Program-made: the position numbers and the translations under genes | Source: Leptonema illini DSM 21528 | GTDB taxonomy: Bacteria > Spirochaetota > Leptospiria > Leptospirales > Leptonemataceae | Reading direction: 5' to 3' | NCBI RefSeq assembly: GCF_000243335.1 | Contig: NZ_JH597775.1 | Coordinates: forward strand, 1 to 64,000 | DNA: 64,000 nucleotides | Shown here: one piece after another, positions 1-64,000 of the stretch | Position numbering within the stretch: position 1 is the first letter of the stretch | Layout: every line of letters starts with the position of its first letter | The notes under the pieces: model-generated | Seen by the model: only the letters and a program-made list of their open reading frames with translations | Database searches by the model: none | What the model was told of the DNA's origin: nothing

Positions 1-1
1 C

Positions 2-166
2 CGGGTTAAACGGTCAAGGCCGCAGACAGACCAGGTGCTCCGATGGGTCGGTAGTCTCCTGCTATCACAGGAGGAACAATTCCGTAAGGTGCGGTCATAC
101 ACTCATATCCATGAGTTCTTAAACACCTTCCTGGATAAAAAGATTGACGAGCGGATCTCGGCATAG
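2..166 (+). CDS. C-terminal fragment of an IS256-type (mutator) transposase, cut by the window edge
   Basis: The frame is open from the first bases to a TAG at 164-166 and gives 54 residues with no start. The stretch LRWVGSLLLSQEEQFRKVRS followed by a short leucine-rich helix resembles the C-terminal end of IS256/mutator transposases, where an arginine-tryptophan pair precedes a FRRVRGY-like motif. The rest of the protein, with the DDE catalytic residues, lies outside the window, so whether the copy is intact cannot be judged. No terminal inverted repeat was recognised downstream. It could also be another DDE transposase family. The match comes from memory of the family pattern only. Confidence 0.5.
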   Translation, partial: RVKRSRPQTDQVLRWVGSLLLSQEEQFRKVRSYTHIHEFLNTFLDKKIDERISA

Positions 167-188
167 GATGCATTCAGTGGGTCCCGCC

Positions 189-689
189 TCAAAGTCTAAC
201 TATCACTGGGACATAGTCACGATAGGCCCCTTGCAGCTGAAGTCGCGTAACATAGACGATCTCCTGCTCATGGCCGCGCAGATGCGAGATGCTGTTATAG
301 AGGGCCCCCATTACCGAGACTTCATAGCCCTGGACGCGAAGGGCGTCGAGCAGGCGGCCGGAATCAAAGGCCCTGAGGATGGCTACGGCTTCCTCGGTGA
401 CGGATACAAAACGATCTCGCAGTTCGGTAAGCGACGTTGCATCACGCCGGGCGAATTCCTCTGCTCGCCGGCGCATGTCGGGCTGGCCTGTTAACGGTGC
501 GATGATCCACTGCGTCATATTGCCGCAGAGATGCAGCAGGATGTTGGCGATGCTGTTCGCCTCGTCGAAGGGACGCCACCAGGCCTGTTCGTCGCGCAGT
601 TGCGAGAGGCAGTGAAGGATATGATCCCTGGCCCCTTCGATATTGACGACGGATTCATGTAAAAAGGCATCGGCGGCGTTTGCTGTCAT
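189..689 (-). CDS. DinB-like / DUF1572 family protein
   Basis: A 166-residue cytosolic four-helix-bundle protein of the DinB/DUF1572 type. The family often binds a metal through one Asp/His and two C-terminal histidines; many members are thiol-dependent transferases or have no assigned reaction. Visible are the SIANILLHLCGNMTQW segment (first metal His region) and the late HLRGHEQEIVYVTRL segment (second His pair). The start is set at the ATG at 687-689 because GAGGAA lies at good spacing upstream. The frame stays open further upstream, but that part overlaps the thioesterase gene. It is the last gene of a three-gene minus-strand group. Substrate unknown. Confidence 0.75.
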   Translation of the reverse strand: MTANAADAFLHESVVNIEGARDHILHCLSQLRDEQAWWRPFDEANSIANILLHLCGNMTQWIIAPLTGQPDMRRRAEEFARRDATSLTELRDRFVSVTEEAVAILRAFDSGRLLDALRVQGYEVSVMGALYNSISHLRGHEQEIVYVTRLQLQGAYRDYVPVIVRL

Positions 690-783
690 GATAATGGTTC
701 CTCGATTCTCAGAGTCCAGAAATGCGTTCAGTTCTGCTCGAAGCGCAGGTTGAGCTTGACCTTCGTAGCCGGCATGCCAGCCA

Positions 784-1221
784 TCACGACTGAACCGCAG
801 TTTCCGGTGCAACGAATGAAGCGGCCTTTCTCGCAATTTCCGACGGGAAGGCGCAGGATTTCCTCAACATTGTGTCGATATGCACACCTTTAATCGTTGT
901 TCTGGCGGCAAGCTCTTCAGTTCCGTCATTCCACATTTCGTGGATGAACCTTATACTTTTTTCGTTAACCTCGATGATCCTGGATTTAACGGTCACCACA
1001 TCGCCCGATTGAAGCTCCTGTAAGTATGAAATATGCTGATCAACAGCGGCCATGCCGCGCTTGTTGTCTCTAAGAAACGAAGGCGTTAGTCCGATTGCGC
1101 TGAATAGCTGCCATGTTGATTCGTCAAATTTCCCCACATACCACATTACGTTCATGTGTCCGATATGATCGCAATGCCACGGATAGATTGTGCCACGGTA
1201 TGTGATGATTGCTTGAGGCAT
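784..1221 (-). CDS. Hotdog-fold acyl-CoA thioesterase (4HBT family)
   Basis: A 145-residue single hotdog domain of the 4-hydroxybenzoyl-CoA thioesterase/YbgC type, predicted to hydrolyse short or medium acyl-CoA thioesters in the cytosol. The N-terminal PWHCDHIGHMNVMWY carries the family pattern D-x(3)-H-x-N, with Asp18 as the likely catalytic acid. The family's usual length is 130-150 residues. An ATG 18 bases upstream (1239) is possible, but the inner ATG has a GAGAGA ribosome site. It follows the SRPBCC gene by about 30 bases and precedes the DinB-like gene, so the three may form one transcript. The natural substrate cannot be read from the sequence. Confidence 0.8.
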   Translation of the reverse strand: MPQAIITYRGTIYPWHCDHIGHMNVMWYVGKFDESTWQLFSAIGLTPSFLRDNKRGMAAVDQHISYLQELQSGDVVTVKSRIIEVNEKSIRFIHEMWNDGTEELAARTTIKGVHIDTMLRKSCAFPSEIARKAASFVAPETAVQS

Positions 1222-1251
1222 GGATTGTTCTCTCGTCATGGTATTTTCAGT

Positions 1252-1728
1252 TCAGGATCGGCTGCCTCTTCCCTCAAGCTTCTCCTTCAGTTTTGACAGT
1301 CCGGCCCGTGCTCTTTTTGTCATGACGCTTTTAGCCAGTGGAAGGATGGTGAACTTTGCGATAGGGCTTCTGTTACGACTGAGCATGCGCCAGGTAACCT
1401 GACAGGCATCGGGGCCCGTGCTGTTAAAGAGGATCTCCATACGTGGCAGAAGAGGAGGGAATGCGCCTTCGGTGACAAAGAGTTGATCCTGCCGGGATTC
1501 TACGACCGTCAGCGTGATTTTTCGGATACGGCGAACGGGAACGGAAACAGTTTCCAGGTATTGCTTGCCCACCTGCCCATGATTCAACTGATCGATGGAT
1601 TCGATAGAGAGCACAGCGGGAAACCACTCCGCGAATCTTTCCATATTCGTGGCAAAGGCGAACGCTCTGGATACGGAGCACGAGATATCGACCTTTGATT
1701 CTGCGAGTAGATGCATCGGCATGTCCAT
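1252..1728 (-). CDS. SRPBCC-family ligand-binding protein
   Basis: A 158-residue SRPBCC (START/polyketide-cyclase-like) protein. The order of elements fits the helix-grip fold: an N-terminal strand AESKVDISCSVSRAFAFAT, the helix-loop MERFAEWFP typical of the fold, a run of beta strands, and a long C-terminal amphipathic helix ending in basic residues. Such proteins bind hydrophobic ligands in a central cavity and often have no catalytic residues. It is the first gene of the minus-strand group with the thioesterase and DinB-like genes, which would suit a lipid or acyl ligand, but that is inference. Three ATG codons lie close together at the start; the first was used. Confidence 0.7.
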   Translation of the reverse strand: MDMPMHLLAESKVDISCSVSRAFAFATNMERFAEWFPAVLSIESIDQLNHGQVGKQYLETVSVPVRRIRKITLTVVESRQDQLFVTEGAFPPLLPRMEILFNSTGPDACQVTWRMLSRNRSPIAKFTILPLAKSVMTKRARAGLSKLKEKLEGRGSRS

Positions 1729-1809
1729 TGATCAAGCATAAAGAACGCGGGCTGGTGGCCTTAATAAGGCCTTCGAATCAAAAAGGTCAAGAGAAATTCT
1801 GTGCGAACG

Positions 1810-1962
1810 TCAATCCAGCCCGATGCGCAGGCCGAGCGTGGTCTTCATGGCAATCATCGCTTCGGCGTTTCCAAGTGCGTCGTCGACAGCGCCCAGCTCG
1901 ATCATTGAATAGTCTCCTGGAATAGGGCCGTCGGCCTCAATATCAACCATTATATGGCTCAT
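1810..1962 (-). pseudogene. Internally deleted remnant of a DEDD 3'-5' exonuclease
   Basis: An intact 50-residue frame starts MSHIMVDIEADGPIPGDY, which is the ExoI motif (D-x-E) of RNase T/DnaQ-type exonucleases. After GAV it jumps directly to DDALGNAEAMIAMKTTLGL, which matches the C-terminal ExoIII region (H-x(4)-D followed by GNAEA) of the same family. The roughly 110-140 central residues, including ExoII and the ExoIII histidine, are missing. The join falls in GTCGACGAC, a sequence that could have recombined between short repeats. An in-frame deletion inside one gene explains this better than a real small gene. No activity is expected. Confidence 0.6.
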
Positions 1963-2132
1963 GGGTAACTCAAGAGACCATACAGGCCCCGTTCATCCTG
2001 TCCCTATCGCTTATCATGTCAATAAAAACTTTCGCGCCGCCGCCACGGACACCAAATCCTCCACCCCGAGTACCTTCGCCCTCCATTCACCGGCCACCCC
2101 TCCCCGCCTAACGTCCGGCTTCACAACCCTCC

Positions 2133-2167
2133 TCTTCTCTGACTTCCTCCGTGCCTCCGTGGTGTAC
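2133..2167. repeat. Half copy of the dispersed GC-rich palindromic repeat
   Basis: The sequence CTCTGACTTCCTCCGTGCCT followed by CCGTGGTGTACC matches the right arm of the large repeats at 48879-49092 and 51092-51356. No left arm or central part is present, so this is a solo half. Apart from this and the exonuclease remnant, the interval 1729-2282 shows nothing I can assign; the last bases before 2283 form the htpG leader. Confidence 0.5.
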
Positions 2168-2282
2168 CGGTTTTCTCCGCCCTCACATCCGCCACACCAA
2201 TCCGGCTTGACAGCACGGCCAGCGTCTCTGCATATCGTACACAGCTGTTTCCGTCTGCGAAACGCTATATCCGGAGGAAAGC

Positions 2283-4136
2283 ATGGCAACACTTGAAAAG
2301 GGCAAACTGTCGATTCATACCGAGAACATCCTTCCCGTCATCAAAAAGTGGCTCTACTCTGAGAACGAGATCTTCGTGCGCGAGCTGATCTCAAACGCAC
2401 AGGATGCGATCGAGAAGCTGCGCAAGGTCTCGATGAGCGAAGACGTCTTCGAGCCCGAGATGATGGACTTTGCCGTCGATGTGCGCGTCGATACCGAGAA
2501 GGGCGTACTGGAATTCGAGGATAACGGCATCGGCATGACGGCCGATGAGGTGCGCAAATATATCACGCAGATCGCCTTCTCGGGCGCTGAAGAGTTTGCG
2601 AAGCAATATTTACAGGGCGATCAGGCCAAATCCGACATCATCGGCCACTTCGGCCTGGGCTTCTATTCAAGTTTCATGGTGGCCTCCAAAGTCGAAATCG
2701 AGAGCCGCTCGTATAAGATGGATGCCGAGCCCGTCTTCTGGTCATCGGACGGAGGAGAAGAGTTCGAGATCGGACCGGGCGCAAAAGAGCACCGCGGCAC
2801 GATCATCCGGCTGTATCTGCAAGAAGAGTTCAAGGCGGAGTATCTCGATCTTGCAAAGGTTCAGGGCCTTGTGCGTCGCTTCTGCGACTTCCTGCCTGTT
2901 AAGATCAACGTAAACGGCGAGCAGGTCAACCGTCAGCAGCCGCTGTGGACGAAGATGCCGTCTTCTCTCAAGAAAGAGGATTATAACGACTTCTACAAGT
3001 ATATGTTCCCCTTTCAGGAAGATCCGCTCTTCTATATCCATCTGAACGTCGATTATCCGTTCCGCCTGCAGGGCATTCTGTATTTCCCGAAGCTGGCGCA
3101 TGAGATGGATCTGAACCGATCCGAGGTGAAGCTTTTCTGCAAGCAGGTCTTCGTAACCGACGAGGCATCCGAGGTTATACCGAAGTTCCTCACGGTGCTT
3201 CAGGGCGTGATCGACCTGCCCGAGCTTCCGCTTAACGTTTCGCGTTCCTATATTCAGAACGATCCCGAGGTGAAGAAGATCGCCTCGCATATCGTGAAGA
3301 AGGTCGCCGATCGTCTTGTCGAAGAGTTCAAGAAGAACCGCGAAGAATACGAGAAGATCTGGCCCGAGATCGCTCCCTTTGTGAAATACGGCATGCTCTC
3401 TGACGAGAAATTCTACGAGCAGGCACAGGGCGCTCTTCTTCTGCGTCGCGTAGTCGATGCCGACCATGAAGGCCCGTCGTTCTTGACGATCGACGAATAC
3501 AAGGATCGCAATAAAGACAGAGCAGGGGAGCGCGTCTTCTACGCCTCCGACGCGAAAACGCAGGGGCCGGCCATCCGCCTTTTACAGAAGCAGGGCATTG
3601 ATGTCGTACTTTTCGATACGATGATCGACTCGCATTTCAGCTCGCAGCTTGAGATGAAGGCAGGCGAGGTTCGCTTTGTGCGCGTCGACGCGGAGCTATC
3701 GGAGCATGCGGTCGAGTCCTCTTCAGAGATCGTCGATGGCGATGCGAAGAGCGTGCGCGAACGCGTCGAAGAGCTCTTTCGCAAGGCCCTGCCCGATACG
3801 AAGATCACGCTGCGCGTCGAGAATCTGAAAAGCGATGAGATCCCCGCTATGATCCTTCTGCCCGAGACGATGCGTCGCATGAGCGAGATGGCCGTGCTGT
3901 GGGGGCAGGAAGGCGGCAAGTTTCCCGAGCATCATACGCTTCTTGTGAATCTGAAGAATCCGCTGATTCAGAAGATGGCAACGCCCTCTCTTGTCGGCGG
4001 CGACGGTGATGCGAAGAAGATCGAGCTGGCCTCGCAGATCTATCGCACGGCGCGCCTGTCGCAGGGCGCCTTGAGCCCTGAAGAGATGCAGGCAGCCGCT
4101 CTGGATCTCTTTCGATTCTTCGAGAAGGTTCTTTAA
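2283..4136 (+). CDS. htpG: Molecular chaperone HtpG (Hsp90 family)
   Basis: A 617-residue cytosolic ATP-dependent chaperone of full family length. The N-terminal GHKL ATPase domain is visible: ELISNAQDAIEKLR with catalytic Glu34 and Asn38, FEDNGIGMTADE, and IGHFGLGFYSSFMVA (lid/G-box). The middle domain follows, with DLPLNVSR-type residues around the arginine that contacts the ATP gamma phosphate (LPELPLNVSRSYIQND). A C-terminal dimerisation domain ends the protein. A strong GGAGGAAAG ribosome site lies 5 bases before the ATG. It is transcribed alone: 5 kb of unrelated genes follow, and no heat-shock CIRCE repeat was seen upstream. Nothing looks abnormal. Confidence 0.97.
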   Translation: MATLEKGKLSIHTENILPVIKKWLYSENEIFVRELISNAQDAIEKLRKVSMSEDVFEPEMMDFAVDVRVDTEKGVLEFEDNGIGMTADEVRKYITQIAFSGAEEFAKQYLQGDQAKSDIIGHFGLGFYSSFMVASKVEIESRSYKMDAEPVFWSSDGGEEFEIGPGAKEHRGTIIRLYLQEEFKAEYLDLAKVQGLVRRFCDFLPVKINVNGEQVNRQQPLWTKMPSSLKKEDYNDFYKYMFPFQEDPLFYIHLNVDYPFRLQGILYFPKLAHEMDLNRSEVKLFCKQVFVTDEASEVIPKFLTVLQGVIDLPELPLNVSRSYIQNDPEVKKIASHIVKKVADRLVEEFKKNREEYEKIWPEIAPFVKYGMLSDEKFYEQAQGALLLRRVVDADHEGPSFLTIDEYKDRNKDRAGERVFYASDAKTQGPAIRLLQKQGIDVVLFDTMIDSHFSSQLEMKAGEVRFVRVDAELSEHAVESSSEIVDGDAKSVRERVEELFRKALPDTKITLRVENLKSDEIPAMILLPETMRRMSEMAVLWGQEGGKFPEHHTLLVNLKNPLIQKMATPSLVGGDGDAKKIELASQIYRTARLSQGALSPEEMQAAALDLFRFFEKVL

Positions 4137-4329
4137 ATAGAGTGGGGCTGGCAGGCGCCTGTCAGTCTTTGCAACGCTCTCAGTTTTCGCTTGCCCTATC
4201 AGCCGAAGCTGATAGTATCGAACCCTGGCGCGGGACTTCAGAGGCTCGGCTTCAGAAGTCCCCCTCAAGCACGGCGCCTCTGTTCGTGTTTGAGACATGT
4301 TCTAAGATAAAAGTGACCTGGAGGTCTGC

Positions 4330-5133
4330 ATGTTTTTCGATACACGTTTTACAAAGAAAGTTGCGCGAAGCGGATTTGTTCTCTCGCTTCTCCTGGCCTT
4401 TTCTCTCACGGGTTGTGAATCCGCTCAGATGCTTTATGGTCTGGACGACTCTAAAATGAACGAGATGGGTGCCGATGCCTTCAATAAGATTAAATCCGAA
4501 ACCCCCATCGAGACGAATGCTGCAACGAACAAATACGTGAAATGCGTGGCCAATGCTCTGCTGGCCGTTCATAAAGATGATACGGGCGTCGGTGCGTGGG
4601 AGGTTGTCGTTTTCCGCTCCAACGAGATCAATGCCTTTGCACTTCCAGGCGGTAAGATCGGCGTTTATACGGGACTGCTTGCCGTCGCCACCACGCAGGA
4701 TCAGCTTGCCGCCGTTATGGGGCATGAGATCGCTCACGTGGCAAAGCGTCACGGAAAGCAGCGCGTGCAGCAGCAGGTTGTTGCCACCGGTGGATTGCAG
4801 GTTCTTGAAGGCATCATAGGCGATAATCCGACACTGATGAGCGCCATCGGAGCGGGTACGCAGTACGGCGTGCTTCTTCCGTTCTCGCGTGCCCATGAGT
4901 CCGAGGCCGATCTGGTCGGTCTTGATATGATGGCCCGTGCCGGCTTTAACCCGCAGGGGGCCGTGCAGCTCTGGCAGAACATGAGCAAGGCCGGCGGCTC
5001 AAAAGGCCCTGAGCTTCTCTCAACGCATCCGTCAAGCGATACGCGCATTAAAGATCTGAATGCAAAGATGGTCAATGCAACGGCTACTTATATGGCTGTC
5101 CGTCAGTCGGGAAGAGCGCCGACCTGCAAGTAA
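4330..5133 (+). CDS. M48-family zinc metalloprotease lipoprotein (LoiP/BepA-like)
   Basis: A 267-residue exported zinc endopeptidase, predicted to be anchored by Cys29 (lipobox LTGC after a hydrophobic signal segment). The zinc motif HEIAH lies at residues 132-136, and the third ligand is Glu192 in AHESEADLVGLDMMA, both typical of the M48 family. FALPGGKIGVYTGLL upstream is the conserved M48 strand next to the active site. In other bacteria such small periplasmic M48 lipoproteins take part in outer-membrane protein quality control; that role is inferred here. GGAGG precedes the ATG. A terminator-like hairpin at 5164-5188 closes the gene. The 193 bases between htpG and this gene show no further gene. 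Confidence 0.93.
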   Translation: MFFDTRFTKKVARSGFVLSLLLAFSLTGCESAQMLYGLDDSKMNEMGADAFNKIKSETPIETNAATNKYVKCVANALLAVHKDDTGVGAWEVVVFRSNEINAFALPGGKIGVYTGLLAVATTQDQLAAVMGHEIAHVAKRHGKQRVQQQVVATGGLQVLEGIIGDNPTLMSAIGAGTQYGVLLPFSRAHESEADLVGLDMMARAGFNPQGAVQLWQNMSKAGGSKGPELLSTHPSSDTRIKDLNAKMVNATATYMAVRQSGRAPTCK

Positions 5134-5163
5134 TTCGCCAGCGACAGGGCTGAAGATCAGTGG

Positions 5164-5188
5164 AAGGGTCGCCTCAGGGGCGGCCCTT
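5164..5188. terminator. Hairpin between convergent genes
   Basis: Ten-base arms AAGGGTCGCC and GGCGGCCCTT (one G-T pair) enclose a five-base loop. No long T run follows, so it may work as a weak or bidirectional terminator between the M48 gene and the convergent MarR-like gene. A close relative with a T run lies at 56683-56714. Confidence 0.5.
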
Positions 5189-5237
5189 CTGCGTTTGAGG
5201 GAGAGCCGGCCGACGCTCGTAGCATCTCGGTATGTGC

Positions 5238-5729
5238 TTAAACCTTGCGGCGATTCCAGCGTTCTTTTAAAGCGGGGATTTCCTGTTCCAGCCAGTTGTA
5301 AAAATCGATCATCTGTTCGAGGCTTTCGCGTCCCGGCCTGTTTGCGGGCGGAACCATCGGGCGTCCTTTTTCAAGCAGTTTACGAAATACGGGGATGAGA
5401 GCAAGCTGGCGTTCCATAACGAGATCGAAGGACCAGGATTTCATGCGGAAGTAATCTTTGCGATCGCCCGGCCGGGCCACCCTTTCGATCAGGCCTGATT
5501 GCAGAAGCAGGCGGGTCATGGTGCTCACCGAGGCCTTGCTCGCCTGTAGCTCTTCGGTGATCTCGGCCGAAGAAAGCATCGGCTGTTCGGCGACAAGGAG
5601 CAGCCCGAAGATGCGGCCTGCCATTCGTGGATGACCTGTATCCTCAAAGAGGATGCCGATCTCTTCAATAAACTCACGACGATCGTATTCGCTCTCCGCA
5701 TTCCGCTTCGATTTTTTAGCCTGCTTCAA
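5238..5729 (-). CDS. MarR/GbsR-type transcriptional regulator
   Basis: A 163-residue winged-helix regulator. The helix-turn-helix reads LSSAEITEELQASKASVSTMTRLLLQSGLIERV, followed by the wing residues PGDRKDYFRM; this order (recognition helix, then GDRK...Y) is typical of GbsR-like MarR proteins. The C-terminal helices would form the dimer interface. There is no ATG in the conserved region, and I chose the TTG at 5727-5729 because GGAGA lies six bases upstream; the frame stays open upstream to 5876 but runs into the leader of the divergent cyclase gene. Target and ligand are unknown. The divergent start suggests it may control the cyclase. Confidence 0.7.
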   Translation of the reverse strand: MKQAKKSKRNAESEYDRREFIEEIGILFEDTGHPRMAGRIFGLLLVAEQPMLSSAEITEELQASKASVSTMTRLLLQSGLIERVARPGDRKDYFRMKSWSFDLVMERQLALIPVFRKLLEKGRPMVPPANRPGRESLEQMIDFYNWLEQEIPALKERWNRRKV

Positions 5730-5893
5730 TCCTGTTCTCCATGAACAAACCGTCGTTTGAGTTGAGAATGATACCTGGCGGCATTTCCCATATTTAAGAA
5801 GCAGAATCACGGGAAAATTCCACGTCAAGAAGAATCCGATTGACGGGTCGGCGACCTGTTTCGAGAATTCGTGCATGCAGAGAAGGAGCGAGC

Positions 5894-7216
5894 ATGGCCT
5901 CAGATAACCTGGACCTTGAAGATCTCTTAAACGAGGATTTCAGCTCCGGCCCCTCTACAAAGACGGGTGAGACGCCGTCGGAGCTCGTTCAGGTCTATGA
6001 GCAGGATGCCCTTAACGTTCTCGTCGCCGATCCTGAAGACTCCTGGGGTCGCCGACTTGAGAATCTGCTGCGGCGATGGTTCGGTGAGTTCATCAGCGTG
6101 TCGAGGGTAAACACCGTCGTCGGCCTCACCGATCGCCTGAAACAGTTGAACATCGACGCCATCGTCACCGAGGTCGAATGGCCCGAGAAAGACTCCTCGC
6201 TTTTTGTCGACGAGCTGATGGCGCAGCCCGGCATCTCAGAGATTCCCGTCGTCGTATTCTCTGAAATGGATGACGAGATGTTTCGCGTCTACGCCTTCCG
6301 CTCGGGCGTGATGGACTACTTCCCTAAAACAAGGCCCGACCTCTTTCAGGTTGAGTTTCGCCTGCGAAACCTCTTTCGCATGCAGTTCCATAACAAGATC
6401 CTCTACAGGCAGATCGACGAATCGCTGCATCGCTATCAGAAGAACCGCGGCCTTTCTGAAGAAGAGATCAAGGATCTTCGCGAACTCGTTCAGGTGATGA
6501 AAGACGAGCTCGATCGCGAGTATCAGAATAAAACGCGGCTCGAAGAAGAAAAGAAGAAGATCCAGAACGTCTTCGGTCTTTATGTCGATCCGACTATCAT
6601 CAACGGCGTCATGAGCGGCGACATCTCCCTCGAACTGAAAGGAGTCGAACAGGACGTCAGCGTGCTTTTTTCTGACATCCGGGGTTATACGACGATGGCC
6701 GAGAGCATGGATCCGCAGTCCATCGTTTCGTTCCTGAACGAATACTTTACGTCGATGACCGAGGTTCTTCTCGGTTACGAAGCCCTGATCGACAAATACA
6801 TCGGCGACGCCATCATGGCCGTGTTCGGCGCTCCGATCGGTCGACCCGATCATCGCGATAATGCCATGCAGGCGGCGATGGAGATGCAGAGCGTTTTCGA
6901 ACTCTGGCGCGGCAACTGGGAAAAGAACTACGGCATCTCGCCCCATATCGGTATCGGCATCGCCTCGGGGCCGGCCACTCTCGGCAACTTCGGATCATTC
7001 CAGAAGCTATCGTACACGGCCATCGGCGATACGGTGAATACGGCCGCCCGTCTGGAGTCCGTGGCCGGGCCTGGAGAGGTGGCCGTGAATCACAATCTGT
7101 ACGAAGGCCTTGATCCGGCCGTGCGCGATAAGTTTGTTTTTGAAGAGCAGCCGCCGGTTACGCTGAAAGGAAAAAGCGTGCCCGTCCGCGTCTGGAAGGT
7201 GAAAGAGCAGAGCTGA
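5894..7216 (+). CDS. Adenylate cyclase (class III) with N-terminal receiver-like domain
   Basis: A 440-residue protein with three parts: a receiver-like domain (about residues 40-160), a charged coiled coil (180-225) and a class III cyclase domain (about 255-430) making cyclic AMP from ATP. In the cyclase the metal-binding Asp261 (LFSDIRGYT) and Asp305 (DKYIGDAIMAVFG), the purine-selecting Lys371 and Asp379 (QKLSYTAIGDT), and Asn382/Arg386 are all present, so it should be active and ATP-specific. In the receiver the phospho-acceptor Asp is replaced by Glu93 (VTEVEWP), while Asp46, Ser123 and Lys145 remain. The ATG is set by AGAAGGAG; an upstream in-frame ATG at 5840 lacks a ribosome site. Predicted cytosolic. 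Confidence 0.9.
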   Translation: MASDNLDLEDLLNEDFSSGPSTKTGETPSELVQVYEQDALNVLVADPEDSWGRRLENLLRRWFGEFISVSRVNTVVGLTDRLKQLNIDAIVTEVEWPEKDSSLFVDELMAQPGISEIPVVVFSEMDDEMFRVYAFRSGVMDYFPKTRPDLFQVEFRLRNLFRMQFHNKILYRQIDESLHRYQKNRGLSEEEIKDLRELVQVMKDELDREYQNKTRLEEEKKKIQNVFGLYVDPTIINGVMSGDISLELKGVEQDVSVLFSDIRGYTTMAESMDPQSIVSFLNEYFTSMTEVLLGYEALIDKYIGDAIMAVFGAPIGRPDHRDNAMQAAMEMQSVFELWRGNWEKNYGISPHIGIGIASGPATLGNFGSFQKLSYTAIGDTVNTAARLESVAGPGEVAVNHNLYEGLDPAVRDKFVFEEQPPVTLKGKSVPVRVWKVKEQS

Positions 7217-7242
7217 GAAATCCGGGCTGCTCGTTTCGCTTT

Positions 7243-8091
7243 TTACAGAGTGAGCGAGAACTTGAAAAGCTCGTCGTTCTCGATAACCTGCTTGATCTTC
7301 GCGAAGAAGGCGTCGTCGGCCTTGAAATCCATATCGGCCATCACGGCCAGCATATCGGATTCATGCTTCGGCGTAAAAGATCCGAAGCCGACCTTGCGCA
7401 CGGCGAGATCGGCAAAGGTCAGATAGGTTCCCATCGGAGTGCGCTTCTCGGCGTCGAGATGACGGTCGGCGATGATACGCACGACGACGTCGGGCAGCTT
7501 CCACATGCGTGCCGCGGCGACGCCCATCGCCGCGTGGTCGACGGAGAAGTGTTTGACCTCGATCTCGCGAATATCGCCGCCCGATTCCAGAAACTCGTTC
7601 AGCACTTCGATGTATTTCTTGCGATCAATCGTATTGAGAATGATCTTGCCCAGGTCTTGCAGAAGGCCGCCGACAAGGGCCATGTCGGGTTCTTTCAGCC
7701 CCGTCACCTTCTCGCATTCGTTGGCTCCGAATACGCCCGTCGCAATAGAATGAAACCAGACCTCGTCGCGGAACTTGCGATAGTTACCCTGCTGAAAGAT
7801 CGAATCGCTCATGGCGACAAAGATCATCGAGCGCACGATGCGAAAGCCGAGCCGTACGATGACGTCGCGCAGAGAGGTGATGCGATTGCCGCGGTTATAA
7901 AACGGGGAGTTAGCCAGCTTGAGAAGGCGCGTCGTAAGGATCTGATCGGACTGCACCATGTTCGCCATCTCTTTAAACGACATCTCGTTGTCGTCGGGCA
8001 ACGATACGACCTGGATCAGTACGGGCGGGATGATAGTCAGATCCTTGATCTGATCCAGGTATTCCTGAAGCTTCTCTCGTGATACAGGCAT
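7243..8091 (-). CDS. HDOD-domain signalling protein
   Basis: A 282-residue protein made almost wholly of one HDOD domain, a non-enzymatic relative of HD phosphohydrolases used in bacterial signal transduction. Typical are LTTRLLKLANSPFYN, ITSLRDVIVRLGFRIVRSMIF and the degenerate HD region LVGGLLQDLGKIILN, where the usual HD pair is replaced by QD. FSVDHAAMGVAAARMWKLP matches the C-terminal part. Convergent with the cyclase gene, 26 bases apart. HDOD proteins commonly sit near chemotaxis or cyclic-nucleotide signalling genes; the partner here is not evident. A second HDOD protein is at 27732-28595. Confidence 0.88.
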   Translation of the reverse strand: MPVSREKLQEYLDQIKDLTIIPPVLIQVVSLPDDNEMSFKEMANMVQSDQILTTRLLKLANSPFYNRGNRITSLRDVIVRLGFRIVRSMIFVAMSDSIFQQGNYRKFRDEVWFHSIATGVFGANECEKVTGLKEPDMALVGGLLQDLGKIILNTIDRKKYIEVLNEFLESGGDIREIEVKHFSVDHAAMGVAAARMWKLPDVVVRIIADRHLDAEKRTPMGTYLTFADLAVRKVGFGSFTPKHESDMLAVMADMDFKADDAFFAKIKQVIENDELFKFSLTL

Positions 8092-8252
8092 AGTCTCTCT
8101 CTGTGCGTTGCAGTTTCTGGCAGCCCTTCGTTTATTCCTAAACAGGGGCTCCGGTCATTATCTTTTTTTGTGACGGAAGACCGCCGCGTTTTCTATTGAT
8201 TTTCGCGACCGTCTCAGGCAGGCAAGAGGTTCCCGGTTTTTCTCTGGACAAT

Positions 8253-8295
8253 TTGCTGAATCGAAGGAGTATGGTATAAATGATTCTGAGTCTCA
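8253..8295 (+). promoter_or_regulatory. Promoter with Fur-like 7-1-7 operator before the CbiX-like operon
   Basis: TTGCTG (8253-8258), a 16-base spacer and TATAAA (8275-8280) form a plausible sigma-70 promoter. Directly downstream, 8281-8295 reads TGATTCT-G-AGTCTCA, a 7-1-7 inverted repeat of Fur-box form placed over the expected transcription start. Similar palindromes lie before hemA (33427-33449) and bfd (51503-51517). The other bases of 8092-8326 show nothing else. Confidence 0.55.
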
Positions 8296-8326
8296 ATATC
8301 GCCAATAGGTGCGAACGGGAGGAGAT

Positions 8327-9313
8327 ATGAACGAGAGAAAAAGACCTTCATGGGCCGGGATCGCAACCCCGCTGCTTCTTTTGCTCATGGTTGCGCTGGC
8401 CGAATGCAAGCCCACCGAAGCCGGTAAAACGGATGCAGGGGAGCGTCGCATCGGCGTTTTGCTTGTAAACCACGGCTCGCGCTCGGCCACCTGGCGTAAT
8501 GAGCTTCTGCGCCTCGAAGAGAACGTGCGCCCCCAGATTATGGCGCAATCCGGCGTTGTCGCTCTGACGACGGCCTTCATGGAGTACACGGAGCCTTCTA
8601 TCGCCACACGCCTCAAAGAGTTTGACGCACAGGGCATCACCGACGTCGTCCTGGTTCCGGTGTTTCTTACCGTGAGCTCGCACTCCTTCGACGATATTCC
8701 GACCATCATCGGACAGAAGGATGATCCGCATTCGCGCGAGCACATGCGTCTTGAAAAGATGGAGCGTTATACGCCGAAGGCGCGCGTCCAGATCACGCCG
8801 CTTCTTGACTTCCGCAATATCTTGCAGGAGAACATGCTGCGTCGCGTGAAGTCGATGTCGTCGAATCCGTCCGAAGAAGGACTGACGCTCATCGCCTACG
8901 GCGACGAAACCTACGAGAAGGAATGGGGCGAGCTGATGAAAAACGTCGCCGATCATGTGAAAAAGAATACGGGAATTGACACCTATTCTTATGGATGGTG
9001 CGGGCATCTCGTTCACTATGATCCGCAGAAGACGACGACGGCCATCGAAGAGGTCCTCGCGAAAAAGAAGAAATCCCTTGTGCTTCCCGTCCTTGTCGCC
9101 CATGACGAGATGTTTCAGGTGAAGATCATCGGCGACGGTATCAAGAAAGTAAAGGATAACGGATCCCGCGTCGTCTATCGCGCCGACGCCATCCTGCCAG
9201 ATCCAGGCCTTGAGAAGTGGGTCGTCGACATCACGGCCGAATATACGAAAAAGGCCCTGGCAGCCGCCGACTCTGAGATCGCATCGACGGAAAAGGAGAA
9301 TGGTGGACGGTGA
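8327..9313 (+). CDS. CbiX/CbiK-like (sirohydrochlorin chelatase-fold) lipoprotein
   Basis: A 328-residue exported protein. The hydrophobic signal ends at a loose lipobox with Cys27 (LAEC), so it should be a lipoprotein outside the inner membrane, unlike cytosolic chelatases. The first half begins RIGVLLVNHGSRSATW with the CbiX metal His49, and the second half has GWCGHLVHYDP and LVAHDEMFQ, giving two chelatase-like halves. Known periplasmic relatives (CbiK-P of Desulfovibrio) bind heme or load cobalt; the role here is inferred. GGAGGAGAT precedes the ATG; an ATG at 8309 is less likely. It overlaps the PepSY-like gene by GTGA and follows a Fur-like operator. Confidence 0.75.
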   Translation: MNERKRPSWAGIATPLLLLLMVALAECKPTEAGKTDAGERRIGVLLVNHGSRSATWRNELLRLEENVRPQIMAQSGVVALTTAFMEYTEPSIATRLKEFDAQGITDVVLVPVFLTVSSHSFDDIPTIIGQKDDPHSREHMRLEKMERYTPKARVQITPLLDFRNILQENMLRRVKSMSSNPSEEGLTLIAYGDETYEKEWGELMKNVADHVKKNTGIDTYSYGWCGHLVHYDPQKTTTAIEEVLAKKKKSLVLPVLVAHDEMFQVKIIGDGIKKVKDNGSRVVYRADAILPDPGLEKWVVDITAEYTKKALAAADSEIASTEKENGGR

Positions 9314-9870
9314 AAGGCTGGCGTTCGTATAACCTTGCAATCCATCGCGACCTGGGGTACTTCTTCTCGTCGCTGACGATCGTCTACTGTCTGTCGGGAC
9401 TGGCGCTTAACCATATCAACGAATGGAATCCGGATTTCATCGTGCATAAAGAAGAGATCCGGGTCGAGCCTCGCCCGGCCGAAGCCTTTCGCCTGACGCA
9501 GGACGAGGTACTTGCGCTTGACGAGCGCATCGGCGAGGCCCGGCATCGGGCCTTTGATTATCCGACCGCCGATCAGGTGAAGATCTACTACGAGAACGGA
9601 TCGCTGCATCTGAATCTGGCAAGCGGAGTGGGCCTTTATGAAAAGCTGCGCCGCCGGCCCATCTTCTATGAATCGAACGTGCTTCACCGTAACAGCGTTC
9701 CCGGATGGAAATGGGCGGCCGACATCTTCGCCATCGCGTTGATCATCATCAACGTCACCGGCCTTCTCGTCCTCCGCGGACGCTACGGCCTCACAGGTCG
9801 CGGCAAGTGGCTCATCGCCGCCGGCGCCGTCGGTCCCGCCGGAGCGCTGATCTATCATGCGTTAACCTAG
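9310..9870 (+). CDS. PepSY-associated TM helix membrane protein
   Basis: A 186-residue membrane protein. N-terminal IHRDLGYFFSSLTIVYCLSGLALNHINEW is the PepSY-associated TM signature: a helix with a histidine at each end. A soluble segment follows (about residues 40-125), then VLHRNSVPGWKWAADIFAIALIIINVTGLLVL and a last short helix. Members often accompany iron or heme acquisition genes and resemble the heme-spanning helices of ferric reductases; His12, His35 and His133 could be axial ligands. The start is a GTG whose GTGA overlaps the stop of the chelatase-like gene, which implies translational coupling. A large palindrome follows the stop. Heme binding is inferred only. Confidence 0.75.
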   Translation: MKGWRSYNLAIHRDLGYFFSSLTIVYCLSGLALNHINEWNPDFIVHKEEIRVEPRPAEAFRLTQDEVLALDERIGEARHRAFDYPTADQVKIYYENGSLHLNLASGVGLYEKLRRRPIFYESNVLHRNSVPGWKWAADIFAIALIIINVTGLLVLRGRYGLTGRGKWLIAAGAVGPAGALIYHALT

Positions 9871-9968
9871 GCCCGCTCACTCCCCCTGTGTGCGCCGATT
9901 GACGCCTCCGTGCGTCAATCGGCGCCGCTTCGCACTCCTGCTACGCTACACACGGGGAGTGAGCGGGC
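9871..9968. repeat. Nested palindrome (double hairpin)
   Basis: Inner arms GCGCCGATTGACG (9892-9904) and CGTCAATCGGCGC (9913-9925) pair perfectly over 13 bases with an eight-base loop. Outer arms of about 20 bases (9871-9892 and 9949-9968) pair with one or two bulges around GCCCGCTCACTCCCC. The element starts two bases after the PepSY-like stop and could end transcription, although no T run follows; it may also be a REP-like unit. Confidence 0.75.
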
Positions 9969-10047
9969 TGGAATGAAAGCCAATGGAATACCGGCAAGAC
10001 AGAGGGAATCTTATCCTACCAAAGCCGGCTGGATCTGCCCGTTTCAG

Positions 10048-10258
10048 CAATTCCGTTCCGTCGGGGCGCGCTCGAACCAGGCCTGATGCTCAGTCCTGTA
10101 TATCATTCCCGTCCCGCACGCATCCATCCGAACCCCGCCTGGCACTCAACCGTGCAAACCCTTCCCGTCCGACCCGCACCCACCTGAATGCCGGGCCTGG
10201 TGCTCACCACATCAACAAAGCACCACCCGCACGGCTGAAGGTGCGGTGCGGGTCGGAC
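10048..10258. repeat. Three degenerate tandem units and a 14-base inverted repeat
   Basis: Three diverged units of about 55 bases begin near 10048, 10108 and 10162. Each opens with TTCCGTC or TTCCCGTC, continues with a GCAC-CA-C-GAA-like part and ends with GGCCTGGTGCTCA or a variant. Separately, GTCCGACCCGCACC (10167-10180) pairs perfectly with GGTGCGGGTCGGAC (10245-10258). The interval 9969-10258 has no supportable gene. The right arm ends next to the stop of the minus-strand lipoprotein, so it may act as its terminator. Confidence 0.5.
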
Positions 10259-11125
10259 TTAGTCGAAAAGCCCTATCGGTACTCTTGTCGTCATGGTTCC
10301 GGCAACGGGTGCCTTCTTGGCTGCGTTCTGCACAAGGACGAAGTCGTCGACGACGTGTAAAACGCGGGCCTGTGTGGTGCTTCTGTCGTCGGCGAAGAGC
10401 GTAATGGTGTCGCCGGGTCGCAGATGCCGCCCTGCATCGTAGCCGAAATAAACGGCTCCGTCGTCTGAGGTGAGTATGCCACCGGGATGCGTTTCGTCGC
10501 CGTACTTTGCCTGCGGAGTTTCAACCGGCAGATCACCGTGCGCGACGTCGGGGGCGGCGAGGCGCTGGCCGGCCCAGACGAGCTTGCCGGCAACGACAGG
10601 ATGTGAGGCAAGAGGCTTAAAGCGATGCAGATACAGCCAGTCCGAGTCTTCGGTCTCGGCGGTGATTTCGGGAATCTTTTCAAGCGTTCCATCTGCTGAG
10701 ATACGCAGCTGAAACAGAAGATGATCGCACGTCCAGCCGTCCAGGGGCACCATACGATCGATGAAGTCCTTTTTGCCGTAGATGCGACAGCGCTCGGTGT
10801 AGAGTCGCAGGACGTCGCCCGTGCGTCTGACGATGCCTTCGTACTGCTTGAGGCGAAGCGAGCCAACTCTGTTACGAGCGACGATGCGCAGAGAAAAGGT
10901 GACTCTATGACGCAGAGGCGATTTGCGCATGAGCACCAGCTCGCCGAGTCGCAGATCGCGCCAGCCGCCGTTGCCTGCCTGAAACGAAAAAGTAGAGATG
11001 CCCACTCCTGTTCCGACGCCTGGAAGTATAAAGGGGCTCTCTGCCTCTGGCTTTAGAACGGGGCCGGGTACGCTGCAGGCAGCAAGAGCGAACGCAAAGA
11101 GAAGAGCGGCCAGCTTTGTCGCCAT
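10259..11125 (-). CDS. Predicted lipoprotein of unknown function
   Basis: A 288-residue exported protein. MATKLAALLFAFALAACSVP is a short signal peptide with lipobox LAAC, so the mature protein should be lipid-anchored. The frame is open to 11335, but the signal peptide fixes the start at 11125 (or a nearby ATG at 11140). The middle part (about residues 60-150) is rich in beta-strand patterns with charged turns. Near the end, GRHLRPGDTITLFADD and ARVLHVVDDFVLVQNA look like a small beta barrel or LysM/OB-like fold, but I do not recognise a family. A perfect inverted repeat at 10167-10258 ends beside its stop. It stands alone and faces the small lipoprotein gene at 11344 divergently. Confidence 0.65.
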   Translation of the reverse strand: MATKLAALLFAFALAACSVPGPVLKPEAESPFILPGVGTGVGISTFSFQAGNGGWRDLRLGELVLMRKSPLRHRVTFSLRIVARNRVGSLRLKQYEGIVRRTGDVLRLYTERCRIYGKKDFIDRMVPLDGWTCDHLLFQLRISADGTLEKIPEITAETEDSDWLYLHRFKPLASHPVVAGKLVWAGQRLAAPDVAHGDLPVETPQAKYGDETHPGGILTSDDGAVYFGYDAGRHLRPGDTITLFADDRSTTQARVLHVVDDFVLVQNAAKKAPVAGTMTTRVPIGLFD

Positions 11126-11343
11126 GCCGTTCCCGTGCATCGGGCCTGCGACGGCTCCGGAGTCTCTTGCAGATAGTGAGGCTAATAAGGCGGATGACAT
11201 CATTGCGAGCACGCTGAGAGGGCGAGCTTTCGCGATTCCTGAGATGGGGCAACAAAAAACGGGCGCCGGAGCGCGGCTCAGAAAAAAGTGTTGCCTGCTA
11301 AAAATCCTTGCCTGTATTCCGGGCAGGGATAGCATGCAGGAAG

Positions 11344-11670
11344 ATGCAGCTATCTACCCTTTGCCTTCTTTTCCCAGTGATGCTTCTGAGCTGTGTCGCT
11401 CCTGAGCCGGCTCGACCGAACGGCCCCGCTTCGCCCGACCCGAAGGCGTCCGTTACGAAAGAAGCGCCCGAGGCCGACCTCGTCGACTGCAACTACTACT
11501 GGCCGGCGCGTCGTCGGCATGTCTGCATTAAAGATATGCCCGTAACGGAATGCGAGGATCTTTTCTTCATGGCCGGATTTCAGCGCGAAAAAGAATGCGT
11601 TTGTGACGCGACCGGTCGCGAGAAGAACCGCATCGATGGCGGCGGTTATATACAGTATGACTGCGAATAA
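11344..11670 (+). CDS. Small cysteine-containing lipoprotein
   Basis: A 108-residue predicted lipoprotein: MQLSTLCLLFPVMLLSCVAP gives a signal segment and lipobox LLSC. A proline-rich linker follows and then a domain with five cysteines (CNYYW, HVCIKD, ECEDLF, ECVCDA, YDCE), which probably form disulfides outside the membrane. No family recognised. AGGAAG touches the ATG, so spacing is tight; an upstream frame to 11308 exists but lacks a signal peptide. The gene starts within the region upstream of the divergent lipoprotein, so the two may share a control region. A 9-base tandem repeat lies between it and the next gene. Confidence 0.65.
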   Translation: MQLSTLCLLFPVMLLSCVAPEPARPNGPASPDPKASVTKEAPEADLVDCNYYWPARRRHVCIKDMPVTECEDLFFMAGFQREKECVCDATGREKNRIDGGGYIQYDCE

Positions 11671-11685
11671 CGAACTTTTCCCTGA

Positions 11686-11712
11686 TATCTCCAGTATCTC
11701 CAGTATCTCCAG
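11686..11712. repeat. Tandem repeat, 3 x TATCTCCAG
   Basis: Three perfect copies of TATCTCCAG run from 11686 to 11712, directly before the ribosome site of the MORN-repeat lipoprotein gene. Copy number could vary by slippage and change the leader of that gene. Confidence 0.8.
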
Positions 11713-11727
11713 ACCGAGGAAACCTTG

Positions 11728-13083
11728 ATGACAAGAAAACAAATCCCTTTCTCCTTCTCCGGACGCCGGGTTATGGGGCCGATCCTGCTATCGGCCGTCG
11801 CCCTGTACGTTCTTTCCTGCGCCTCTGCGACTTCTTACGATAAGGTGAAGCCGGGCGTGAAGTTTCAGATCAGCTGCTCCGATGGAAAGGCGATCCGGCA
11901 TCATTACTCTCCTGATTCGGGTGAACTGACGGAGCGCGGACCGGTGCTTCTTGCAAAAGGCATGAGCTGTGGTAATGCCGAGGATCTCGACGAGAAGGAG
12001 ATGCTCAAATTACAGCGCGATGGCGAATGGACGGGCTTTTATAAAGGCACGACGAATCCGCTCTGGAAGGGCCTTTTCAAGAAGAACAAGCGTGAAGGCG
12101 TGCTCACCTACTTCGATACAAAAGGAAACAAGTCGAAGATCGTTACCTATGTCGGCGGATCAAAAGAAGGCCCGGAAGAAGGATACTTCGGTTCGGGAGC
12201 CATCCGCTACAAGGGCCAGAACAGTGAGGACATGAAGACAGGATTCTGGGAAGAGAAGGCGTCTGATAAGTCTGACTGCGTCACAAAGGGCAACTACGCG
12301 AAAGACGAGAAGACCGGTCCCTGGGAAGAATGCTCGCAGGACGACAAGAACGACACATGGTACGTCAGCTTTCGCGGAAGCTACGCACAGGGGTTGCGCG
12401 ACGGTCCGGTCGAGGTCTTTCATTCAAACGGCGAACTGCTTGGCAAAGGATCTTACAGAGCCGACCTTGCCTGTAAGGCAAGTCCGCCGCCTGAAGGCGT
12501 CGATGCATGCGGACGCAGAACGGGACGCTGGGTGCTCTATCATCCGTCCGGAAAGCTTGCCGCCGAGGGCGAATATGACGGAGCGACGGGCAAGCGTCGC
12601 GGTACATGGACCGAATACTATGCATCGGGCGATAAGATGGCGATGGGCCAGCGCAATCATACGCGCGAAGGGATCTGGACCTTCTATAAAAAAGGCGGCG
12701 AGATCATGGGTCAGTACGGCTTCAAGGGTAACGATGCGATGATCAGCTATTGCGTTATCTATGAGAAGGGCGTTAAAAAGGAAGAAGGCCCCTGCATGGG
12801 AGCGCTGATCAAGTACGAGGCCGAGAAAGACGAACTCAAGCTCGCAGGGCGTATGATGCAGTCCGATCTGTGGAAGGGGTATCATCCGGGCGGAGCAAAG
12901 GCCTGGGAGGGCACCTACGTTACCGGACAGAAGACCGGCATCTGGAAGTTCTTCAATGAAGGCGGCGCTCTGATCGGTCAGGGAGAGTTTCGCATGAACA
13001 AGAAGGTCGGTCCCTGGAAGGAGATGCAGAACGGCCGTATGGTGCAGATCGAATACGACGACTTCGGTAGACCCAAGAAGTAA
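11728..13083 (+). CDS. MORN/YwqK-repeat lipoprotein
   Basis: A 451-residue exported protein with an N-terminal signal ending VLSCAS (lipobox LSC), followed by roughly ten units of the MORN/YwqK type, each with G-x-W-x-x-Y/F and G-x-x-x-G spacing. Examples are GEWTGFYKG, KREGVLTYFDTKG, GFWEE, GRWVLYHPSGKLAAEGEYDG, GTWTEYYASGDKMAMG, GIWTFYKKGGEIMGQY and GIWKFFNEGGALIGQGEF. Such repeats form long beta meanders and are common in surface proteins of spirochaetes and Bacteroidetes; the function is unknown. A TTG three bases upstream is the other possible start; GAGGA precedes both. A strong terminator follows the stop. Confidence 0.8.
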   Translation: MTRKQIPFSFSGRRVMGPILLSAVALYVLSCASATSYDKVKPGVKFQISCSDGKAIRHHYSPDSGELTERGPVLLAKGMSCGNAEDLDEKEMLKLQRDGEWTGFYKGTTNPLWKGLFKKNKREGVLTYFDTKGNKSKIVTYVGGSKEGPEEGYFGSGAIRYKGQNSEDMKTGFWEEKASDKSDCVTKGNYAKDEKTGPWEECSQDDKNDTWYVSFRGSYAQGLRDGPVEVFHSNGELLGKGSYRADLACKASPPPEGVDACGRRTGRWVLYHPSGKLAAEGEYDGATGKRRGTWTEYYASGDKMAMGQRNHTREGIWTFYKKGGEIMGQYGFKGNDAMISYCVIYEKGVKKEEGPCMGALIKYEAEKDELKLAGRMMQSDLWKGYHPGGAKAWEGTYVTGQKTGIWKFFNEGGALIGQGEFRMNKKVGPWKEMQNGRMVQIEYDDFGRPKK

Positions 13084-13111
13084 AGTAAGTCGAAAGCGCA
13101 CTGACAGGAGA

Positions 13112-13136
13112 AAAGGCCCGGATTTCGGGCCTTTTT
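13112..13136 (+). terminator. Intrinsic terminator after the MORN-repeat gene
   Basis: AAAGGCCCG (13112-13120), a five-base loop and CGGGCCTTT (13126-13134) run into a T tract. The A/T flanks also make it work in the opposite direction, for the convergent FapA gene. Confidence 0.85.
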
Positions 13137-13160
13137 CGTCAGCAGTCGACCCGGAAACGC

Positions 13161-14600
13161 CTAACTCGGATACGGTTCGTACTTCGGAGCGGTGCGGTCG
13201 GGAAAGAAGGTCAGTACGACATGATGCACGGGGGCCTGGATCTTCTCGATGCCGCCTTTGAAGTGAAACTCCGTTCCGGGAAGGATGGCGTCTTTGACGA
13301 AGATCTTCACAGGAGCGCTGTTGCGACGCGAATTCTGCACCGTTGAAAAAAGAGCCTTCTTCTTCTCGATGGCCTCGCGTACCTTATGATACTGCTGCAC
13401 GCGTTCTTTCGCCTCTCTCTTCAGATCGTCGCTGATGCGCGCGGCCGTTAGCCGTGTCAGCTTCTCTTTGAACTTGCGCAGATATTCGGCCAGGGCGACG
13501 ATAGTCTTCTCAAGCTCCTGTATCTCGTCTCGTAGCGTATGATAGATCTGCTGATTGTGATAGTGCAATCCCGGATAAAAGATCGTTCGAATCTCGTTCT
13601 GATTGCCGATGCGCGAGACTTTCAGATCAGAAAAATGCAGGATCTCACCTCCGGCAATGACCGATGAATCGGGTTCGCTCAGGTCAATGGTACCGTGAGA
13701 GATGACGGTGCTTGCCAGAATCGAGCGCCGCAGATGAATAGAGCCGTCGCAGATAACGTGGCTGTTCTCGATGAAGTCGGCTGACAGATCGCCGCCGCAG
13801 AGTATATGTCCTTTACCGCCGGAGTTGATGCCACCGGCTACAGTGATGTTCCCGGCGACGCGTAGAAAGCCCGTTTCTACAAGGCCTTCGACGGTCAGAT
13901 CCTTGCCGGCAAGGATCTCCGTTCCGCGATCGACGTTGCCGCGAATGATGATGGACAGATTATAAGAGAGGTTGCCCGTTTCGAGGCCGGCGCTACCTTC
14001 AATGATCAGCTCGGGCGAAACAAAGAAGGTCTCGCCTTCATGTTTGAAGATGCCCTCAATAGCGGCAAGATATTCGATGGAGCCGGCCTCGCCCTGTTGT
14101 GACTGCAGATGATCGCCAGGCCTTACCGGAGCAGGGGTAGGCTCGCGGGCATCGACGACCTCTCCGAAGACGTTGATGCCGTCCTTGCCGCGCACAGGCG
14201 GATGAACGCGTGCTATGAGCTGGCCCTTTGCCACAGTCTTGTAGCGGCGGATGTTTCGAAAGTCCGTGCGGCCATCTTCGCGTACCTTGATCTCGGGCTC
14301 GTCAGTGATAAAGAACTCAGCCCGTCCGTCGATCGATTCGCCGGGAAACATGCCCTGGGCGACGACGGCCTGGAGCTTCTGCCTGTCCTTCATCGTGCGG
14401 ATCTGAGCGGTAAGCCGGTCGATGGCCTCGTTGATGATGCCGTATTTAACGCCCTGGTCGGCGAGAAGCTGTAGAATGGTCGCCTCACTGAACGACGGAT
14501 CGGGGCCTCCCTGATAGGTGGCTACGGCCTGCAGGTTGCCGTTCTCTAACGACAATCTGACGGGTGTAGAGCGAGACGATTCCTGATTCTCCGTTGTCAT
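13161..14600 (-). CDS. FapA family protein (DUF342)
   Basis: A 479-residue FapA/DUF342 protein. Order of parts: an N-terminal mixed alpha/beta segment, the GQLIARVHPPVRGKDGINVFGEVV signature (about residue 130), a right-handed beta-helix of polymer-forming-cytoskeletal type with repeated hydrophobic strands (GTEILAGKDLTVEGLVETG, NITVAGGINSGGKG), a long coiled coil (ELEKTIVALAEYLRKFKEKL onward) and a short C-terminal beta part. Vibrio FapA affects flagellar function through localisation of phosphotransferase component EIIA; in spirochaetes the role is not known. The start ATG at 14600 gives the usual family N-terminus; ATG 14642 or a TTG at 14654 are possible. Cytosolic. Confidence 0.88.
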   Translation of the reverse strand: MTTENQESSRSTPVRLSLENGNLQAVATYQGGPDPSFSEATILQLLADQGVKYGIINEAIDRLTAQIRTMKDRQKLQAVVAQGMFPGESIDGRAEFFITDEPEIKVREDGRTDFRNIRRYKTVAKGQLIARVHPPVRGKDGINVFGEVVDAREPTPAPVRPGDHLQSQQGEAGSIEYLAAIEGIFKHEGETFFVSPELIIEGSAGLETGNLSYNLSIIIRGNVDRGTEILAGKDLTVEGLVETGFLRVAGNITVAGGINSGGKGHILCGGDLSADFIENSHVICDGSIHLRRSILASTVISHGTIDLSEPDSSVIAGGEILHFSDLKVSRIGNQNEIRTIFYPGLHYHNQQIYHTLRDEIQELEKTIVALAEYLRKFKEKLTRLTAARISDDLKREAKERVQQYHKVREAIEKKKALFSTVQNSRRNSAPVKIFVKDAILPGTEFHFKGGIEKIQAPVHHVVLTFFPDRTAPKYEPYPS

Positions 14601-14700
14601 AGTGCTGGACAGCTTCCCTGATTCCTGTACTGTGCAAACCATCGGCTGAAACAAGAGATTTTTTGATCTCTTTTCTTATATTCCGTCCGATACAGGTCTG

Positions 14701-15273
14701 ATGAGTCATTTTATTCTCATTCTCTGGCGCGCTTGCAAAATCACGGGTGCATTGTTGCCTGCGCGCAAAATTCGCGGGCTGTATGCTGTTCTCTGCCTGC
14801 TGACGGCAACGTCACTTGCAGCACAGACATCTGAAGAGCCCGACCCATCGCAACTGGCCCGTGATTTCTATAATGGCTATCTTGATTCGCTTCCCGATCC
14901 GCGCAAGCAGCAAAGGGCGCTGCTCGAGCAGAACCTGCTTAAAAGTCTGAAGCGCATATTGCCCAAAGAAGACCCTTTTGATGGCAGACAGGTCGCCGAC
15001 GGTCTCCAGGTCTCTGATCTGGCCTTTGCCCGGGTGCAGCGCACCGATCCCTTTGTGCGCGGCATCTTGAAAGAGCTTCCTCATCTTAAAGAAGAGGAGT
15101 TCATGTACATCGTACGATTCGGATCTTATATGGCCTTCCTCTGTTACCGGGCTGATCCGATGAAGTTTCGCGTCGACGAGACTCCGAACTATATGCTGAT
15201 CAAGAAAAAGCCCGCATCTGACGGCGAAAAGGAGCAGTCGACAGAGGATCATCAGAAAAATCAGGCACAATAA
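14701..15273 (+). CDS. Predicted exported protein, unknown
   Basis: A 190-residue protein. A hydrophobic segment around residues 25-42 (GLYAVLCLLTATSLAAQT) reads as a signal peptide with an AAQ-type cleavage site, preceded by a basic N-terminus; the true start may be internal because the ATG has only a weak ribosome site. The mature part is helical and charged, with no motif I recognise, and ends in a lysine/glutamine-rich tail. It ends two bases before the patatin gene, so the two should be cotranscribed and may act together at the envelope. Confidence 0.6.
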   Translation: MSHFILILWRACKITGALLPARKIRGLYAVLCLLTATSLAAQTSEEPDPSQLARDFYNGYLDSLPDPRKQQRALLEQNLLKSLKRILPKEDPFDGRQVADGLQVSDLAFARVQRTDPFVRGILKELPHLKEEEFMYIVRFGSYMAFLCYRADPMKFRVDETPNYMLIKKKPASDGEKEQSTEDHQKNQAQ

Positions 15274-15275
15274 GT

Positions 15276-16202
15276 ATGTCGAGAGAAGTTGCCTTTCGCA
15301 AAAAGCCGCGCCGTGCCCTTATCCTATCCGGAGGCGGGGCGCGCGGAGCCTACCAGGCCGGCGTCCTGAAATACCTTAAAGAGATCGAATGGGAGCCCGA
15401 CCTTGTCTGCGGCACCTCGGTCGGCGCCATCAACGCTACGGCCATCGGCTGCGGCCTTGATATCTATGAGATCATCAATCTCTGGAAGTCCATCGAGCGG
15501 GGACGCGTTTACAACGTCTCTTTCTGGAAGCAGTTGCAGTATTATTTTACCCGCCGCGGCTTTGTGCCGCTTATGGAAACGGAGCCGTTACAGCAGCTCA
15601 TCCTCGAACGCATGGATCTCCGGCGGCTGCGCAGGGCAGAGAAGGAGATCGTCATTACGGCCGTCAACATCCTCAAAAGCCGGCTGAAGTTCTTCAACAA
15701 CGCCGTTATCGACATCGAGCATGTGATGGCATCAAGCGCCATTCCGGTGCTCTTCCCGTGGCAGTATATCGACGGCGAGCCGTACTGGGATGGAGGCGTC
15801 ATGGCGAACACGCCCATCCTGCCCGCCCTTGAGCGCGGCGTGAAGGAGATCATCGTCGTCCTGCTCTCGCCCGTCGGCGGCGCTCGCCTCGACCTTCCGT
15901 CAACAAGGCGCCAGGCCATCGAGCGCGTCTTCGAGCAATCGCTGATCGGTTCGTATCAGGCCTTTATGGCGCATCTATCGTGGGAGCAGAAGCTGAAAGG
16001 AGAGACGGGATTCTTCGAACGTCTGGCCCGGCGCACGCTGACGATGGGTGACGTACGTATCGCCACCATCGCCCCGGATCGCATGCTCGGATTTCAGTCG
16101 CTTCTGAATTTTTCGGCCCGTCAGGTAGACGTGCTTCTTCGCGCCGGATATAACGACGCCCGCACGCAGCTCTCTCTTTTCTTTAACCGAACTGACGCCT
16201 GA
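15276..16202 (+). CDS. Patatin-like phospholipase
   Basis: A 308-residue patatin-family lipid acyl hydrolase, predicted to release fatty acids from phospholipids or lysophospholipids. The oxyanion loop GGGARGAYQAG (residues 19-29), the nucleophile elbow GTSVG with Ser48, and the catalytic Asp in DGGVMANTP (about residue 172) are all present, so the Ser-Asp dyad looks intact. There is no signal peptide, so it should be cytosolic or bound at the inner face of the membrane. It follows the unknown exported protein gene by two bases. The usual family length is 250-320 residues. Substrate unknown. Confidence 0.92.
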   Translation: MSREVAFRKKPRRALILSGGGARGAYQAGVLKYLKEIEWEPDLVCGTSVGAINATAIGCGLDIYEIINLWKSIERGRVYNVSFWKQLQYYFTRRGFVPLMETEPLQQLILERMDLRRLRRAEKEIVITAVNILKSRLKFFNNAVIDIEHVMASSAIPVLFPWQYIDGEPYWDGGVMANTPILPALERGVKEIIVVLLSPVGGARLDLPSTRRQAIERVFEQSLIGSYQAFMAHLSWEQKLKGETGFFERLARRTLTMGDVRIATIAPDRMLGFQSLLNFSARQVDVLLRAGYNDARTQLSLFFNRTDA

Positions 16203-16250
16203 GCGGGGCGAAAAAGTGAGGTGTGAAACCGCAACCTCTCAGTAGTTTAC

Positions 16251-16281
16251 GTTCGTGAAAGGTCAATGGCCTTTCACGAAC
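16251..16281. terminator. Perfect hairpin with a stop codon in its loop
   Basis: Arms GTTCGTGAAAGG (16251-16262) and CCTTTCACGAAC (16270-16281) pair over 12 bases. The right arm encodes the last residues of the RMD1-like protein, and its stop codon starts in the loop. No T run is present on either strand, so it may protect transcript ends more than terminate. Confidence 0.6.
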
Positions 16282-17066
16282 ATCTCATACAGCGTCAGTA
16301 TAATCTCGAAAACGATCAGGATGACGATGTACCACTCGACGCGCAGAGCTCTCCAGGTCTGAAGCAGATCAAGCACGGTTTCGGCCGTGCGCGAGATAAG
16401 GGCAAGCTTGCGTTCGAGAGCGATCTGTCTTTCGCGCAGCTCATACTCGTCTTCCAGGCGCCCGTATAACCCTTCGAGGGCCGGCGAATCCCAGAGCACC
16501 TCGGGTTTCTCGCCGACCTCGACGCGGCCCACCATCTTCTGTTCGATAAGTAGAGACTCGCCGATGTGACTCAGCAGTTCCTTCGCTCGTTTATGATAGC
16601 GCCCGCGTCCTTTAATCTCGACGGCGAGAGGTTCGATGGAATCGAAGGCCTCGGCGACGCGCGGTTCATAATGCGTCAGGACGGCGTTTCTTGCCAGGAT
16701 CTCGGCGATGACCTGGATACGTTCCAGATCGACTTCTTTCAGGTAACAACGACTGCCCTTCATGCCTTCACGACCGTCGGCCTGAACGCGAATCTCAAGC
16801 TCTTCGGCGTCCGCGTGTTCAAAGCGCTGGGAGAGAAGGCCCTCAAGCTGTCGCAGAAACGACACCTCTTCCAGAGCAGAGAGGTTAAACAGCACGACGA
16901 CACCGTAACGGAAGACGACGGCGCAGCCCGATTCGCCGGCCGTAAAGGTCAGAGGCGTGATACCCAGAACCGACGCCGTTTCAAGCGAGCGTGTTTCGAT
17001 GCGCTCGGCTATATAGATGGCGCGGGCGCGAAAGGAACTCAGATCTTCCAGAGGAAATCCGGACAT
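16263..17066 (-). CDS. RMD1/DUF155 family membrane protein
   Basis: A 267-residue protein of the RMD1/YagE (DUF155) family. The soluble N-terminal part contains AVVFRYGVVVLFNLS, the family core strand pair; then comes a helical region with LAEILARNAVLTHYE and LLSHIGESLLIEQKMVGRVEVGEKPEVLWD, which matches the conserved DUF155 pattern (V-D-KPE-LWD). One transmembrane helix near the C-terminus (WYIVILIVFEIILTLYEMFV) anchors it. Yeast RMD1 and relatives act in mitochondrial or membrane organisation; the bacterial role is unknown. Its start overlaps the end of the upstream unknown gene by 28 bases, so both are likely cotranscribed. Confidence 0.85.
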   Translation of the reverse strand: MSGFPLEDLSSFRARAIYIAERIETRSLETASVLGITPLTFTAGESGCAVVFRYGVVVLFNLSALEEVSFLRQLEGLLSQRFEHADAEELEIRVQADGREGMKGSRCYLKEVDLERIQVIAEILARNAVLTHYEPRVAEAFDSIEPLAVEIKGRGRYHKRAKELLSHIGESLLIEQKMVGRVEVGEKPEVLWDSPALEGLYGRLEDEYELRERQIALERKLALISRTAETVLDLLQTWRALRVEWYIVILIVFEIILTLYEMFVKGH

Positions 17067-18187
17067 AAAGCCGTATTAGCGTCAGAGTCCTTGCTGGCAA
17101 GCGATGCAAGCAGAAGTTCGCGACTCTGCTGAGCGCCTTTTTCCAGATGATGAGGACGGGCACACATCATCGTCGTTTCCTGGATATCGCGAAGAGCGGC
17201 GGCGCTTATGCCGGCTCTTTCGGGACTTTCCAGGATAAGCAGTATCTTTGCAGCGAGGGCCTGCACGAGCTCTCCGCCCATCTGTAAAGCTCGCTCGGCC
17301 GTCAGTCTGGCCGCCTGTGCGTTTCCCAGAAACAGATGGGCAAGCATCCAGTAGCAGGCCAGAACCGGCATCCTCGACATCATCGGCAATTCCAGCTCCC
17401 AGTCCATCATCGACGGCGCAAGCCTCAGCTCCCGCGTGAAACCGGGAATGGGATTCAGCGACGTATGTCCGTAAAGCCAGTAGGAGCGCCGGCGCAGGAC
17501 GGCCGGGTCAAGATACCAGGGACGCTCCATCAACTCCTCTCGCGCAAGATACTCGAATGCCTTCAGACGGCCTTCAAGGTGGTCGGGATCAAGGGCAAAG
17601 TCGACCGGTCTGCCCTTGAATTCGCGAAACCACTCTGAAATCTCATAGAGATTCCAGCGGCGCATGAAGAAGTGCAGCAGGGATGGATAACGCTCTTCGA
17701 CATCGGTCGAAACCGGATTCACGACAAGAACTTCAAGGGCCTGATTCCTGTGCGGCAGCAGGCTGATGCGGCATCCTTCTTCGTCAAACGGAGCGGCGCC
17801 CGGAGAGTACAGACCGGTGCAGAGGAACTCGACGCCCGACTCCGTCTGAAGAAGGCGATCGAGAAATCTCGAAGCATCGCCATCTGTTTCATAGAAAGAG
17901 GAGGGCAGAGAGGCGCAGGATTTGATTCCGGAATCTGCCGGCGTAAAGTCCGTCCAGGGCCTTGAGACCGGAAGAACGCTCGCCGCCATGCGCAGCTCCT
18001 CCCACTCGGCGGCGCCGGCAGGAGGAGCCCATCCCATCAGAGAGGAGAAGCGATCAATAAGGGAGCCGGCGCCATCGGGCTTCAGATTGAGAAAACGCTG
18101 CCGGTCGTCGTCACGATAGAGGAACGAGGCGGCCAGCATACCGGCCAGTCGGCCATGCCACAGCTCATCGGGATCGGGCAGAAGCAT
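17039..18187 (-). CDS. Conserved-looking protein of unknown function
   Basis: A 382-residue cytosolic protein with no family I recognise. It has no signal peptide, no membrane segment and no obvious catalytic motif. The C-terminal third (CYWMLAHLFLGNAQAARLTAERALQMGGELVQALAAKILLI) resembles one or two TPR-like helical hairpins. It shares 28 bases with the RMD1-like gene, which supports a two-gene transcript. A GTG at 18205 is an alternative start; neither start has a clear ribosome site. Codon use is like its neighbours. The 185 bases before the next gene (18188-18372) show nothing assignable. Confidence 0.6.
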   Translation of the reverse strand: MLLPDPDELWHGRLAGMLAASFLYRDDDRQRFLNLKPDGAGSLIDRFSSLMGWAPPAGAAEWEELRMAASVLPVSRPWTDFTPADSGIKSCASLPSSFYETDGDASRFLDRLLQTESGVEFLCTGLYSPGAAPFDEEGCRISLLPHRNQALEVLVVNPVSTDVEERYPSLLHFFMRRWNLYEISEWFREFKGRPVDFALDPDHLEGRLKAFEYLAREELMERPWYLDPAVLRRRSYWLYGHTSLNPIPGFTRELRLAPSMMDWELELPMMSRMPVLACYWMLAHLFLGNAQAARLTAERALQMGGELVQALAAKILLILESPERAGISAAALRDIQETTMMCARPHHLEKGAQQSRELLLASLASKDSDANTALCPDFLWKI

Positions 18188-18372
18188 CGTGCAGCATGCT
18201 CTCACACTGAGTCAACAAGGCTGTAGCGAGGTTTTTCCGCCTTTTTCAGAAAAAAGTGAACCCGCTCGCTCTCGGACCGTAGCAGCCTACCGAGAATTTC
18301 GGCTGCTGGCATCAGAAGTACCCCTCAAAAGAAAACACGGATGTCCCTGTTGAGATAGCTTGAAACGAATGC

Positions 18373-19623
18373 TCACCGTAAGAATTGCAAGTCATGCCAG
18401 TGCCAGACTCTCTCGGGTTGTCTGTCCACGCTGACCGGCAGCGCATTCCACTGGCTTGTGCCGATAGAAACGGCCCCTCGATAGTGAACAAAGCAGGAGA
18501 AGACGACTGCAATCCCCAGCAGGATTCGTCTTCCAGAGGGACGGGTATCGACGACTTCGACGCCAATCGAAGGGATGAGGAGCAGGACGAGACCTGCACT
18601 CTGTTCCGCAAAGGCTCGGGGACCAAAGGAATAGCCGAACCACCAGTTCGGATTCATAGAAACGATAATCCAGTTCAGGAAAAGAGCCATGGCAAGCATC
18701 TGATAGAAGGCTCGATTCCCGGCGTCCGCCCGCCGTGTAAAAGAGAGGAAGGCTCCATGCAGGCTGAATATGGTAAACGGCATCAAAGCAACGAGTCCGC
18801 GGTTGGGACTGACCAGGTTGCCCGAAAGGGCCTCCCATGGTTTGAGCCCGAAACGCCCGAGGTTATGAGTGAACGTGTCACCCGAAAAATAACCTGATAC
18901 GGGCAGGAAGAAGGGCACCGATATCGTAAGTAGGAAGGCGAGCGCAAGCGAGATAAGAGCGGATCGATCTCGCTTGCGCCATAGATAGATCGCCAGTACA
19001 GGGAAGAACAGACCGGCGGTCGGGCGCGAGAGGACTGCCAGGAGCAACGCCGCAGGCGCCGCCGGACGAAAGCTCAGGAGCAGCAGGAAAGTAAGTAGAA
19101 TGAAAAACTGCGAAGCGTTGTGAGACCAGAGGCCCCCCGCGTGCAGGGAAAGCTGAGGTGTCGCAAGAGCAAAGATCCCGGTCAATAAAAGACTGAAAGC
19201 GATTCGACCGGTTAGCTGAAAGGCCAACAGATAGAACAACAGAGCGGACAGGGCTGCGATGGCCCGGGAGACCCGTGCCGCTGTGATGAAGTCATTCTCC
19301 AGCGACCGTTCGGAAAAGGGACGGATCAGGTCGAAGAGATAGACGAAAGGAACGGCAAGCAGAGAGGGCCCCGGAGGGAAGTAGTTGTGCCACTGTCCGT
19401 CTTGTCCGACGACCATCCAGTTCCCTTTCCGGCGCTCCGCCGCTATCTCTTCGGAATAATCCGGCGCCAGGTTGAAGGACCCTCTTTCCATAAGGCTTCG
19501 CGCTACCGGGATGTACCAGAAGTTATCGCCGTGGTTATATACGGGTGGAACGGCCGCCCTGGAGTAGGTGAAGAAGAGCAGAGCGGTAAGAAAAAACGCT
19601 GAGAGGATATGGAACGGTTTCAT
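18373..19623 (-). CDS. Polytopic membrane glycosyltransferase-like protein (GT-C fold)
   Basis: A 416-residue protein with about ten hydrophobic segments. The first extracytoplasmic loop holds YNHGDNFWYIPVARSLMERG, in which the conserved Asp/Glu pattern of GT-C transferases (ArnT/PMT/GT39 type) is recognisable, followed by a NYFPPGPSLLAVPFVYL segment that matches the family's P-P-G-x-S/P motif. These enzymes move sugars from polyprenyl carriers to lipids or proteins on the outer side of the inner membrane. The acceptor is unknown. Start is the ATG at 19623; a TTG upstream is possible. It lies alone between the unknown gene and the aldo/keto reductase. Confidence 0.65.
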   Translation of the reverse strand: MKPFHILSAFFLTALLFFTYSRAAVPPVYNHGDNFWYIPVARSLMERGSFNLAPDYSEEIAAERRKGNWMVVGQDGQWHNYFPPGPSLLAVPFVYLFDLIRPFSERSLENDFITAARVSRAIAALSALLFYLLAFQLTGRIAFSLLLTGIFALATPQLSLHAGGLWSHNASQFFILLTFLLLLSFRPAAPAALLLAVLSRPTAGLFFPVLAIYLWRKRDRSALISLALAFLLTISVPFFLPVSGYFSGDTFTHNLGRFGLKPWEALSGNLVSPNRGLVALMPFTIFSLHGAFLSFTRRADAGNRAFYQMLAMALFLNWIIVSMNPNWWFGYSFGPRAFAEQSAGLVLLLIPSIGVEVVDTRPSGRRILLGIAVVFSCFVHYRGAVSIGTSQWNALPVSVDRQPERVWHWHDLQFLR

Positions 19624-19662
19624 GAGCTTTTGCAAATATCAGGCTATCGACGAAGTCGCTCG

Positions 19663-20655
19663 CTACCCGTTAATCCCTTTCATGCCCGCTTCCGGGTAGC
19701 GATTACCTGCCACTTTCTGCGGATCAAAGAGCTCGTCCAGCTTGCGTTTCTCTTCCGGTTTCAGCACGATTTCAATAGACTGTAGATTCTCGTCGATTCT
19801 GCCGACTCTCCGTGTGCCGGGGATGGGAACGATACGGTCGGATTGAGCAAGCACCCAGGCAAGGGCAAGCTGAGCCGGTGTGACGCCTCTTGTCGTCGCC
19901 ATGCTCTGCATACCTTCCAGCAAGGCCTGGTTCCGGGCCATATTCTCGCCGTTGAATCGCGGAGAGACCCTGCGAAAATCGTCCGCTGCCAGCTCATCCG
20001 TCTTCGCGATCGTTCCGGTCAGGAATCCGCGGCCGAGCGGGCTGTAGGCGACAAGGGCAATATCAAGCTCTTCAAGAACTGGGAGGAGGGCTTCCACCTC
20101 TCTTGTCCACAGCGAGTACTCCGTCTGCAGAGCCGTGATGGGATGTACGGCATGAGCGCGACGGATGGTCTGCTCTGATGCTTCGGATAACCCCAGCCAT
20201 CGCACCTTACCCTCCTGAACAAGCTCTGCCATGGCGCCAACCGTCTCTTCGATGGGCACGGAGGTATCGACGCGATGCTGGTAGTAGAGATCGATATGAT
20301 CCCGTTGCAGACGTTTCAGACTGGCCTCGCAGGCGCTTTTTACGTATTCGGGGCGACCGTTAATGGTGCGTTCATAGCTTCCCGGCTTTCTCTGAATTCC
20401 GAATTTTGTGGCGAGACGAATTCCGCTGCGATCCCCCGAATACGAGGCAAGGGCTTTGCCGATCAATTCTTCATTGTGTCCCGAACCGTACATATCGGCG
20501 GTATCAAGGAAGTTGATGCCTTTATCCAGGGCGTGGTGAAGCGTTTGCGTCGATTCGGCATCGTTCGTTTCGCCATAGAATTCGCTCATGCCCATGCATC
20601 CGAGCCCGATAGCCGAGACGGAAGGGCCTTTTTTTGAGAGGTATCGTGTTTTCAT
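19663..20655 (-). CDS. Aldo/keto reductase
   Basis: A 330-residue NADPH-dependent oxidoreductase with a TIM-barrel fold (AKR13/YakC type). The catalytic tetrad is visible: Asp in FLDTADMYG with its Tyr, Lys in LATKFG, and His in LYYQHRVD. The cofactor end [17 protein letters not shown] matches the family's NADPH-binding motif. Cytosolic and of full length. The start ATG at 20655 gives the usual [11 protein letters not shown]-terminus; the frame extends eight codons upstream. The MarR-type gene lies 48 bases upstream on the same strand and probably controls both through the palindrome at 21225. Substrate unknown; likely an aldehyde or ketone detoxifying role. Confidence 0.92.
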
Positions 20656-20703
20656 TGTTACTCCATTTATTGCGGTCATCCGAGAAAACGCATGACTCGT
20701 TTT

Positions 20704-21189
20704 TCAAGCGACGGCGATCTTCTTTAAGAGGCCCTGCAGTTGTGTGCGTTCGGCTTTGCTCATCTCAGAGAATATCGCGCTGATCCTTTTATAGTGTGCG
20801 GGAAGGGTTTTCTCCATAAGCAGATTGCCTTCTTGCGTGATCGAAACAAGCGCCTCCCTTCGTGAATGCGGCGAATCCCTTCGATGCACATATCCGTCGC
20901 GCTCCATTCTTGAGACCAGGCCCGTCATCGTAGGATTCGAGACCCCGATGCCTCTGGCCAACTGAGAAAGCGTCATGCCCGCCGGATGGCGCATGAGCAG
21001 GATCAGAATAAAGAAACGACTCTGCTGCAACTCTCGTTCAAGCAGAAAGCGATTGAGGTCCTCTTCGAGGCCGGCCGAGATCTGCAAAAGAGCAAGCCAG
21101 GCCTCAAGGGCGCTCTGATCCATCTCTTTGAATCTCTTTCGAAAGCTCTCAATGGTCTGCCGATCCGGGAAGTCCTTTAACTCGATCAT
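20704..21189 (-). CDS. MarR-family transcriptional regulator
   Basis: A 161-residue MarR repressor. The winged helix is clear: MTLSQLARGIGVSNPTMTGLVSRMERDGYVHRRDSPHSRREALVSIT, with recognition helix NPTMTGLVSRME and the wing containing the DxRxx(R) pattern. N- and C-terminal helices form the dimer interface. A 14-base palindrome lies 36 bases upstream of its start and is a likely own operator. It is followed by the aldo/keto reductase gene, so it probably senses a compound that the reductase removes. ATG at 21189 lies behind a weak GAGA-type ribosome site. Confidence 0.88.
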   Translation of the reverse strand: MIELKDFPDRQTIESFRKRFKEMDQSALEAWLALLQISAGLEEDLNRFLLERELQQSRFFILILLMRHPAGMTLSQLARGIGVSNPTMTGLVSRMERDGYVHRRDSPHSRREALVSITQEGNLLMEKTLPAHYKRISAIFSEMSKAERTQLQGLLKKIAVA

Positions 21190-21224
21190 ATCTCGCTGCC
21201 ATTCTCCAGTTGATGCTTGAAACG

Positions 21225-21238
21225 TTTAGCATGCTAAA
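21225..21238. promoter_or_regulatory. Perfect 14-base palindrome, likely MarR operator
   Basis: TTTAGCATGCTAAA is fully self-complementary and lies 36 bases before the MarR gene. Operators of this form, with TTAGC half-sites, are common for MarR regulators. Confidence 0.6.
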
Positions 21239-21277
21239 TATAGTCGCCAGAAAGCGCAGGGCGATTCTTTTTTCGGC

Positions 21278-21922
21278 TCAGTTGAAGAATAGTGTTTCGA
21301 GGAATGACTTGAATGCCTGCATCTCTTCGAGGCAGAGCGAATGATCGATTGGGTATTCGTGAAAGCTCAACGTAACGCCCGCGCTCTGTAGCATGAATGC
21401 ATGATCCTTTGATGTTTCAAAGGGAAGTACCGGATCAAAGAGGCCATGGGCCATAAAGACGGGGGTTCGGCGTCCGGCATCGCTGATCTCATCGGTGGAA
21501 CCGAAGAAATAGCCCGACAGCGCTCCGACGCCGGCGAACTCACTCTGTGCGCGAAGAGCGGTATAAAGCGAAACGACCGCTCCCTGACTGAAGCCCGAAA
21601 GCACGATGCGGTTTTTCGGTACGTGCGGCATGTCTTCGTTATCGGAGCGCAGTCGTTCGGCGATCTCTTCAAGCAGGCGTCTTGAGTTCTTGAGTCCAGG
21701 CTCCTGTCTGCCGTCGAGGTCGTACCACTTTGTGCCGACGACGTAGGGGTCCGGCGCATTCAAGAGCAGGGTGTGTATGCGATCGCCAAGCAGAAGGTCG
21801 GGGAAGTCGCGAAACGACTCCATCCGATCACCAAGGCCATGCATGACGATCAGAAGCGGAGCGTTGGATTCAGCGGATTCGAAAAAGAGGTTGCGCAGAG
21901 GGAGATCAAGCGATCGGACCAT
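21278..21922 (-). CDS. Phospholipase/carboxylesterase-type alpha/beta hydrolase
   Basis: A 214-residue serine hydrolase of the phospholipase/carboxylesterase (YpfH, LYPLA) family. The triad is complete: Ser112 in GFSQG, Asp163 in HGLFDPVLP, His194 in PIDHSL. The oxyanion strand IVMHGLGDR is also present. Predicted cytosolic, no signal peptide. Its start ATG overlaps the stop of a 44-residue basic protein gene (ATGA), so it is translationally coupled to that gene. Substrates of the family are short esters, lysophospholipids or acyl-proteins; which applies here is not known. Confidence 0.9.
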   Translation of the reverse strand: MVRSLDLPLRNLFFESAESNAPLLIVMHGLGDRMESFRDFPDLLLGDRIHTLLLNAPDPYVVGTKWYDLDGRQEPGLKNSRRLLEEIAERLRSDNEDMPHVPKNRIVLSGFSQGAVVSLYTALRAQSEFAGVGALSGYFFGSTDEISDAGRRTPVFMAHGLFDPVLPFETSKDHAFMLQSAGVTLSFHEYPIDHSLCLEEMQAFKSFLETLFFN

Positions 21923-22056
21923 CAGGTCGTTTCGGTGATCTCTTTAAATCCGGTGCTGCGGCGATGAGCAGCCTTCGCTTTGCTGCGCAGAGCCCGCTTT
22001 TCTCGCTTTTTCTGGAGGTTGATGCGGGTTTTTCTTGAAGTACGGAGCTTTTTCAC
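21922..22056 (-). CDS. Small basic protein (44 residues), unknown
   Basis: A 44-residue protein with about a third lysine and arginine: VKKLRTSRKTRINLQKKREK, then an alanine/lysine stretch and a threonine-rich end. The GTG start lies behind CGAGGG at suitable spacing, and the stop overlaps the ATG of the hydrolase (ATGA), which supports real translation. The composition suggests binding of RNA, ribosome or DNA, but it does not match bL34, bL36, bTHX or another small ribosomal protein that I know. It may be a Leptospiraceae-specific gene. The alternative is a leader peptide for the hydrolase. Confidence 0.5.
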   Translation of the reverse strand: MKKLRTSRKTRINLQKKREKRALRSKAKAAHRRSTGFKEITETT

Positions 22057-22125
22057 GGTCGTTTCCCTCGGGTCGGTACAGAAATTCCGCTGGCCGCTAC
22101 AGAGCAAGCCGAATTTCTGTCTTCG

Positions 22126-23265
22126 ATGCTTCATCGCGTCGAAATCAGTCGCTCCGCTCTGCTTCAGAGCGTTGAACAATACCGCTCCGTCATCGGCCGC
22201 TCGCAATTCTACGCCATCGTAAAATCCAACGCCTACGGGCACGGCCTGCGCCACTGCGTGCAGATCCTTTCCCCGGCCGTCGACGGGTTTGGAGTGAACC
22301 ATATCTCTGAGGCCGTCCAAGCCTACGATCTCACCGATCGCCCGTTTCTCGTTATGGGCCGTTTTGACGCCGATGAAGCCCGGCAGCTGCTTGATCTCGA
22401 TGCCTCACGTATTACCGTCGTGCTCTCCGATATCGATGAGATCCGACAGCTCTCTGAGCTGCGCCCCGATCTGCCTTTTCATCTGAAGATCGATACGGGC
22501 ATGGGTCGGCTGGGGCGCCGCGGATCATTGCTCGATCGTGTCTTCTCGTATCTTGAAGAACATCCAGATCTGCGCTGGACGGGCATCATGACGCACTTTG
22601 CAAACGTCGAAGACGTCACCGACCAGTCCTTTGCAGAAGAGCAGCTGCGTTTATTTGAAGAGGCCTGGCAGAGAGCGCAGGTCGCCGCGAAGGGCAGGCC
22701 TCTGATTCGCCATGCGGCGGCATCGGCGGCGGCGATGATTCTGCCGCAGTCCAGGCTTGATCTTGTCAGGGTGGGTATCTCCCTTTACGGGCTCTGGGCG
22801 TCACAGGCGACAAAGCTCTCGCATCTATCGTTAGGCGGACCTCATCTGCAGCTGCGTCCGGCGCTGCGCTGGATAACGAAGATCGTGCAGATCAACGACC
22901 TGCCTGCCGCTTCAAAGGTCGGCTACGGATGTACGTATCAGACACAGCAGGCTTCTCGTATCGCCGTTCTGCCCGTCGGTTACAACGAGGGCTATGATCG
23001 GCGTCTATCGAACCGGGCCTATGTCGTAATCGGCGGTCGGCGAGCGCCCGTCGTCGGTCGCGTCTGCATGAACATGATCATGGTCGACGTCACGCATATT
23101 CCCGATGTGCATGCGGGGATGGATGCCGTCTTGATCGGCCGCCAGGAATTGGACGGGCATTCCGATGAGATGACGGCCGATGCGATGGCCGAGCTCTCCG
23201 GTACGATCAACTACGAGACGACGACGCGTATCCATCCCGACCTGAAGCGCGTCGTCGTCGATTGA
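22126..23265 (+). CDS. alr: Alanine racemase
   Basis: A 379-residue PLP-dependent racemase making D-alanine for peptidoglycan. Lys33 in VKSNAYGHG forms the PLP aldimine, and the opposite base is the Tyr in VGYGCTYQT (about residue 266). HLKIDTGMGRLG, MTHFANVED and RVCMNMIMVDVT are other family motifs, so both domains (TIM barrel and C-terminal beta) are whole. The start agrees with the family N-terminus. It begins divergently from the small basic protein gene, about 70 bases apart. Essential in most bacteria unless a second racemase exists. Confidence 0.95.
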   Translation: MLHRVEISRSALLQSVEQYRSVIGRSQFYAIVKSNAYGHGLRHCVQILSPAVDGFGVNHISEAVQAYDLTDRPFLVMGRFDADEARQLLDLDASRITVVLSDIDEIRQLSELRPDLPFHLKIDTGMGRLGRRGSLLDRVFSYLEEHPDLRWTGIMTHFANVEDVTDQSFAEEQLRLFEEAWQRAQVAAKGRPLIRHAAASAAAMILPQSRLDLVRVGISLYGLWASQATKLSHLSLGGPHLQLRPALRWITKIVQINDLPAASKVGYGCTYQTQQASRIAVLPVGYNEGYDRRLSNRAYVVIGGRRAPVVGRVCMNMIMVDVTHIPDVHAGMDAVLIGRQELDGHSDEMTADAMAELSGTINYETTTRIHPDLKRVVVD

Positions 23266-23277
23266 CGGCCGCAGTTC

Positions 23278-24021
23278 TCAGATCTTTTCGCCGCGAAGCA
23301 GGCGATCCCGGGCCTCTTCGCATCGCTTCTGGTTCTCAAGCAGCTTCACTTCGACAAGGGCCCGGTACTCTTCAAACTGATCTTCATCGAGCTCTCGCGG
23401 AATATGGATGGGCTCGCCAAACGAATTAATCAGCGTTCCAAAGGGCATGGGCACGCGATGCGAATCCCAGGACCTGGCTACCTTCTGTCGCGTCGATTCA
23501 TAGTGAGCGGGAACGATGGGAATGCCGCAGGCAGAGGCGGCGGCGATGATGCCCTGCTGTACTTTGAAGGCCGGTCCGCGCGGGCCGTCGGGCGTGAAGG
23601 CAAGACGGCTGTTCTGCCGCGCCACACGAATCATGGCCTTGAGAGCGGACGTGCCTCCGCGCGACGTGCTGCCGCGAATCGAACGATTCCCGAACGACTT
23701 CACCACCCTGTCGATGAGATCGCCGTCCTTTGACTTCGAGATAAGAACGTAAACGTCCATACCTCTGTAGAGGATGGGGCTCATGTAGACGTTACAATGC
23801 CAGATGCCGAAGATGAACGGCTTATTCTCTTTGATGAGCGAGGTTACGACGTCTTTACCAAGATAGACCTTGCGCGAGGTCAGCAACGTGAAGCGCTGAA
23901 ACATCGTGATCAGAAAGATGCCGACCACTTCGAGGATGCGCTTTCGCAGAGGCTTTTGCTCCTCTATGTCGGCATCGCTCATTTCTACCGTCGTCTGACC
24001 GTCTTTCGCTGTTTCGTTCAT
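23278..24021 (-). CDS. DUF374 lysophospholipid acyltransferase-like protein
   Basis: A 247-residue protein of the DUF374/LPLAT family. One hydrophobic N-terminal segment (VVGIFLITMFQRFTLL) would hold it at the inner membrane. The central motif IFGIWHCNVYMSPIL has the HxxxxD-like position changed, and the second conserved block AFTPDGPRGPAFKVQQG is the diagnostic DUF374 motif. Related proteins act as acyltransferases for lipid A or as membrane-associated esterifying enzymes; the exact acceptor is unknown. It converges with alr (12 bases apart). Confidence 0.85.
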   Translation of the reverse strand: MNETAKDGQTTVEMSDADIEEQKPLRKRILEVVGIFLITMFQRFTLLTSRKVYLGKDVVTSLIKENKPFIFGIWHCNVYMSPILYRGMDVYVLISKSKDGDLIDRVVKSFGNRSIRGSTSRGGTSALKAMIRVARQNSRLAFTPDGPRGPAFKVQQGIIAAASACGIPIVPAHYESTRQKVARSWDSHRVPMPFGTLINSFGEPIHIPRELDEDQFEEYRALVEVKLLENQKRCEEARDRLLRGEKI

Positions 24022-24079
24022 CGGAATGCAGATTCAATAAAGGCCCGGCCGTGCCAAGCAAAAAGAGAAAACGGCCCGG

Positions 24080-25210
24080 TCATCGTCGGGTCGTTACGAT
24101 CTCATGCTTGCTCTCGACGATCTGTAACCTGCCCGATTCGAGGCGCAGCACTCCGCGCGGGCAGACGGCAGAGCAGATGCCGCATCCTACGCAGGACGCC
24201 CGGATGATATCCTCCCGGTTCTGTGCGTAGGCGCGCACGTCGATGCCCATCTCGCAGTAAGTGGAGCAGTTGCCGCAGCTGATGCAATGCCCGCCGTTTG
24301 TCGTTATGCGAAAGCGAGATAGCTTCACCTGAAGCATGCCCAGGATGGCCGCCATCGGACAGCCGAACCGGCACCAGATGCGCGTTCCGAGTAGCGGATA
24401 AAAGCCGACGCCGATCACCCCGCTGAAGATGGCTCCGATATAAAAACCATACCATTCGGCCAGAGACTGCGAGAATCGACCGAACACGCTCCCCGATGTC
24501 AATGAGTTGATCCAGAGCAGGGCCGTGACGATGACGATGAGGCCCAGAATCGGATAAATCGTCATACGCTCCAGCCTCCAGGCGGCGCTGCTTTTATTTG
24601 AAAGATGCCGGAACGAATCGCCTGCGGTATTGGCTAACCCTCCGCATCCGCAGACCCACGAGCAGTACCAGCGCTTCCCGAAATAATACGTGAGGACGGG
24701 CGTGGCCACAAAGCTTAAAAAAGCGGCGACGATGAGAAAATACACGCCGGTGCCGCCGTAATGGGTCCAGGTATACGGATACAGATATTCGGGCTTTAAA
24801 GGCCAGAAGTAGCTGAAATAGAATTCAGGCTGCTTGAAGAGCACAAGCAGGTTGGGCAGCAGATAGGCGAAGCCCAGTTGAAAAAGCATGACCGATAGCG
24901 TTCGCACGATCTGATACGGTACGGTTCGGTAACGATGCAACATGCGAGCACCGAATACAAGAACGGCAACCGTGTAAAGCGTGCCATAAAAGAACCACTG
25001 ATCGGCAGGGCGTCCGCGCAGCGTCTGTGACAGGGATTCAAGGTGCCCGTAGACGTTAGCCTGCATCCACAGCTGCACGGCTCCTCCGGCGATGCGATCG
25101 CCGAAATAGATGACGACATAGAGAAGGGTAAGAGCGGCGGCAAGCCCGTAGGCCGCTACACCGCGAGAGGTCAGGGAGCGAAACATCACGCCGTTGTTGT
25201 CGGGGATCAT
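24080..25210 (-). CDS. Membrane polyferredoxin (NapH/CcoG-like 4Fe-4S protein)
   Basis: A 376-residue protein with about five membrane helices, then a cytoplasmic iron-sulfur domain. WCSWVCGCGG and CRFGCP are the NapH-type Cys motifs at the membrane, and CISCGNCSTYC and CVGCGICSAVCPRG are two 4Fe-4S ferredoxin motifs near the C-terminus. The family moves electrons between cytoplasm and a quinone or periplasmic enzyme (NapH, NosR, RdxA relatives). Its ATG overlaps the stop of the flavoprotein gene (ATGA, with GGGAGG upstream), so both are made together. It probably works as the redox partner of that flavoprotein. Confidence 0.88.
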   Translation of the reverse strand: MIPDNNGVMFRSLTSRGVAAYGLAAALTLLYVVIYFGDRIAGGAVQLWMQANVYGHLESLSQTLRGRPADQWFFYGTLYTVAVLVFGARMLHRYRTVPYQIVRTLSVMLFQLGFAYLLPNLLVLFKQPEFYFSYFWPLKPEYLYPYTWTHYGGTGVYFLIVAAFLSFVATPVLTYYFGKRWYCSWVCGCGGLANTAGDSFRHLSNKSSAAWRLERMTIYPILGLIVIVTALLWINSLTSGSVFGRFSQSLAEWYGFYIGAIFSGVIGVGFYPLLGTRIWCRFGCPMAAILGMLQVKLSRFRITTNGGHCISCGNCSTYCEMGIDVRAYAQNREDIIRASCVGCGICSAVCPRGVLRLESGRLQIVESKHEIVTTRR

Positions 25211-26481
25211 GCGACCTCCCTGATACGGCCGTTCAGGCGTCGCCATCCGCCCGAAAACTCCGGATCAAAGCAGAGCTCGGATAACGATTGCATGACCATC
25301 TGCACCCGCGCTCCCTCTGCGATCAGACGTTCGGCACAGTCCTGACGCAGACGCAGGCCGAGCGTATTGATGCCGATCAGATGGTCGCCGTCGAAGCACA
25401 GGCGAAGAAGATGCCGTTTGCCCTGCCGTTCATCCTGATAGAGAAAAGATCGCCCGCCCGTCACCTGACCGGCCACGATATACTCCAGCGAAAAGAACTT
25501 CGCCGAATTATAAAAAGGCTCGGGCGCGTACGTGCCGGCGCCGTCCGTCCACTGAGCGACGAGCGTCTCTGCCTGGTGACGTGCCGTATACCAGAGCTGT
25601 TCGATCCGACCGTCGATCTGTGCACAGTCTCCGATCGCATAAACATCCGGGGCCGACGTGCGAAAGAAGCCGTCCACGATGACTCCGCGATCAAGCGTAA
25701 TGCCCGACGACTGCAGGGCGGAAAGATTGGGCTGCACGCCGATGGTCACGCCGGCGAGGTTAGCCGGCAGGTGATCATGATCTGTGGTTACGGAACGAAG
25801 GCCGCCGTCAGCAGACCCTGTCCCGGCTTCTGAGTCGCCGGACTCCGATTCATTAAAAGAGAGCACCTGCCTGTTATACAGAACCTTTACATGCCGCTCG
25901 ATCTCTTTTGAAACGACGGCCGACTCTTCAGGCAAAAGCACCGAGTTCCAGTAAGAGGCTTCGCGCACAAGCATCGTGACCGGCTTCTTACGAGAGTGAA
26001 GCATCTCGGCCAGTTCGACGCCGATCAGGCCTCCGCCGATAATACAGGCCGGGCCGTCTGTCGAAGCAAGGCGACTTTCGAGGCGGATCAGGTCGCCTCG
26101 ATGATACAGGCCCTGGACGCCCTCAAGTGATTCGCCGGGCACGTTCAGGCGATGGGGCACAGAGCCCGTGGCAATTACCAGGCGATCGTAAGTAAGATCT
26201 GTCGGCTGCCCATTGTCAGCTGCATACTTTACGACTTTCTCTGTCGTATCTACATGCCGCACCGATCCCTGAATCAGATCGATTCCTTTATAGCTCTTAC
26301 GTTCATGAAGCTCGGTCTGACGGTCGGTCAGATGCCCCATAAAGGCATACATTAGAGCCGGCCTGGAAAAGGGATACCGCGCTTCTTCAGAGATCATCGT
26401 GATCTGCATATCAGGGTCCTGTCGGAGCAGACGGGCGACGGTTGAGCCGGCAATGCCGTTTCCAAGAATGAGAGTATGCAT
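25207..26481 (-). CDS. FAD-dependent NAD(P)H oxidoreductase (NirB-like N-domain type)
   Basis: A 424-residue pyridine nucleotide-disulfide type flavoprotein. GNGIAGSTVARLL (residue 7 on) binds the FAD ADP part, IATGSVPHRL is the second FAD contact, IIGGGLIGVELAEML is the NAD(P)H Rossmann motif, and DVYAIGDCAQI binds the FAD ribityl. The layout is like the N-terminal part of assimilatory nitrite reductase and rubredoxin reductases, but the siroheme or rubredoxin part is absent. It is the first gene of an operon with the polyferredoxin. Predicted to feed electrons from NAD(P)H to that protein; the final acceptor is unknown. Confidence 0.88.
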   Translation of the reverse strand: MHTLILGNGIAGSTVARLLRQDPDMQITMISEEARYPFSRPALMYAFMGHLTDRQTELHERKSYKGIDLIQGSVRHVDTTEKVVKYAADNGQPTDLTYDRLVIATGSVPHRLNVPGESLEGVQGLYHRGDLIRLESRLASTDGPACIIGGGLIGVELAEMLHSRKKPVTMLVREASYWNSVLLPEESAVVSKEIERHVKVLYNRQVLSFNESESGDSEAGTGSADGGLRSVTTDHDHLPANLAGVTIGVQPNLSALQSSGITLDRGVIVDGFFRTSAPDVYAIGDCAQIDGRIEQLWYTARHQAETLVAQWTDGAGTYAPEPFYNSAKFFSLEYIVAGQVTGGRSFLYQDERQGKRHLLRLCFDGDHLIGINTLGLRLRQDCAERLIAEGARVQMVMQSLSELCFDPEFSGGWRRLNGRIREVA

Positions 26482-26588
26482 CGTTCGTTATTCGAGAGTA
26501 GACATGCATCTGTGGCAAGGGAAAAACCGGAAGCCGTAGGACCCCGTTTCCATTTCCCTGCCACCGAAATACTGGAGGAAGATCATAC

Positions 26589-26625
26589 CTCTCTTCCTCT
26601 GTGTCCTCCCAACCTCTGTGGTTAT
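26589..26625. repeat. Half copy of the dispersed GC-rich repeat
   Basis: CTCTCTTCCTCTGTGTCCTC followed by CCAACCTCTGTGGTTATAC matches the right arm of the 48879 and 51092 elements, with no left arm. The rest of 26482-26718 has no gene that I can support. Confidence 0.45.
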
Positions 26626-26718
26626 ACTCTTTTCTCTTGCGAAATACTTGCCTGATCCCTTTCTCTCGGACCGGAAAAATCCTTGTGCCCGGGACGGCAG
26701 CGGCTGAGCTGCAATTGC

Positions 26719-27093
26719 ATGAGCGAATCGACGGGATGGGCCGTTTTTTTGATTCAGGGTCGCAATCTTTCCACCGAACAGCTGGAGAGCGCCCTTCACA
26801 TGAAGCCCGATTTTCTGCGCGAAGGTCGCGACGGCATGCGACACTGGCAGCTGAACAGCAGGCTTTCGGGAAGGCACTCGATAAACGAGCATGTCGAGGA
26901 TCTGCTCAAGCGCCTGTTGCCCGTACGCAAGGCCGTGCGCTCGTTGCCGGCCGGTCTTGAGGCGCGGTTTATCTGCTCGGTCATCACTCGCAACATCAGC
27001 CGCGGATCTTTCGAGCTTCCTGGCAATCTGCTTCTGCTCATCGGTTCTTTACAGTGTGTGCTCGAAGTCCATTTCGACGTAACGGAAGATTGA
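26719..27093 (+). CDS. DUF4279-like protein
   Basis: A 124-residue cytosolic protein. The order of elements fits DUF4279: a first strand (AVFLIQGRNLSTEQLESAL) with the typical S-x-E-x-V/L start, WQLNSRLSGRHSINEHVEDLLKRLLP (the W...L..H...L pattern), a helix RKAVRSLPAGLEARFICSVIT, and a final strand LLLIGSLQCVLEVHFDV. The function of the family is unknown, though some members lie near toxin or immunity genes. Start set at the inner ATG because the family begins close to this point; ATG 26683 is also in frame. It stands alone between the flavoprotein gene and the convergent shikimate kinase. Confidence 0.6.
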   Translation: MSESTGWAVFLIQGRNLSTEQLESALHMKPDFLREGRDGMRHWQLNSRLSGRHSINEHVEDLLKRLLPVRKAVRSLPAGLEARFICSVITRNISRGSFELPGNLLLLIGSLQCVLEVHFDVTED

Positions 27094-27134
27094 GGCCGGA
27101 CAGATGCAGGAGCCGGTCGTGAGAGTTCGTGGCC

Positions 27135-27671
27135 TCAGCTCTTATCGCGAAAATGAAAGAGCAGCTCTTCGATGCCTTCGTTGACGTCACGCCCCGAAAG
27201 ATCGAGCACGTAGTCGGCGGCCTTCTCATACCAGGGCAGGCGTCGGCGCAGCACGGCCTCGTAATCGGCGGCCAGTGTCGGTCTGTGGCTTGAGTCAAGC
27301 TCGCGCGAAAGCAGCCACTGCACGCTGCGCTTCAGATAGATCGTCGTGCATTTCTCGCGAAGAAGAGCGGCCTTGCGTTCAGAGAAATACTCGGAGCCGT
27401 CGGCGTCTACATCGACAAGGATTCCGCCGCCGCAATCGATAACGACTGCCGGCATGCCGGCCACTTTTTCAAGAAGCCTGTACTCGCGTTCGCGAAAGCC
27501 GGCCCAGCCTTCGGCGGCGACGATATCGCGTATGGGTAATCCGCCCGCCTCGTACGATATCAGCGTATCGGTAGAGAGCAGAAGCCGGTCCAGTCGCTTG
27601 GCGAATTTGCGCGAAAGGCGCGATTTTCCCGCTCCGCGCGGACCGATAAAGGCAAAGTTACGCAATGTCAT
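27135..27671 (-). CDS. aroK: Shikimate kinase
   Basis: A 178-residue P-loop kinase that phosphorylates shikimate in aromatic amino acid synthesis. FIGPRGAGKSRLSRKFA is the Walker A, the Asp in LLSTDTLI is the conserved metal/shikimate contact, FREREYRLLEKV carries the shikimate-binding Arg and Glu, DCGGGILVD is the GGG motif, and HRPTL is the lid region. Length is normal. ATG at 27671 gives the family start; an ATG five codons upstream exists. It converges with the DUF4279-like gene and lies downstream of the HDOD and cheD genes on the same strand. Confidence 0.85.
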   Translation of the reverse strand: MTLRNFAFIGPRGAGKSRLSRKFAKRLDRLLLSTDTLISYEAGGLPIRDIVAAEGWAGFREREYRLLEKVAGMPAVVIDCGGGILVDVDADGSEYFSERKAALLREKCTTIYLKRSVQWLLSRELDSSHRPTLAADYEAVLRRRLPWYEKAADYVLDLSGRDVNEGIEELLFHFRDKS

Positions 27672-27731
27672 CCCGTCGTCCCGCATATCACAAGTGATCT
27701 CTGCAAAAGCATCCGTGCCGTTTTTTGAAAC

Positions 27732-28595
27732 CTAAATGTCGCGCAGCTCTTTTAACGATTCAAGCAGCTCGGGCAGATCTTCATAGTAGGCCCTGATATT
27801 TGCGTCCGTCAGGCCAAGGGCGGCGACGGCATCGGTGCTCAGATGTTCGGATAACCCTCCCGCATCGACGCCGATACCGGCCGACAGGGTGATCCAGTTC
27901 GCCACATGAATCAGGTTGGTGAGCTCGGGATTCATCTTCGCCTTCTCGGGCGTGTAGTTATACAGCGCCGCCTCGACAAGCTCCGACGGGAAGTTCCATT
28001 TTTTGAGTAGGATGGCTCCGACCTCGCTATGATTGTAGCCCATGTATTTCTTTTCAAGCTCGGTGAAGCGCTGATTCGGATTCTGCTTCGTCTCCATCGA
28101 GATCTGCACGTATGCCTTGCGAAAGACCTGCGAGAGCACGACCTTGCCGACGTCGTGCAGAAGCCCGGCCGTGAAAGCGACATCGGCCGGCGTTTTCGTC
28201 TTGCGATCCTCGGCGATTTTCGAAGCAAGAGAGGCGACGACGATGCAGTGATCCCACATGTCGCGCTCTTCAAGCCTGTAACCGGTGACGGGTTGCTTGA
28301 GAATGCCGCGCGCCGCCGAGACCATGACGATATCTTTCACCGTTTTCAGACCGAGGATCACGATGGCCTCGTGAACGGATCGTATCTCCCGTGACGGATG
28401 ATAGTAGGCCGAGTTCGAGATGCGCAGAATATCGGACGTGAGCCCGAGATCCTTCGAGATCTCTTTTGCGACGGCCTGAAAATCGGCGTCGGGATCACGC
28501 ACCATCTGCAGCACTTTATGTACGATATCGGGAAAAGAAGGTAAACGCTCCAGATCGCCGAGTAGCTGATCGATTTCCTGTTTGAGTTGAGACAT
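27732..28595 (-). CDS. HDOD-domain signalling protein
   Basis: A 287-residue HDOD protein. LERLPSFPDIVHKVLQMVRDP is the N-terminal HDOD helix, TSDILRISNSAYYHPSREIRSVHEAIVILGLKTVKDIVM the core, and AGLLHDVGKVVLSQ retains an HD pair, unlike the protein at 7243-8091. GYNHSEVGAILLKKWNFPSELVEA also keeps an HxxxG pattern, so phosphohydrolase activity cannot be excluded. It is directly downstream of cheD (15 bases) and so probably works with chemotaxis or motility control. ATG start follows the cheD stop. Confidence 0.9.
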   Translation of the reverse strand: MSQLKQEIDQLLGDLERLPSFPDIVHKVLQMVRDPDADFQAVAKEISKDLGLTSDILRISNSAYYHPSREIRSVHEAIVILGLKTVKDIVMVSAARGILKQPVTGYRLEERDMWDHCIVVASLASKIAEDRKTKTPADVAFTAGLLHDVGKVVLSQVFRKAYVQISMETKQNPNQRFTELEKKYMGYNHSEVGAILLKKWNFPSELVEAALYNYTPEKAKMNPELTNLIHVANWITLSAGIGVDAGGLSEHLSTDAVAALGLTDANIRAYYEDLPELLESLKELRDI

Positions 28596-28610
28596 GATGC
28601 ACCCTGTATT

Positions 28611-29108
28611 TCAAGCTTTGTAGATGTAGCGTTCCTGCGTTCCGCTGCGCAGCAGAATGCGGCCGTCGTCGAGAAAGAAGGTGATCGTGCGACCGCTGCT
28701 TCCCCCCACATCTTCTTCTATGATGGCGATGCCTTCTTTTTCAAGGGTCGCCCTGCTCACGGCGACGTTGCTCTCGCCTATGTTATGAAAGAACTTTGAT
28801 TTATCGGCATCAAACATCGAGGCTCCGCCGAAAAGACGGGCCGTCAGATTCGCTTTATCGATGCCCTGGCGTTGCAGCTCGCGAAGCAGCTCTTCGATAG
28901 CCGTGCGTGCATACTTGCCTTTTTGCGCGATCTTTCCCGCCGGAGGTTCATCGAGCAGGGCATGGCACATTCCGCCTGCGCGATCTTTTTTCGAATAGAG
29001 TACGATGCCGACACAGGAACCGAGCGTGGTACGCAGAGCATCGGGATGCTTTGCCGTCTTCCACTCAGACACGCCGACATGAATGACACTGCTGTTTTCC
29101 GTTTTCAG
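28611..29108 (-). CDS. cheD: Chemoreceptor glutamine deamidase CheD, likely non-ATG (CTG) start
   Basis: A 165-residue CheD that deamidates glutamines of chemoreceptors and binds CheC. Cys32 (TTLGSCVGIVLY) and His49 (GMCHALLDEP), spaced by 17, with a Thr just before LGSC, form the catalytic set; RLFGGASMF and SRATLEKEGIAII are further family motifs. The first canonical start, GTG 29072, would cut off the conserved VIHVG strand and has no ribosome site. The frame is open upstream to a CTG at 29106-29108 with GGAG seven bases before it, so I place the start there. Followed by the HDOD gene in one transcript. Confidence 0.85.
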   Translation of the reverse strand: MKTENSSVIHVGVSEWKTAKHPDALRTTLGSCVGIVLYSKKDRAGGMCHALLDEPPAGKIAQKGKYARTAIEELLRELQRQGIDKANLTARLFGGASMFDADKSKFFHNIGESNVAVSRATLEKEGIAIIEEDVGGSSGRTITFFLDDGRILLRSGTQERYIYKA

Positions 29109-29257
29109 GGCCGATCTCCTGAGATTGGGGATGGGAGCAAGCTCCGATCTTCACCGTATCAGGCGACGACAACTCCTGTCAAAAAGAAATCATCGGTGAT
29201 TGAAACTTGTGGAAAAAGAACGCACGCCCGAGAAACCGGTGCAATTCAGAGAGATCT

Positions 29258-30586
29258 ATGGCTTCCATTGCAAAGAAAAAGACAACTCCAGCAAAGAAAA
29301 AGGCAACACCGCCCCGAAAAAGCTCCGTCACCGGAGTGAAAGGCCCTTATGAAATCCTCACCGTCGGCACCGACGAGGTCTTCGTGCTCGGTACCGCGCA
29401 TATTTCGCGATCGTCGGTCGAAGATGTAGAGCAGGCCATCGCTAAATGGAAGCCCGACGTGGTCTGCGTCGAACTCTGCAGGCCGCGACATGAAGCCCTG
29501 CTTGATCCCGATCGCTGGAAGAAGATGGATCTGACGAAGGTCATTCGCGAGAAGAAACTTGCGCTGCTTGCAAGTAATCTCATCCTCTCTTCTTTTCAGA
29601 AGAAGATAGGCGACCAGACGGGCGTGCGTCCCGGCGAAGAGATGCGGCGCGCCTCAGAGCTTGCGCGCGAAAAGGGCCTGGAGCTTGTCTTTATCGATCG
29701 CGAGATACGCACGACGCTTTCGCGGGCCTGGGCGAAGGTAGGCTTCTTTTCAAAGATGTGGCTGAGCAGCTATCTGCTCACGTCCCTTCTTGTAAAAGAG
29801 GAGGTCAGCGCCGAAGAGGTCGAAGAGATGAAGCAGAAGGACGTGCTTGAAGATCTCTTCTCGAATCTGCCGCGTCAGTATCAGAGCGTTAAAGAGGTGA
29901 TCCTCGACGAACGCGACGCCTACCTGGCCGAGAATACACGTCGCGTCGCCCTGAGCCATGCAGAGGTCGAGCGACACGATCATGAGACGAAATCCTCTTC
30001 TAAGAAAAAGCGTCGCATCCTCTCTGTCGTCGGGGCCGGGCACCTGCCGGGCATCCTGCGTACTCTGAAAGAGAACCGCCCGGTCGATTTAGTCGAGCTG
30101 CGCACGATTCCGAAGCCGCGGCCCTGGCGGAATCTCTTTATCTGGATTGGCGCCTCGATCTTTCTGTTTCTTGTCGGCCTCTATATTACGTTAGGCGGTC
30201 AGGAAGCGGCCGAGCAGGCGCTGCTTGCCTGGGTCGTCGCGCGAAGCGCCGGCGCCGGCATCGGAGCCGTTCTTTCCGGGGCGCATCCGCTGACGATCCT
30301 CGCTACAGTCGTTATGGCACCTATCGTTCCGCTCATACCCGGTTCCAGGCTCTGGATGTTCTCGGCCCTGGTCGAGGTCTGGCGTCGCAAGCCGCGCGTC
30401 GAAGACTTTGAGAATATCGCCGACGATACCGAAACGGCATCGGGACTGTTCCGCTCCCTCTACAAGAATCGCGTCGTGCATCTGTTCTGGGTCACGTTTC
30501 TTGTTTCAATGGGGTTAACGATCGGTAACCTGGAGATCCTGCGCCGCATCCTGACCGGGCTTTTTACACAGATCGGCTGGATGTAG
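29258..30586 (+). CDS. TraB-family membrane protein
   Basis: A 442-residue TraB/GumN-type protein. The N-terminus is lysine-rich (AKKKTTPAKKKATPPRK), then GTDEVFVLGTAHISRSSVEDVEQAI gives the family GTxH motif and VVCVELCRPRHEAL the conserved ExxxxR motif. VVGAGHLPGI (about residue 270) is the second GxxH block. Three or four membrane helices fill the C-terminal part. A metalloprotease-like (Tiki) fold is proposed for the family; bacterial function is not settled, though archaeal and enterococcal members were linked to pheromone shutdown. Start at the ATG at 29258; the longer frame starts at 29207. Confidence 0.85.
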   Translation: MASIAKKKTTPAKKKATPPRKSSVTGVKGPYEILTVGTDEVFVLGTAHISRSSVEDVEQAIAKWKPDVVCVELCRPRHEALLDPDRWKKMDLTKVIREKKLALLASNLILSSFQKKIGDQTGVRPGEEMRRASELAREKGLELVFIDREIRTTLSRAWAKVGFFSKMWLSSYLLTSLLVKEEVSAEEVEEMKQKDVLEDLFSNLPRQYQSVKEVILDERDAYLAENTRRVALSHAEVERHDHETKSSSKKKRRILSVVGAGHLPGILRTLKENRPVDLVELRTIPKPRPWRNLFIWIGASIFLFLVGLYITLGGQEAAEQALLAWVVARSAGAGIGAVLSGAHPLTILATVVMAPIVPLIPGSRLWMFSALVEVWRRKPRVEDFENIADDTETASGLFRSLYKNRVVHLFWVTFLVSMGLTIGNLEILRRILTGLFTQIGWM

Positions 30587-30666
30587 AGAGGGGCGGTCAG
30601 ATGAGGCCGCCCGACGAAGCCGCCCGGGGCCCTATCTTCCCGTAGAAGCCATATTTGAGATGGCGT

Positions 30667-32061
30667 TTAGCCGAGTCGCGTGATCGAAACGGCGGTCGGA
30701 AGCGGATTCTCAAGCGCCACATCACCCTCGATATCGGCCGGCACATCAAAGATCACCGCACCCTTCACGCTGAGCCGACGACACTTGAGAAGAGACGGCA
30801 CGACGGGAACAAGATGCTCGAAGTCGTCGATCTTCTTGTAGTTATCATCGAGCACGACGACGGGCTCTTCTCCCTTTCGGTCGGGATGCAGCACAAGCGC
30901 CCCATCGTCGTCGATCATGCAGGCGTCGCTGCGACGCACAAGCAGATCGGAGCAGTTCTTTACCGGAGCGAACCGGCTTCGCGGAACGCGCACCACGCCC
31001 GTGCGCGCAAACTGACCGATGCCCGCTCCCATAGCGCATTCAAGCTGAAGCACCTTCGTTCCGCGCGTCTCTTTCGGGTTCACGATCAGCGAGAGATCAA
31101 GAGGCCCTTCGCTCATACGCTCTTTCAGGGCGATCAGATCGATCCACAGGTTATTAATGTTGAAATCGGCGAAGCGTTGCGTATTCTCGAAATCCATCTT
31201 ATTGGCCGGCGGCACCTGCGCCGTTTCAAGAAGCTGAATGCGTCCCGTCTTCGCATGCCTGAAAAGCACGCCGCCTTTAATATCGGCCGCCGTCTTCGGC
31301 GTCACCTCGCTCAGGAACTGCAGATCACGACGTACGAATTCGGCGAGAATGCCCGGATGAAAGGTCGCCCCGAGGTTGTCGCCGTTTGATAAAAAGGCAT
31401 ATCGGATGCCGCGCGAAAGCAGCTGATCGAGCAGGCCCGACACCTGAAGAGCCGGGAAGATATCGCCGTGTCCGGGCGGGCACCAGTCCTCGCCGTCCGT
31501 GCCGTCTCCGATCGGGAGCAGGGTCGTCGCATCAAGCCTGGGCACCCTGTTCTGCACAAAGGTGGAAGGCACATCGCCGTTCAGCTTAGCGATGCCTTTA
31601 TGCTTTCGCGTCGCCTCATCGGTATTAAATGAGTTCATGAAAAGCAGGGGAATATTCGCTCCGCTTTTCTTGCGAAGAATCTGCAGCTGCTTCAGAATGA
31701 TATCGAGAAAGTTCATCCCATCTCGAACGGGCAGAAGCGTTTTCGGACCGGCCAGGCCCATCGACGTTCCCAGGCCTCCGTTCAGTTTAATGATGACGGT
31801 CTTCTCAAGCATCCCCTTCATGTCGGCATCGTTTATATCCACGGAGGGAATCGTATGCAGGTCGAAGATCTCTTCGCGCTTCAGATCCTTGATCTCTGCA
31901 AAGTCGATGAGGCCCGTTTCGCCCGCATGCACGCGCCTGACCTTCGCGAGAAAATCATCGAGTACGATGGCATGCAATCCGGCGGCCTTCATGCGCGCAG
32001 AGATGCTCTTCTCGATCTCTTCGAAGGGAAGATGTGCAAAGGAAAGATGTGCGAAACTCAT
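30667..32061 (-). CDS. UTP-glucose-1-phosphate uridylyltransferase (eukaryotic-type UDPGP family)
   Basis: A 464-residue UDP-sugar pyrophosphorylase making UDP-glucose (or UDP-N-acetylhexosamine). KLNGGLGTSMGLAGPKTLLPV is the UTP-binding signature, and NNLWIDL and ECAMGAGI are further conserved segments; the eukaryotic-type layout is usual in spirochaetes. At the N-terminus, FAHLSFAHLPFEE shows a short tandem duplication, so the true start may vary. Cytosolic. It stands 64 bases downstream of hemA on the same strand and may be cotranscribed. Which sugar it prefers cannot be told from the motifs. Confidence 0.88.
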   Translation of the reverse strand: MSFAHLSFAHLPFEEIEKSISARMKAAGLHAIVLDDFLAKVRRVHAGETGLIDFAEIKDLKREEIFDLHTIPSVDINDADMKGMLEKTVIIKLNGGLGTSMGLAGPKTLLPVRDGMNFLDIILKQLQILRKKSGANIPLLFMNSFNTDEATRKHKGIAKLNGDVPSTFVQNRVPRLDATTLLPIGDGTDGEDWCPPGHGDIFPALQVSGLLDQLLSRGIRYAFLSNGDNLGATFHPGILAEFVRRDLQFLSEVTPKTAADIKGGVLFRHAKTGRIQLLETAQVPPANKMDFENTQRFADFNINNLWIDLIALKERMSEGPLDLSLIVNPKETRGTKVLQLECAMGAGIGQFARTGVVRVPRSRFAPVKNCSDLLVRRSDACMIDDDGALVLHPDRKGEEPVVVLDDNYKKIDDFEHLVPVVPSLLKCRRLSVKGAVIFDVPADIEGDVALENPLPTAVSITRLG

Positions 32062-32124
32062 AAAGAGAGACTGGCAGGCCAATCCTGCGTGTCAAAAGGA
32101 ATTTCGTCGTGTTAGAAAAGCGGA

Positions 32125-33357
32125 TCAGTTCTGGCCGTTTTTATCGTAGTAGAACTTGAGCACGCGCTCCACGCCGACGCGGTGGATGCGATTCATATCA
32201 CGGTTAAAGCGGATGGCCCAATCATGCAGGATGCGACGATCGCGGCTGCTCAGATGCGCGAGGTGTCCGTTCAGTAGAAGCTCAAGCTTTTCGCGCGAGC
32301 GATCGAGAACGTCTTTCTGGAATTCGCGAAGCACCGGCGCCGAGACCTGGGCGATCCACTCCGCCTCAAGTCTGTACTTTGCCTCTTCCACATACGACGA
32401 CGCCTTTGCCGCCGCCTCTTCGCGCCGGGCACGATTCTCTTCAAGCCGACGCTTGATCGTTTCCAGGCCGATAAAGCGGCAGAGCGGCTTTGCATCCTCT
32501 GCCGTATCGGCGGGCAGGGCAAGGTCGACGATGACGGGCTTCTGCCCGTGAAGAGTGTTCAGAGATGAGAGCAGGGAGGCCGTAAGCACAGGCTCGTTTG
32601 ATGAGGTGGCCGTAAGAATCGCACGTACCGGACCGACGGCGCCCGGATTGGCGACGAACTCGTCGAAGGAAAGCGTCTGCGCATGAAGCGAGGCGGCCGT
32701 ATCGGCGATCTTTGACACGGTGCGGTTCACCATCACAAGCTGACGTCCGCCCCATTTATAGATATACTCGGCGCCGGCCTTGCTCATAGGGCCCGAACCG
32801 ATGACGACGATGACGCCTTCAGACGAAGCAAAGCCGCCCAGAGCCTCTTCCATATGCCGGACGGCCAGTGAAGAAATCGAAAGCGGAAGGTTGGCCGGAA
32901 TATGGCTGCGGATCTCTCGCGACTCGCGAAAGACACCCTGAACAAGCTGATGCAGATGCGTATCCAGCGAGCCGGTCTCAACGGCCTGACGCACGGCCTC
33001 TTTCAACTGATGGCGGATCTCGGTCTCACCGAGAACCATCGACTCAAGGCCAGAGGCCAGACGCAGCAGATGCGTGACGACGGGACGTCCCGTCAGATGA
33101 GCAGGCGTAATGCCGTGTGTGGGCGGCAGTTTTTCAATCAGAGTATCATAGAAATGCAGATGTTTCGCCGGATCTGCGATCGTATAGAGGATCTCGACGC
33201 GATTGCAGGTGGAGAGCAGCAGAACGCCGTCGACCTTTTCTTCAAGGCCCTGCATCAGATCAAGCAGTTGCAGAAGGTCGAAGCCCTTCCAGCAGCTGAG
33301 ATCGCCGAGGTTTTCGGTCATGTCGTGACTGATGCGGATGAGGCCAAGGCGATTCAT
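32125..33357 (-). CDS. hemA: Glutamyl-tRNA reductase
   Basis: A 410-residue enzyme starting the C5 pathway of tetrapyrrole synthesis: glutamyl-tRNA(Glu) to glutamate-1-semialdehyde with NADPH. The catalytic Cys lies in LLSTCNRVEILY, and ASGLESMVLGETEI is the diagnostic motif. VIVVIGSGPMSKAGAEYIYKWG is the NADPH Rossmann motif, and a helical dimerisation domain ends the protein. The ATG at 33357 follows a TTG by three bases. A perfect palindrome at 33427-33449 lies 70 bases upstream, so expression is likely controlled by a Fur-family repressor. Confidence 0.93.
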   Translation of the reverse strand: MNRLGLIRISHDMTENLGDLSCWKGFDLLQLLDLMQGLEEKVDGVLLLSTCNRVEILYTIADPAKHLHFYDTLIEKLPPTHGITPAHLTGRPVVTHLLRLASGLESMVLGETEIRHQLKEAVRQAVETGSLDTHLHQLVQGVFRESREIRSHIPANLPLSISSLAVRHMEEALGGFASSEGVIVVIGSGPMSKAGAEYIYKWGGRQLVMVNRTVSKIADTAASLHAQTLSFDEFVANPGAVGPVRAILTATSSNEPVLTASLLSSLNTLHGQKPVIVDLALPADTAEDAKPLCRFIGLETIKRRLEENRARREEAAAKASSYVEEAKYRLEAEWIAQVSAPVLREFQKDVLDRSREKLELLLNGHLAHLSSRDRRILHDWAIRFNRDMNRIHRVGVERVLKFYYDKNGQN

Positions 33358-33426
33358 CAATTCTCAGCGTAGCGTACATAGAATCGGAGTTGTCAGAGAG
33401 TTGTCAGAAGTTATCATTACCGGTTA

Positions 33427-33449
33427 TTTTTGAGACTCAGTCTCAAAAA
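33427..33449. promoter_or_regulatory. Perfect 23-base palindrome, Fur-like operator between hemA and the ATPase gene
   Basis: The core TGAGACT-C-AGTCTCA has perfect 7-1-7 symmetry and is extended by four T/A pairs on each side. It can serve either the hemA promoter (minus strand) or the ATPase gene (plus strand). Two near copies exist at 8281 and 51503. Direct repeats of GTTGTCAGA lie nearby at 33390-33411. Confidence 0.65.
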
Positions 33450-33550
33450 GTTCTGGGATGCTCCATGCTTTACCTCTCCTACGATTATTTGTTCCGCTCG
33501 ATCAGGAAAACTCTGGACGACTGGAAGCATGGGCTCGATTTATTGAATAC

Positions 33551-34669
33551 ATGATAGCCAGCATTAAACTGGATAACTTCACCGTTTTCGGTTCAGAAAC
33601 GATCGAATTCTCAGATGGGATGAATCTGATCGCTGGCGAAAACGGTACCGGTAAGAGTCATCTGCTCAAAGTCGCTTATGCCGCTTTTGAAGCGACCTGG
33701 AGAACATATCGTCAGGCCTCTCTGCTTAATACGGCGAGTACGGCAATCAGTAAGGCCGGAGACGAAGCTTCAACAGCTTATTCCGTTTCTCCCTCCAGAG
33801 AAGCATTGCAGAAGGCGCTGGCTGAAAAACTGGACGGCGTTTTTAAACCGGAGTCAATCGGACGACTCTGTGGAAAAGGGCGGGGCCGCCAGTCCAGCAC
33901 AGTGAGCGTCTTCTTCAAAAAAAGCGCAACTCCGGTTACATTCAGTTTCGCCACCAATAGCAAATCCAGTGTCGGCTTGAGCACTATACCAGAAGAGATG
34001 GAATCCAGTGGGCCGGTCTTCATTCCAACAAGAGAAGTACTGACTCTCTATCCTGAAATCATCAGCCTTATAAAGAGGAGTACCATCCAGATTGACGAGA
34101 CCTATTTTGACCTGGCGGTAGACCTGGCCGGTCCCTTGAGTAAGGGCCCCAGGCTGAAGGAAGTAGCCGAATTCGTCGGGCCTCTCGAAGAAGCGATGAA
34201 GGGAAAGATACGGGTCGAAGGATCACGCTTCTACCTTGTTTCGGAGGGGAAGGGACGAATGGAAATGCCCCTTGTTGCCGAAGGCGTTCGCAAGCTTGCC
34301 ATGATTGCATACCTGCTTCTTAATGGCAGTCTCGGAAGTCGTTCAACCATTTTCTGGGATGAACCAGAGACGAACCTGAATCCAAAGCTCCTGAAAGAAG
34401 TCGCCCGGAGCCTTGTGGCTTTGAGCGAACATGGCATTCAGATCATTGCAGCAACACACAGTCATTTTTTCATGAAAGAGGTAGAAATTCAGAGGTCTCG
34501 GCAAAAAGCCGGCAAGGACATCCGCTTTATCAATCTTTTCTTTGGAGAGGACGATCACGTTTATCAAGAATCTGGTGCTGCACTTTCTGATCTGGATCAC
34601 ATAGCAGCACTGGACGAAATCCTATCCCAGGATGACAGAGATCAGGCATTATTCTACGAGACGGTTTGA
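33551..34669 (+). CDS. ABC/AAA-type ATPase (RecF/OLD-like), likely defence-related
   Basis: A 372-residue cytosolic ATPase of the AAA_15/AAA_21 class. Walker A is GENGTGKS (residues 29-36), a FIPTREVLTLYPEI segment is at 157-170, the signature-like EGVRKLAMIAYLLLNGS at 244-260, Walker B IFWDEPETNLNP with Asp270/Glu271, and a switch His303 in ATHSHF. The insert between the ATPase halves replaces the coiled coil of RecF/SMC proteins, and no TOPRIM domain follows, unlike OLD nucleases. Its stop overlaps the start of the nuclease-like gene (TGATG). Base composition is lower in GC than its neighbours, which suggests transfer. Start set at ATG 33551, which agrees with the family; the frame is open from 33458. 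Confidence 0.8.
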   Translation: MIASIKLDNFTVFGSETIEFSDGMNLIAGENGTGKSHLLKVAYAAFEATWRTYRQASLLNTASTAISKAGDEASTAYSVSPSREALQKALAEKLDGVFKPESIGRLCGKGRGRQSSTVSVFFKKSATPVTFSFATNSKSSVGLSTIPEEMESSGPVFIPTREVLTLYPEIISLIKRSTIQIDETYFDLAVDLAGPLSKGPRLKEVAEFVGPLEEAMKGKIRVEGSRFYLVSEGKGRMEMPLVAEGVRKLAMIAYLLLNGSLGSRSTIFWDEPETNLNPKLLKEVARSLVALSEHGIQIIAATHSHFFMKEVEIQRSRQKAGKDIRFINLFFGEDDHVYQESGAALSDLDHIAALDEILSQDDRDQALFYETV

Positions 34670-35187
34670 TGATCCCAATCCAGGAAGGCCAGATCACCCT
34701 AAAATTTCGCGATGAAACCGGGGCCTTTAAATATGACGAGGATCCGTTTTACCAGAAATCGGTGAGGAAACTTCCCGAAACAAAAGGCGTCGATATCGTC
34801 GTTCCTGGAGCACCGAATGGATACTACCTTGTCGAATTAAAGGATTTCCGCGGACATCGAATTGAGAACAAAGCCAGGATAACAAACGGGGCGCTGGCCG
34901 AAGAAGTGGCACAGAAGTTTCGGGATACGATTGCTGCCCTGTGGGGGGCATGGCGGACCGACAACATCATCGGCAATGATACACTGTTCTCAAACCGAAG
35001 TCTCCGAGTCGAAGGAATTCTATTGCTTGCAGAAGACGTAGATCGGCCCGAATCCGGAAAGCGGGTGCGAGGAATACGTATCAATTTAAAGACAAAACTG
35101 GAGAATCTCTCGAAATTTCTGGGCATTCGAGTGAATATTGTTACGGAAGAGGAGTTCCGCCAACGCTACGCACATCTTCTGATCTGA
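34669..35187 (+). CDS. Small PD-(D/E)xK nuclease-like protein coupled to the ATPase
   Basis: A 172-residue cytosolic protein with no family that I know. The pattern GVDIVV...YYLVELKDFRG places Asp42, Glu56 and Lys58 as a D-x(13)-E-x-K set, which fits a PD-(D/E)xK nuclease core; the following beta strands and helices are compatible. Another reading is a non-catalytic scaffold of the same fold. The ATG overlaps the ATPase stop (TGATG), so both proteins should be made in fixed ratio. A nuclease fed by an ATPase sensor is the usual plan of phage-defence pairs such as PARIS or Gabija, but the architecture here matches neither. Confidence 0.6.
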   Translation: MIPIQEGQITLKFRDETGAFKYDEDPFYQKSVRKLPETKGVDIVVPGAPNGYYLVELKDFRGHRIENKARITNGALAEEVAQKFRDTIAALWGAWRTDNIIGNDTLFSNRSLRVEGILLLAEDVDRPESGKRVRGIRINLKTKLENLSKFLGIRVNIVTEEEFRQRYAHLLI

Positions 35188-35311
35188 TCGCCGCCCGATT
35201 CCCGCTGCACACTTCCAAAAATGCAAAGGGCGAGATCACTCCCGCCCCCGCAATATCAAATGTGCCTTCTACGCTTGTAGAAGCCTCCAGAACAACCTCT
35301 GGAGCAAATCC

Positions 35312-35650
35312 TCAGATCGCTGCGCCGCCCATCTCACGTGTGGAGATGCGGAACACTTCTTCGAGAGGAAGGACGAAGACCTTACCGTCGCCGGGTTTGC
35401 CCGAGAAGCAAACCTTTTGAATCGTATCGGTCGTCGGCTTCACGAAGTCATCGTTGCAGGCGATCATGATCATCAGTTTATTGACGAACTTCACCTGTAC
35501 TTCCTGACCGCGGAAGATCTCTTTATGTCCTTTCTGGCGTCCGAAGCCGCGCACGTCCATCAGCGTCATACGGGTAACGTCGACCTTCTCAAGTTCTACC
35601 TGCACCTCGTCAAGTTTGTGGTGCGGGATGATGGCAATTACCATTTTCAT
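35312..35650 (-). CDS. PII nitrogen regulatory protein (GlnB/GlnK type) lacking Tyr51
   Basis: A 112-residue PII signal protein that binds ATP/ADP and 2-oxoglutarate. MDVRGFGRQKGH and GKPGDGKVFVLPL are the family motifs, with Lys90 in the nucleotide site. In the T-loop, residue 51 is Val instead of the uridylylated Tyr, and 46 is Phe, so classical uridylylation should not occur. It follows amtB on the same strand by 31 bases; in this order PII usually docks on AmtB and gates ammonium entry. Two small hairpins lie downstream (35265-35310). Confidence 0.93.
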   Translation of the reverse strand: MKMVIAIIPHHKLDEVQVELEKVDVTRMTLMDVRGFGRQKGHKEIFRGQEVQVKFVNKLMIMIACNDDFVKPTTDTIQKVCFSGKPGDGKVFVLPLEEVFRISTREMGGAAI

Positions 35651-35681
35651 ACTGTATACCTCTTAATAATCGCAGGCGAGC

Positions 35682-37154
35682 TTATCGAGCCCGGGCCTGG
35701 AAGTCAGGATAAGCCTCGTTGCCGTGCTCGCCGATGTCAAGGCCTTCAATCTCTTCCTCTTTCGAAACACGAATACCGAGGGTGAACTTGAGGATAGCCC
35801 AGACGATGGCCGAAGCGGCGAAGACATAAACAGCGACGACAGCGATGCCTTTCAGCTGGACCAGAGTCTGATCAAGCATGCCGAGGCCGGTGGGAAGGGC
35901 GGCAACCGTCGTGGCGATGTCGTTGTTATAGAACAGTCCCAGAGCAAGCGTTCCCCAGATACCGTTGCCGAGGTGAACGGGAATCGCACCGACCGGATCA
36001 TCGATCTTCAGTTTATCCAGAAGCAGCGTCAGGAAGACGACAAGCACGCCGCCGATCGCTCCGATAATGGCGCCGGACGTCATAGTAACAAAGGCGCACG
36101 GTGCGGTGATGGCCACAAGACCGGCAAGCAGGCCGTTGATCAACATACCGATATCAGGCTTACCGACAAGGATCCAGGCGGTGATCATAGCAGTGATGGC
36201 ACCTGTCATGGCGGCGATGTTGGTGATGACCATCACATAAGCGATAGCCGAGCCGTCGCCAGCCGACATCGTCGAGCCGGGGTTGAATCCGAACCAGCCC
36301 ATCCATAGAATGATGGCGCCCAGAGAGGCAGAGGTCATGTTATGGCCCTGGATCGGGAAGACCTTGCCATCGATGTATTTTCCGAGACGCGGTCCGAGAA
36401 AGAGAATACCGGCAAGTGCGGCCCATCCACCGACTGAGTGAACGACAGTAGAACCGGCGAAGTCGCGAAAGTTGTTCGAGCCGAGGAATCCACCGCCCCA
36501 GATCCAGTGACCGCTGATCGGATAAATCACGGCGACAAGGATGAAGCTGAAGATCAGGAAAGAGGTGAACTTGATACGCTCGGCAACGGCACCCGAAACG
36601 ATCGTTGCGGCCGTTCCTGCGAAAACAAGCTGAAAGAAGAACTTCGCCCACAGCGGAATCGGAGTCCAGTTGATCGAATTATACACACCCTCGTAAACGG
36701 CGGTGGAGAACGGATTCATGGCCTCGTAGCCCGCGCCGAGAGCCGGCGAGTTATCCGCGCCCGAGACGAAGAACAGACCCTGCGTTCCGAAGAAGGCGTT
36801 TCCGTCGCCGAACATCAGGCCCCAGCCGATGATCCAGAACGACAGCGTGGCGATGCCGAAGACGACGAAGTTCTTGGCAAGGATGTTGACCGTGTTTTTA
36901 GAGCGGTTAAATCCGGACTCAACGAGGGCGAAGCCGGCGTTCATCCAGAACACAAGAATACCGGCAATGAGCACCCATACGGTGTCAAGGCCGATGCGAA
37001 GAGCCGAGGCTCCTCCGGTGAGATCATCCAGCACTTTGGTAACATCGACCGTTGCAGGCGGTTCGTCAGCCAGTAAGAGTCCGGGGACAGCAAGACAGAA
37101 GAAGAGGACGGCTGAAAGGGCCGGTCTTCCCGTCGATTTGATCCAGCGTTTCAT
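35682..37154 (-). CDS. amtB: Ammonium transporter
   Basis: A 490-residue ammonium channel with a cleavable signal peptide (VLFFCLAVPGLLLADEPP) and about eleven membrane helices. NAGFALVESGFNRSKNTVNIL, the paired histidine regions (VVHSVGGWAALAG and VHLGNGIWG) and QGHNMTSASLG are conserved in Amt/Rh proteins. AmtB feeds NH3 to glutamine synthetase. Expression is probably under RpoN through the site at 37202-37219. PII follows in the same operon. AAGGAG lies 13 bases before the ATG; the frame starts ten codons earlier without a ribosome site. Confidence 0.95.
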   Translation of the reverse strand: MKRWIKSTGRPALSAVLFFCLAVPGLLLADEPPATVDVTKVLDDLTGGASALRIGLDTVWVLIAGILVFWMNAGFALVESGFNRSKNTVNILAKNFVVFGIATLSFWIIGWGLMFGDGNAFFGTQGLFFVSGADNSPALGAGYEAMNPFSTAVYEGVYNSINWTPIPLWAKFFFQLVFAGTAATIVSGAVAERIKFTSFLIFSFILVAVIYPISGHWIWGGGFLGSNNFRDFAGSTVVHSVGGWAALAGILFLGPRLGKYIDGKVFPIQGHNMTSASLGAIILWMGWFGFNPGSTMSAGDGSAIAYVMVITNIAAMTGAITAMITAWILVGKPDIGMLINGLLAGLVAITAPCAFVTMTSGAIIGAIGGVLVVFLTLLLDKLKIDDPVGAIPVHLGNGIWGTLALGLFYNNDIATTVAALPTGLGMLDQTLVQLKGIAVVAVYVFAASAIVWAILKFTLGIRVSKEEEIEGLDIGEHGNEAYPDFQARAR

Positions 37155-37201
37155 AGACTTTAGATTTCTCCTTTGGGGGAGCATATGCTCCAGGAGAATG
37201 A

Positions 37202-37219
37202 TTGCAAAGAGCGTACCAA
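37202..37219 (-). promoter_or_regulatory. Sigma-54 (RpoN) promoter of amtB
   Basis: On the minus strand the sequence reads TTGGTACG-CTCT-TTGCAA, which fits the YTGGCACG-N4-TTGCW consensus at all positions but one, with GG and GC separated by exactly ten bases. Transcription would start near 37192, giving a leader of about 38 bases to the amtB ATG. Confidence 0.75.
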
Positions 37220-37286
37220 TCGAGCGGAGGCCTTCTGTCGCTCAGTACGGACCAATCAGAGCAATGTGCCGTTTTTTATAGCAAAC

Positions 37287-37308
37287 TGCACCCGCTGTTT
37301 TGTGTGCA
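37287..37308. promoter_or_regulatory. Possible NtrC-like upstream site for amtB
   Basis: TGCAC and GTGCA half-sites flank 12 bases about 70-90 bases upstream of the sigma-54 site. Spacing is longer than in the usual NtrC box, so this is tentative. Confidence 0.25.
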
Positions 37309-37362
37309 GAACAGGCGATCAGAGCGGATGTTGTCGGTCACGGCAAAACGCGGGCATTCCTT

Positions 37363-37755
37363 TCATTCGACCCAGCGCCGGTCCGTTCCCGGAAGCAGAT
37401 CGTCGCGCACAAAGGCAAAATCCCCGTGTTTCAATTGCGGTTGGTAGCGAAACCAGACCTCTACGGTGCGCGCCGGTATCTCTTCTTGCTGAATGCTTTC
37501 ATCGGCAGCACGGTAGAGCCGCGGCAGCTCGGCCGAGAACCGATAATAATAGACGGGGATGCCCTGAACACGGGCGTATAGCAAGCGCCGGCCGGGCGGA
37601 ACCTCACTGACACTCAAAGCCTCGGCAGGGAAACGCTCTTTCCAGGACTTCTTTGCAAGGGTCAGAGCCTCCTGATACGATGGAAAGGCCTCGGCCTGAA
37701 GCATGCCTGGAACAAAGAAGGCCAGGCTCAGAAGAATGAGGATTTTCCTTTTCAC
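37363..37755 (-). CDS. Predicted exported protein, unknown
   Basis: A 130-residue protein with a signal peptide (KRKILILLSLAFFVPGMLQAEA, cleavage likely after AEA). The mature part is soluble, with aromatic strands (VYYYRFSAEL, VWFRYQPQLKHGDFAFV) and no cysteine, so a small periplasmic beta fold is likely. No family recognised. The gene lies between amtB and a chemoreceptor, on the opposite strand to the latter. Start ATG at 37755 agrees with the signal peptide. Confidence 0.6.
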   Translation of the reverse strand: MKRKILILLSLAFFVPGMLQAEAFPSYQEALTLAKKSWKERFPAEALSVSEVPPGRRLLYARVQGIPVYYYRFSAELPRLYRAADESIQQEEIPARTVEVWFRYQPQLKHGDFAFVRDDLLPGTDRRWVE

Positions 37756-37853
37756 CAGTCCTATTTTTCAGCCTCAGTAGCCGGGAGAAGAGATTTTCTT
37801 GACCGATACTCTGAAAGGGCAGGCTGGGCGCTTGAGAAGGCAGGGAGAAGACG

Positions 37854-39428
37854 ATGAGCAACAGAGCAGACGGCGGTTTATTCAGATCTTTCTTGAAGCC
37901 ATACGTCGATGCCGACTACGCTGAACAGCAACGAGCCCGCACCATCGTCTGGACGGCGCTTATTATTATGCTGGCCGCTTTTCTTCTCGCCGCCTCATCG
38001 CTTCTGCTCAGAGGTCGTCCCGTCACACATCCGGCCGTTATCGCCTCGGCGACGATGCTACTGCTGACGTTGCTTTCGCTTTTTGCATTAAAGAAAGGCT
38101 TTCGTAAAGGATCGGCGCACCTGATCGTTATCTCGACGGCGACGGCGATCTGGGCGGTCGCCTTTTCTGATCTGAGAGGTCAGAATCCCGGCGACATCTT
38201 CTTCACCTATGTCTATATCTTTCCGATCCTGGCCTTCGCCGGATTGTTAACCGACCGGAGGTCGGTCTTTCTCTATGCAGTATTCCAGGCGGCGCTCATC
38301 GTTCTTCTCACCTATTCGCTCTTTTCGCTGGGCAGGATCGACCGCGATCTCGCCATCAACTTCGGATTGGATGGCATTATATCGGCGCTTGTTTTCAGCG
38401 GCATCACGGCGGCCTTCCTCGGTATCGAGCTGCGCGCACGGCAGATCGTCGACCAGCGCCATGCAGAAAGCATGAGCCGACAGAATCGCATCGAGGCGCT
38501 GCTTGCGCATTCCTCTGATATGGCGTCTCGCCTCGCGGCGACCACAGAGCAGCTCTCGGTCACGTCAGACCGCTTTTCATCGGGCGCTCAGACGCAGGCG
38601 GCCAGTGTTGAAGAGATCACGGCGACGATCGAAGAGGTTGCGGCAAGCGGAGAGGAGGTGCTCGGACTTTCACGATCGCAGTACTCGCTCTCACAGCGCA
38701 TCCAGCAACTGATGCGACAGCTTGAGGCCATCGTGCGACACACCGCAGGCGAGATGACCGAAGCGCTGAAACTGCGCGACGAGTTAACGGGACTTGCCGA
38801 TAAGTCAAAGGCCGAGATCGACGAAGCGCTGCAGAGCATGCGACGCACACAGGAACGCTTTCAGGAGGCGAAGGGAACGGTATCGGTCATCGATGAAATC
38901 TCGGATCGCATCAACCTGCTTTCGCTGAACGCCTCCATCGAGGCGGCACGAGCTGGAGAACACGGTCGGGGGTTCGCCGTCGTCGCCCAGGAGGTCGGTA
39001 AGCTCGCCGACAGCACATCGACGAATCTGAAATCAGTCAGCGGCATCTTTGAACGAGGTAGCTCAGAGATTGATCGAGCGCACCGTCAGATCCAGGCTTT
39101 TCACGAGCTACTTGCACAGATGATGCAGAGCATCGGCGGATTCAGCGAACGCATCGATACGGTCGTCCGGTTAACGGATCAGGACCTGAATCTGAACGAG
39201 CAGGCGGGCGAGGTGGCCACCGATATGCTGGAAAGCTCCCGCAAGGTACTCACGGCCAGCCAGGAGCAGAAAGGCGCCCTGAATGAGATGGTAAAAAGCG
39301 TTTCGGTGATCAATAACGTCACACAGGAGATCGCCCGCGGAGCGCAGGAGATCAGCGATTCTTCAAAGCAGCTCTCAAAAGCGGCCCATGAGCTCTCTGA
39401 AGTGGCCACCGATCATGAAGGGCCTTAG
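37854..39428 (+). CDS. Methyl-accepting chemotaxis protein with multi-pass membrane domain
   Basis: A 524-residue chemoreceptor. Residues 30-195 form about six hydrophobic segments with short loops and no large periplasmic domain, so it may sense membrane state or a small hydrophobic ligand. The cytoplasmic signalling hairpin is typical: INLLSLNASIEAARAGEHGRGFAVVAQEVGKLAD (about residues 360-395), with coiled coils on both sides containing SVEEITATIEEVAASGEE, a likely methylation region. No C-terminal CheR-binding pentapeptide is visible. It works through CheW/CheA, which are not in this window; CheD at 28611 could modify it. Confidence 0.93.
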   Translation: MSNRADGGLFRSFLKPYVDADYAEQQRARTIVWTALIIMLAAFLLAASSLLLRGRPVTHPAVIASATMLLLTLLSLFALKKGFRKGSAHLIVISTATAIWAVAFSDLRGQNPGDIFFTYVYIFPILAFAGLLTDRRSVFLYAVFQAALIVLLTYSLFSLGRIDRDLAINFGLDGIISALVFSGITAAFLGIELRARQIVDQRHAESMSRQNRIEALLAHSSDMASRLAATTEQLSVTSDRFSSGAQTQAASVEEITATIEEVAASGEEVLGLSRSQYSLSQRIQQLMRQLEAIVRHTAGEMTEALKLRDELTGLADKSKAEIDEALQSMRRTQERFQEAKGTVSVIDEISDRINLLSLNASIEAARAGEHGRGFAVVAQEVGKLADSTSTNLKSVSGIFERGSSEIDRAHRQIQAFHELLAQMMQSIGGFSERIDTVVRLTDQDLNLNEQAGEVATDMLESSRKVLTASQEQKGALNEMVKSVSVINNVTQEIARGAQEISDSSKQLSKAAHELSEVATDHEGP

Positions 39429-39465
39429 CAGGCTGCTTTTTCAGCTGCCTGTTAGGGGCCGCTTT

Positions 39466-40011
39466 TTATTCGCCTTCGAATTCGCAGATGGCGAATACGG
39501 GATAACCCTTATCCCTGATCTTTTTCGAGCCGCCCAGATCGGGAAGATCGACGATGGCGGCCACCTCGACAATCTCGGCCTGGAGCTCTTTTAAGAGATC
39601 ACAGGCGGCGAGCATCGTGCCTCCGGTGGCAATCAGGTCGTCGACGACGATGCAGCGATCTCCTGGCTTGCAGGCATCGATATGAATCTCGATCGTTTCC
39701 TGTCCGTATTCAAGCTCATACGATCGGCTGATCGTTTTATACGGAAGCTTGCCTTTTTTGCGAATCGGCACGAAGGGCAGATTGAGGCCATAGGCGATGG
39801 TAACGCCGATCAAGAAGCCGCGCGCATCCAGGCCGGCGACGAACTTCAGATCGCGCCCCATATAACGCTGGATCAGGGCGTCCAGGAATCCGCGAAGGGC
39901 CTTCGCATCCTGAAAGATCGTCGTGATGTCGCGAAACATGACGCCCTTCTGCGGCCAGTCGGGCACCGTGCGGATGGCGTTACGAATATAGTCTTTATCG
40001 ATCGAATGCAT
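39466..40011 (-). CDS. apt: Adenine phosphoribosyltransferase
   Basis: A 181-residue purine salvage enzyme forming AMP from adenine and [20 protein letters not shown] is the PRPP loop, [13 protein letters not shown] and [12 protein letters not shown] are family motifs for the base and hood regions. Cytosolic, full length. It begins one base after the argB stop (TAATATG), so it is translated from the same transcript. It converges with the chemoreceptor gene. Confidence 0.95.
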
Positions 40012-40012
40012 A

Positions 40013-40906
40013 TTAACCTCGTTCTATCTGGCCGGCGATGAGCGTACCCACGCCGCGGTCGGTGAAGATTTCAAGAAGCAGGGCGTGCGGCACACGTCCG
40101 TCGATGATGTGCGTGCGTGCGACGCCGCTTTCGATGGCGTTCAAACAACACTCCACTTTGGGAATCATTCCGCCGCTGATCACGCCTTCGCGGATGAGCT
40201 CCCTTACGCGAACCGGCGTTAACCCCGTCAGCACCTCGTTTTCATGCAGCACGCCTTTCGTATCGGTGAGCAGTATAAGCTTATCGGCCTTCAGGGCGGC
40301 AGCGATCTCGCCGGCCATCGTATCGGCGTTGATGTTCATACTGCGTCCGTCGGCGTCGGGTGAGACGGGAGCGATGACGGGAATATAACCGCCTTCGATC
40401 ATGGAATGCAGGATACCGGGTTCAATGCGGTCGATGGTGCCGACCTGACCGAGCGAAACCTGCTCGATAGAGCCGTCTTCTTTCATGCGGCTCAGATGGT
40501 GCGGTCTCGCAAGAGCGAGTCCGCCGTCTTTGCCCGAGATGCCGACGGCGCGACCGCCGGCCTGCTGGATCAGTGAGACGATCTCTTTATTGATCAGGCC
40601 CGAAAGCATCATCTCGACGACATCCATCGAGGCGCTGTCGGTAACGCGATGCCCGTCGATAAACTGCGTCGGGATCTTCAGCGTATCGAGCATCTTTGTA
40701 ATTTGAGGACCTCCGCCATGCACGATGACGGGATGGATGCCGACAAACTTCAGAAGAACGACGTCGCGCGCAAAGCCGGCCCGTAAGGTCTGATCGGTCT
40801 GAGCGGCGCCACCGTATTTTACGACAAGGATGCGGCCGGCGAAACGCTGAATATAGGGCAGGGCCTCAAGCAGAAGCTCGGCCCGTTTCGAAAGATCTTC
40901 AACCAT
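40013..40906 (-). CDS. argB: Acetylglutamate kinase
   Basis: A 297-residue amino-acid kinase of arginine synthesis. [13 protein letters not shown] binds ATP phosphate, IVHGGGPQI the acetylglutamate, and [10 protein letters not shown] and [13 protein letters not shown] are further family motifs. The long N-terminal helix ([18 protein letters not shown]) is that of arginine-inhibited hexameric forms, so feedback control by arginine is likely. It overlaps the stop of the upstream DUF2505-like gene by eight bases when the ATG at 40906 is used; a TTG at 40915 is also possible. Confidence 0.95.
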
Positions 40907-41405
40907 TGTTTTCAAGCATCTTTATAAAGTTCTGGATGGAATTATAGTCCTTTTCGAGGCTGTGCGAGTAGATCTCTGCAATGGCCGCCTCGACGACTCC
41001 CGATACGAGAAAGGCGCTGCTCGAAATCTTGATAGCGTAGGTGCGCTCTGAGGCGCCGTCGCCTTTAGCGCGGTACTCGGACTCTCCCTCGATCACGAAA
41101 AGAGGCTGTCCCTGCCCACCGGGGATAACGCGAAACGTATGCCGGTTCGTATCGAGATGAAAGTCAGACGTTTCAATGAGAGTATCGGCGCCTGACGGAA
41201 GTATCGTGGCGAGAACGGCCGGCATGGATTCGGCGATGGAGATATGGCGCACCTGATGCAGCTTATCGCCCTCACGGTGCTCTTCGACGATCGTCACGTT
41301 TTTCAACTCGGGGAATTTATCAAGATGCTTGTAGCGTTCTTCGCGGGCGCGAAGCAGAGCGGGCAGGTCCACCGAGAATTCCTGGTTTACGTTGAGCGTT
41401 TTCAT
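40899..41405 (-). CDS. DUF2505-like (SRPBCC-type) protein
   Basis: A 168-residue soluble protein. The N-terminal strand plus helix (VNQEFSVDLPALLRAREERYKHLDKFPELKNVTIVEEHREGD), a run of beta strands and a long C-terminal helix ending SLEKDYNSIQNFIKML match the helix-grip plan of DUF2505. The family's function is unknown. The stop lies inside the start of argB, so it is the first gene of the argB-apt transcript, although no arginine role follows from its sequence. Confidence 0.65.
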   Translation of the reverse strand: MKTLNVNQEFSVDLPALLRAREERYKHLDKFPELKNVTIVEEHREGDKLHQVRHISIAESMPAVLATILPSGADTLIETSDFHLDTNRHTFRVIPGGQGQPLFVIEGESEYRAKGDGASERTYAIKISSSAFLVSGVVEAAIAEIYSHSLEKDYNSIQNFIKMLENNG

Positions 41406-41567
41406 ACATTCTCCTGTCAGATCGCCGGATGGCCGAATTTCAAGCGCCGGACGTGTTGTACACGGGCCGCCTCTACGGTCATCCTTTTTTTAATACGGGG
41501 TTTCCTACCTTGCGCTGCCACGCGCACATCCGCCGGCTGCATGGAAAATCGAATCAGCGGGGCGCTC

Positions 41568-43073
41568 TCAGAACTGAAAATAGAGAAAGTTCGGAGTATC
41601 GGGCGTTGCAAGCACAAGCACCAGGACGACCATCGCCGTAAGCAAGAACACAAGCTTACCGCGATTCTCGGGCTTCCAGAAGTAGTCGAGCTTGCGATGG
41701 TTAAAGTACAGTTCGTAAGCCCAGAGAAAGACGAGGAACCAGATATAGTCGGCATAGAGCGACGCCGGCATATCCTTGATCATGGTAACGGCCGCGAGCC
41801 CGTGCACGATGTCGTTCAGGTTCTCGATGCCGAAAAGCCGGCCTTGCATCTGCGTGGCCAGCGCCATATCGGGGGCACGAAACCAGATGAAGCCGAAATT
41901 CAGGAAGAAGAAGAGGATAACGCGAGCGGCGATCCCCCACGAAATCTTATAGCGCGTGTTCAGAATCTCGCGAAGCTTCGTCATCGAAAACAGACGATGC
42001 ACGACGACCATGACGAACTGCCATACCCCCCAGGCGACGAAATGATAGGAAGCTCCATGCCAGATGCCCGTTGCGAACCAGACGACAAAGATGTTTGCAT
42101 AAAGACGGAACGGGCCGACGCGCGATCCGCCGAGCGGAATATAAAGATAATCGCGAAGCCATGTGGTCAGCGAGATATGCCAGCGCGACCAGTGATCGGT
42201 AATATTACCCGCCGAAAAAGGATACAGGAAGTTGATCTCGAATTCGTAGCCGAAGAGACGGGCCACTCCGCGGGCGATATCGGTGTAACCGGCGAAGTCG
42301 AAGTAGATCTGCCATCCGAAGGCCAGCGAACCGATCCATATATCAAGCGGATTCAGATCGGCCTGGCCTGAAAAGACGCCGTTCACAAGAGGAGAAAGAT
42401 TGTCGGCAAGCACAAGCTTGCGAAAGAAGCCCGAGACGATACGCGTCACACCGACGACGATATCGTCATACGTGACCGGCAGCGGATCATCCATCTGCTT
42501 GAAAAACGTCGTCGCCCGAACGATCGGCCCGGCCACAAGCTGCGGGAAAAACGTCACATAAAGAGCAAAGTCGACGACGCTGCGCCGGGCCTCGAGCTGC
42601 CCGCGATAAACGTCGATCGTATACGACATGGACTGGAACGTATAGAACGAGATACCCACAGGCAGGAGAATGTCAAGGGCGGGGAAGGCGAAGATCGTAT
42701 CGCCTGTGGGCAGCGTATCGTTTACGATCTCGATGCCGAAGTTTGTATATTTAAAAAAAGCGAGCAGCGACAGGTTCAGCGTCATCGAAACGGCAAGCCA
42801 CATCCCCCCTGAAAGCGAAGACATGATACCACGCCCTGGATGGTGCCCCGTTCTTTCAAATTCGCGCCGGGCCTCGATGCCAAGAGCGGCGATGTAATCG
42901 TAGGCCGTCGAAACAAAGACGAGAACGAGGTACAGGGGCTCAAAAACGCCGTAGAAGTACAGAGAGGATAGGAGCAAAAAGATTCGCAGCGGACGCGTTT
43001 TCTTCCGTAAGAAGTGACCGACGGTGATCGTGATCAGAAAGAAAAAGAAGAAATGAAACGATGTAAAATTCAT
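41568..43073 (-). CDS. MBOAT-family O-acyltransferase (AlgI-like)
   Basis: A 501-residue membrane protein with about eleven hydrophobic segments. Conserved MBOAT features are present: the catalytic His in TGIWHGASYHFVAWG (about residue 335), and the preceding FPQLVAGPIVRA, GWQIYFDFAGYTDIARG and NFLYPFSAGNITDHWSRWHISLTTWLRDYLYIPLGG segments typical of AlgI/PatA relatives. Such proteins pass acyl groups across the membrane to a periplasmic SGNH partner for polysaccharide or peptidoglycan acetylation. No partner is adjacent, but the DUF1574 protein at 62548-63678 is SGNH-like. The substrate is unknown. The interval 41406-41567 shows no gene. Confidence 0.92.
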   Translation of the reverse strand: MNFTSFHFFFFFLITITVGHFLRKKTRPLRIFLLLSSLYFYGVFEPLYLVLVFVSTAYDYIAALGIEARREFERTGHHPGRGIMSSLSGGMWLAVSMTLNLSLLAFFKYTNFGIEIVNDTLPTGDTIFAFPALDILLPVGISFYTFQSMSYTIDVYRGQLEARRSVVDFALYVTFFPQLVAGPIVRATTFFKQMDDPLPVTYDDIVVGVTRIVSGFFRKLVLADNLSPLVNGVFSGQADLNPLDIWIGSLAFGWQIYFDFAGYTDIARGVARLFGYEFEINFLYPFSAGNITDHWSRWHISLTTWLRDYLYIPLGGSRVGPFRLYANIFVVWFATGIWHGASYHFVAWGVWQFVMVVVHRLFSMTKLREILNTRYKISWGIAARVILFFFLNFGFIWFRAPDMALATQMQGRLFGIENLNDIVHGLAAVTMIKDMPASLYADYIWFLVFLWAYELYFNHRKLDYFWKPENRGKLVFLLTAMVVLVLVLATPDTPNFLYFQF

Positions 43074-43161
43074 ATCTGCTGCGGACAGTAGCAGAAAACT
43101 CCGGCCTCATGCCGGGTCAAAAACAATTTGACAGCATCTGGTGCATGGAGGAGTGAAAACC

Positions 43162-43485
43162 ATGAAGAAAATTCTCGTCCTGTCTCTTATGATGACAGCT
43201 CTGATTGCCCTGGTCTCTTGCGGAAAGAAAAAGCCCGACGGCTCTCAATATGAAGCCGTATGCGCCAAGGTCGCGAAATGCGACAAACAGATGGCCGCCT
43301 TCCCCGAAATCGACAAACATTGCGTGAAGATGTTCGTTTCCCTCGAGCAGAAGCTGCCCGCTGCCGTTTCCCCGGCCGTTGAATGCATCAACAACACGCC
43401 TTGCGAAGAGCTGAGCTTCGCAAAATGCTCCGAGGGAATGGCCCAGAATCTACAGGGCATGATCCCTGGACTTCCCCAGCAATAA
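43162..43485 (+). CDS. Small cysteine-rich lipoprotein
   Basis: A 107-residue predicted lipoprotein: MKKILVLSLMMTALIALVSC ends in lipobox LVSC. The mature part has six cysteines (VCAKVAKCDKQ, HCVK, ECINNTPCEEL, KCSEG) spaced as in the Leptospira cysteine-rich lipoprotein families, likely three disulfides. GGAGGAG precedes the ATG; the frame upstream begins at 43141. A perfect terminator hairpin follows. The function is unknown; it lies alone between the MBOAT and glycosyltransferase genes. Confidence 0.75.
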   Translation: MKKILVLSLMMTALIALVSCGKKKPDGSQYEAVCAKVAKCDKQMAAFPEIDKHCVKMFVSLEQKLPAAVSPAVECINNTPCEELSFAKCSEGMAQNLQGMIPGLPQQ

Positions 43486-43493
43486 GCCTTTTA

Positions 43494-43524
43494 GGACATA
43501 GCCGGTTTACATCCGGCTATGTCC
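43494..43524. terminator. Perfect 12-base hairpin after the Cys-rich lipoprotein
   Basis: GGACATAGCCGG (43494-43505) pairs perfectly with CCGGCTATGTCC (43513-43524) around a seven-base loop. No T run follows, but its position between convergent genes suggests a shared terminator. Confidence 0.65.
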
Positions 43525-43565
43525 GGTCGTCTTCATCGAACGAACGGATCGACCGCAGAGTACCG

Positions 43566-44678
43566 TCAGGAGAGGCGGGCCGTTGCCGAAAGCTCTTCAC
43601 AGAGCTGCGTTGCCCTGAAGTCATACGTCCATTCCTCTCTATTCAGAGTCAGCACCTTGCCATCATTCTTATGCTGGAACTGAAACCAGAAGGCCCATCC
43701 GTCCACGTCAAGCGGCGGCGTAAAATCGGCTTCGGGCAGGATCTCGCGAAAGATCGGAATGTCCGAAAGGTACACGGGCTTCTTGAAATAAAGGGCCTCA
43801 AGGGCGGGAAGACCGAATCCTTCATGCAGGCTTGAGAAGAAAAGAGCCTTTGCATTCTCATACAGCCAGAAGAGTTCTGCATCGGACGGCGAGGGCACGT
43901 AGAAGATTCCGCCTTCGGTCAGGCGATTTGCCTGCAGCTCTTCAAGAAGCGGGCTGACCTTCCATCCCGGGCTGCCGGCGATCACAAGGGCGGGCAGATA
44001 CGAATTCGAAAGCCGGGCCTTTCGATACGCGTGAATCAGCGTATCAAAGTTCTTTCGCGCCTCAAGCGTGCCGACGGCGAGAAAGAATTCTTTCACGTCG
44101 CCCGGCAGCGACTGTGGAGGCATACGGTTTTCCGGGGGAATGCTCATACCCGGATAAAGAACGCTTAACCTGCGCGCATCGACGCCCGGCACGGTTCGCA
44201 TAATATCGTTTCGCGTCGTCGACGAGAGGCAGAGAACTCTGTCGGCCGCAAGGATACTCTCTTTAAGAAACATACGCGAATAGACGCGATTCCATCCTTT
44301 CATCGTTTCGGGGGCGACAAACGGATTCACGTCATGCACGTTCATAATGACGGGCACGTCGGTTCGCTTTCGATAGTTATGCGGCAGAAGAAAGAGAGTG
44401 GACCAGAAAAGATCGGGGCGGATCTCGTTAACAAGGGTCGGCACTCTGCCGTGCAGCCAGGTCGGGCCGGATTTAGCAAAAAGAGAGCGATCGATCGTAA
44501 TCTCAACATTCGGTCGGGCGAAGATCCCCGCGTAGCCGGAATGGAGCCCTTTTGGAGAGATCAGCTGCCAGTGCCAGTCGGGGCGATGCTTCACGGCGGC
44601 ATCAAGCATGCCCGACAGATATCGTGCGTTCCCGTTCCCGAATGTGATGAGCGGACGGGCATCAACCAGAATCTTCAT
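43566..44678 (-). CDS. Glycosyltransferase family 4 (GT-B)
   Basis: A 370-residue GT-B glycosyltransferase. LVDARPLITFGNGNARYLSGML opens the acceptor domain with a conserved glycine loop. VGTLEARKNFDTLIHAYRKA is the nucleotide-sugar domain strand-helix, and SSLHEGFGLPALEALYFKKPVYLSD holds the E-x(7)-E motif that binds the donor. No membrane helix, so it acts at the cytosolic face on a lipid or polysaccharide acceptor. The ATG at 44678 gives the family start (MKILVDARP). It is divergent from the LOG gene, with an inverted repeat between them. Confidence 0.88.
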   Translation of the reverse strand: MKILVDARPLITFGNGNARYLSGMLDAAVKHRPDWHWQLISPKGLHSGYAGIFARPNVEITIDRSLFAKSGPTWLHGRVPTLVNEIRPDLFWSTLFLLPHNYRKRTDVPVIMNVHDVNPFVAPETMKGWNRVYSRMFLKESILAADRVLCLSSTTRNDIMRTVPGVDARRLSVLYPGMSIPPENRMPPQSLPGDVKEFFLAVGTLEARKNFDTLIHAYRKARLSNSYLPALVIAGSPGWKVSPLLEELQANRLTEGGIFYVPSPSDAELFWLYENAKALFFSSLHEGFGLPALEALYFKKPVYLSDIPIFREILPEADFTPPLDVDGWAFWFQFQHKNDGKVLTLNREEWTYDFRATQLCEELSATARLS

Positions 44679-44724
44679 GTCAGGGGGCAGGATCTTTACG
44701 GTAGATCTTGCGTCAACTCCCACG

Positions 44725-44752
44725 TCTCAAATCCCATGCAGGGGGTTTGAGA
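44725..44752. promoter_or_regulatory. Inverted repeat between divergent genes
   Basis: TCTCAAATCCC (44725-44735) faces GGGTTTGAGA with a mismatch, around a short spacer. It could be an operator for the glycosyltransferase or the LOG operon, or a small hairpin in the leader of one of them. Confidence 0.35.
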
Positions 44753-44808
44753 TGTGCGCTTACCTGAAAGGACTTGCTTGCAGAACGGGCAGCAGGAAAA
44801 AAAGCCCA

Positions 44809-45561
44809 ATGTCTGATCGCCCTTCTCTTGCCTTTGAAAACACGGACTTCCTCCATACGAGAGATGCCCGCCCTCTGCGGATTCTCTCGGAATACCTTTA
44901 TCCGCGAAAGATTTTCGCCGAACAGAAGGTCACCGATACCGTCGTCTTCTTCGGTTCGGCGCGCATCCCTTCGCCGGAGCATGCGGGAAAGCTGCCCGAT
45001 GGAAAGGGCATCCTGAAACTGCGTCGTTTCTATGACGACGCCCGCGAGCTTGCCCATCGGATCACGGAATGGTCGATGCGGAATGCGGAGCCTCACGGTC
45101 ACCGCGTCCTGGTCTGCACCGGCGGCGGCCCGGGCATCATGGAAGCGTCGAACAGAGGAGCGAAGGATGCCGGCGGCGACTCTATAGGCCTGAATATCGA
45201 GCTACCGAGAGAGCAGCTGCCCAACCCGTATATCTCGCCGCATCTGAACTTCGACTTTCACTACTTCTTCACACGCAAGTACTGGTTCCTGTATTATGCG
45301 CGGCTGCTCATCTCTTTTCCTGGTGGATTTGGTACCCTTGACGAGCTATTTGAAACGCTGACGCTCATGCAGACGAAAAACTTGAAGAACGACGTCCCGG
45401 TACTTCTATACGGACGCGAGTTCTGGAATCGTGTCGTCGATTTCGAATATCTTGTCGAGTCGGGCCTCATCGCGGCGGGCGATCTTAAGCTGTTCACGAT
45501 CGTGGACGGAGTGGACGAAGCGATGGAGCACATATTACCTGTTCTGAAGGGGCAGCTCTGA
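44809..45561 (+). CDS. LOG family protein (nucleoside 5'-monophosphate phosphoribohydrolase)
   Basis: A 250-residue LOG protein. FFGSARIPSPEH and CTGGGPGIMEASNRGAKDAGGDSIGLNIELP give the nucleotide-binding site, and SFPGGFGTLDELFETLTLMQ the catalytic PGGxGTxxE motif. The family splits cytokinin-type or other nucleotide monophosphates into base and ribose 5-phosphate; in many bacteria the true substrate is a damaged or regulatory nucleotide. AGGAA lies 11 bases before the ATG. An open frame upstream to 44608 overlaps the divergent gene and is unlikely. First gene of a four-gene run. Confidence 0.9.
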   Translation: MSDRPSLAFENTDFLHTRDARPLRILSEYLYPRKIFAEQKVTDTVVFFGSARIPSPEHAGKLPDGKGILKLRRFYDDARELAHRITEWSMRNAEPHGHRVLVCTGGGPGIMEASNRGAKDAGGDSIGLNIELPREQLPNPYISPHLNFDFHYFFTRKYWFLYYARLLISFPGGFGTLDELFETLTLMQTKNLKNDVPVLLYGREFWNRVVDFEYLVESGLIAAGDLKLFTIVDGVDEAMEHILPVLKGQL

Positions 45562-45568
45562 TCCTGAT

Positions 45569-47554
45569 ATGGCGATACAGGCGTCAAAATACAAATTCCT
45601 TGATCTCGTCCGCGAATCGGATGCCATCACGCGCGGTTCACAGGTCGGCGAGAAGAATCATCATGCCCTCTATCGCCTGATACGTCGGCTTTCGAGCATA
45701 GACCTGATTCGCAGCGGCCAGATCTATACGCTTGAAACGCCGATCGCCGAACTCACGGCAGCGAATCTGACGCGCAAGGCGCTCTCGTCCATCCTCAAGA
45801 ACCTCATCGACGACCGGCTCATCACACAGCTTTTCATCATCAGGCCTGGCAAAAACGCCGTCCTCGAAGCCGTATCGTGCTACATCGCTCTGCCCACCGA
45901 CGATCTCGTATCGCCCAATCAGCTCTATTATGAGATGATACTCAAAAGCGTGGCGAATATCGAAGAGGTTATCAAACAGTTACCCGTTTACAAACACGAA
46001 GACATCAAGAAGGATCTTGAAGCCGATTTCGCGGCGCGCGGAGCGCCTCCGTTTGATAAACTGAATCGTACCATCCTTGATCCGGTGCGTATCATCGTTC
46101 CCGGCATCTTTGATTTCGTTCCCGACGCCGATCTCATGCGTTTCGGAAAGGCCGATCTGAAAGAAGAGCTAATAAGGCGGCAGCTTTTCGCCGAGCTTTT
46201 TGAGTACGGCATGATGCCTCTCAAGAAAGAAGAGATATCTCCGCGCTTCGAGGTCGCCGGCGACTTTCTCACAAACCGACTGATCCCCCATTATCGAGAC
46301 CGGCAGAATCTGAAGGCCGAACTTGAGGCCATCTACGTCGAGGAATCCGCCTATTATCTTGATCCGTTTGCGCCTCGTAACGCCGACTTTATCGTGCGCA
46401 AGGCGACGGCCATGAAGAAGAATCTGATCGGCCAGAGCCAGGGCGAGCGCATCCGTTTCCCTGGTCTTCTTGCCATCGAACAGATTCTACAGTTAGCCCC
46501 TTTTATCGAAGAGCTTAACCGAGACCAGGATAAGCGCGACATCCAGGAAGGCCTGAACGATATCATGACCCGGCTGCGTTCTATCGATTCGCAGAACTGG
46601 CAGGATATGGCCCTGTATCTTGACGAAGACGAGGTCGACGAGATACATCCCGACGTCTTCAAACAGCTGCTCTCAGCCAGAGACGTGATGAACTCAAGCT
46701 GGGAAACGGGGAAGGGCACTCTGCTCATCCTCGCGCGAAAGGATCGGCAGATCTTCGAAGGACTTGTGAACGGCATGGCAGCCTCCGAAGGCGTCGAGAA
46801 CTGGCACGTTCTCGCCTTGAAGTTCATGATCGAGAAGTATGAATCCGACTTCCCCAATCTCTTTCAGGACGAGGGATTCCGTTCGATGTACGGAAGGCTG
46901 CTTCGTAAGGTCTATCTGCGTTATATACCCTTCTATCATAGAATCCTCATCTATCTCGGCATCCGCATCTTTCAGGACGGCGCCTTTCAGACGGCCAAAG
47001 ATCGCATCATGGAAGAGCAGAGCCATCTTGCCGTTCGTAACAAACAACGCAAAGAAACACAGATGCAGAAGCGGCTTGTAGAGCGACGTGAGCGCCTGGC
47101 GAAGGCGAAAGATCTCGGCGCCGTTATGCGCATCAACGAGAAGATAGACGCCTGTTTTCGAAACGGCGAGCTGCCGACGGCGTCAAGGCTTGCAAAAGAA
47201 AGCTCGGGCATGGAACCGGCGGCTCTGCTTGATTTTCTTAAACGCAACTCGTTTCAGATGCTGCCCCTTGAGGGCGGCGATGACTCCATCGTCCTTTATC
47301 CGCTTGATCAGAACTGGAGGGTGCGCAGCGCCAGGCTGATCCGCCTGCTTGACTCCTGGAAAGAAAAGCAATCCGATGATGCCGATCCGGATCGCGGGCT
47401 CTTCTATCAGAGTCTGCCGCGCATCCGACGACTGCTTCTTGATCGCGGCGTCGCCGGACAGAAGAAAAAAGACGAAGAGGACCCTTACGAGAAATTCAGC
47501 CAGGAATTGAAGAAGCACAAAGAACAAGCGCCAGATGCGGACCTTGACATCTGA
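45569..47554 (+). CDS. Large conserved-looking protein of unknown function
   Basis: A 661-residue cytosolic protein without a family that I know. The N-terminus (about residues 1-110) resembles a winged helix-turn-helix (HALYRLIRRLSSIDLIRSGQ, TRKALSSILKNLIDDRLITQLFI). The rest is mainly helical with a basic coiled coil (RNKQRKETQMQKRLVERRERLAKAK) around residue 500 and a charged C-terminal end. Begins seven bases after the LOG gene stop and is followed by the HATPase gene after 20 bases, so it is in the same transcript. Could be a DNA- or RNA-associated regulator; evidence for that is only the weak N-terminal pattern. Confidence 0.65.
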   Translation: MAIQASKYKFLDLVRESDAITRGSQVGEKNHHALYRLIRRLSSIDLIRSGQIYTLETPIAELTAANLTRKALSSILKNLIDDRLITQLFIIRPGKNAVLEAVSCYIALPTDDLVSPNQLYYEMILKSVANIEEVIKQLPVYKHEDIKKDLEADFAARGAPPFDKLNRTILDPVRIIVPGIFDFVPDADLMRFGKADLKEELIRRQLFAELFEYGMMPLKKEEISPRFEVAGDFLTNRLIPHYRDRQNLKAELEAIYVEESAYYLDPFAPRNADFIVRKATAMKKNLIGQSQGERIRFPGLLAIEQILQLAPFIEELNRDQDKRDIQEGLNDIMTRLRSIDSQNWQDMALYLDEDEVDEIHPDVFKQLLSARDVMNSSWETGKGTLLILARKDRQIFEGLVNGMAASEGVENWHVLALKFMIEKYESDFPNLFQDEGFRSMYGRLLRKVYLRYIPFYHRILIYLGIRIFQDGAFQTAKDRIMEEQSHLAVRNKQRKETQMQKRLVERRERLAKAKDLGAVMRINEKIDACFRNGELPTASRLAKESSGMEPAALLDFLKRNSFQMLPLEGGDDSIVLYPLDQNWRVRSARLIRLLDSWKEKQSDDADPDRGLFYQSLPRIRRLLLDRGVAGQKKKDEEDPYEKFSQELKKHKEQAPDADLDI

Positions 47555-47574
47555 CGTTGTTAAAGAGGAAACAG

Positions 47575-48534
47575 ATGGAAACGAAAGATTTGCTGGAAGA
47601 GTTAAAAAACAAGATCGAACGACTGGAACGCGAGAATCGCAACCTTCTCGACGAAATGAACTACGCGAAAGAGTCGCCATATTTACAGAGCTCTATTCTG
47701 CATCTGCACTATGAAGTCGTGATTAACCGTGACGAGGTCATGTCGAAAGAGTTCGGGCATCGTATCAACGAAAAGCACGGAACCATGTATGAGATCAAAA
47801 CGCAGTCCCGCCGCCTGGCGCAGCTTCTCGGGCTTGATGCCGACGGCATCCGCATGATGGTTACGGAGGCCGTGCAAAACATCATCGAACACGGCTACGG
47901 AAAATTCGTGCACGTATCACTGGATGTGCATAACAATGCCGTAAATCCCTATATGGTATGCAGCTTCAAGCATGAGCTGCCGCCCGGCGAGGTGTATACG
48001 CTGAGCGACATCAACCGCAACGCTCTCAAAGGAGACGTCACCTCGGAGCATTTCGATTTCGAAAGCAGCCGCGGCCGCGGCGAATTCATCATGAAAGAAC
48101 TGACAGACGAACGCCGCATCATCAACGGAATCGAGATCAACCCCGACGGGCAGAAGATACGGTATTTCAAGCGCATCCTCATCAAGTATTCGAATCCGCA
48201 GGGACCGCACGAAAAGGTAACCTTCTCGGAGCTCAAGCGCGAGATCGACAGGCTCGACATCGACGACGTCGTCTGCTACTTCCACGTCCATCATCTGAGC
48301 GAAGAACCCACCGCCGTCACCATCGCCACGCTGCGATCATCGGCCCGCCGCGTCTCTGAGATCATGAAAGAAAACGGATTCCAGCCCGTAGACGAAGAGA
48401 ACTACTATCGCACCGTCTTCGCCACCTACAGACCCGTCGCCGACGCCGCCATGGATAAAGAAAAGCTGCTCGGCCTTTTTGCAAAAGTCAGACAGATCGT
48501 GCATCAGGAGCTTGATGACCGTGCCGCATCCTGA
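47575..48534 (+). CDS. GHKL ATP-binding regulatory protein (anti-sigma/RsbW-like)
   Basis: A 319-residue protein. After an N-terminal coiled coil (ELKNKIERLERENRNLLDEM), a HATPase domain is seen: VTEAVQNIIEHGYGKFVHV is the N-box with its Asn, and SSRGRGEFIMKELTDERRI the G-box. No histidine phosphorylation site or receiver is present, which fits the serine-kinase/anti-sigma class rather than a sensor kinase. A second domain (about 210-315) is unassigned. GAGGAAACAG precedes the ATG. Its partner, perhaps a sigma factor or STAS protein, is not nearby; the neighbouring 661-residue protein is the natural candidate. Confidence 0.75.
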   Translation: METKDLLEELKNKIERLERENRNLLDEMNYAKESPYLQSSILHLHYEVVINRDEVMSKEFGHRINEKHGTMYEIKTQSRRLAQLLGLDADGIRMMVTEAVQNIIEHGYGKFVHVSLDVHNNAVNPYMVCSFKHELPPGEVYTLSDINRNALKGDVTSEHFDFESSRGRGEFIMKELTDERRIINGIEINPDGQKIRYFKRILIKYSNPQGPHEKVTFSELKREIDRLDIDDVVCYFHVHHLSEEPTAVTIATLRSSARRVSEIMKENGFQPVDEENYYRTVFATYRPVADAAMDKEKLLGLFAKVRQIVHQELDDRAAS

Positions 48535-48859
48535 GCGAGCTGCGACCTTTGAGGCCTTCTGGCCCGTATATCTCTACGCACATCGTAAATCGGTGACGCG
48601 TGGATTTCACTATACGGGCTCGCTTTCCGCTATCGTCGTTCTCGTTCTCGCCGGCCTGATCGATCTCAGGCTGGCCCTGCTTGCCCCCGTCGTCGGCTAC
48701 GGCTGCGCCTGGATCGGACATTTCGGCTTTGAGAAGAACCGCCCGGCTGCCTTCAGTCAGCCGATCTATTCGTTTCTTGCGGACTGGAAGATGCTATGGT
48801 GCTTTCTTACAGGTAGGCTGCGTCGCGAGTTCGAGCGGCATAAGATTGAGCCTATCTGA
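48515..48859 (+). CDS. Mpo1-like (DUF962) membrane protein
   Basis: A 114-residue protein with two or three hydrophobic segments. YAHRKSVTRGFHYTG, VGYGCAWIGHFGFEKNRPAAF and a final basic helix match the Mpo1/DUF962 pattern with its conserved histidines, which bind Fe(II) in the yeast dioxygenase that shortens 2-hydroxy fatty acids. Yeast Mpo1 is longer, and bacterial relatives are this short. AGGAG lies four bases before the ATG. The start lies within the last codons of the HATPase gene, so it is the last gene of the run. A large repeat element starts 20 bases after its stop. Confidence 0.8.
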   Translation: MTVPHPERAATFEAFWPVYLYAHRKSVTRGFHYTGSLSAIVVLVLAGLIDLRLALLAPVVGYGCAWIGHFGFEKNRPAAFSQPIYSFLADWKMLWCFLTGRLRREFERHKIEPI

Positions 48860-48878
48860 TACAGATCAAACGACCCGT

Positions 48879-49092
48879 TTTTTACCGCTGAGGTCGCGGA
48901 GGGCGCAGAGGAAGCCACTGAGGTATGATTCTGTCTTCTTTCGCGTTTTTCGTGGACAAGAATTCTTTTTACCGCGAAAGGCGCGAAATACGCGAAAAAG
49001 ATCCGGTCACATGCAAACAAGATAGAATCAGTCTTCTGAGATCGAAAATCCTATCTCTTTTCTCTGAGTCCTCCGTGCTCTCCGTGGTTAAC
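48879..49092. repeat. MITE-like nested-palindrome element, copy A
   Basis: Outer ends are imperfect inverted repeats: ACCGCTGAGGTCGCGGAGG (left) against CTCCGTGCTCTCCGTGGTTA (right). Inside, TTTCGCGTTTTTCGTGG (48940-48956) faces ACCGCGAAAGGCGCG (48971-48985) as a second palindrome. It is non-coding, and its closest relative is the copy at 51092. A further right-type half (ACCACGGAGGGCGCTGAGG) lies at 49121-49139. Confidence 0.7.
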
Positions 49093-49150
49093 AATTCCTC
49101 TGACCAGGCAAAAGCCGGTGCACCACGGAGGGCGCTGAGGTGGCAGCGAG

Positions 49151-49786
49151 TTATCTGCTCGAACGTGAAACGCGTACACCTGACCAATCTGAAAATCCAG
49201 AGGCCAGCCGCAGTACTGGAATGCCTCGCGAACGTAGCAGCGCCTGGGCATTCACTGACAGCAGGCAGTAGGGGCCGCGGCAGTATACGATCAATTCACG
49301 ATCCTTCGGCAATTTTACGGCCTGTTTCTTGAGATCTTCAAAAGGTATATTAATGGCTCCGGCAATATGCCCTTTATTGTACTCCTCCGCAGAGCGCACA
49401 TCTATAAGAAGCGGATCCTCCATTCTGATTTTCTTCTGACATTCCTTTTCGCTGATGCTATCGCCGGCAGCAGCTCCGTCGGGGAGGTCTGACTTAAGCC
49501 CGCGGAATACAGCAAACCGTTCCAGTGCTTCAAGCAGTTCACGGATCGGACCATTCTGCAGGCTGTAAAGGACATGCTTTCCGTCACGACGCGTCGCTAC
49601 CATATTTGATTTTTTCAGGATTTGCAGGTGTTGTGAAGTGCTGGCTGTGGGTATTCCCGATAGCTCAGAGAGTGTTTCAACAGATTTCTCCCCCGCCGCA
49701 ATGAGCAACATGAGGATGATCCGGGAATCGTTTCCCAGCGTGCCGGCAATACCGCTCATACGCGAAATCGTATCAATATCCTTCAC
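49151..49786 (-). CDS. ArsR-type regulator fused to a rhodanese domain
   Basis: A 211-residue fusion. Residues 1-95 are an ArsR winged helix (LSELSGIPTASTSQHLQILKKSNMVATRRDGKHVLYSL), with no obvious metal-binding cysteine pair. Residues 110-205 are a rhodanese: LLIDVRSAEEYNKGHIAGAINIP and the active loop YCRGPYCLLS with a catalytic cysteine. Such fusions sense sulfane sulfur or sulfide-derived persulfides. The 36-base palindrome at 49875-49910 between this gene and the DUF2938 gene is its likely operator, so it may repress both genes. A repeat element lies downstream. Confidence 0.9.
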   Translation of the reverse strand: MKDIDTISRMSGIAGTLGNDSRIILMLLIAAGEKSVETLSELSGIPTASTSQHLQILKKSNMVATRRDGKHVLYSLQNGPIRELLEALERFAVFRGLKSDLPDGAAAGDSISEKECQKKIRMEDPLLIDVRSAEEYNKGHIAGAINIPFEDLKKQAVKLPKDRELIVYCRGPYCLLSVNAQALLRSRGIPVLRLASGFSDWSGVRVSRSSR

Positions 49787-49874
49787 CGGTCTATGCAGTG
49801 CTGCAGGGCATTCTGTGGCGAATACTTTTTAGCCTGACCTCCGCCGGAGACCGGGCTCACAAAAAAAGATCGAC

Positions 49875-49910
49875 GTTCTGTCATTCAATTAATATATTGA
49901 ATGACAGAAC
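49875..49910. promoter_or_regulatory. Perfect inverted repeat, likely operator of the ArsR-rhodanese regulator
   Basis: GTTCTGTCATTCAAT (49875-49889) and its complement ATTGAATGACAGAAC (49896-49910) flank TAATAT. The centre ATTCAAT-N6-ATTGAAT has ArsR operator form. It ends 17 bases before the DUF2938 start and lies about 90 bases upstream of the regulator start. Confidence 0.7.
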
Positions 49911-49927
49911 GATATCACGGAGGTTCT

Positions 49928-50446
49928 ATGAATATCACAACAGCAGTGATGGTGCAAATCCTTGCCGTTGGAGCAGGGGCTACCCTCACCATGGATATCT
50001 GGCGTTTCCTTTTACTGAAGGTATTTGGAATAAACTCGCTTGATTTAAGTCTGCTCGGTCGGTGGGTCGGACATCTACCACACGGTCGGTTCTTCCATGC
50101 AAAGATCGCCGGCAGCGAAAGAATCAAAGGAGAACTGCTTCTGGGCTGGATCACACACTATGGCATCGGTATCGGATTTGCGATGATGCTCTCCCTTTTC
50201 TGGGGAGCTGCATGGTTTGCATCTCCAGTGCTTTTACCAGCTCTCACAGTTGGTCTTGCCACGGTCCTGGCTCCATGGTTCATCATGCAACCCGCAATGG
50301 GCCTCGGCGTTACAGCGGCAAACGCACCGTCGCCGAATGCAGTACGTCTGCGCAATCTGGCAATCCACCTTGTTTACGGGCTTGGTCTCTACGTTTCAGC
50401 ACTGGCGTTGAACTGGCTTATCGCCTCGATCCGATTTAACCTCTGA
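49928..50446 (+). CDS. DUF2938 family membrane protein
   Basis: A 172-residue membrane protein with four hydrophobic segments. The segment GAGATLTMDIWRFLLLKVFG and the FHAKIAGSERIKGELLLGWITHYGIGIGFAMML segment are characteristic of DUF2938. The function of the family is unknown; it is often found beside transcriptional regulators. GGAGG stands before the ATG. The gene is divergent from the ArsR-rhodanese gene with a shared palindrome, so it is probably induced by the same signal (reactive sulfur or similar) and may export or handle such a compound. The stop is followed at once by a half repeat. Confidence 0.82.
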   Translation: MNITTAVMVQILAVGAGATLTMDIWRFLLLKVFGINSLDLSLLGRWVGHLPHGRFFHAKIAGSERIKGELLLGWITHYGIGIGFAMMLSLFWGAAWFASPVLLPALTVGLATVLAPWFIMQPAMGLGVTAANAPSPNAVRLRNLAIHLVYGLGLYVSALALNWLIASIRFNL

Positions 50447-50472
50447 GGTCGCTGAGTGCATAGAGAAAGCCC
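50439..50472. repeat. Half copy of the dispersed repeat at the DUF2938 stop
   Basis: CTCTGAGGTCGCTGAGTGCA followed by TAGAGAAAGCC matches the left arm of the larger elements (GAGGTCGCGGAGGGCGCAGAG). It begins at the end of the DUF2938 gene, whose stop codon is part of the repeat. Confidence 0.4.
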
Positions 50473-50512
50473 GATAGCATGCCGTCCCAACAACCGAGTG
50501 AGGTTCAGGAAT

Positions 50513-51178
50513 CTATGGAGAATCGCACAAATCGTTATTGAATGGTGTAATTATCCACTGCGCCTCGACAGGAAATTGAAGTGGCTTGAGCAAGCCTTCC
50601 CAGATGGCTGAACCTATTGCATTCTTCAGCCAGAAGTACTTGAGAGCAATCATCAATTCCCAACGCCCGAACTTCGGCGACCGCATTTTTCTTTCCAAAT
50701 CATAGAATGTCGGCACGTGTCCTCTTTCTGTTTCATCATGGATATGATGGTAGAGCCAATTCATCTGGTCTCGGTTTACTCGGAAAACCGAATCAAAGGC
50801 AGCGTGAAGACTCCTTTCATGATCATCGTCCAGAATCGGATAAACATCATTTTTCCAGGCAAAAGCATAGCCATCACTGAAACACTTCGCTGTTTCAGTG
50901 CCTCTAAACGCTAAGAGGATATTCCCTTTCTGTGTAGCATACATCATACGCTTTAATTCATCCATCCGCCGGTACCCCCCCGGGAGCTGCTCATAATTAT
51001 CATCCAACAAGCCCCCGGATATATTTTCATTATCTACATTCCCGAAAGAGGGTTTACCAAAAATAATGATCGAGCTGGCAATGGGCGAGGGAAACCGCTG
51101 AGGTCGCGGAGGGCGCAGAGAAAGCCGCTGAGGTATGATTCTGTCTTCTTTCGCGTTTTTCGTGCTTTTCGTGGACAA
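50513..51178 (-). pseudogene. Lipase-like gene fragment with repeat-derived N-terminus
   Basis: The frame encodes 221 residues. The first 30 or so (KSTKNAKEDRIIPQRLSLRP) come from inside repeat copy B, and real protein sequence seems to begin near IIIFGKPSFGNVDNENISGG. GNILLAFRGTETAKCFSDGY resembles the beta strand before the active-site elbow of class 3 lipases (AFRGT), but no GHSLG nucleophile follows within the frame. The likely history is a longer lipase-like gene cut at its 5' end by the repeat, and perhaps also shortened inside. A functional small protein is possible but less likely. Confidence 0.5.
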
Positions 51179-51356
51179 GGATTCTTTTGACCGCGCAAAA
51201 CGCGAAAGCGATCCGGTTTATGCCCCTAAATCAATCCGAGAGGTCATGGCCTTTGGGGTCGAAAACTCTATTACTTTCCGCTGTCGTTCCTCGGTAATCT
51301 CTGCAGTTCATCTCTCTCCCTGTCTTCTCAGCGTCCTCGGTGCCCTCCGCGGTTAA
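51092..51356. repeat. MITE-like nested-palindrome element, copy B
   Basis: Outer arms AACCGCTGAGGTCGCGGAGG (left) and GCCCTCCGCGGTT (right end, 51342-51354) form the ends; the inner palindrome is TTTCGCGTTTTTCGTG against ACCGCGCAAAACGCG. Copy B has a nine-base duplication (CTTTTCGTG) relative to copy A. It contains the 5' end of the lipase-like frame. The rest of the interval 51179-51492 has no gene. Confidence 0.7.
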
Positions 51357-51492
51357 ACCATTCCCAGTCAAAATCACCGTAACAAGCAGGGATGCTAGAT
51401 TCCGGGCAGAGCATCTAACCCACGCACAGCTTCCGATAATCATTATTATGTCACCAAAAGGCGAGACGCCTGCCCGTCGATCGGCCCATTTT

Positions 51493-51521
51493 TTGCTTGC
51501 AATGATACTGAGTCTCATTAT
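51493..51521 (+). promoter_or_regulatory. bfd promoter with Fur-like operator between its two elements
   Basis: TTGCTT (51493-51498), a 17-base spacer and CATTAT (51516-51521) form a promoter. TGATACT-G-AGTCTCA (51503-51517) lies in the spacer and overlaps the -10. The start of transcription would be near 51528, leaving almost no leader before the ATG at 51531. Confidence 0.6.
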
Positions 51522-51530
51522 GTTGTAGCT

Positions 51531-51734
51531 ATGTTCATCTGTAGCTGCCGGGCCGTGACTGACCGCCAGATCAAGGCGTCCATCGATTCCGGGAATGATA
51601 ATCTGCATGCTATCATGGAAGATACCGGAGCCGGAGACTGCTGCGGAAGCTGCCAGGAAGATATGCTGCAGATGATCCTTGATTCGCTGCCTCCTCGGGC
51701 GGAGCAGCAGGAAGCGAACCTGCAACTGCATTGA
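51531..51734 (+). CDS. bfd: Bacterioferritin-associated ferredoxin
   Basis: A 67-residue Bfd that binds a 2Fe-2S cluster and releases iron from bacterioferritin. The ligands are Cys4 and Cys6 (FICSCRAVTD) and the C-x-x-C pair in CCGSC (about residues 38-41), the usual Bfd spacing. No ribosome site precedes the ATG; the promoter places the transcript start within a few bases, so the message may be leaderless. It is followed after about 95 bases by bfr. The Fur-like operator predicts repression by iron. Confidence 0.88.
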   Translation: MFICSCRAVTDRQIKASIDSGNDNLHAIMEDTGAGDCCGSCQEDMLQMILDSLPPRAEQQEANLQLH

Positions 51735-51828
51735 TCGCCGTCTGTCGATCTGACTTTTTCTTGATCAGAATGCGAAGAAATGCCGAAAAGGCTTTTCGGA
51801 TGGCGCCTCTGTGTTTTCTTCTGCCGAT

Positions 51829-52302
51829 ATGAAAGGCGACACAAAGGTTCTCGAATTCCTGAACCACGTTCTCAAAAACGAACTCACGGCTATCAACCAG
51901 TATTTCCTTCATGCTAAAATGCTGAAGAACTGGGGCATCAATAAGCTGGCCTCGATCACCCATAAAGAATCCATCGATGAGATGAAGCATGGCGATCGTG
52001 TCATCGAGCGCATCCTCTTTCTCGAAGGGCTGCCCAATCTGCAGGATCTCGGCCGTCTGCGTATCGGTGAGAACACGCAGGAGATTCTCAAATCCGATCT
52101 GGCCCTTGAAAACCTGGCCATCCCCGTTCTGCGAGACGCCATTCAGCACTGCGAGCAGGTGCGCGATTTCGTCAGCCGCGAGCTTTTTGAAGACATCCTC
52201 GAAGACGAAGAAGAGCACGTCGATTTTCTCGAAACCCAGCTTGATCTGATCGAAAAAATGGGATTGCAGAACTACATCCAGTCCATGTCAGATATCAGCT
52301 GA
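51829..52302 (+). CDS. bfr: Bacterioferritin
   Basis: A 157-residue 24-mer iron-storage protein with heme. Ferroxidase ligands include the Glu in [11 protein letters not shown], the Glu and His in [10 protein letters not shown], and the [11 protein letters not shown] block. The heme-binding Met is the one in [21 protein letters not shown] and [10 protein letters not shown] match the family closely. The start is the ATG of MKGDTKV, as in other Bfr proteins; no clear ribosome site is visible. A small hairpin (51783-51799) lies upstream. It pairs with bfd for iron storage and release. Confidence 0.95.
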
Positions 52303-52455
52303 GATCTTCGGCAAGAATGGTTCCACAAAGGCCGCTGCTTTCGCTTTAAGGGCGAGGCGGCCGCCAAGCTCCAGGAGCGACCTGTCTTCCCGTTTCGCAG
52401 ACCTTACGACCAGAGCATCCAGCTCGACTCAGGCTTCAGGTCGCCAGGCGATTTC

Positions 52456-53766
52456 TCAATCGACGCTGTGAACGAATTCCTGGATGGCCTTCGCTATCGA
52501 CGTGTAGGTCTGCTCGAACTTCTCATCGTCCTGTTCCAGCAGCGTACAGCGGAATCCCTGTAACTCGCCGCATACGAAGCCCGTAAGCGGAACGACGCAT
52601 ATGTTATGCGCGGCAAGCAGCTGATAGACGAACTTGCGGTCGGGCTCGATCGGTTCGGCGGTGATGCCCGCCACATACTTCTCGATCTCTCCGTTCGGGA
52701 TGCGCAGATTCATGCGATTGTTCAGCGGCACCTGAAAGACGAAGCTTGCATAAAAGGCTCCGCGCGGAGGATTGAGGATGACCTCGGGAATACCGGCGAA
52801 GATCTCGGCAAGCTTGCGGCTTCTTCTCTCATAGAAGGAATTGCGTTCTGCAACCCAGGCGTCATAGCGCGGATCGCCCATGATCTCGGGGATGACGGCC
52901 TGCGGAAGCGTGGTGCTTGAAACCTCGAGCATCTTCGCGTTCAGAATACTCTGCACGTATTTCTCGAACATCGGCTCGCTGTGATGGTTATACACCTCGA
53001 TCCAGCCGCAGCGCGATCCGGGCCAGGGGAATTCTTTTGAAATACCTTTCAGCGAGATGGCGGGCACGTCGCCGATGACATCCGAGACGTGGGTGGCCGT
53101 CGCCCCGCCGTAGGTCATGTTGATATAGATTTCGTCGGCGATGATAAAGAGCCTGAACTTGCGTGCGATGTCGATGATCTCGCGGATGACGCCCTCGGGG
53201 AATACGGCTCCCGTAGGGTTATCCGGATTGATGATCATGATGCCGGCGATGGCCTCGTTATACTTTACCTTGTTGTAAAGCTCCTGCATGTCGGGCATCC
53301 AGCCGTTCTCGGGAACGAGCCTGTAGGTGATCGGTGCATAACCCGAATGAGCGGCCTCGGCCGATGAATGCGTCGGGTACGCCGGCGACGGGCCGATGAC
53401 GCGAGCCTCGCGGCGCAGGAATCCGTAGATCTTGCTCACGGCGTCGCCCAGCCCGTTAAAGAAGAGGATGTCGTCCGCCTGGATCTGTGCCCCACCGCGA
53501 CGGTTCAGGCGTTCGGCCAGGAATTCGCGCGTACGCAGCAGCCCTCGCGTCGGGCTGTAGGCGTAGGTACTGTCGTCGCGCACGGCGCGTGCGATGCAAT
53601 CCTTCATCCAGTCGGGCAGATGCTGCCCCTTCTGCACCGGATCACCGATGTTTTCCCAGAGGATGGGCTTGCCGCTCAACGCCGCAATCCGGTTCGCCAC
53701 CTCGACGATCTTACGGATTTCATAGTTGAGCTCGGTTGCACCGATGTGGACGATATTTGTACGCAT
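52456..53766 (-). CDS. PLP-dependent class I/II aminotransferase
   Basis: A 436-residue fold-type I aminotransferase. IINPDNPTGAVFPEGV is the substrate/PLP-phosphate region, FIIADEIYINMTYGG has the Asp that contacts the PLP nitrogen, and SLKGISKEFPWPGSRCGWIE carries the Schiff-base Lys and the phosphate Arg. The closest known types are AlaC or aspartate/alanine aminotransferases of spirochaetes; amino acid choice cannot be set. The ATG at 53766 gives the family start (MRTNIVHIG); a longer frame starts at 53805. It is followed on the same strand only by the unlinked bfr convergently. The gap 52303-52455 shows nothing. Confidence 0.9.
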   Translation of the reverse strand: MRTNIVHIGATELNYEIRKIVEVANRIAALSGKPILWENIGDPVQKGQHLPDWMKDCIARAVRDDSTYAYSPTRGLLRTREFLAERLNRRGGAQIQADDILFFNGLGDAVSKIYGFLRREARVIGPSPAYPTHSSAEAAHSGYAPITYRLVPENGWMPDMQELYNKVKYNEAIAGIMIINPDNPTGAVFPEGVIREIIDIARKFRLFIIADEIYINMTYGGATATHVSDVIGDVPAISLKGISKEFPWPGSRCGWIEVYNHHSEPMFEKYVQSILNAKMLEVSSTTLPQAVIPEIMGDPRYDAWVAERNSFYERRSRKLAEIFAGIPEVILNPPRGAFYASFVFQVPLNNRMNLRIPNGEIEKYVAGITAEPIEPDRKFVYQLLAAHNICVVPLTGFVCGELQGFRCTLLEQDDEKFEQTYTSIAKAIQEFVHSVD

Positions 53767-53822
53767 GGCCTTATCCCGGTTTTTTTTGCGAACGACACCG
53801 GTCAAACGTTTCGACCGGCGCC

Positions 53823-54551
53823 TCAGAACACCGGAATAGAAATACCTACCTCTGCCCGACCGATGCGTATATTACCGCTGCGTGGATTAACGAGCACCTC
53901 GCGTCGGTCGAGAAACGACGTCGGAGCGCTCTTAATGGCAAACCAGGTCTCCGTGCCTCTTACATAGTAGAGGATGCCTCCTGTGCGATACCCGAGCCCG
54001 ATATGCAGGCTTGCATGCGCCTCGGTCAGATACGGACCGGATCCGAAGCCCGCCAGCCAGCCGCGACCGGCACCGAGCCCTGCCCCTCCGAAAAGGTCGA
54101 ATCCGTCATCGGGATTCAGATGATACAGAGCAAAGCCTTCGATTGACAGATCGGTGGCAAAAACGCTCGTGCTGCTTCGCGACGTTACGGGAAGATAGAG
54201 CCCCTGTAGCGACGGATCAAAGTAGCCGACAGTCTGCGTGATCTCGGAATAGCCCGGCGAATACAGGATGCCGCTGTTAATACCGCCTTCGATCAGATCG
54301 AGGCCGGCGCCGGAGTCTTCGACGATGGAACCGGCGGCGCGCCAGGCGTACCCGCCTGTGAACGACAGTCGATACGGCGACTCAGCACGCAGCGACGCCT
54401 GTGGCTGAGCGACAGAGAAGAAGCACAGGGCAGAAAAAAGGATAGCATACACCGGTGACGAAATACCGGGTATGCGTCGAGTGCAGGGAGTTACGGGCGC
54501 CCGACGGAAAAGACCGAATAGGCGCCCGTTTTCTTTCTCAGAGATTATCAA
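53823..54551 (-). CDS. Predicted outer-membrane or periplasmic beta protein, unknown
   Basis: A protein of up to 242 residues with a hydrophobic export segment (SSPVYAILFSALCFFSVAQ, cut near AQPQASLRA). The mature region alternates short hydrophobic strands with glycine/aromatic turns (YRLSFTGGYAWRAAGS, GGAGLGAGRGWLAGFGSGPYL, HIGLGYRTGGILYYVRG) and ends in a phenylalanine (ISIPVF), the usual mark of an outer-membrane barrel. No family recognised. The start is uncertain: TTG 54551 gives a long N-terminal extension, and GTG 54452 lies directly before the signal segment. It is 57 bases from the aminotransferase and may share its transcript. Confidence 0.6.
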   Translation of the reverse strand: MIISEKENGRLFGLFRRAPVTPCTRRIPGISSPVYAILFSALCFFSVAQPQASLRAESPYRLSFTGGYAWRAAGSIVEDSGAGLDLIEGGINSGILYSPGYSEITQTVGYFDPSLQGLYLPVTSRSSTSVFATDLSIEGFALYHLNPDDGFDLFGGAGLGAGRGWLAGFGSGPYLTEAHASLHIGLGYRTGGILYYVRGTETWFAIKSAPTSFLDRREVLVNPRSGNIRIGRAEVGISIPVF

Positions 54552-54620
54552 TCACTGCTCCAATCATCGGATTTTGAGGACAGCCTATTAACAGGCCCAT
54601 TACTACAAAAGGCTTTTTTT

Positions 54621-55355
54621 CTACCGGCCCGGAACGGGAGTAAAGGCCTCGCCGCTGAGTATCTCGGCCGGGCCAAAACGCGCCTTATAGTTCATCGCCG
54701 GGCATCCTTCGATGTAATAACCTGGATAATGATAGGCAAGGCCCATCTCACGGGCCAGATGCATCTCAAGAAGCATCGAATAGACGCCGGGGCTGTAGCG
54801 GGCCACGTCGGGGTCAAAGAAGAAATACACCGACGAAAGAACATCCTCTACGATATCGATGATGCTCAGACCGACCGGACGGCCATTATGAAGCAGCACA
54901 AGCTCTTTTGTGTTTGCACCGAGAAACGAAGAAACAAAGAACTCACGGTAGCCCTGCTCGTCGAGATCAGACTCGTACGTGCGATGCTGATACAGAAGAT
55001 AACGCCGGTACAACCGCAGCTTTTTCGGATCAAACTCAGGCTTCTGCAAAGAATATGTGAAGACTCGCTGGCCTTTTTTCCAGACGCGTCTCTGTGAATC
55101 GGTCATCGAAAACGAAGCAAGCGGTATGCGCAACACCCTGCACTCCTGACATCCCGCGCAATCCGGTCGATAGAGCCCGCTACCCGTGCGTCGATATCCC
55201 TCGTCCAGCAGTTCCCTGTAGGTTGCGGCATCCAGACTGCCGTCCAGATAGAGCAGAGAAGCCATGCGATCGGGCAGATAACTGCACCGATGATTATGAT
55301 GGCCCAGATATAAGGCATTCTCGATCTCGTATCTACGTTCAGGGCTGAGTTTCAT
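54621..55355 (-). CDS. bpt: Aspartate/glutamate leucyltransferase Bpt (ATE1-like)
   Basis: A 244-residue aminoacyl-tRNA-protein transferase of the N-end rule pathway. It moves leucine from Leu-tRNA to N-terminal Asp or Glu of proteins, marking them for ClpS/ClpAP. The zinc-like GYRRTGSGLYRPDCAGCQECRVLRIP block, RRYLLYQHRTYESDLDEQGY, and VYFFFDPDVARYSPGVYSMLLEMHLAREMGLAYHYPGYYIEGCPAMNYKARFGP are typical. The N-terminal cysteine pair of some relatives is absent. ATG at 55355 is only a few bases from the divergent serC leader. The 69 bases after it hold the long AT-rich end of the OM-protein gene. Confidence 0.88.
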   Translation of the reverse strand: MKLSPERRYEIENALYLGHHNHRCSYLPDRMASLLYLDGSLDAATYRELLDEGYRRTGSGLYRPDCAGCQECRVLRIPLASFSMTDSQRRVWKKGQRVFTYSLQKPEFDPKKLRLYRRYLLYQHRTYESDLDEQGYREFFVSSFLGANTKELVLLHNGRPVGLSIIDIVEDVLSSVYFFFDPDVARYSPGVYSMLLEMHLAREMGLAYHYPGYYIEGCPAMNYKARFGPAEILSGEAFTPVPGR

Positions 55356-55409
55356 GAGATGTTCTCAAATTGGCTTTACCTGCACCCTTATAAAAAAAAA
55401 CAAGTTTTT

Positions 55410-56492
55410 ATGAAGCGAATTTTTAATTTTTCCGCCGGTCCGGCCACTCTTCCCCTTGAAGTGCTTACCGAGGCCCGCGATGAGTTCCTGGACTTTCAGG
55501 GTTCGGGGATGTCTATCATCGAGATGTCCCACCGCGGTGGCATTTTTCAAAAAGTTCACGACGAATCGATGGCCCGACTGCGCGCCGTCGCCGCCATTCC
55601 CGAACGATTTGATATTCTTTACATGACGGGCGGTGCGTCGACGCAATTCGCTCTCATTCCCATGAACCTCGCCCGTAAAGGCGGTAAGGCCGGTTATATC
55701 AATACCGGCGTATGGTCGAAGAAGGCGATCGAGCAGGCAAAGATCCTCGGCGTCGATTTTGTCGAGGTGGCCAGCTCGAAAGATCAGAACCACAACTACA
55801 TCCCCTCGCCGATCAACGTTCCGGCCGGCCTGGATTACGTGCACATGACGTCGAACAATACGATCTATGGCACGCAGTTCCGTACGCTGCCGAATCCGGG
55901 CGATTCGAAGCTTGTCGTCGACATGAGCTCTGATTTTCTTTCCCGTCCCATCGACTGGTCGCATATCGGTATGGCCTATGCCGGATTGCAGAAGAACGCC
56001 GGGCCGTCGGGGCTGACCGTCGTTATCATCGATCGCGAGTACTACGAGCGCGAAAAAGAAGAAACGCCGAGCATGTTCCGTTACAGCACCTTCGCTAAAG
56101 AGCAATCGCTGTATAACACGCCTCCGACCTTCCAGATCTATATGTTCGGCCTTGTGCTGAAGTGGATCGAGAAGCAGGGCGGCCTGACTGCCGTCGACGC
56201 AGCCAACGAGAAAAAGGCAAAGCTGATCTATGACGTCATCGACGCTCATCCGGATTTCTATCTCGGCCATGCGCGCAAAGAAGATCGCTCGCTGATGAAC
56301 GTGACCTGGAACCTTGCAAAACAGGAGCTGACCGACGATTTCCTGAAAGGAACGAAGGCAGCATCGATGGACGGGCTGAAAGGACACCGCTCGGTCGGCG
56401 GTCTGCGCGCCTCGATTTATAACGCCATGCCGCTGGAGGGCTGCCAGGCCCTTGCCGATTATATGAAGGACTTCCTCAAGAAGAACGGATAA
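55410..56492 (+). CDS. serC: Phosphoserine aminotransferase
   Basis: A 360-residue PLP aminotransferase of serine (and PLP) synthesis. FNFSAGPATLP is the family start, IEMSHRGG a conserved segment, and the PLP Lys is in YAGLQKNAGPSGLTVV. TSNNTIYGTQF and SLYNTPPTFQIYMFG are further motifs. Full length. No ribosome site lies before the ATG; instead there is a run of nine A residues, then T-rich bases. An in-frame ATG at 55359 overlaps the bpt start region. The small conserved gene at 56494 begins two bases after its stop. Confidence 0.96.
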   Translation: MKRIFNFSAGPATLPLEVLTEARDEFLDFQGSGMSIIEMSHRGGIFQKVHDESMARLRAVAAIPERFDILYMTGGASTQFALIPMNLARKGGKAGYINTGVWSKKAIEQAKILGVDFVEVASSKDQNHNYIPSPINVPAGLDYVHMTSNNTIYGTQFRTLPNPGDSKLVVDMSSDFLSRPIDWSHIGMAYAGLQKNAGPSGLTVVIIDREYYEREKEETPSMFRYSTFAKEQSLYNTPPTFQIYMFGLVLKWIEKQGGLTAVDAANEKKAKLIYDVIDAHPDFYLGHARKEDRSLMNVTWNLAKQELTDDFLKGTKAASMDGLKGHRSVGGLRASIYNAMPLEGCQALADYMKDFLKKNG

Positions 56493-56493
56493 T

Positions 56494-56700
56494 ATGCTCT
56501 GGCTCAGACTTGGCGACGGAGAACTGATCAACCTGGCTCATGCCCGATCGATCAAAAAAGGCCCGAACTCGACGATTGAGATCTACATGGATCCGGTGTC
56601 GGGCCGCCGGGTTCTGCCTTTCGCCGGCGACGAGCAGCGCAACGAGATCTTCCAGAAACTGGTCGGCAATCTGATCAAGATGAGGGTCGCTCTCGAATGA
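56494..56700 (+). CDS. Small protein (68 residues) downstream of serC, unknown
   Basis: A 68-residue soluble protein of alternating strands and helices (MLWLRLGDGELINLAHARSI, RRVLPFAGDEQRNEIFQKLV), perhaps a small beta-alpha domain. It has no motif that I can name. ATG is two bases after the serC stop, and the terminator at 56683-56714 overlaps its 3' end. The tight linkage to serC supports a real gene, and its composition matches its neighbours. It could modulate SerC or be an unrelated hitchhiker. Confidence 0.6.
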   Translation: MLWLRLGDGELINLAHARSIKKGPNSTIEIYMDPVSGRRVLPFAGDEQRNEIFQKLVGNLIKMRVALE

Positions 56701-56714
56701 GCGGCCCTTTTTTA
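56683..56714 (+). terminator. Intrinsic terminator overlapping the end of the small gene
   Basis: AGGGTCGCTC (56683-56692), a six-base loop and GAGCGGCCCT (56699-56708) run into TTTTTTAT. One G-T pair. It closes the serC transcript, and the stop codon of the small gene sits in the loop and right arm. Confidence 0.9.
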
Positions 56715-56730
56715 TCCCTGCTTTCTATCC

Positions 56731-56922
56731 CTACTTGAAAAAGAAAAGATACGCAAGGGCCAGGCCGATTAGGGAGCTGGACCAGGGCGACGACGTCAGC
56801 GGGCATGCCCCACTTTTACAGCCGATCAGCCGGTAGTAGAGGTACCCGACAAGGGCACCGGCGGGCAGAACAAGCCATCGCAAAAGAGCGGGCGAGAATA
56901 AGGATTCCAACAAGACTTCCAT
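56731..56922 (-). CDS. DUF6132 family small membrane protein
   Basis: A 63-residue membrane protein with two hydrophobic segments. The pattern IGCKSGACPLTSSPWSSSLIG, with two cysteines five residues apart followed by the P-L/I-T-S-x-P motif, is that of DUF6132 (formerly found beside rhodanese/YeeE-type sulfur genes in Bacteroidetes). Function unknown; cysteines could bind metal or sulfur. The ATG at 56922 is used; the frame continues ten codons upstream. It is convergent with the serC pair and divergent from the hydrolase-like gene at 57039. Confidence 0.75.
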   Translation of the reverse strand: MEVLLESLFSPALLRWLVLPAGALVGYLYYRLIGCKSGACPLTSSPWSSSLIGLALAYLFFFK

Positions 56923-57038
56923 AAGAAACCGTTTGAAGGGCAGGCAACACATCCGTCAAGTACAATACCCCCGCCGGGTATGCGGCCCTCGTTCCCGTTG
57001 CTACTTCCCGGGCAGATCCGTTTTTTCTTTGCTTCTGC

Positions 57039-57902
57039 ATGGAGCAGACCAATCCTGTCCTCCGTATGAGCGAACCGCAACGGAATCGAATTCTACAGGG
57101 ATGGCTGCTTGAGGCACTCTGGATCCTTTTACAGATCGTCGGTATGATCCTGTTTATCCCGCTTCCGGCGCATCGCACAGGCCGGCGCGGCCGCATCCTG
57201 ATCGTCACCGATCTTCTCACCTCTCCGCTCTTTTATGTCTTTCTCAGATCGGCCCTGATCAAACAGGGATACTCGGTTTATTTCTACTATAACTTCAGCC
57301 CGTTTCGGTCGCTCAAGGAATCGGCGCGTCGCCTCTCACGACATATTGAAAAAGAGGGTCTGAGCCGATGCGTGCTGCTCGGTCACGGCGTCGGCGGACT
57401 TCTGCCGCTGGCTCTGCCCGATGAAGGTCGCAAGCGCGTCTACCATCTGCTGGGCCTGGGCACTCCGTTTCATGGAACCACCCTCGTCCGTCACCTGAGC
57501 TTTATTCCTTCGTTCCGCGATGTGACGTCTCGCAGCGATTTTCTTCTCGTGCATCGCATGAACGCCCTGCTTTTTGACGACTTCTCGCCCTTTTCGGCAT
57601 GGTCGGATGAATGGATCGTTCCCGGCAGCCTCAGTCGTTTCGGCCAGGGCCGCGATCTGATCGTCGATTTTCCCGGACGCTTGAACCTCGTACTTTCTGG
57701 CGAGAACGTTCAGGCCGTCGTGGAGTTCCTCGGCCATAGCCATCCGACTACGGCTGTTGAGAAGGCGCAGATCGATATGTCGCGTGAGGCAAAGCTGGCG
57801 GCGCAGTCGAAGAAACAGGCCGCCGCTCCCGCCGACCGCAAGACTCGCCCCGCTGCGAAAAAAGCGGCGAAGAAAAGTAACACGAAAACGAGAAAAAGAT
57901 AG
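57039..57902 (+). CDS. Alpha/beta-hydrolase-fold protein without the nucleophile (pseudo-lipase)
   Basis: A 287-residue protein with one N-terminal membrane helix (about residues 22-41), then a lipase-like alpha/beta fold. The strand-elbow that should read GHSxGG is LLGHGVGG (residues 114-120), so the nucleophile position is Gly117. The triad acid may be the Asp in WSDEWIVPG, and the usual histidine near the end (NLVLSGENVQAV) is Asn. Enzymatic activity is therefore doubtful. The C-terminus is a lysine/alanine-rich tail (PAAKKAAKKSNTKTRKR). Followed by radC after 32 bases. The start could also be an ATG at 57066. Confidence 0.65.
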   Translation: MEQTNPVLRMSEPQRNRILQGWLLEALWILLQIVGMILFIPLPAHRTGRRGRILIVTDLLTSPLFYVFLRSALIKQGYSVYFYYNFSPFRSLKESARRLSRHIEKEGLSRCVLLGHGVGGLLPLALPDEGRKRVYHLLGLGTPFHGTTLVRHLSFIPSFRDVTSRSDFLLVHRMNALLFDDFSPFSAWSDEWIVPGSLSRFGQGRDLIVDFPGRLNLVLSGENVQAVVEFLGHSHPTTAVEKAQIDMSREAKLAAQSKKQAAAPADRKTRPAAKKAAKKSNTKTRKR

Positions 57903-57934
57903 TTCGATTCGCCTCTTTCTGCACCTGAAGGTGC

Positions 57935-58603
57935 ATGAAGAATCTGCGTCTGTCGACCCTTTCACCCGAGCAGCGCCCGCGCGAGAAGGCGCGCAAAAAC
58001 GGAGTCGAATCGCTCTCTGACCGCGAGCTGCTCGCCCTTGTGCTCGGGCGAGGACACCGCAATATGCATGTTTTGCAGATGGCCGAAGAGCTGCTCCGCT
58101 GTCTCGATCGCTCAAAAGACGTTTTACCCGATGCCGATGCCATTCAATCCATTCATGGAATCGGCCATGCCAGGGCGGCGATGGTGCTCGGCGCTCTGGA
58201 ATTCGCAAGACGCCGCATCCGTCCTGGAGGGCATCGCATCAAAACGGCCGAAGACGCCTTTCATCTGATCAAGCACTATGCCGACCGACAGCAGGAACAC
58301 TTCTTATGTATATCGTTAAACGGCGCAAACGAAGTTATTTGCACAAGAGTCGTGTCGATCGGCCTTCTCAATCGCACGCAGGTGCATCCTCGAGAGGTGT
58401 TTTCAGATCCTCTGAAAGACAGAGCCGGAGCCGTCATCATCGCTCATAACCATCCCTCGGGCAACGTCGAGCCCGGCAGTGACGATATTGAAACGACCCG
58501 ACGCCTTCAGGAGGCGGGCCGGCTGCTCGGGATTGCCATCCTCGATCATATCGTCTTCAGCCTGGATCGTTATTTCAGTTTTGAAGAACATCGGCTGCTC
58601 TGA
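57935..58603 (+). CDS. radC: RadC-family JAMM/MPN protein
   Basis: A 222-residue RadC. An N-terminal helix-hairpin-helix part (LSDRELLALVLGRG; IQSIHGIGHARAAMVLGALE) precedes the metalloprotease-like domain with the JAMM metal motif HNHPSGNVEPGSDD and the Glu in REVFSDPL. RadC proteins are conserved and were once linked to DNA repair; a clear reaction is not established. Its usual length is 220-230 residues, so it is whole. It begins 32 bases after the pseudo-lipase gene. A hairpin (58659-58678) lies downstream. Confidence 0.93.
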   Translation: MKNLRLSTLSPEQRPREKARKNGVESLSDRELLALVLGRGHRNMHVLQMAEELLRCLDRSKDVLPDADAIQSIHGIGHARAAMVLGALEFARRRIRPGGHRIKTAEDAFHLIKHYADRQQEHFLCISLNGANEVICTRVVSIGLLNRTQVHPREVFSDPLKDRAGAVIIAHNHPSGNVEPGSDDIETTRRLQEAGRLLGIAILDHIVFSLDRYFSFEEHRLL

Positions 58604-58706
58604 TCCGTCTTAGAACACGTAGCCAAACCGGCTCTTCCCTTCAATAACAGGTTTAATTCGTTCAGTAATCGCTGAACGGATTGCCACAAGAGAAAGGTTT
58701 TTTTTT

Positions 58707-59087
58707 ATGGAACGGATGCGAATTTTTAACCGATTCAGGCCGGCTCTTGCAGCCCTGCCCCTGCTTCTCATCATCGGCTGTGCCAGTGCATCGGCCGGAA
58801 TCGCCACATCAAACGTGCCGCTCGGGAATCGAGAGTACGAGATTCTCGGCACCGCTGAGACGTCCACATCCTGGTGGTCGGTCGATCTGGGGATTATCGG
58901 GTTGCCGCTTGATGCGCCTCCTGTCGATGCTGCCGTTCAGAAGCTGCTCAGCGAAAAAGGCGGCGACGCTCTCGTCAACCTGCGCTACTCCACAGACCGT
59001 TCCATATTCCTCTTTATGACGCGACATCGCTTTCATCTCAAGGCCGATGTTGTGAAGCTGAAACCCGAGCCTGCACGGCGTAGGTAA
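58707..59087 (+). CDS. Small lipoprotein (TRL-like)
   Basis: A 126-residue predicted lipoprotein: signal segment ALAALPLLLIIGCASAS with lipobox IGC. The mature part (SNVPLGNREYEILGTAETSTSW...AAVQKLLSEKGGDALVNLRYSTDRS) resembles TRL-like or DUF6567-type lipoproteins that fold as small alpha/beta domains; the assignment is weak. It is the first of three lipoprotein genes followed by a TonB receptor, with gaps of 7, minus 4 and 12 bases, so the four are likely one operon. AAAGG lies before the ATG, with a T9 run in between. Confidence 0.65.
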   Translation: MERMRIFNRFRPALAALPLLLIIGCASASAGIATSNVPLGNREYEILGTAETSTSWWSVDLGIIGLPLDAPPVDAAVQKLLSEKGGDALVNLRYSTDRSIFLFMTRHRFHLKADVVKLKPEPARRR

Positions 59088-59094
59088 GGCCCTT

Positions 59095-59595
59095 ATGCAA
59101 CGAAGGAAACGAAGCAGCGCACTTCTAACGGCGGCGCTCTTACTCAGCACGGTAGGCTGCTTTCCGGGCGGCATCGTTGATCGCGGCGGTTTCGTCGACG
59201 GTGCCGGAATTCTGCCCGAAGCGACCTCCGTTCGAAACGCCAGCTACCGAATCGTATGCCGCGACAGAGATGAGGTCAAACGCAGAGAGGAGCTGGTTGC
59301 GAAAGGAGAACCCGTGCCGAACACTCCTCCGGTTACTTACGTGGCGCCTGAAGAGTATAAGGGCGGATGCGAGGTGAACGGAGAGTCGTCCCGTTTCTTT
59401 CTCTTTCATCTGTGGCCCGTCACGCCGACGCTTGATCCGGCCTATGCAATGGGCTTACCGGTACAGGAGCTCGAAGGCGATACGATGATCAACATTCGTA
59501 CCTGGCATGAAACGCACTATTATTCGATTCTCGGTCATGTGCGCGTCTTTCGCGTGCGCGGCGATGTGATCCGTTTTGAGGAGGCGAAGAAATGA
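59095..59595 (+). CDS. Predicted lipoprotein, unknown
   Basis: A 166-residue protein with a signal segment (SSALLTAALLLSTVGC, lipobox VGC) and a soluble mature part with three further cysteines. VFRVRGDVIRFEEAKK ends the protein. LFHLWPVTPTLDPAYAMGLPVQELEGDTMINIRTWHETHYY resembles bacterial lipoproteins near Omp genes in Leptospira, but I cannot name a family. It starts seven bases after the previous lipoprotein gene and its stop overlaps the next gene (ATGA). Confidence 0.6.
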   Translation: MQRRKRSSALLTAALLLSTVGCFPGGIVDRGGFVDGAGILPEATSVRNASYRIVCRDRDEVKRREELVAKGEPVPNTPPVTYVAPEEYKGGCEVNGESSRFFLFHLWPVTPTLDPAYAMGLPVQELEGDTMINIRTWHETHYYSILGHVRVFRVRGDVIRFEEAKK

Positions 59596-59897
59596 TGCGA
59601 TATCGCCTGCTTATACGACTCGCCGTTCTGCTATCTCTGCTGCTTCTCGGCCGCTGCCTGCCCGTCGATACAAGCATCGAATTCGAAGACGCCTTCTCAG
59701 AGCTCTATGCCGCCATTGATTATAAGAGCAAGGAATGCGGACAGCAGCCGGCGGTACTGCTTCTACCACCAAAAAAGGTAAAGGAATACGGGCTACGGTT
59801 ATGCTCGCTTTCTATTCTTCGCCAGCCCTGCCCTTTCAACGAATATCCGCTTTTCTGCGCTGAGATGTTCCTCGATCTTCCCGGCATCGACCCCTGA
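59592..59897 (+). CDS. Small lipoprotein, unknown
   Basis: A 101-residue protein. MMRYRLLIRLAVLLSLLLLGRCLPVD is a signal segment with a loose lipobox (GRC). The mature region contains four cysteines (KECGQQPA, RLCSLS, QPCPFN, LFCAEM). The ATG overlaps the upstream stop by ATGA, so it is translationally coupled. It ends 12 bases before the TonB receptor gene. No family recognised. The four cysteines and its position suggest an envelope protein working with the receptor. Confidence 0.6.
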   Translation: MMRYRLLIRLAVLLSLLLLGRCLPVDTSIEFEDAFSELYAAIDYKSKECGQQPAVLLLPPKKVKEYGLRLCSLSILRQPCPFNEYPLFCAEMFLDLPGIDP

Positions 59898-59909
59898 TTC
59901 GGAGTTTGA

Positions 59910-62441
59910 ATGAAACGCATTAATAAAAGCATCCTATCACCGTTTCGCATCGCCTTTATATGCCTCGTCCTGTTCGCCCTTTTTCCCGGAGCGCTGAGCG
60001 CCTTCGAATTGCGCCTTCGCGTTCTCGACTCGAAACAGAATCCGGTCGCCGACGCTCAGATCATCGTCATCGAAACGAAGCAGAAGGCCTTTACGGATAA
60101 CCTTGGCGAGGCCGTCGTCGAGATTCCGGCCCCCGGTTTTTATACGTTCCGCACCATTCTGCCCGACGGCACGTTGCTTCAACCGCGCCTTCAGGTGCAG
60201 GCCCCCGGTCAGCGCCTGACCGTTTATGCTTCGCCTCCGCAGCGCGAAAGCGATGTCGTCGAACAGCAAACACAGACCGTAACGGGAGGCGACGGAGTAC
60301 GCATCACCGGGCGCAAAGAGAAGCAGAATCTTTCGCGTTATACGGTGAGGCTCGACGAAATTAAAAGAATCCCCGGCCAGTTCGGAGAAGCGCTGCGCGG
60401 AATCGAAAACCTTCCCGGAACGAACGCTCCTCCTTTCGGGAACGGTGATATCGTGCTTCGCGGAGCGAACGAAAACGCGAATACTTATCTGTTTGACGAT
60501 CTGCCGATCGGGTATCCCTTCCACCTGCTCGGGCTCAACTCCGTCGTGCAGAACGATATTATCAAATCTATCGATATCTATAACGGCGCCTATCCTGTTC
60601 GCTTCGGCGACGCCACAGGCGGTATCATCGCCATCGAGTCGATCGACGAGGTGAAGAAGCTGGGCGGGCATACGACGTTCTCGCTCTGGTCCTCCAGCGT
60701 TCTTTTAAAAGGGCCGATTCAGAGCGGAGCGGACGGCTACATCATCGCCGGCGCCCGTCTTTCCTATCTCGATCAGACGCTGAAGCCCTATATTCCGTCC
60801 GGAGTGGAGCTGATTCCCCGCTATGGAGACGCTCAGTTCAAGATTCGTTTCGATCTCACCGAAAAGCAGACGCTGTATTTCTATGCCCTGGGCGCTCAGG
60901 ATACGTTTATTGCCGCTATTGAAAGGAAGCCCTCCTGGGACCCCACATCAGAACCGCCGCCCGAGCTTATCGGAGCAAGCATCGCCATCAACAGAGCCTT
61001 CAACACCGAGGCCCTGCGACATATATGGCAGCCGACCGGACGTATCTACTCTGAATCGACGCTTCTCTATCATAATAACATCACCTATCTCGACGGAACG
61101 ATCGGCATCTATAACGCAAAGTTTCGAACAGAGGATGGTTATGCGGGCTTCCGCAACGAATCGTCGTTCGAACTTTTAAAGGACCATATCACGCTCGAAA
61201 CGGGCGTCGAGGCGCGACGCTTTCGCTACATGAACCGGGGTACGACGCTTCGCAACAACGATCCCACATCTCTGAACAACGACTTCTTTGATGAGACGTC
61301 GCCGAACTTCTCTTCGGTTACTTCTGACGATCTCCAGTACGCCGACTACCATAGCGGCTACGCCATGCTTGTGCTTCGCTTCTGGCGCCTTGAGCTCAAG
61401 CCCGGCGGACGCATCGACCATTTCGGGCTCACCCGCCAGACGGCTCGCGATCCGCGCGGTACGGTGGCCTTCAAGATTACCGATTCGACGACACTGACGG
61501 CCGGGGCGGGCGTCTATCATCGCGTGCCTGATCCCGATCAGTATTCGGCCACCTCGGGTAACCCCGATCTCAAGATGGAGAAGGCCGTCCATCAGGCAGC
61601 CGGCATCGAGCATCGCTGGAAGTCCTGGACCTTTCGCCTCGAGGGATTCCGACAGTTCTACACCGATATGGTCGTCGAAGACGCCCTTATCCGAACTCCA
61701 TACAAAGAGAATCCTGATCCGGTCGGTAAACTATCGCAGCCCGTACTGACCAACGCCCCCCTGTATTTCTCAAACGACGGAGAGGGTTATTCGGACGGTT
61801 TCGAAGTCTTCATTAAACGCGACAAAAAGCCCGATGCAAACGGTCTGTACGGATGGATCTCATACACCTGGTCGAGATCACTGCGAAACGATCATCAACC
61901 GAGAGCGAACGATCCGGCGGTAATCTGGCCGAACGAAGAGGAGCGCCAGCTTATCGCTCTGTATGACAACGGAAAAATGCGATACGCAGACTTTGACAGA
62001 CGACATATCATCAACATCATTCTCGGCTACAAGGTGAACCGGGAATGGCAGATCGGCGGTAAATGGCGTTACACGACATCCACGCCGTACACGAACATCG
62101 TCGGCGACGATGGCGGCAAGACGCAGAACGACGGACGCCCGATCTTTCAGCCCGTCTATTCCGATAGAGAGAACGAACTGCGACTCAAACCCTATCACCG
62201 GCTTGATATCAGAATCGACCGTTTCTTCAACTATGAATGGGGTTACGGCAACGTCTTCTTCGAGGCCCTGAACATCTACCTGCGAGACAACCCCGGCGGA
62301 CTATCATGGGATGAACGACGTCCCTACTCGGCCACCAACCCGCAGATTTCGGCCGAATTCGGCAACCTCGTCATTCCGGTGGGCGATAAAGAAGGCACCC
62401 GAGTACCGCTCTTTAACTTCGGCGTCGAAGTAATGTTCTGA
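59910..62441 (+). CDS. TonB-dependent outer-membrane receptor
   Basis: An 843-residue TonB-dependent receptor. A signal peptide (FRIAFICLVLFALFPGALSAF) is followed by a carboxypeptidase-like beta domain (about 30-110: VLDSKQNPVADAQIIVIETKQKAFTDNLGEAVVEI), as in SusC/Oar-type receptors. The plug starts near KRIPGQFGEALRGIENLPGTNAPPFGNGDIVLRG, with the conserved GNGDIVLRGAN box. The barrel fills the rest and ends in FGVEVMF, a typical C-terminal aromatic. Substrate unknown; no Fur-like site lies upstream, and the gene seems to share a transcript with three lipoproteins. Confidence 0.93.
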   Translation: MKRINKSILSPFRIAFICLVLFALFPGALSAFELRLRVLDSKQNPVADAQIIVIETKQKAFTDNLGEAVVEIPAPGFYTFRTILPDGTLLQPRLQVQAPGQRLTVYASPPQRESDVVEQQTQTVTGGDGVRITGRKEKQNLSRYTVRLDEIKRIPGQFGEALRGIENLPGTNAPPFGNGDIVLRGANENANTYLFDDLPIGYPFHLLGLNSVVQNDIIKSIDIYNGAYPVRFGDATGGIIAIESIDEVKKLGGHTTFSLWSSSVLLKGPIQSGADGYIIAGARLSYLDQTLKPYIPSGVELIPRYGDAQFKIRFDLTEKQTLYFYALGAQDTFIAAIERKPSWDPTSEPPPELIGASIAINRAFNTEALRHIWQPTGRIYSESTLLYHNNITYLDGTIGIYNAKFRTEDGYAGFRNESSFELLKDHITLETGVEARRFRYMNRGTTLRNNDPTSLNNDFFDETSPNFSSVTSDDLQYADYHSGYAMLVLRFWRLELKPGGRIDHFGLTRQTARDPRGTVAFKITDSTTLTAGAGVYHRVPDPDQYSATSGNPDLKMEKAVHQAAGIEHRWKSWTFRLEGFRQFYTDMVVEDALIRTPYKENPDPVGKLSQPVLTNAPLYFSNDGEGYSDGFEVFIKRDKKPDANGLYGWISYTWSRSLRNDHQPRANDPAVIWPNEEERQLIALYDNGKMRYADFDRRHIINIILGYKVNREWQIGGKWRYTTSTPYTNIVGDDGGKTQNDGRPIFQPVYSDRENELRLKPYHRLDIRIDRFFNYEWGYGNVFFEALNIYLRDNPGGLSWDERRPYSATNPQISAEFGNLVIPVGDKEGTRVPLFNFGVEVMF

Positions 62442-62475
62442 TCTGTCTTGGGCGCGAGATCATCCTGACCTGAAA

Positions 62476-62496
62476 GAGCCGGTTCTGGACCGGCTC
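62476..62496. terminator. Hairpin between convergent genes
   Basis: GAGCCGGT (62476-62483) pairs with ACCGGCTC (62489-62496) around TCTGG, and CCTG/CAGG add a few outer pairs. It lies between the receptor gene and the convergent DUF1574 gene. Confidence 0.6.
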
Positions 62497-62547
62497 CAGG
62501 AAAATGCAACGGATGCGATTGTTCACGATAGGTTAAACGAGAAAATC

Positions 62548-63678
62548 TCAGCGGTGATTCGCCGAGGCCCCATCTCTGGCCTCCGTATAACGCTTCATGG
62601 CCTCGTCGAGCACCGGGTCATAGCATTCCATGGCCATATGGGCGCCGTCGACAAAGGCATTGCAATAGAAGGGCTCACCTGCCGACAGGTCAAGGAAGGG
62701 GGCTCTCGCTCGAGCTTTATCAAGCCTTTTGCGCCAGGACTCCGTATAGAAAGCAATCCGTTCGTCTTCCTCAAGTTGCCGCTGCATCGGACGCGACACC
62801 TGCGGCCGAATGACAAGTAGAGGCGTCTTATTCTCGCGAGCAAGTGCAAGGGCGCTTTCGAAAAAGCTCCACTGCGTTTCTGATTCCGTATAATTGCCGT
62901 AAAGCCAGCCCTTTGTTCCCTCTGAGCTGATGGCCAGCGTGGCAAAATCCTTTTCAAACCATCCCGGAACGGGAATGGGCGAGAATCCACATCCGTTCGT
63001 CTCGCGCGTATAACGATCCGTCTCGAGGAAGAGCGGAAGAAGCCTGTCGTTTCCGTTGATGAGCATCGACAGCCGATCCGGGTGCGGCGGATACTTCATT
63101 CCAGCGAAAAGCCAGCGGCCGAGGAAGGCGCTGACGTCGTCACGATCGAATCTGTCGAAATTTGAGAGGATGAATCGCAGATCGAAGCTGTACTGCAGAT
63201 TCGATCGCCTGAACCCCGGTGAGAATTCGTTGAACTGAAATGGATCCGATTCCAGGATCAGATAATCGGGCCGCACGCCGCTCTCGTATATGCGCTCAAG
63301 GATGTAGGCATAGTATGCGGGGGAGTTTACCGGAACGCTGAAGTTATACACTTCCCATTCCGAATGATTGCGACGGAACGTATCATAGTCGAAAAAAAGC
63401 AAGCGAGAGCTGCCGATGACGACAAGGGCTCTGTGCGGCCGGGCGATCTGCCCGCTTTCTTTCGCCCGTTCAGCCGCTTCTTTCCTCTCTCTTGCGCTTT
63501 CAGGAGAGAATTCAAGGGCAAGCTTTTCAAGCAACTCGTACTTGTATTCATAGTAGAGAGAGGTCGGATCTTTCTGCGTATGGATGCGCACGGTGCGCAG
63601 AAGGAACAGTTTATCGACAAGAAAAAAGGCCAGAAGCAGAAGGCCGGGTAGAATGAGAAGTTTCGCCTCGCGGGTCAT
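62548..63678 (-). CDS. DUF1574 family membrane-anchored protein (SGNH-like)
   Basis: A 376-residue protein with one N-terminal membrane helix (LLILPGLLLLAFFLVDKLFL) and a large extracytoplasmic domain. ALVVIGSSRLLFFDYDTFRRN is the GSS(R) block where SGNH hydrolases keep their nucleophile, and FYCNAFVDGAHMAMECYDPVLDEAM contains a late D-x-x-H motif, so an SGNH-type active site may be present. The family is found in Leptospira. Such proteins can take acyl groups from MBOAT proteins (41568-43073 is one) for polysaccharide acetylation. The partly present membrane protein gene lies upstream on the same strand. Confidence 0.8.
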   Translation of the reverse strand: MTREAKLLILPGLLLLAFFLVDKLFLLRTVRIHTQKDPTSLYYEYKYELLEKLALEFSPESARERKEAAERAKESGQIARPHRALVVIGSSRLLFFDYDTFRRNHSEWEVYNFSVPVNSPAYYAYILERIYESGVRPDYLILESDPFQFNEFSPGFRRSNLQYSFDLRFILSNFDRFDRDDVSAFLGRWLFAGMKYPPHPDRLSMLINGNDRLLPLFLETDRYTRETNGCGFSPIPVPGWFEKDFATLAISSEGTKGWLYGNYTESETQWSFFESALALARENKTPLLVIRPQVSRPMQRQLEEDERIAFYTESWRKRLDKARARAPFLDLSAGEPFYCNAFVDGAHMAMECYDPVLDEAMKRYTEARDGASANHR

Positions 63679-63693
63679 GTCATCCCACCTTTA

Positions 63694-64000
63694 TCAGGCC
63701 TTTCTGCCGATCAATCCTTTCCAGGCCATCCGGTGATGTAGAACTATGGCCAGAAGCACCACCCAGGTATAGAGCGAATACAGAGAAAGAGCTTCAAACC
63801 AGCGAAACGGTAGGATAGCGAGAAGAATCGCAAGCCCGGCCGGACCGTAGTGGGCAATGCGCTCCTCTGTGTTCATAGAATGCAGCGGCCCGGAGCCCAT
63901 GCGCAGAGCAAGAGGTATCAGTAGAAGCGAATACGTATGATACCAGCTCACGCCCGACGACACAAGCGCCGTGAGCAGGGTCAACGAAAGGACTGCTGTG
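63694..64000 (-). CDS. C-terminal part of a polytopic membrane protein (GT87-like), cut by the window edge
   Basis: At least 101 residues open to the window end without a required start. It has three or four hydrophobic segments. SSGVSWYHTYSLLLIPLALRM resembles the late SPxSWxHH...LLxP motif of GT87/DUF2029 mannosyltransferase-like membrane proteins, and ends in a basic tail. The TTG at 63984 is not necessarily the start because the frame continues upstream. It is 15 bases before the DUF1574 gene, so the pair probably forms an operon for surface polysaccharide. Confidence 0.55.
   Translation of the reverse strand, partial: TAVLSLTLLTALVSSGVSWYHTYSLLLIPLALRMGSGPLHSMNTEERIAHYGPAGLAILLAILPFRWFEALSLYSLYTWVVLLAIVLHHRMAWKGLIGRKA

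Follow-up and report, generated by a model that had tools for sequence, protein, structure and literature searches.

A horizontally acquired ABC ATPase and PD-(D/E)xK nuclease-like gene pair of the HEC-02 class in the spirochaete Leptonema illini

We analysed the first 64,000 nucleotides of contig NZ_JH597775.1 of Leptonema illini DSM 21528 (the window), in which two overlapping genes, here called A and B, encode an ABC-type ATPase and a small PD-(D/E)xK nuclease-like protein. The pair is an accessory cassette of horizontal origin and, judged by its profile matches, a fresh example of a defence-pair class that has already been described, both as HEC-02 and as 'OLD-ABC ATPase + novel REase' operons. 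Our preferred reading, to which we give a probability of about 0.78, is that A and B form a single acquired anti-phage module of this class in which the ATPase gates a nuclease that aborts infection. An earlier note on this DNA had proposed a candidate new defence pair. The defence half of that proposal is supported by the genomic contexts of related pairs, but its novelty has to be given up, since PADLOC HEC-02 profiles match both genes and descriptions of the class have been published. What the pair adds is the placement of a predicted, little-tested class in a spirochaete.

Anatomy, setting and acquisition of the gene pair

Gene A (33551-34669, forward strand, 372 aa) ends in the TGA at 34667-34669, and gene B (forward strand, 172 aa) runs from the ATG at 34669 to the end of its stop codon at 35187. 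The two meet in a TGATG in which a single base is shared by the stop of A and the start of B, so that the coupled arrangement given in the earlier note is present as described. Translation from an alternative ATG further upstream, at 33458, would make A 31 aa longer; the start was set at 33551 because the N-terminus of the family aligns there and the aligned relatives begin at that position.

The pair stands free amid housekeeping genes, outside any defence island. It lies, as had been claimed, between hemA and a PII gene; the genes around it are hemA (GlutR_N), glnB (P-II) and amtB on the other strand. The GC content of A and of B is 0.49 each and their GC3 is 0.51 each, against a GC3 of 0.635-0.702 in eleven flanking genes; the lower GC of the pair is therefore real, and it is large at third positions. 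A second lower-GC stretch (about 0.49-0.505) occupies 49001-52000 of the window and by eye holds a bacterioferritin-like ORF and another in which an ArsR-type regulator is joined to a rhodanese-like domain, neither with an obvious defence role.

The foreign GC3 and the absence of the pair from the other family members examined together bear out the suggestion of an inserted cassette. In the 21 other genomes of the family that were examined, no B protein and no strong HEC-02 ATPase turned up. Among 60 related genomes a high-scoring ATPase occurred in only two, both of the same order, and within the phylum (Spirochaetota) the B profile was present in 10 of 393 genomes. Due to this patchy occurrence, the pair was rejected as a core gene. 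No pair was found at the hemA or glnB-amtB loci of the relatives examined; hemA and glnB-amtB are not adjacent in these relatives, and for this reason synteny yielded no empty insertion site and the insertion point could not be demonstrated.

The ATPase encoded by gene A

Searches of A against Pfam returned AAA_21 (4e-20) and AAA_15 (6e-16), with SMC_N under its cut-off, and searches against PADLOC returned the HEC-02 profiles PDLC04146 (7.9e-106, over residues 1-363) and PDLC04213 (2.8e-84). The AF2 model of A (pLDDT 92.4) is an ABC head with no coiled-coil arm, and the top PDB folds retrieved by Foldseek were PtuA of Septu, retron PtuA, and SMC and Rad50 heads (E 1e-15 to 1e-11), the nearest solved fold being Septu PtuA (8eea, E 3e-15). 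We regard A as an ABC-type (SMC/Rad50/OLD-like, AAA_21) ATPase and as a putative sensor or gate.

An alignment of 59 ATPases of the A family upheld the catalytic residues that had been picked out from the single sequence. The Walker A motif, G29-S36 (GENGTGKS, 33635-33658, forward strand), has G29, N31, G34 and K35 invariant; the Walker B motif and D-loop, FWDEPETNLNP (residues 268-278, 34352-34384, forward strand), has F268, W269, D270, E271, E273, N275 and N277 invariant; and the switch histidine H303 (34457-34459, forward strand) does not vary, nor does Q297. Between Walker A and Walker B, the segment AEGVRK (residues 243-248, 34277-34294, forward strand), with E244, G245 and K248 invariant in the 59, resembles an ABC signature and is provisionally assigned as such from its position. 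The full ATPase catalytic site is thus retained in A. Neither the profile searches, Pfam included, nor the model revealed a TOPRIM domain in A, which carries ATPase domains only; the argument that it is no OLD or Gabija protein stands.

The nuclease-like partner encoded by gene B

Single-sequence searches with B against Pfam, NCBIfam and PHROGs were nearly blind. From PADLOC, two HEC-02 profiles matched B (PDLC04228, 1.6e-22; PDLC04145, 4.8e-16), and an HMM built from 76 relatives, B itself excluded, scored it at 1.5e-28. The nuclease motif proposed for B was followed through an alignment of 77 partner proteins, 71 of which match a single HEC-02 nuclease profile. Asp42 (34792-34794, forward strand) is an aspartate in 76 of the 77 and a glutamate in the other, while in Glu56-x-Lys58 (34834-34842, forward strand) the glutamate is conserved in all 77 and the lysine in 76; the spacing from the aspartate to Glu56 varies from 12 to 18 residues. 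Conservation at this level argues that the motif is under selection and has not arisen by chance. Lys83 (34915-34917, forward strand) is invariant in all 77 proteins, as strictly kept as the motif glutamate, and is likely an extra active-site or substrate-binding residue; the earlier note does not mention it.

In the AF2 model of B (pLDDT 88.6, pTM 0.86), D42 is followed by strand 43-47, strand 51-59 (with E56 and K58), the core helix 75-98 (with K83), strand 113-121, helix 129-147 and strand 154-159. This succession of predicted elements is that of a PD-(D/E)xK core, an assignment that is well supported if not proven. Foldseek retrieved no significant match for the model in the PDB, the best nuclease being EcoO109I (E 0.14, probability 0.44); the list of non-significant matches includes this enzyme together with SfsA, XPF and EcoT38I, all of which we take to be PD-(D/E)xK enzymes or their relatives. 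Some relatives of B match the Pfam families NERD (9.8e-6) and pPIWI_RE_REase (1.8e-4), presumably nuclease domains of the PD-(D/E)xK superfamily. Because the PDB match is not significant, the fold call draws on the topology, the motif and these weak Pfam matches. Sequence searches of the PDB with a B profile gave weak matches to Hjc resolvase only (E 0.4-0.9) when the profile had 16 rows, and irrelevant matches when it had 77. Structure prediction of both proteins, which the earlier note had put forward as a check, is accordingly favourable for an ABC head in A and for a PD-(D/E)xK-like topology in B. Of the two outcomes that the note named as refuting its proposal, a B fold with no nuclease core and a pair that is core among relatives, neither was observed.

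Coupling and spread of the pair

GTDB species genomes were scanned with eight ATPases and the best 80 distinct ATPase loci were taken, from more than ten phyla (by record titles, Pseudomonadota, Cyanobacteriota, Spirochaetota, Planctomycetota, Acidobacteriota, Chlorobiota, Verrucomicrobiota, Desulfobacterota, Myxococcota and others). A B gene lies directly downstream of the ATPase in 75 of these 80 loci. Where a start could be called for B, it falls no more than 15 bases from the end of A in 69 of 71 pairs, a 4-base overlap being the most frequent arrangement. The distance matrices of the A and B families are correlated (Spearman 0.57 to 0.74, against a highest value of 0.32 to 0.34 in 1000 shuffles), in part through shared descent. 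With B as query, tblastn against plasmids found nothing; because B diverges too fast, the plasmid search was done with A instead, and several relatives of the pair proved to be plasmid-borne.

A full adjacent B is absent from five of the 80 loci, one of them at a contig edge, so that in some cases the ATPase may work by itself or with a different partner. Among the exceptions, B is missing at loci L035 and L071, L048 has only a short B-like frame, and L076 is cut by the contig edge. An HEC-02-type ATPase with no nuclease lies directly between HmaB and HmaC at L047:10001-11068, and a Sulfuricystis plasmid carries an ATPase with no B that adjoins an N-6 methylase (L016:10001-11029); these could possibly reflect a solo function, another partner, or decay. 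In Thiohalocapsa halophila (L039:10001-11047), the ATPase range used contains one in-frame stop whereas the downstream nuclease frame is open, and a pseudogene, a sequencing error or a wrong end point are all possible.

Defence contexts of related pairs

Support for the anti-phage reading comes from where the relatives of the pair are found. In eight loci the ATPase has HmaB before it and HmaC after it, sometimes with genes between (L031, L069 and L089 are among the Hma-embedded relatives). In BREX-1 loci it lies directly after brxC with pglX downstream, as in Methylomonas pLM6, Sphingobium pTomMM15c and the viral-collection contigs L110-L113, and in the BREX-2 locus of Polaromonas pPNAP01 it follows pglX. 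It also follows a PglXI-type gene (L109) and adjoins an hsdM-like gene in two genomes (G026 and G027). One Hma locus has, immediately after the nuclease, a large AAA_5 ATPase (PADLOC PDC-M26A; L025:11636-14146), which could be a third component or part of a second embedded system.

The Leptonema genome itself contains a second, divergent HEC-02 pair (contig C1, about 1253.6-1255.1 kb). Its ATPase shares 26% identity with A and matches HEC-02 in PADLOC at 4e-142, and its partner does so at 1e-46. This pair is bracketed by the hsdS and hsdR genes of a type I restriction-modification (R-M) locus and adjoins a TIR_2 gene (2.8e-11). The locus (positions 1926-13445 of C1:1248000-1262000) comprises hsdM, a DUF1016/YhcG PD-(D/E)xK gene, hsdS, a Mutator-type transposase that interrupts the cluster, the TIR gene, the ATPase, the nuclease and hsdR. 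By eye, the nuclease of the second pair has a glutamate in place of the motif aspartate of most relatives. The position of this pair inside a type I R-M locus and beside a TIR gene lends strong contextual support to a defence role. A single genome thus holds two divergent copies, one free-standing and one within a type I restriction locus.

Proposed mechanism and alternatives

The preferred reading draws in part on WonAB of V. cholerae WASA-1, an ABC ATPase and PD-(D/E)xK pair in which both genes are required, ATPase and nuclease mutants are inactive, and WonB is toxic only together with active WonA; WonAB activity leaves DNA intact and stops translation, with tRNA or rRNA suspected as the target (PMC12137116). 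On this reading, A would probably dimerise on ATP, would hold or stabilise the small nuclease B, and would sense some sign of infection, upon which ATP turnover in A would license B to cut nucleic acid. By analogy with WonAB, this would end in abortive infection through growth or translation arrest and not in mere degradation of phage DNA on entry.

A more specific form of this explanation is that A acts as a PARIS-like guard of restriction systems, detecting phage anti-restriction proteins (e.g. DNA mimics) and then releasing B. The repeated embedding of related pairs in Hma, BREX and type I R-M operons favours such a role, as do the precedent of PARIS and the proposal that dyads of an OLD-ABC ATPase and a nuclease serve as back-ups in BREX (PMC12839542), and the Leptonema pair perhaps backs up restriction systems as well. 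However, the copy in the window lies outside any restriction locus and the embedding may reflect mere co-transfer; we put the guard role forward as tentative. A broader version, which we find doubtful, would make HEC-02 pairs general restriction guards: inserted into operons of the Hma, BREX and type I R-M kinds, the dyad would respond to a block of these systems by killing the infected cell, B would cleave RNA (tRNA or rRNA) and not DNA, and stand-alone copies would guard a distant restriction system. If the restriction-guard reading is true, a genome with one lone copy and one copy in a type I R-M locus allows a direct comparison.

The pair might instead be a restriction-like module of type II or IV, in which B directly cleaves phage DNA, perhaps modified, as it enters, and A serves to load or translocate this DNA, with no suicide of the host. 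PD-(D/E)xK folds are mostly DNases, SMC/Rad50-type ABC heads act on DNA, and relatives of the pair adjoin methylases and R-M genes. Yet the pair often occurs with no methylase, and alone, as in the window, and WonAB stops translation while DNA stays intact (PMC12137116), which makes a module of this kind rather unlikely in our judgement. An overlapping two-gene operon, with several relatives on plasmids and a Pfam family (AAA_21) labelled 'AbiEii toxin, type IV TA', could also suggest a toxin-antitoxin pair that maintains mobile elements, A neutralising the toxin B; but the ATPase keeps its full catalytic site, and for WonAB simple neutralisation is excluded because toxicity needs WonA and its ATPase (PMC12137116), so that we see little chance of this for A and B. 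Finally, a role in DNA repair or housekeeping on the lines of RecF/Rad50, suggested by the ABC-type head of A, is very improbable given the patchy distribution, which is a strong counter-argument, the foreign GC3, and the relatives in defence loci.

Comparison with known systems

Several families with an ABC ATPase were considered and rejected because the partner or domain that each requires is missing. PARIS (AriAB) likewise joins an ABC ATPase to a separate nuclease gene, and its AriA profile matches A at 2e-20, but AriB is a DUF4435 TOPRIM protein whereas B is PD-(D/E)xK-like; the Pfam and PADLOC profiles gave no DUF4435 or AriB match in B, in agreement with the earlier exclusion of PARIS. 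In Septu and the retron PtuAB, the PtuA fold is the closest to A but PtuB is an HNH nuclease, and no HNH or PtuB match was obtained for B with the same profiles. PD-T4-4 also pairs an ATPase with a nuclease (PMC12137116); its profile PD-T4-4_A matches A at 1.5e-16, far more weakly than HEC-02 and best over the C-terminal ATPase part, and B has no PD-T4-4_B match. Gabija and OLD carry a C-terminal TOPRIM domain in the ATPase, unlike the 372-aa A.

HEC-02 profiles, by comparison, match both genes over nearly their full length, although in these matches the A and B suffixes used by PADLOC fail to separate ATPase from nuclease. HEC stands for Hma-embedded candidate, a group found by guilt-by-embedding (Payne et al. 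2024 preprint, as summarised in PMC12988326), and the same summary describes several HEC systems as validated, a statement made of the group. Relatives of the pair do sit between HmaB and HmaC, whereas the copy in the window is outside Hma and a search of this genome for HmaB was negative; embedding in Hma is how the class was found and apparently not a requirement for each member.

The same type of operon was described as 'OLD-ABC ATPase + novel REase' in an ABC-ATPase survey (Krishnan et al. 2020, as cited in later work, PMC12137116 included). A has the Walker A and Walker B motifs and the H-loop of these ATPases and no TOPRIM domain, and B has the conserved active site of the partner and a PD-(D/E)xK fold that is supported but not proven. 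A BREX survey (NAR 2026) assigns OLD-ABC ATPases with alternative nucleases, including PD-(D/E)xK, the part of back-up effectors in BREX loci and in the BREX-related Hma loci (PMC12839542). The authors of the WonAB work place it among the 'OLD-ABC ATPase + novel REase' operons (PMC12137116); by its description, WonAB has the same plan as A and B, an ABC ATPase with no TOPRIM domain followed by a small PD-(D/E)xK gene. WonA has about 30 more residues than A between Walker A and Walker B, and a C-terminal extension. Going by the description of WonAB and not by an alignment, K34, E300 and H333 of WonA would correspond to K35, E271 and H303 of A, and K71 of WonB probably to K58 of B. K35, E271 and H303 in A and D42, E56, K58 and K83 in B are supplied as residue-level targets.
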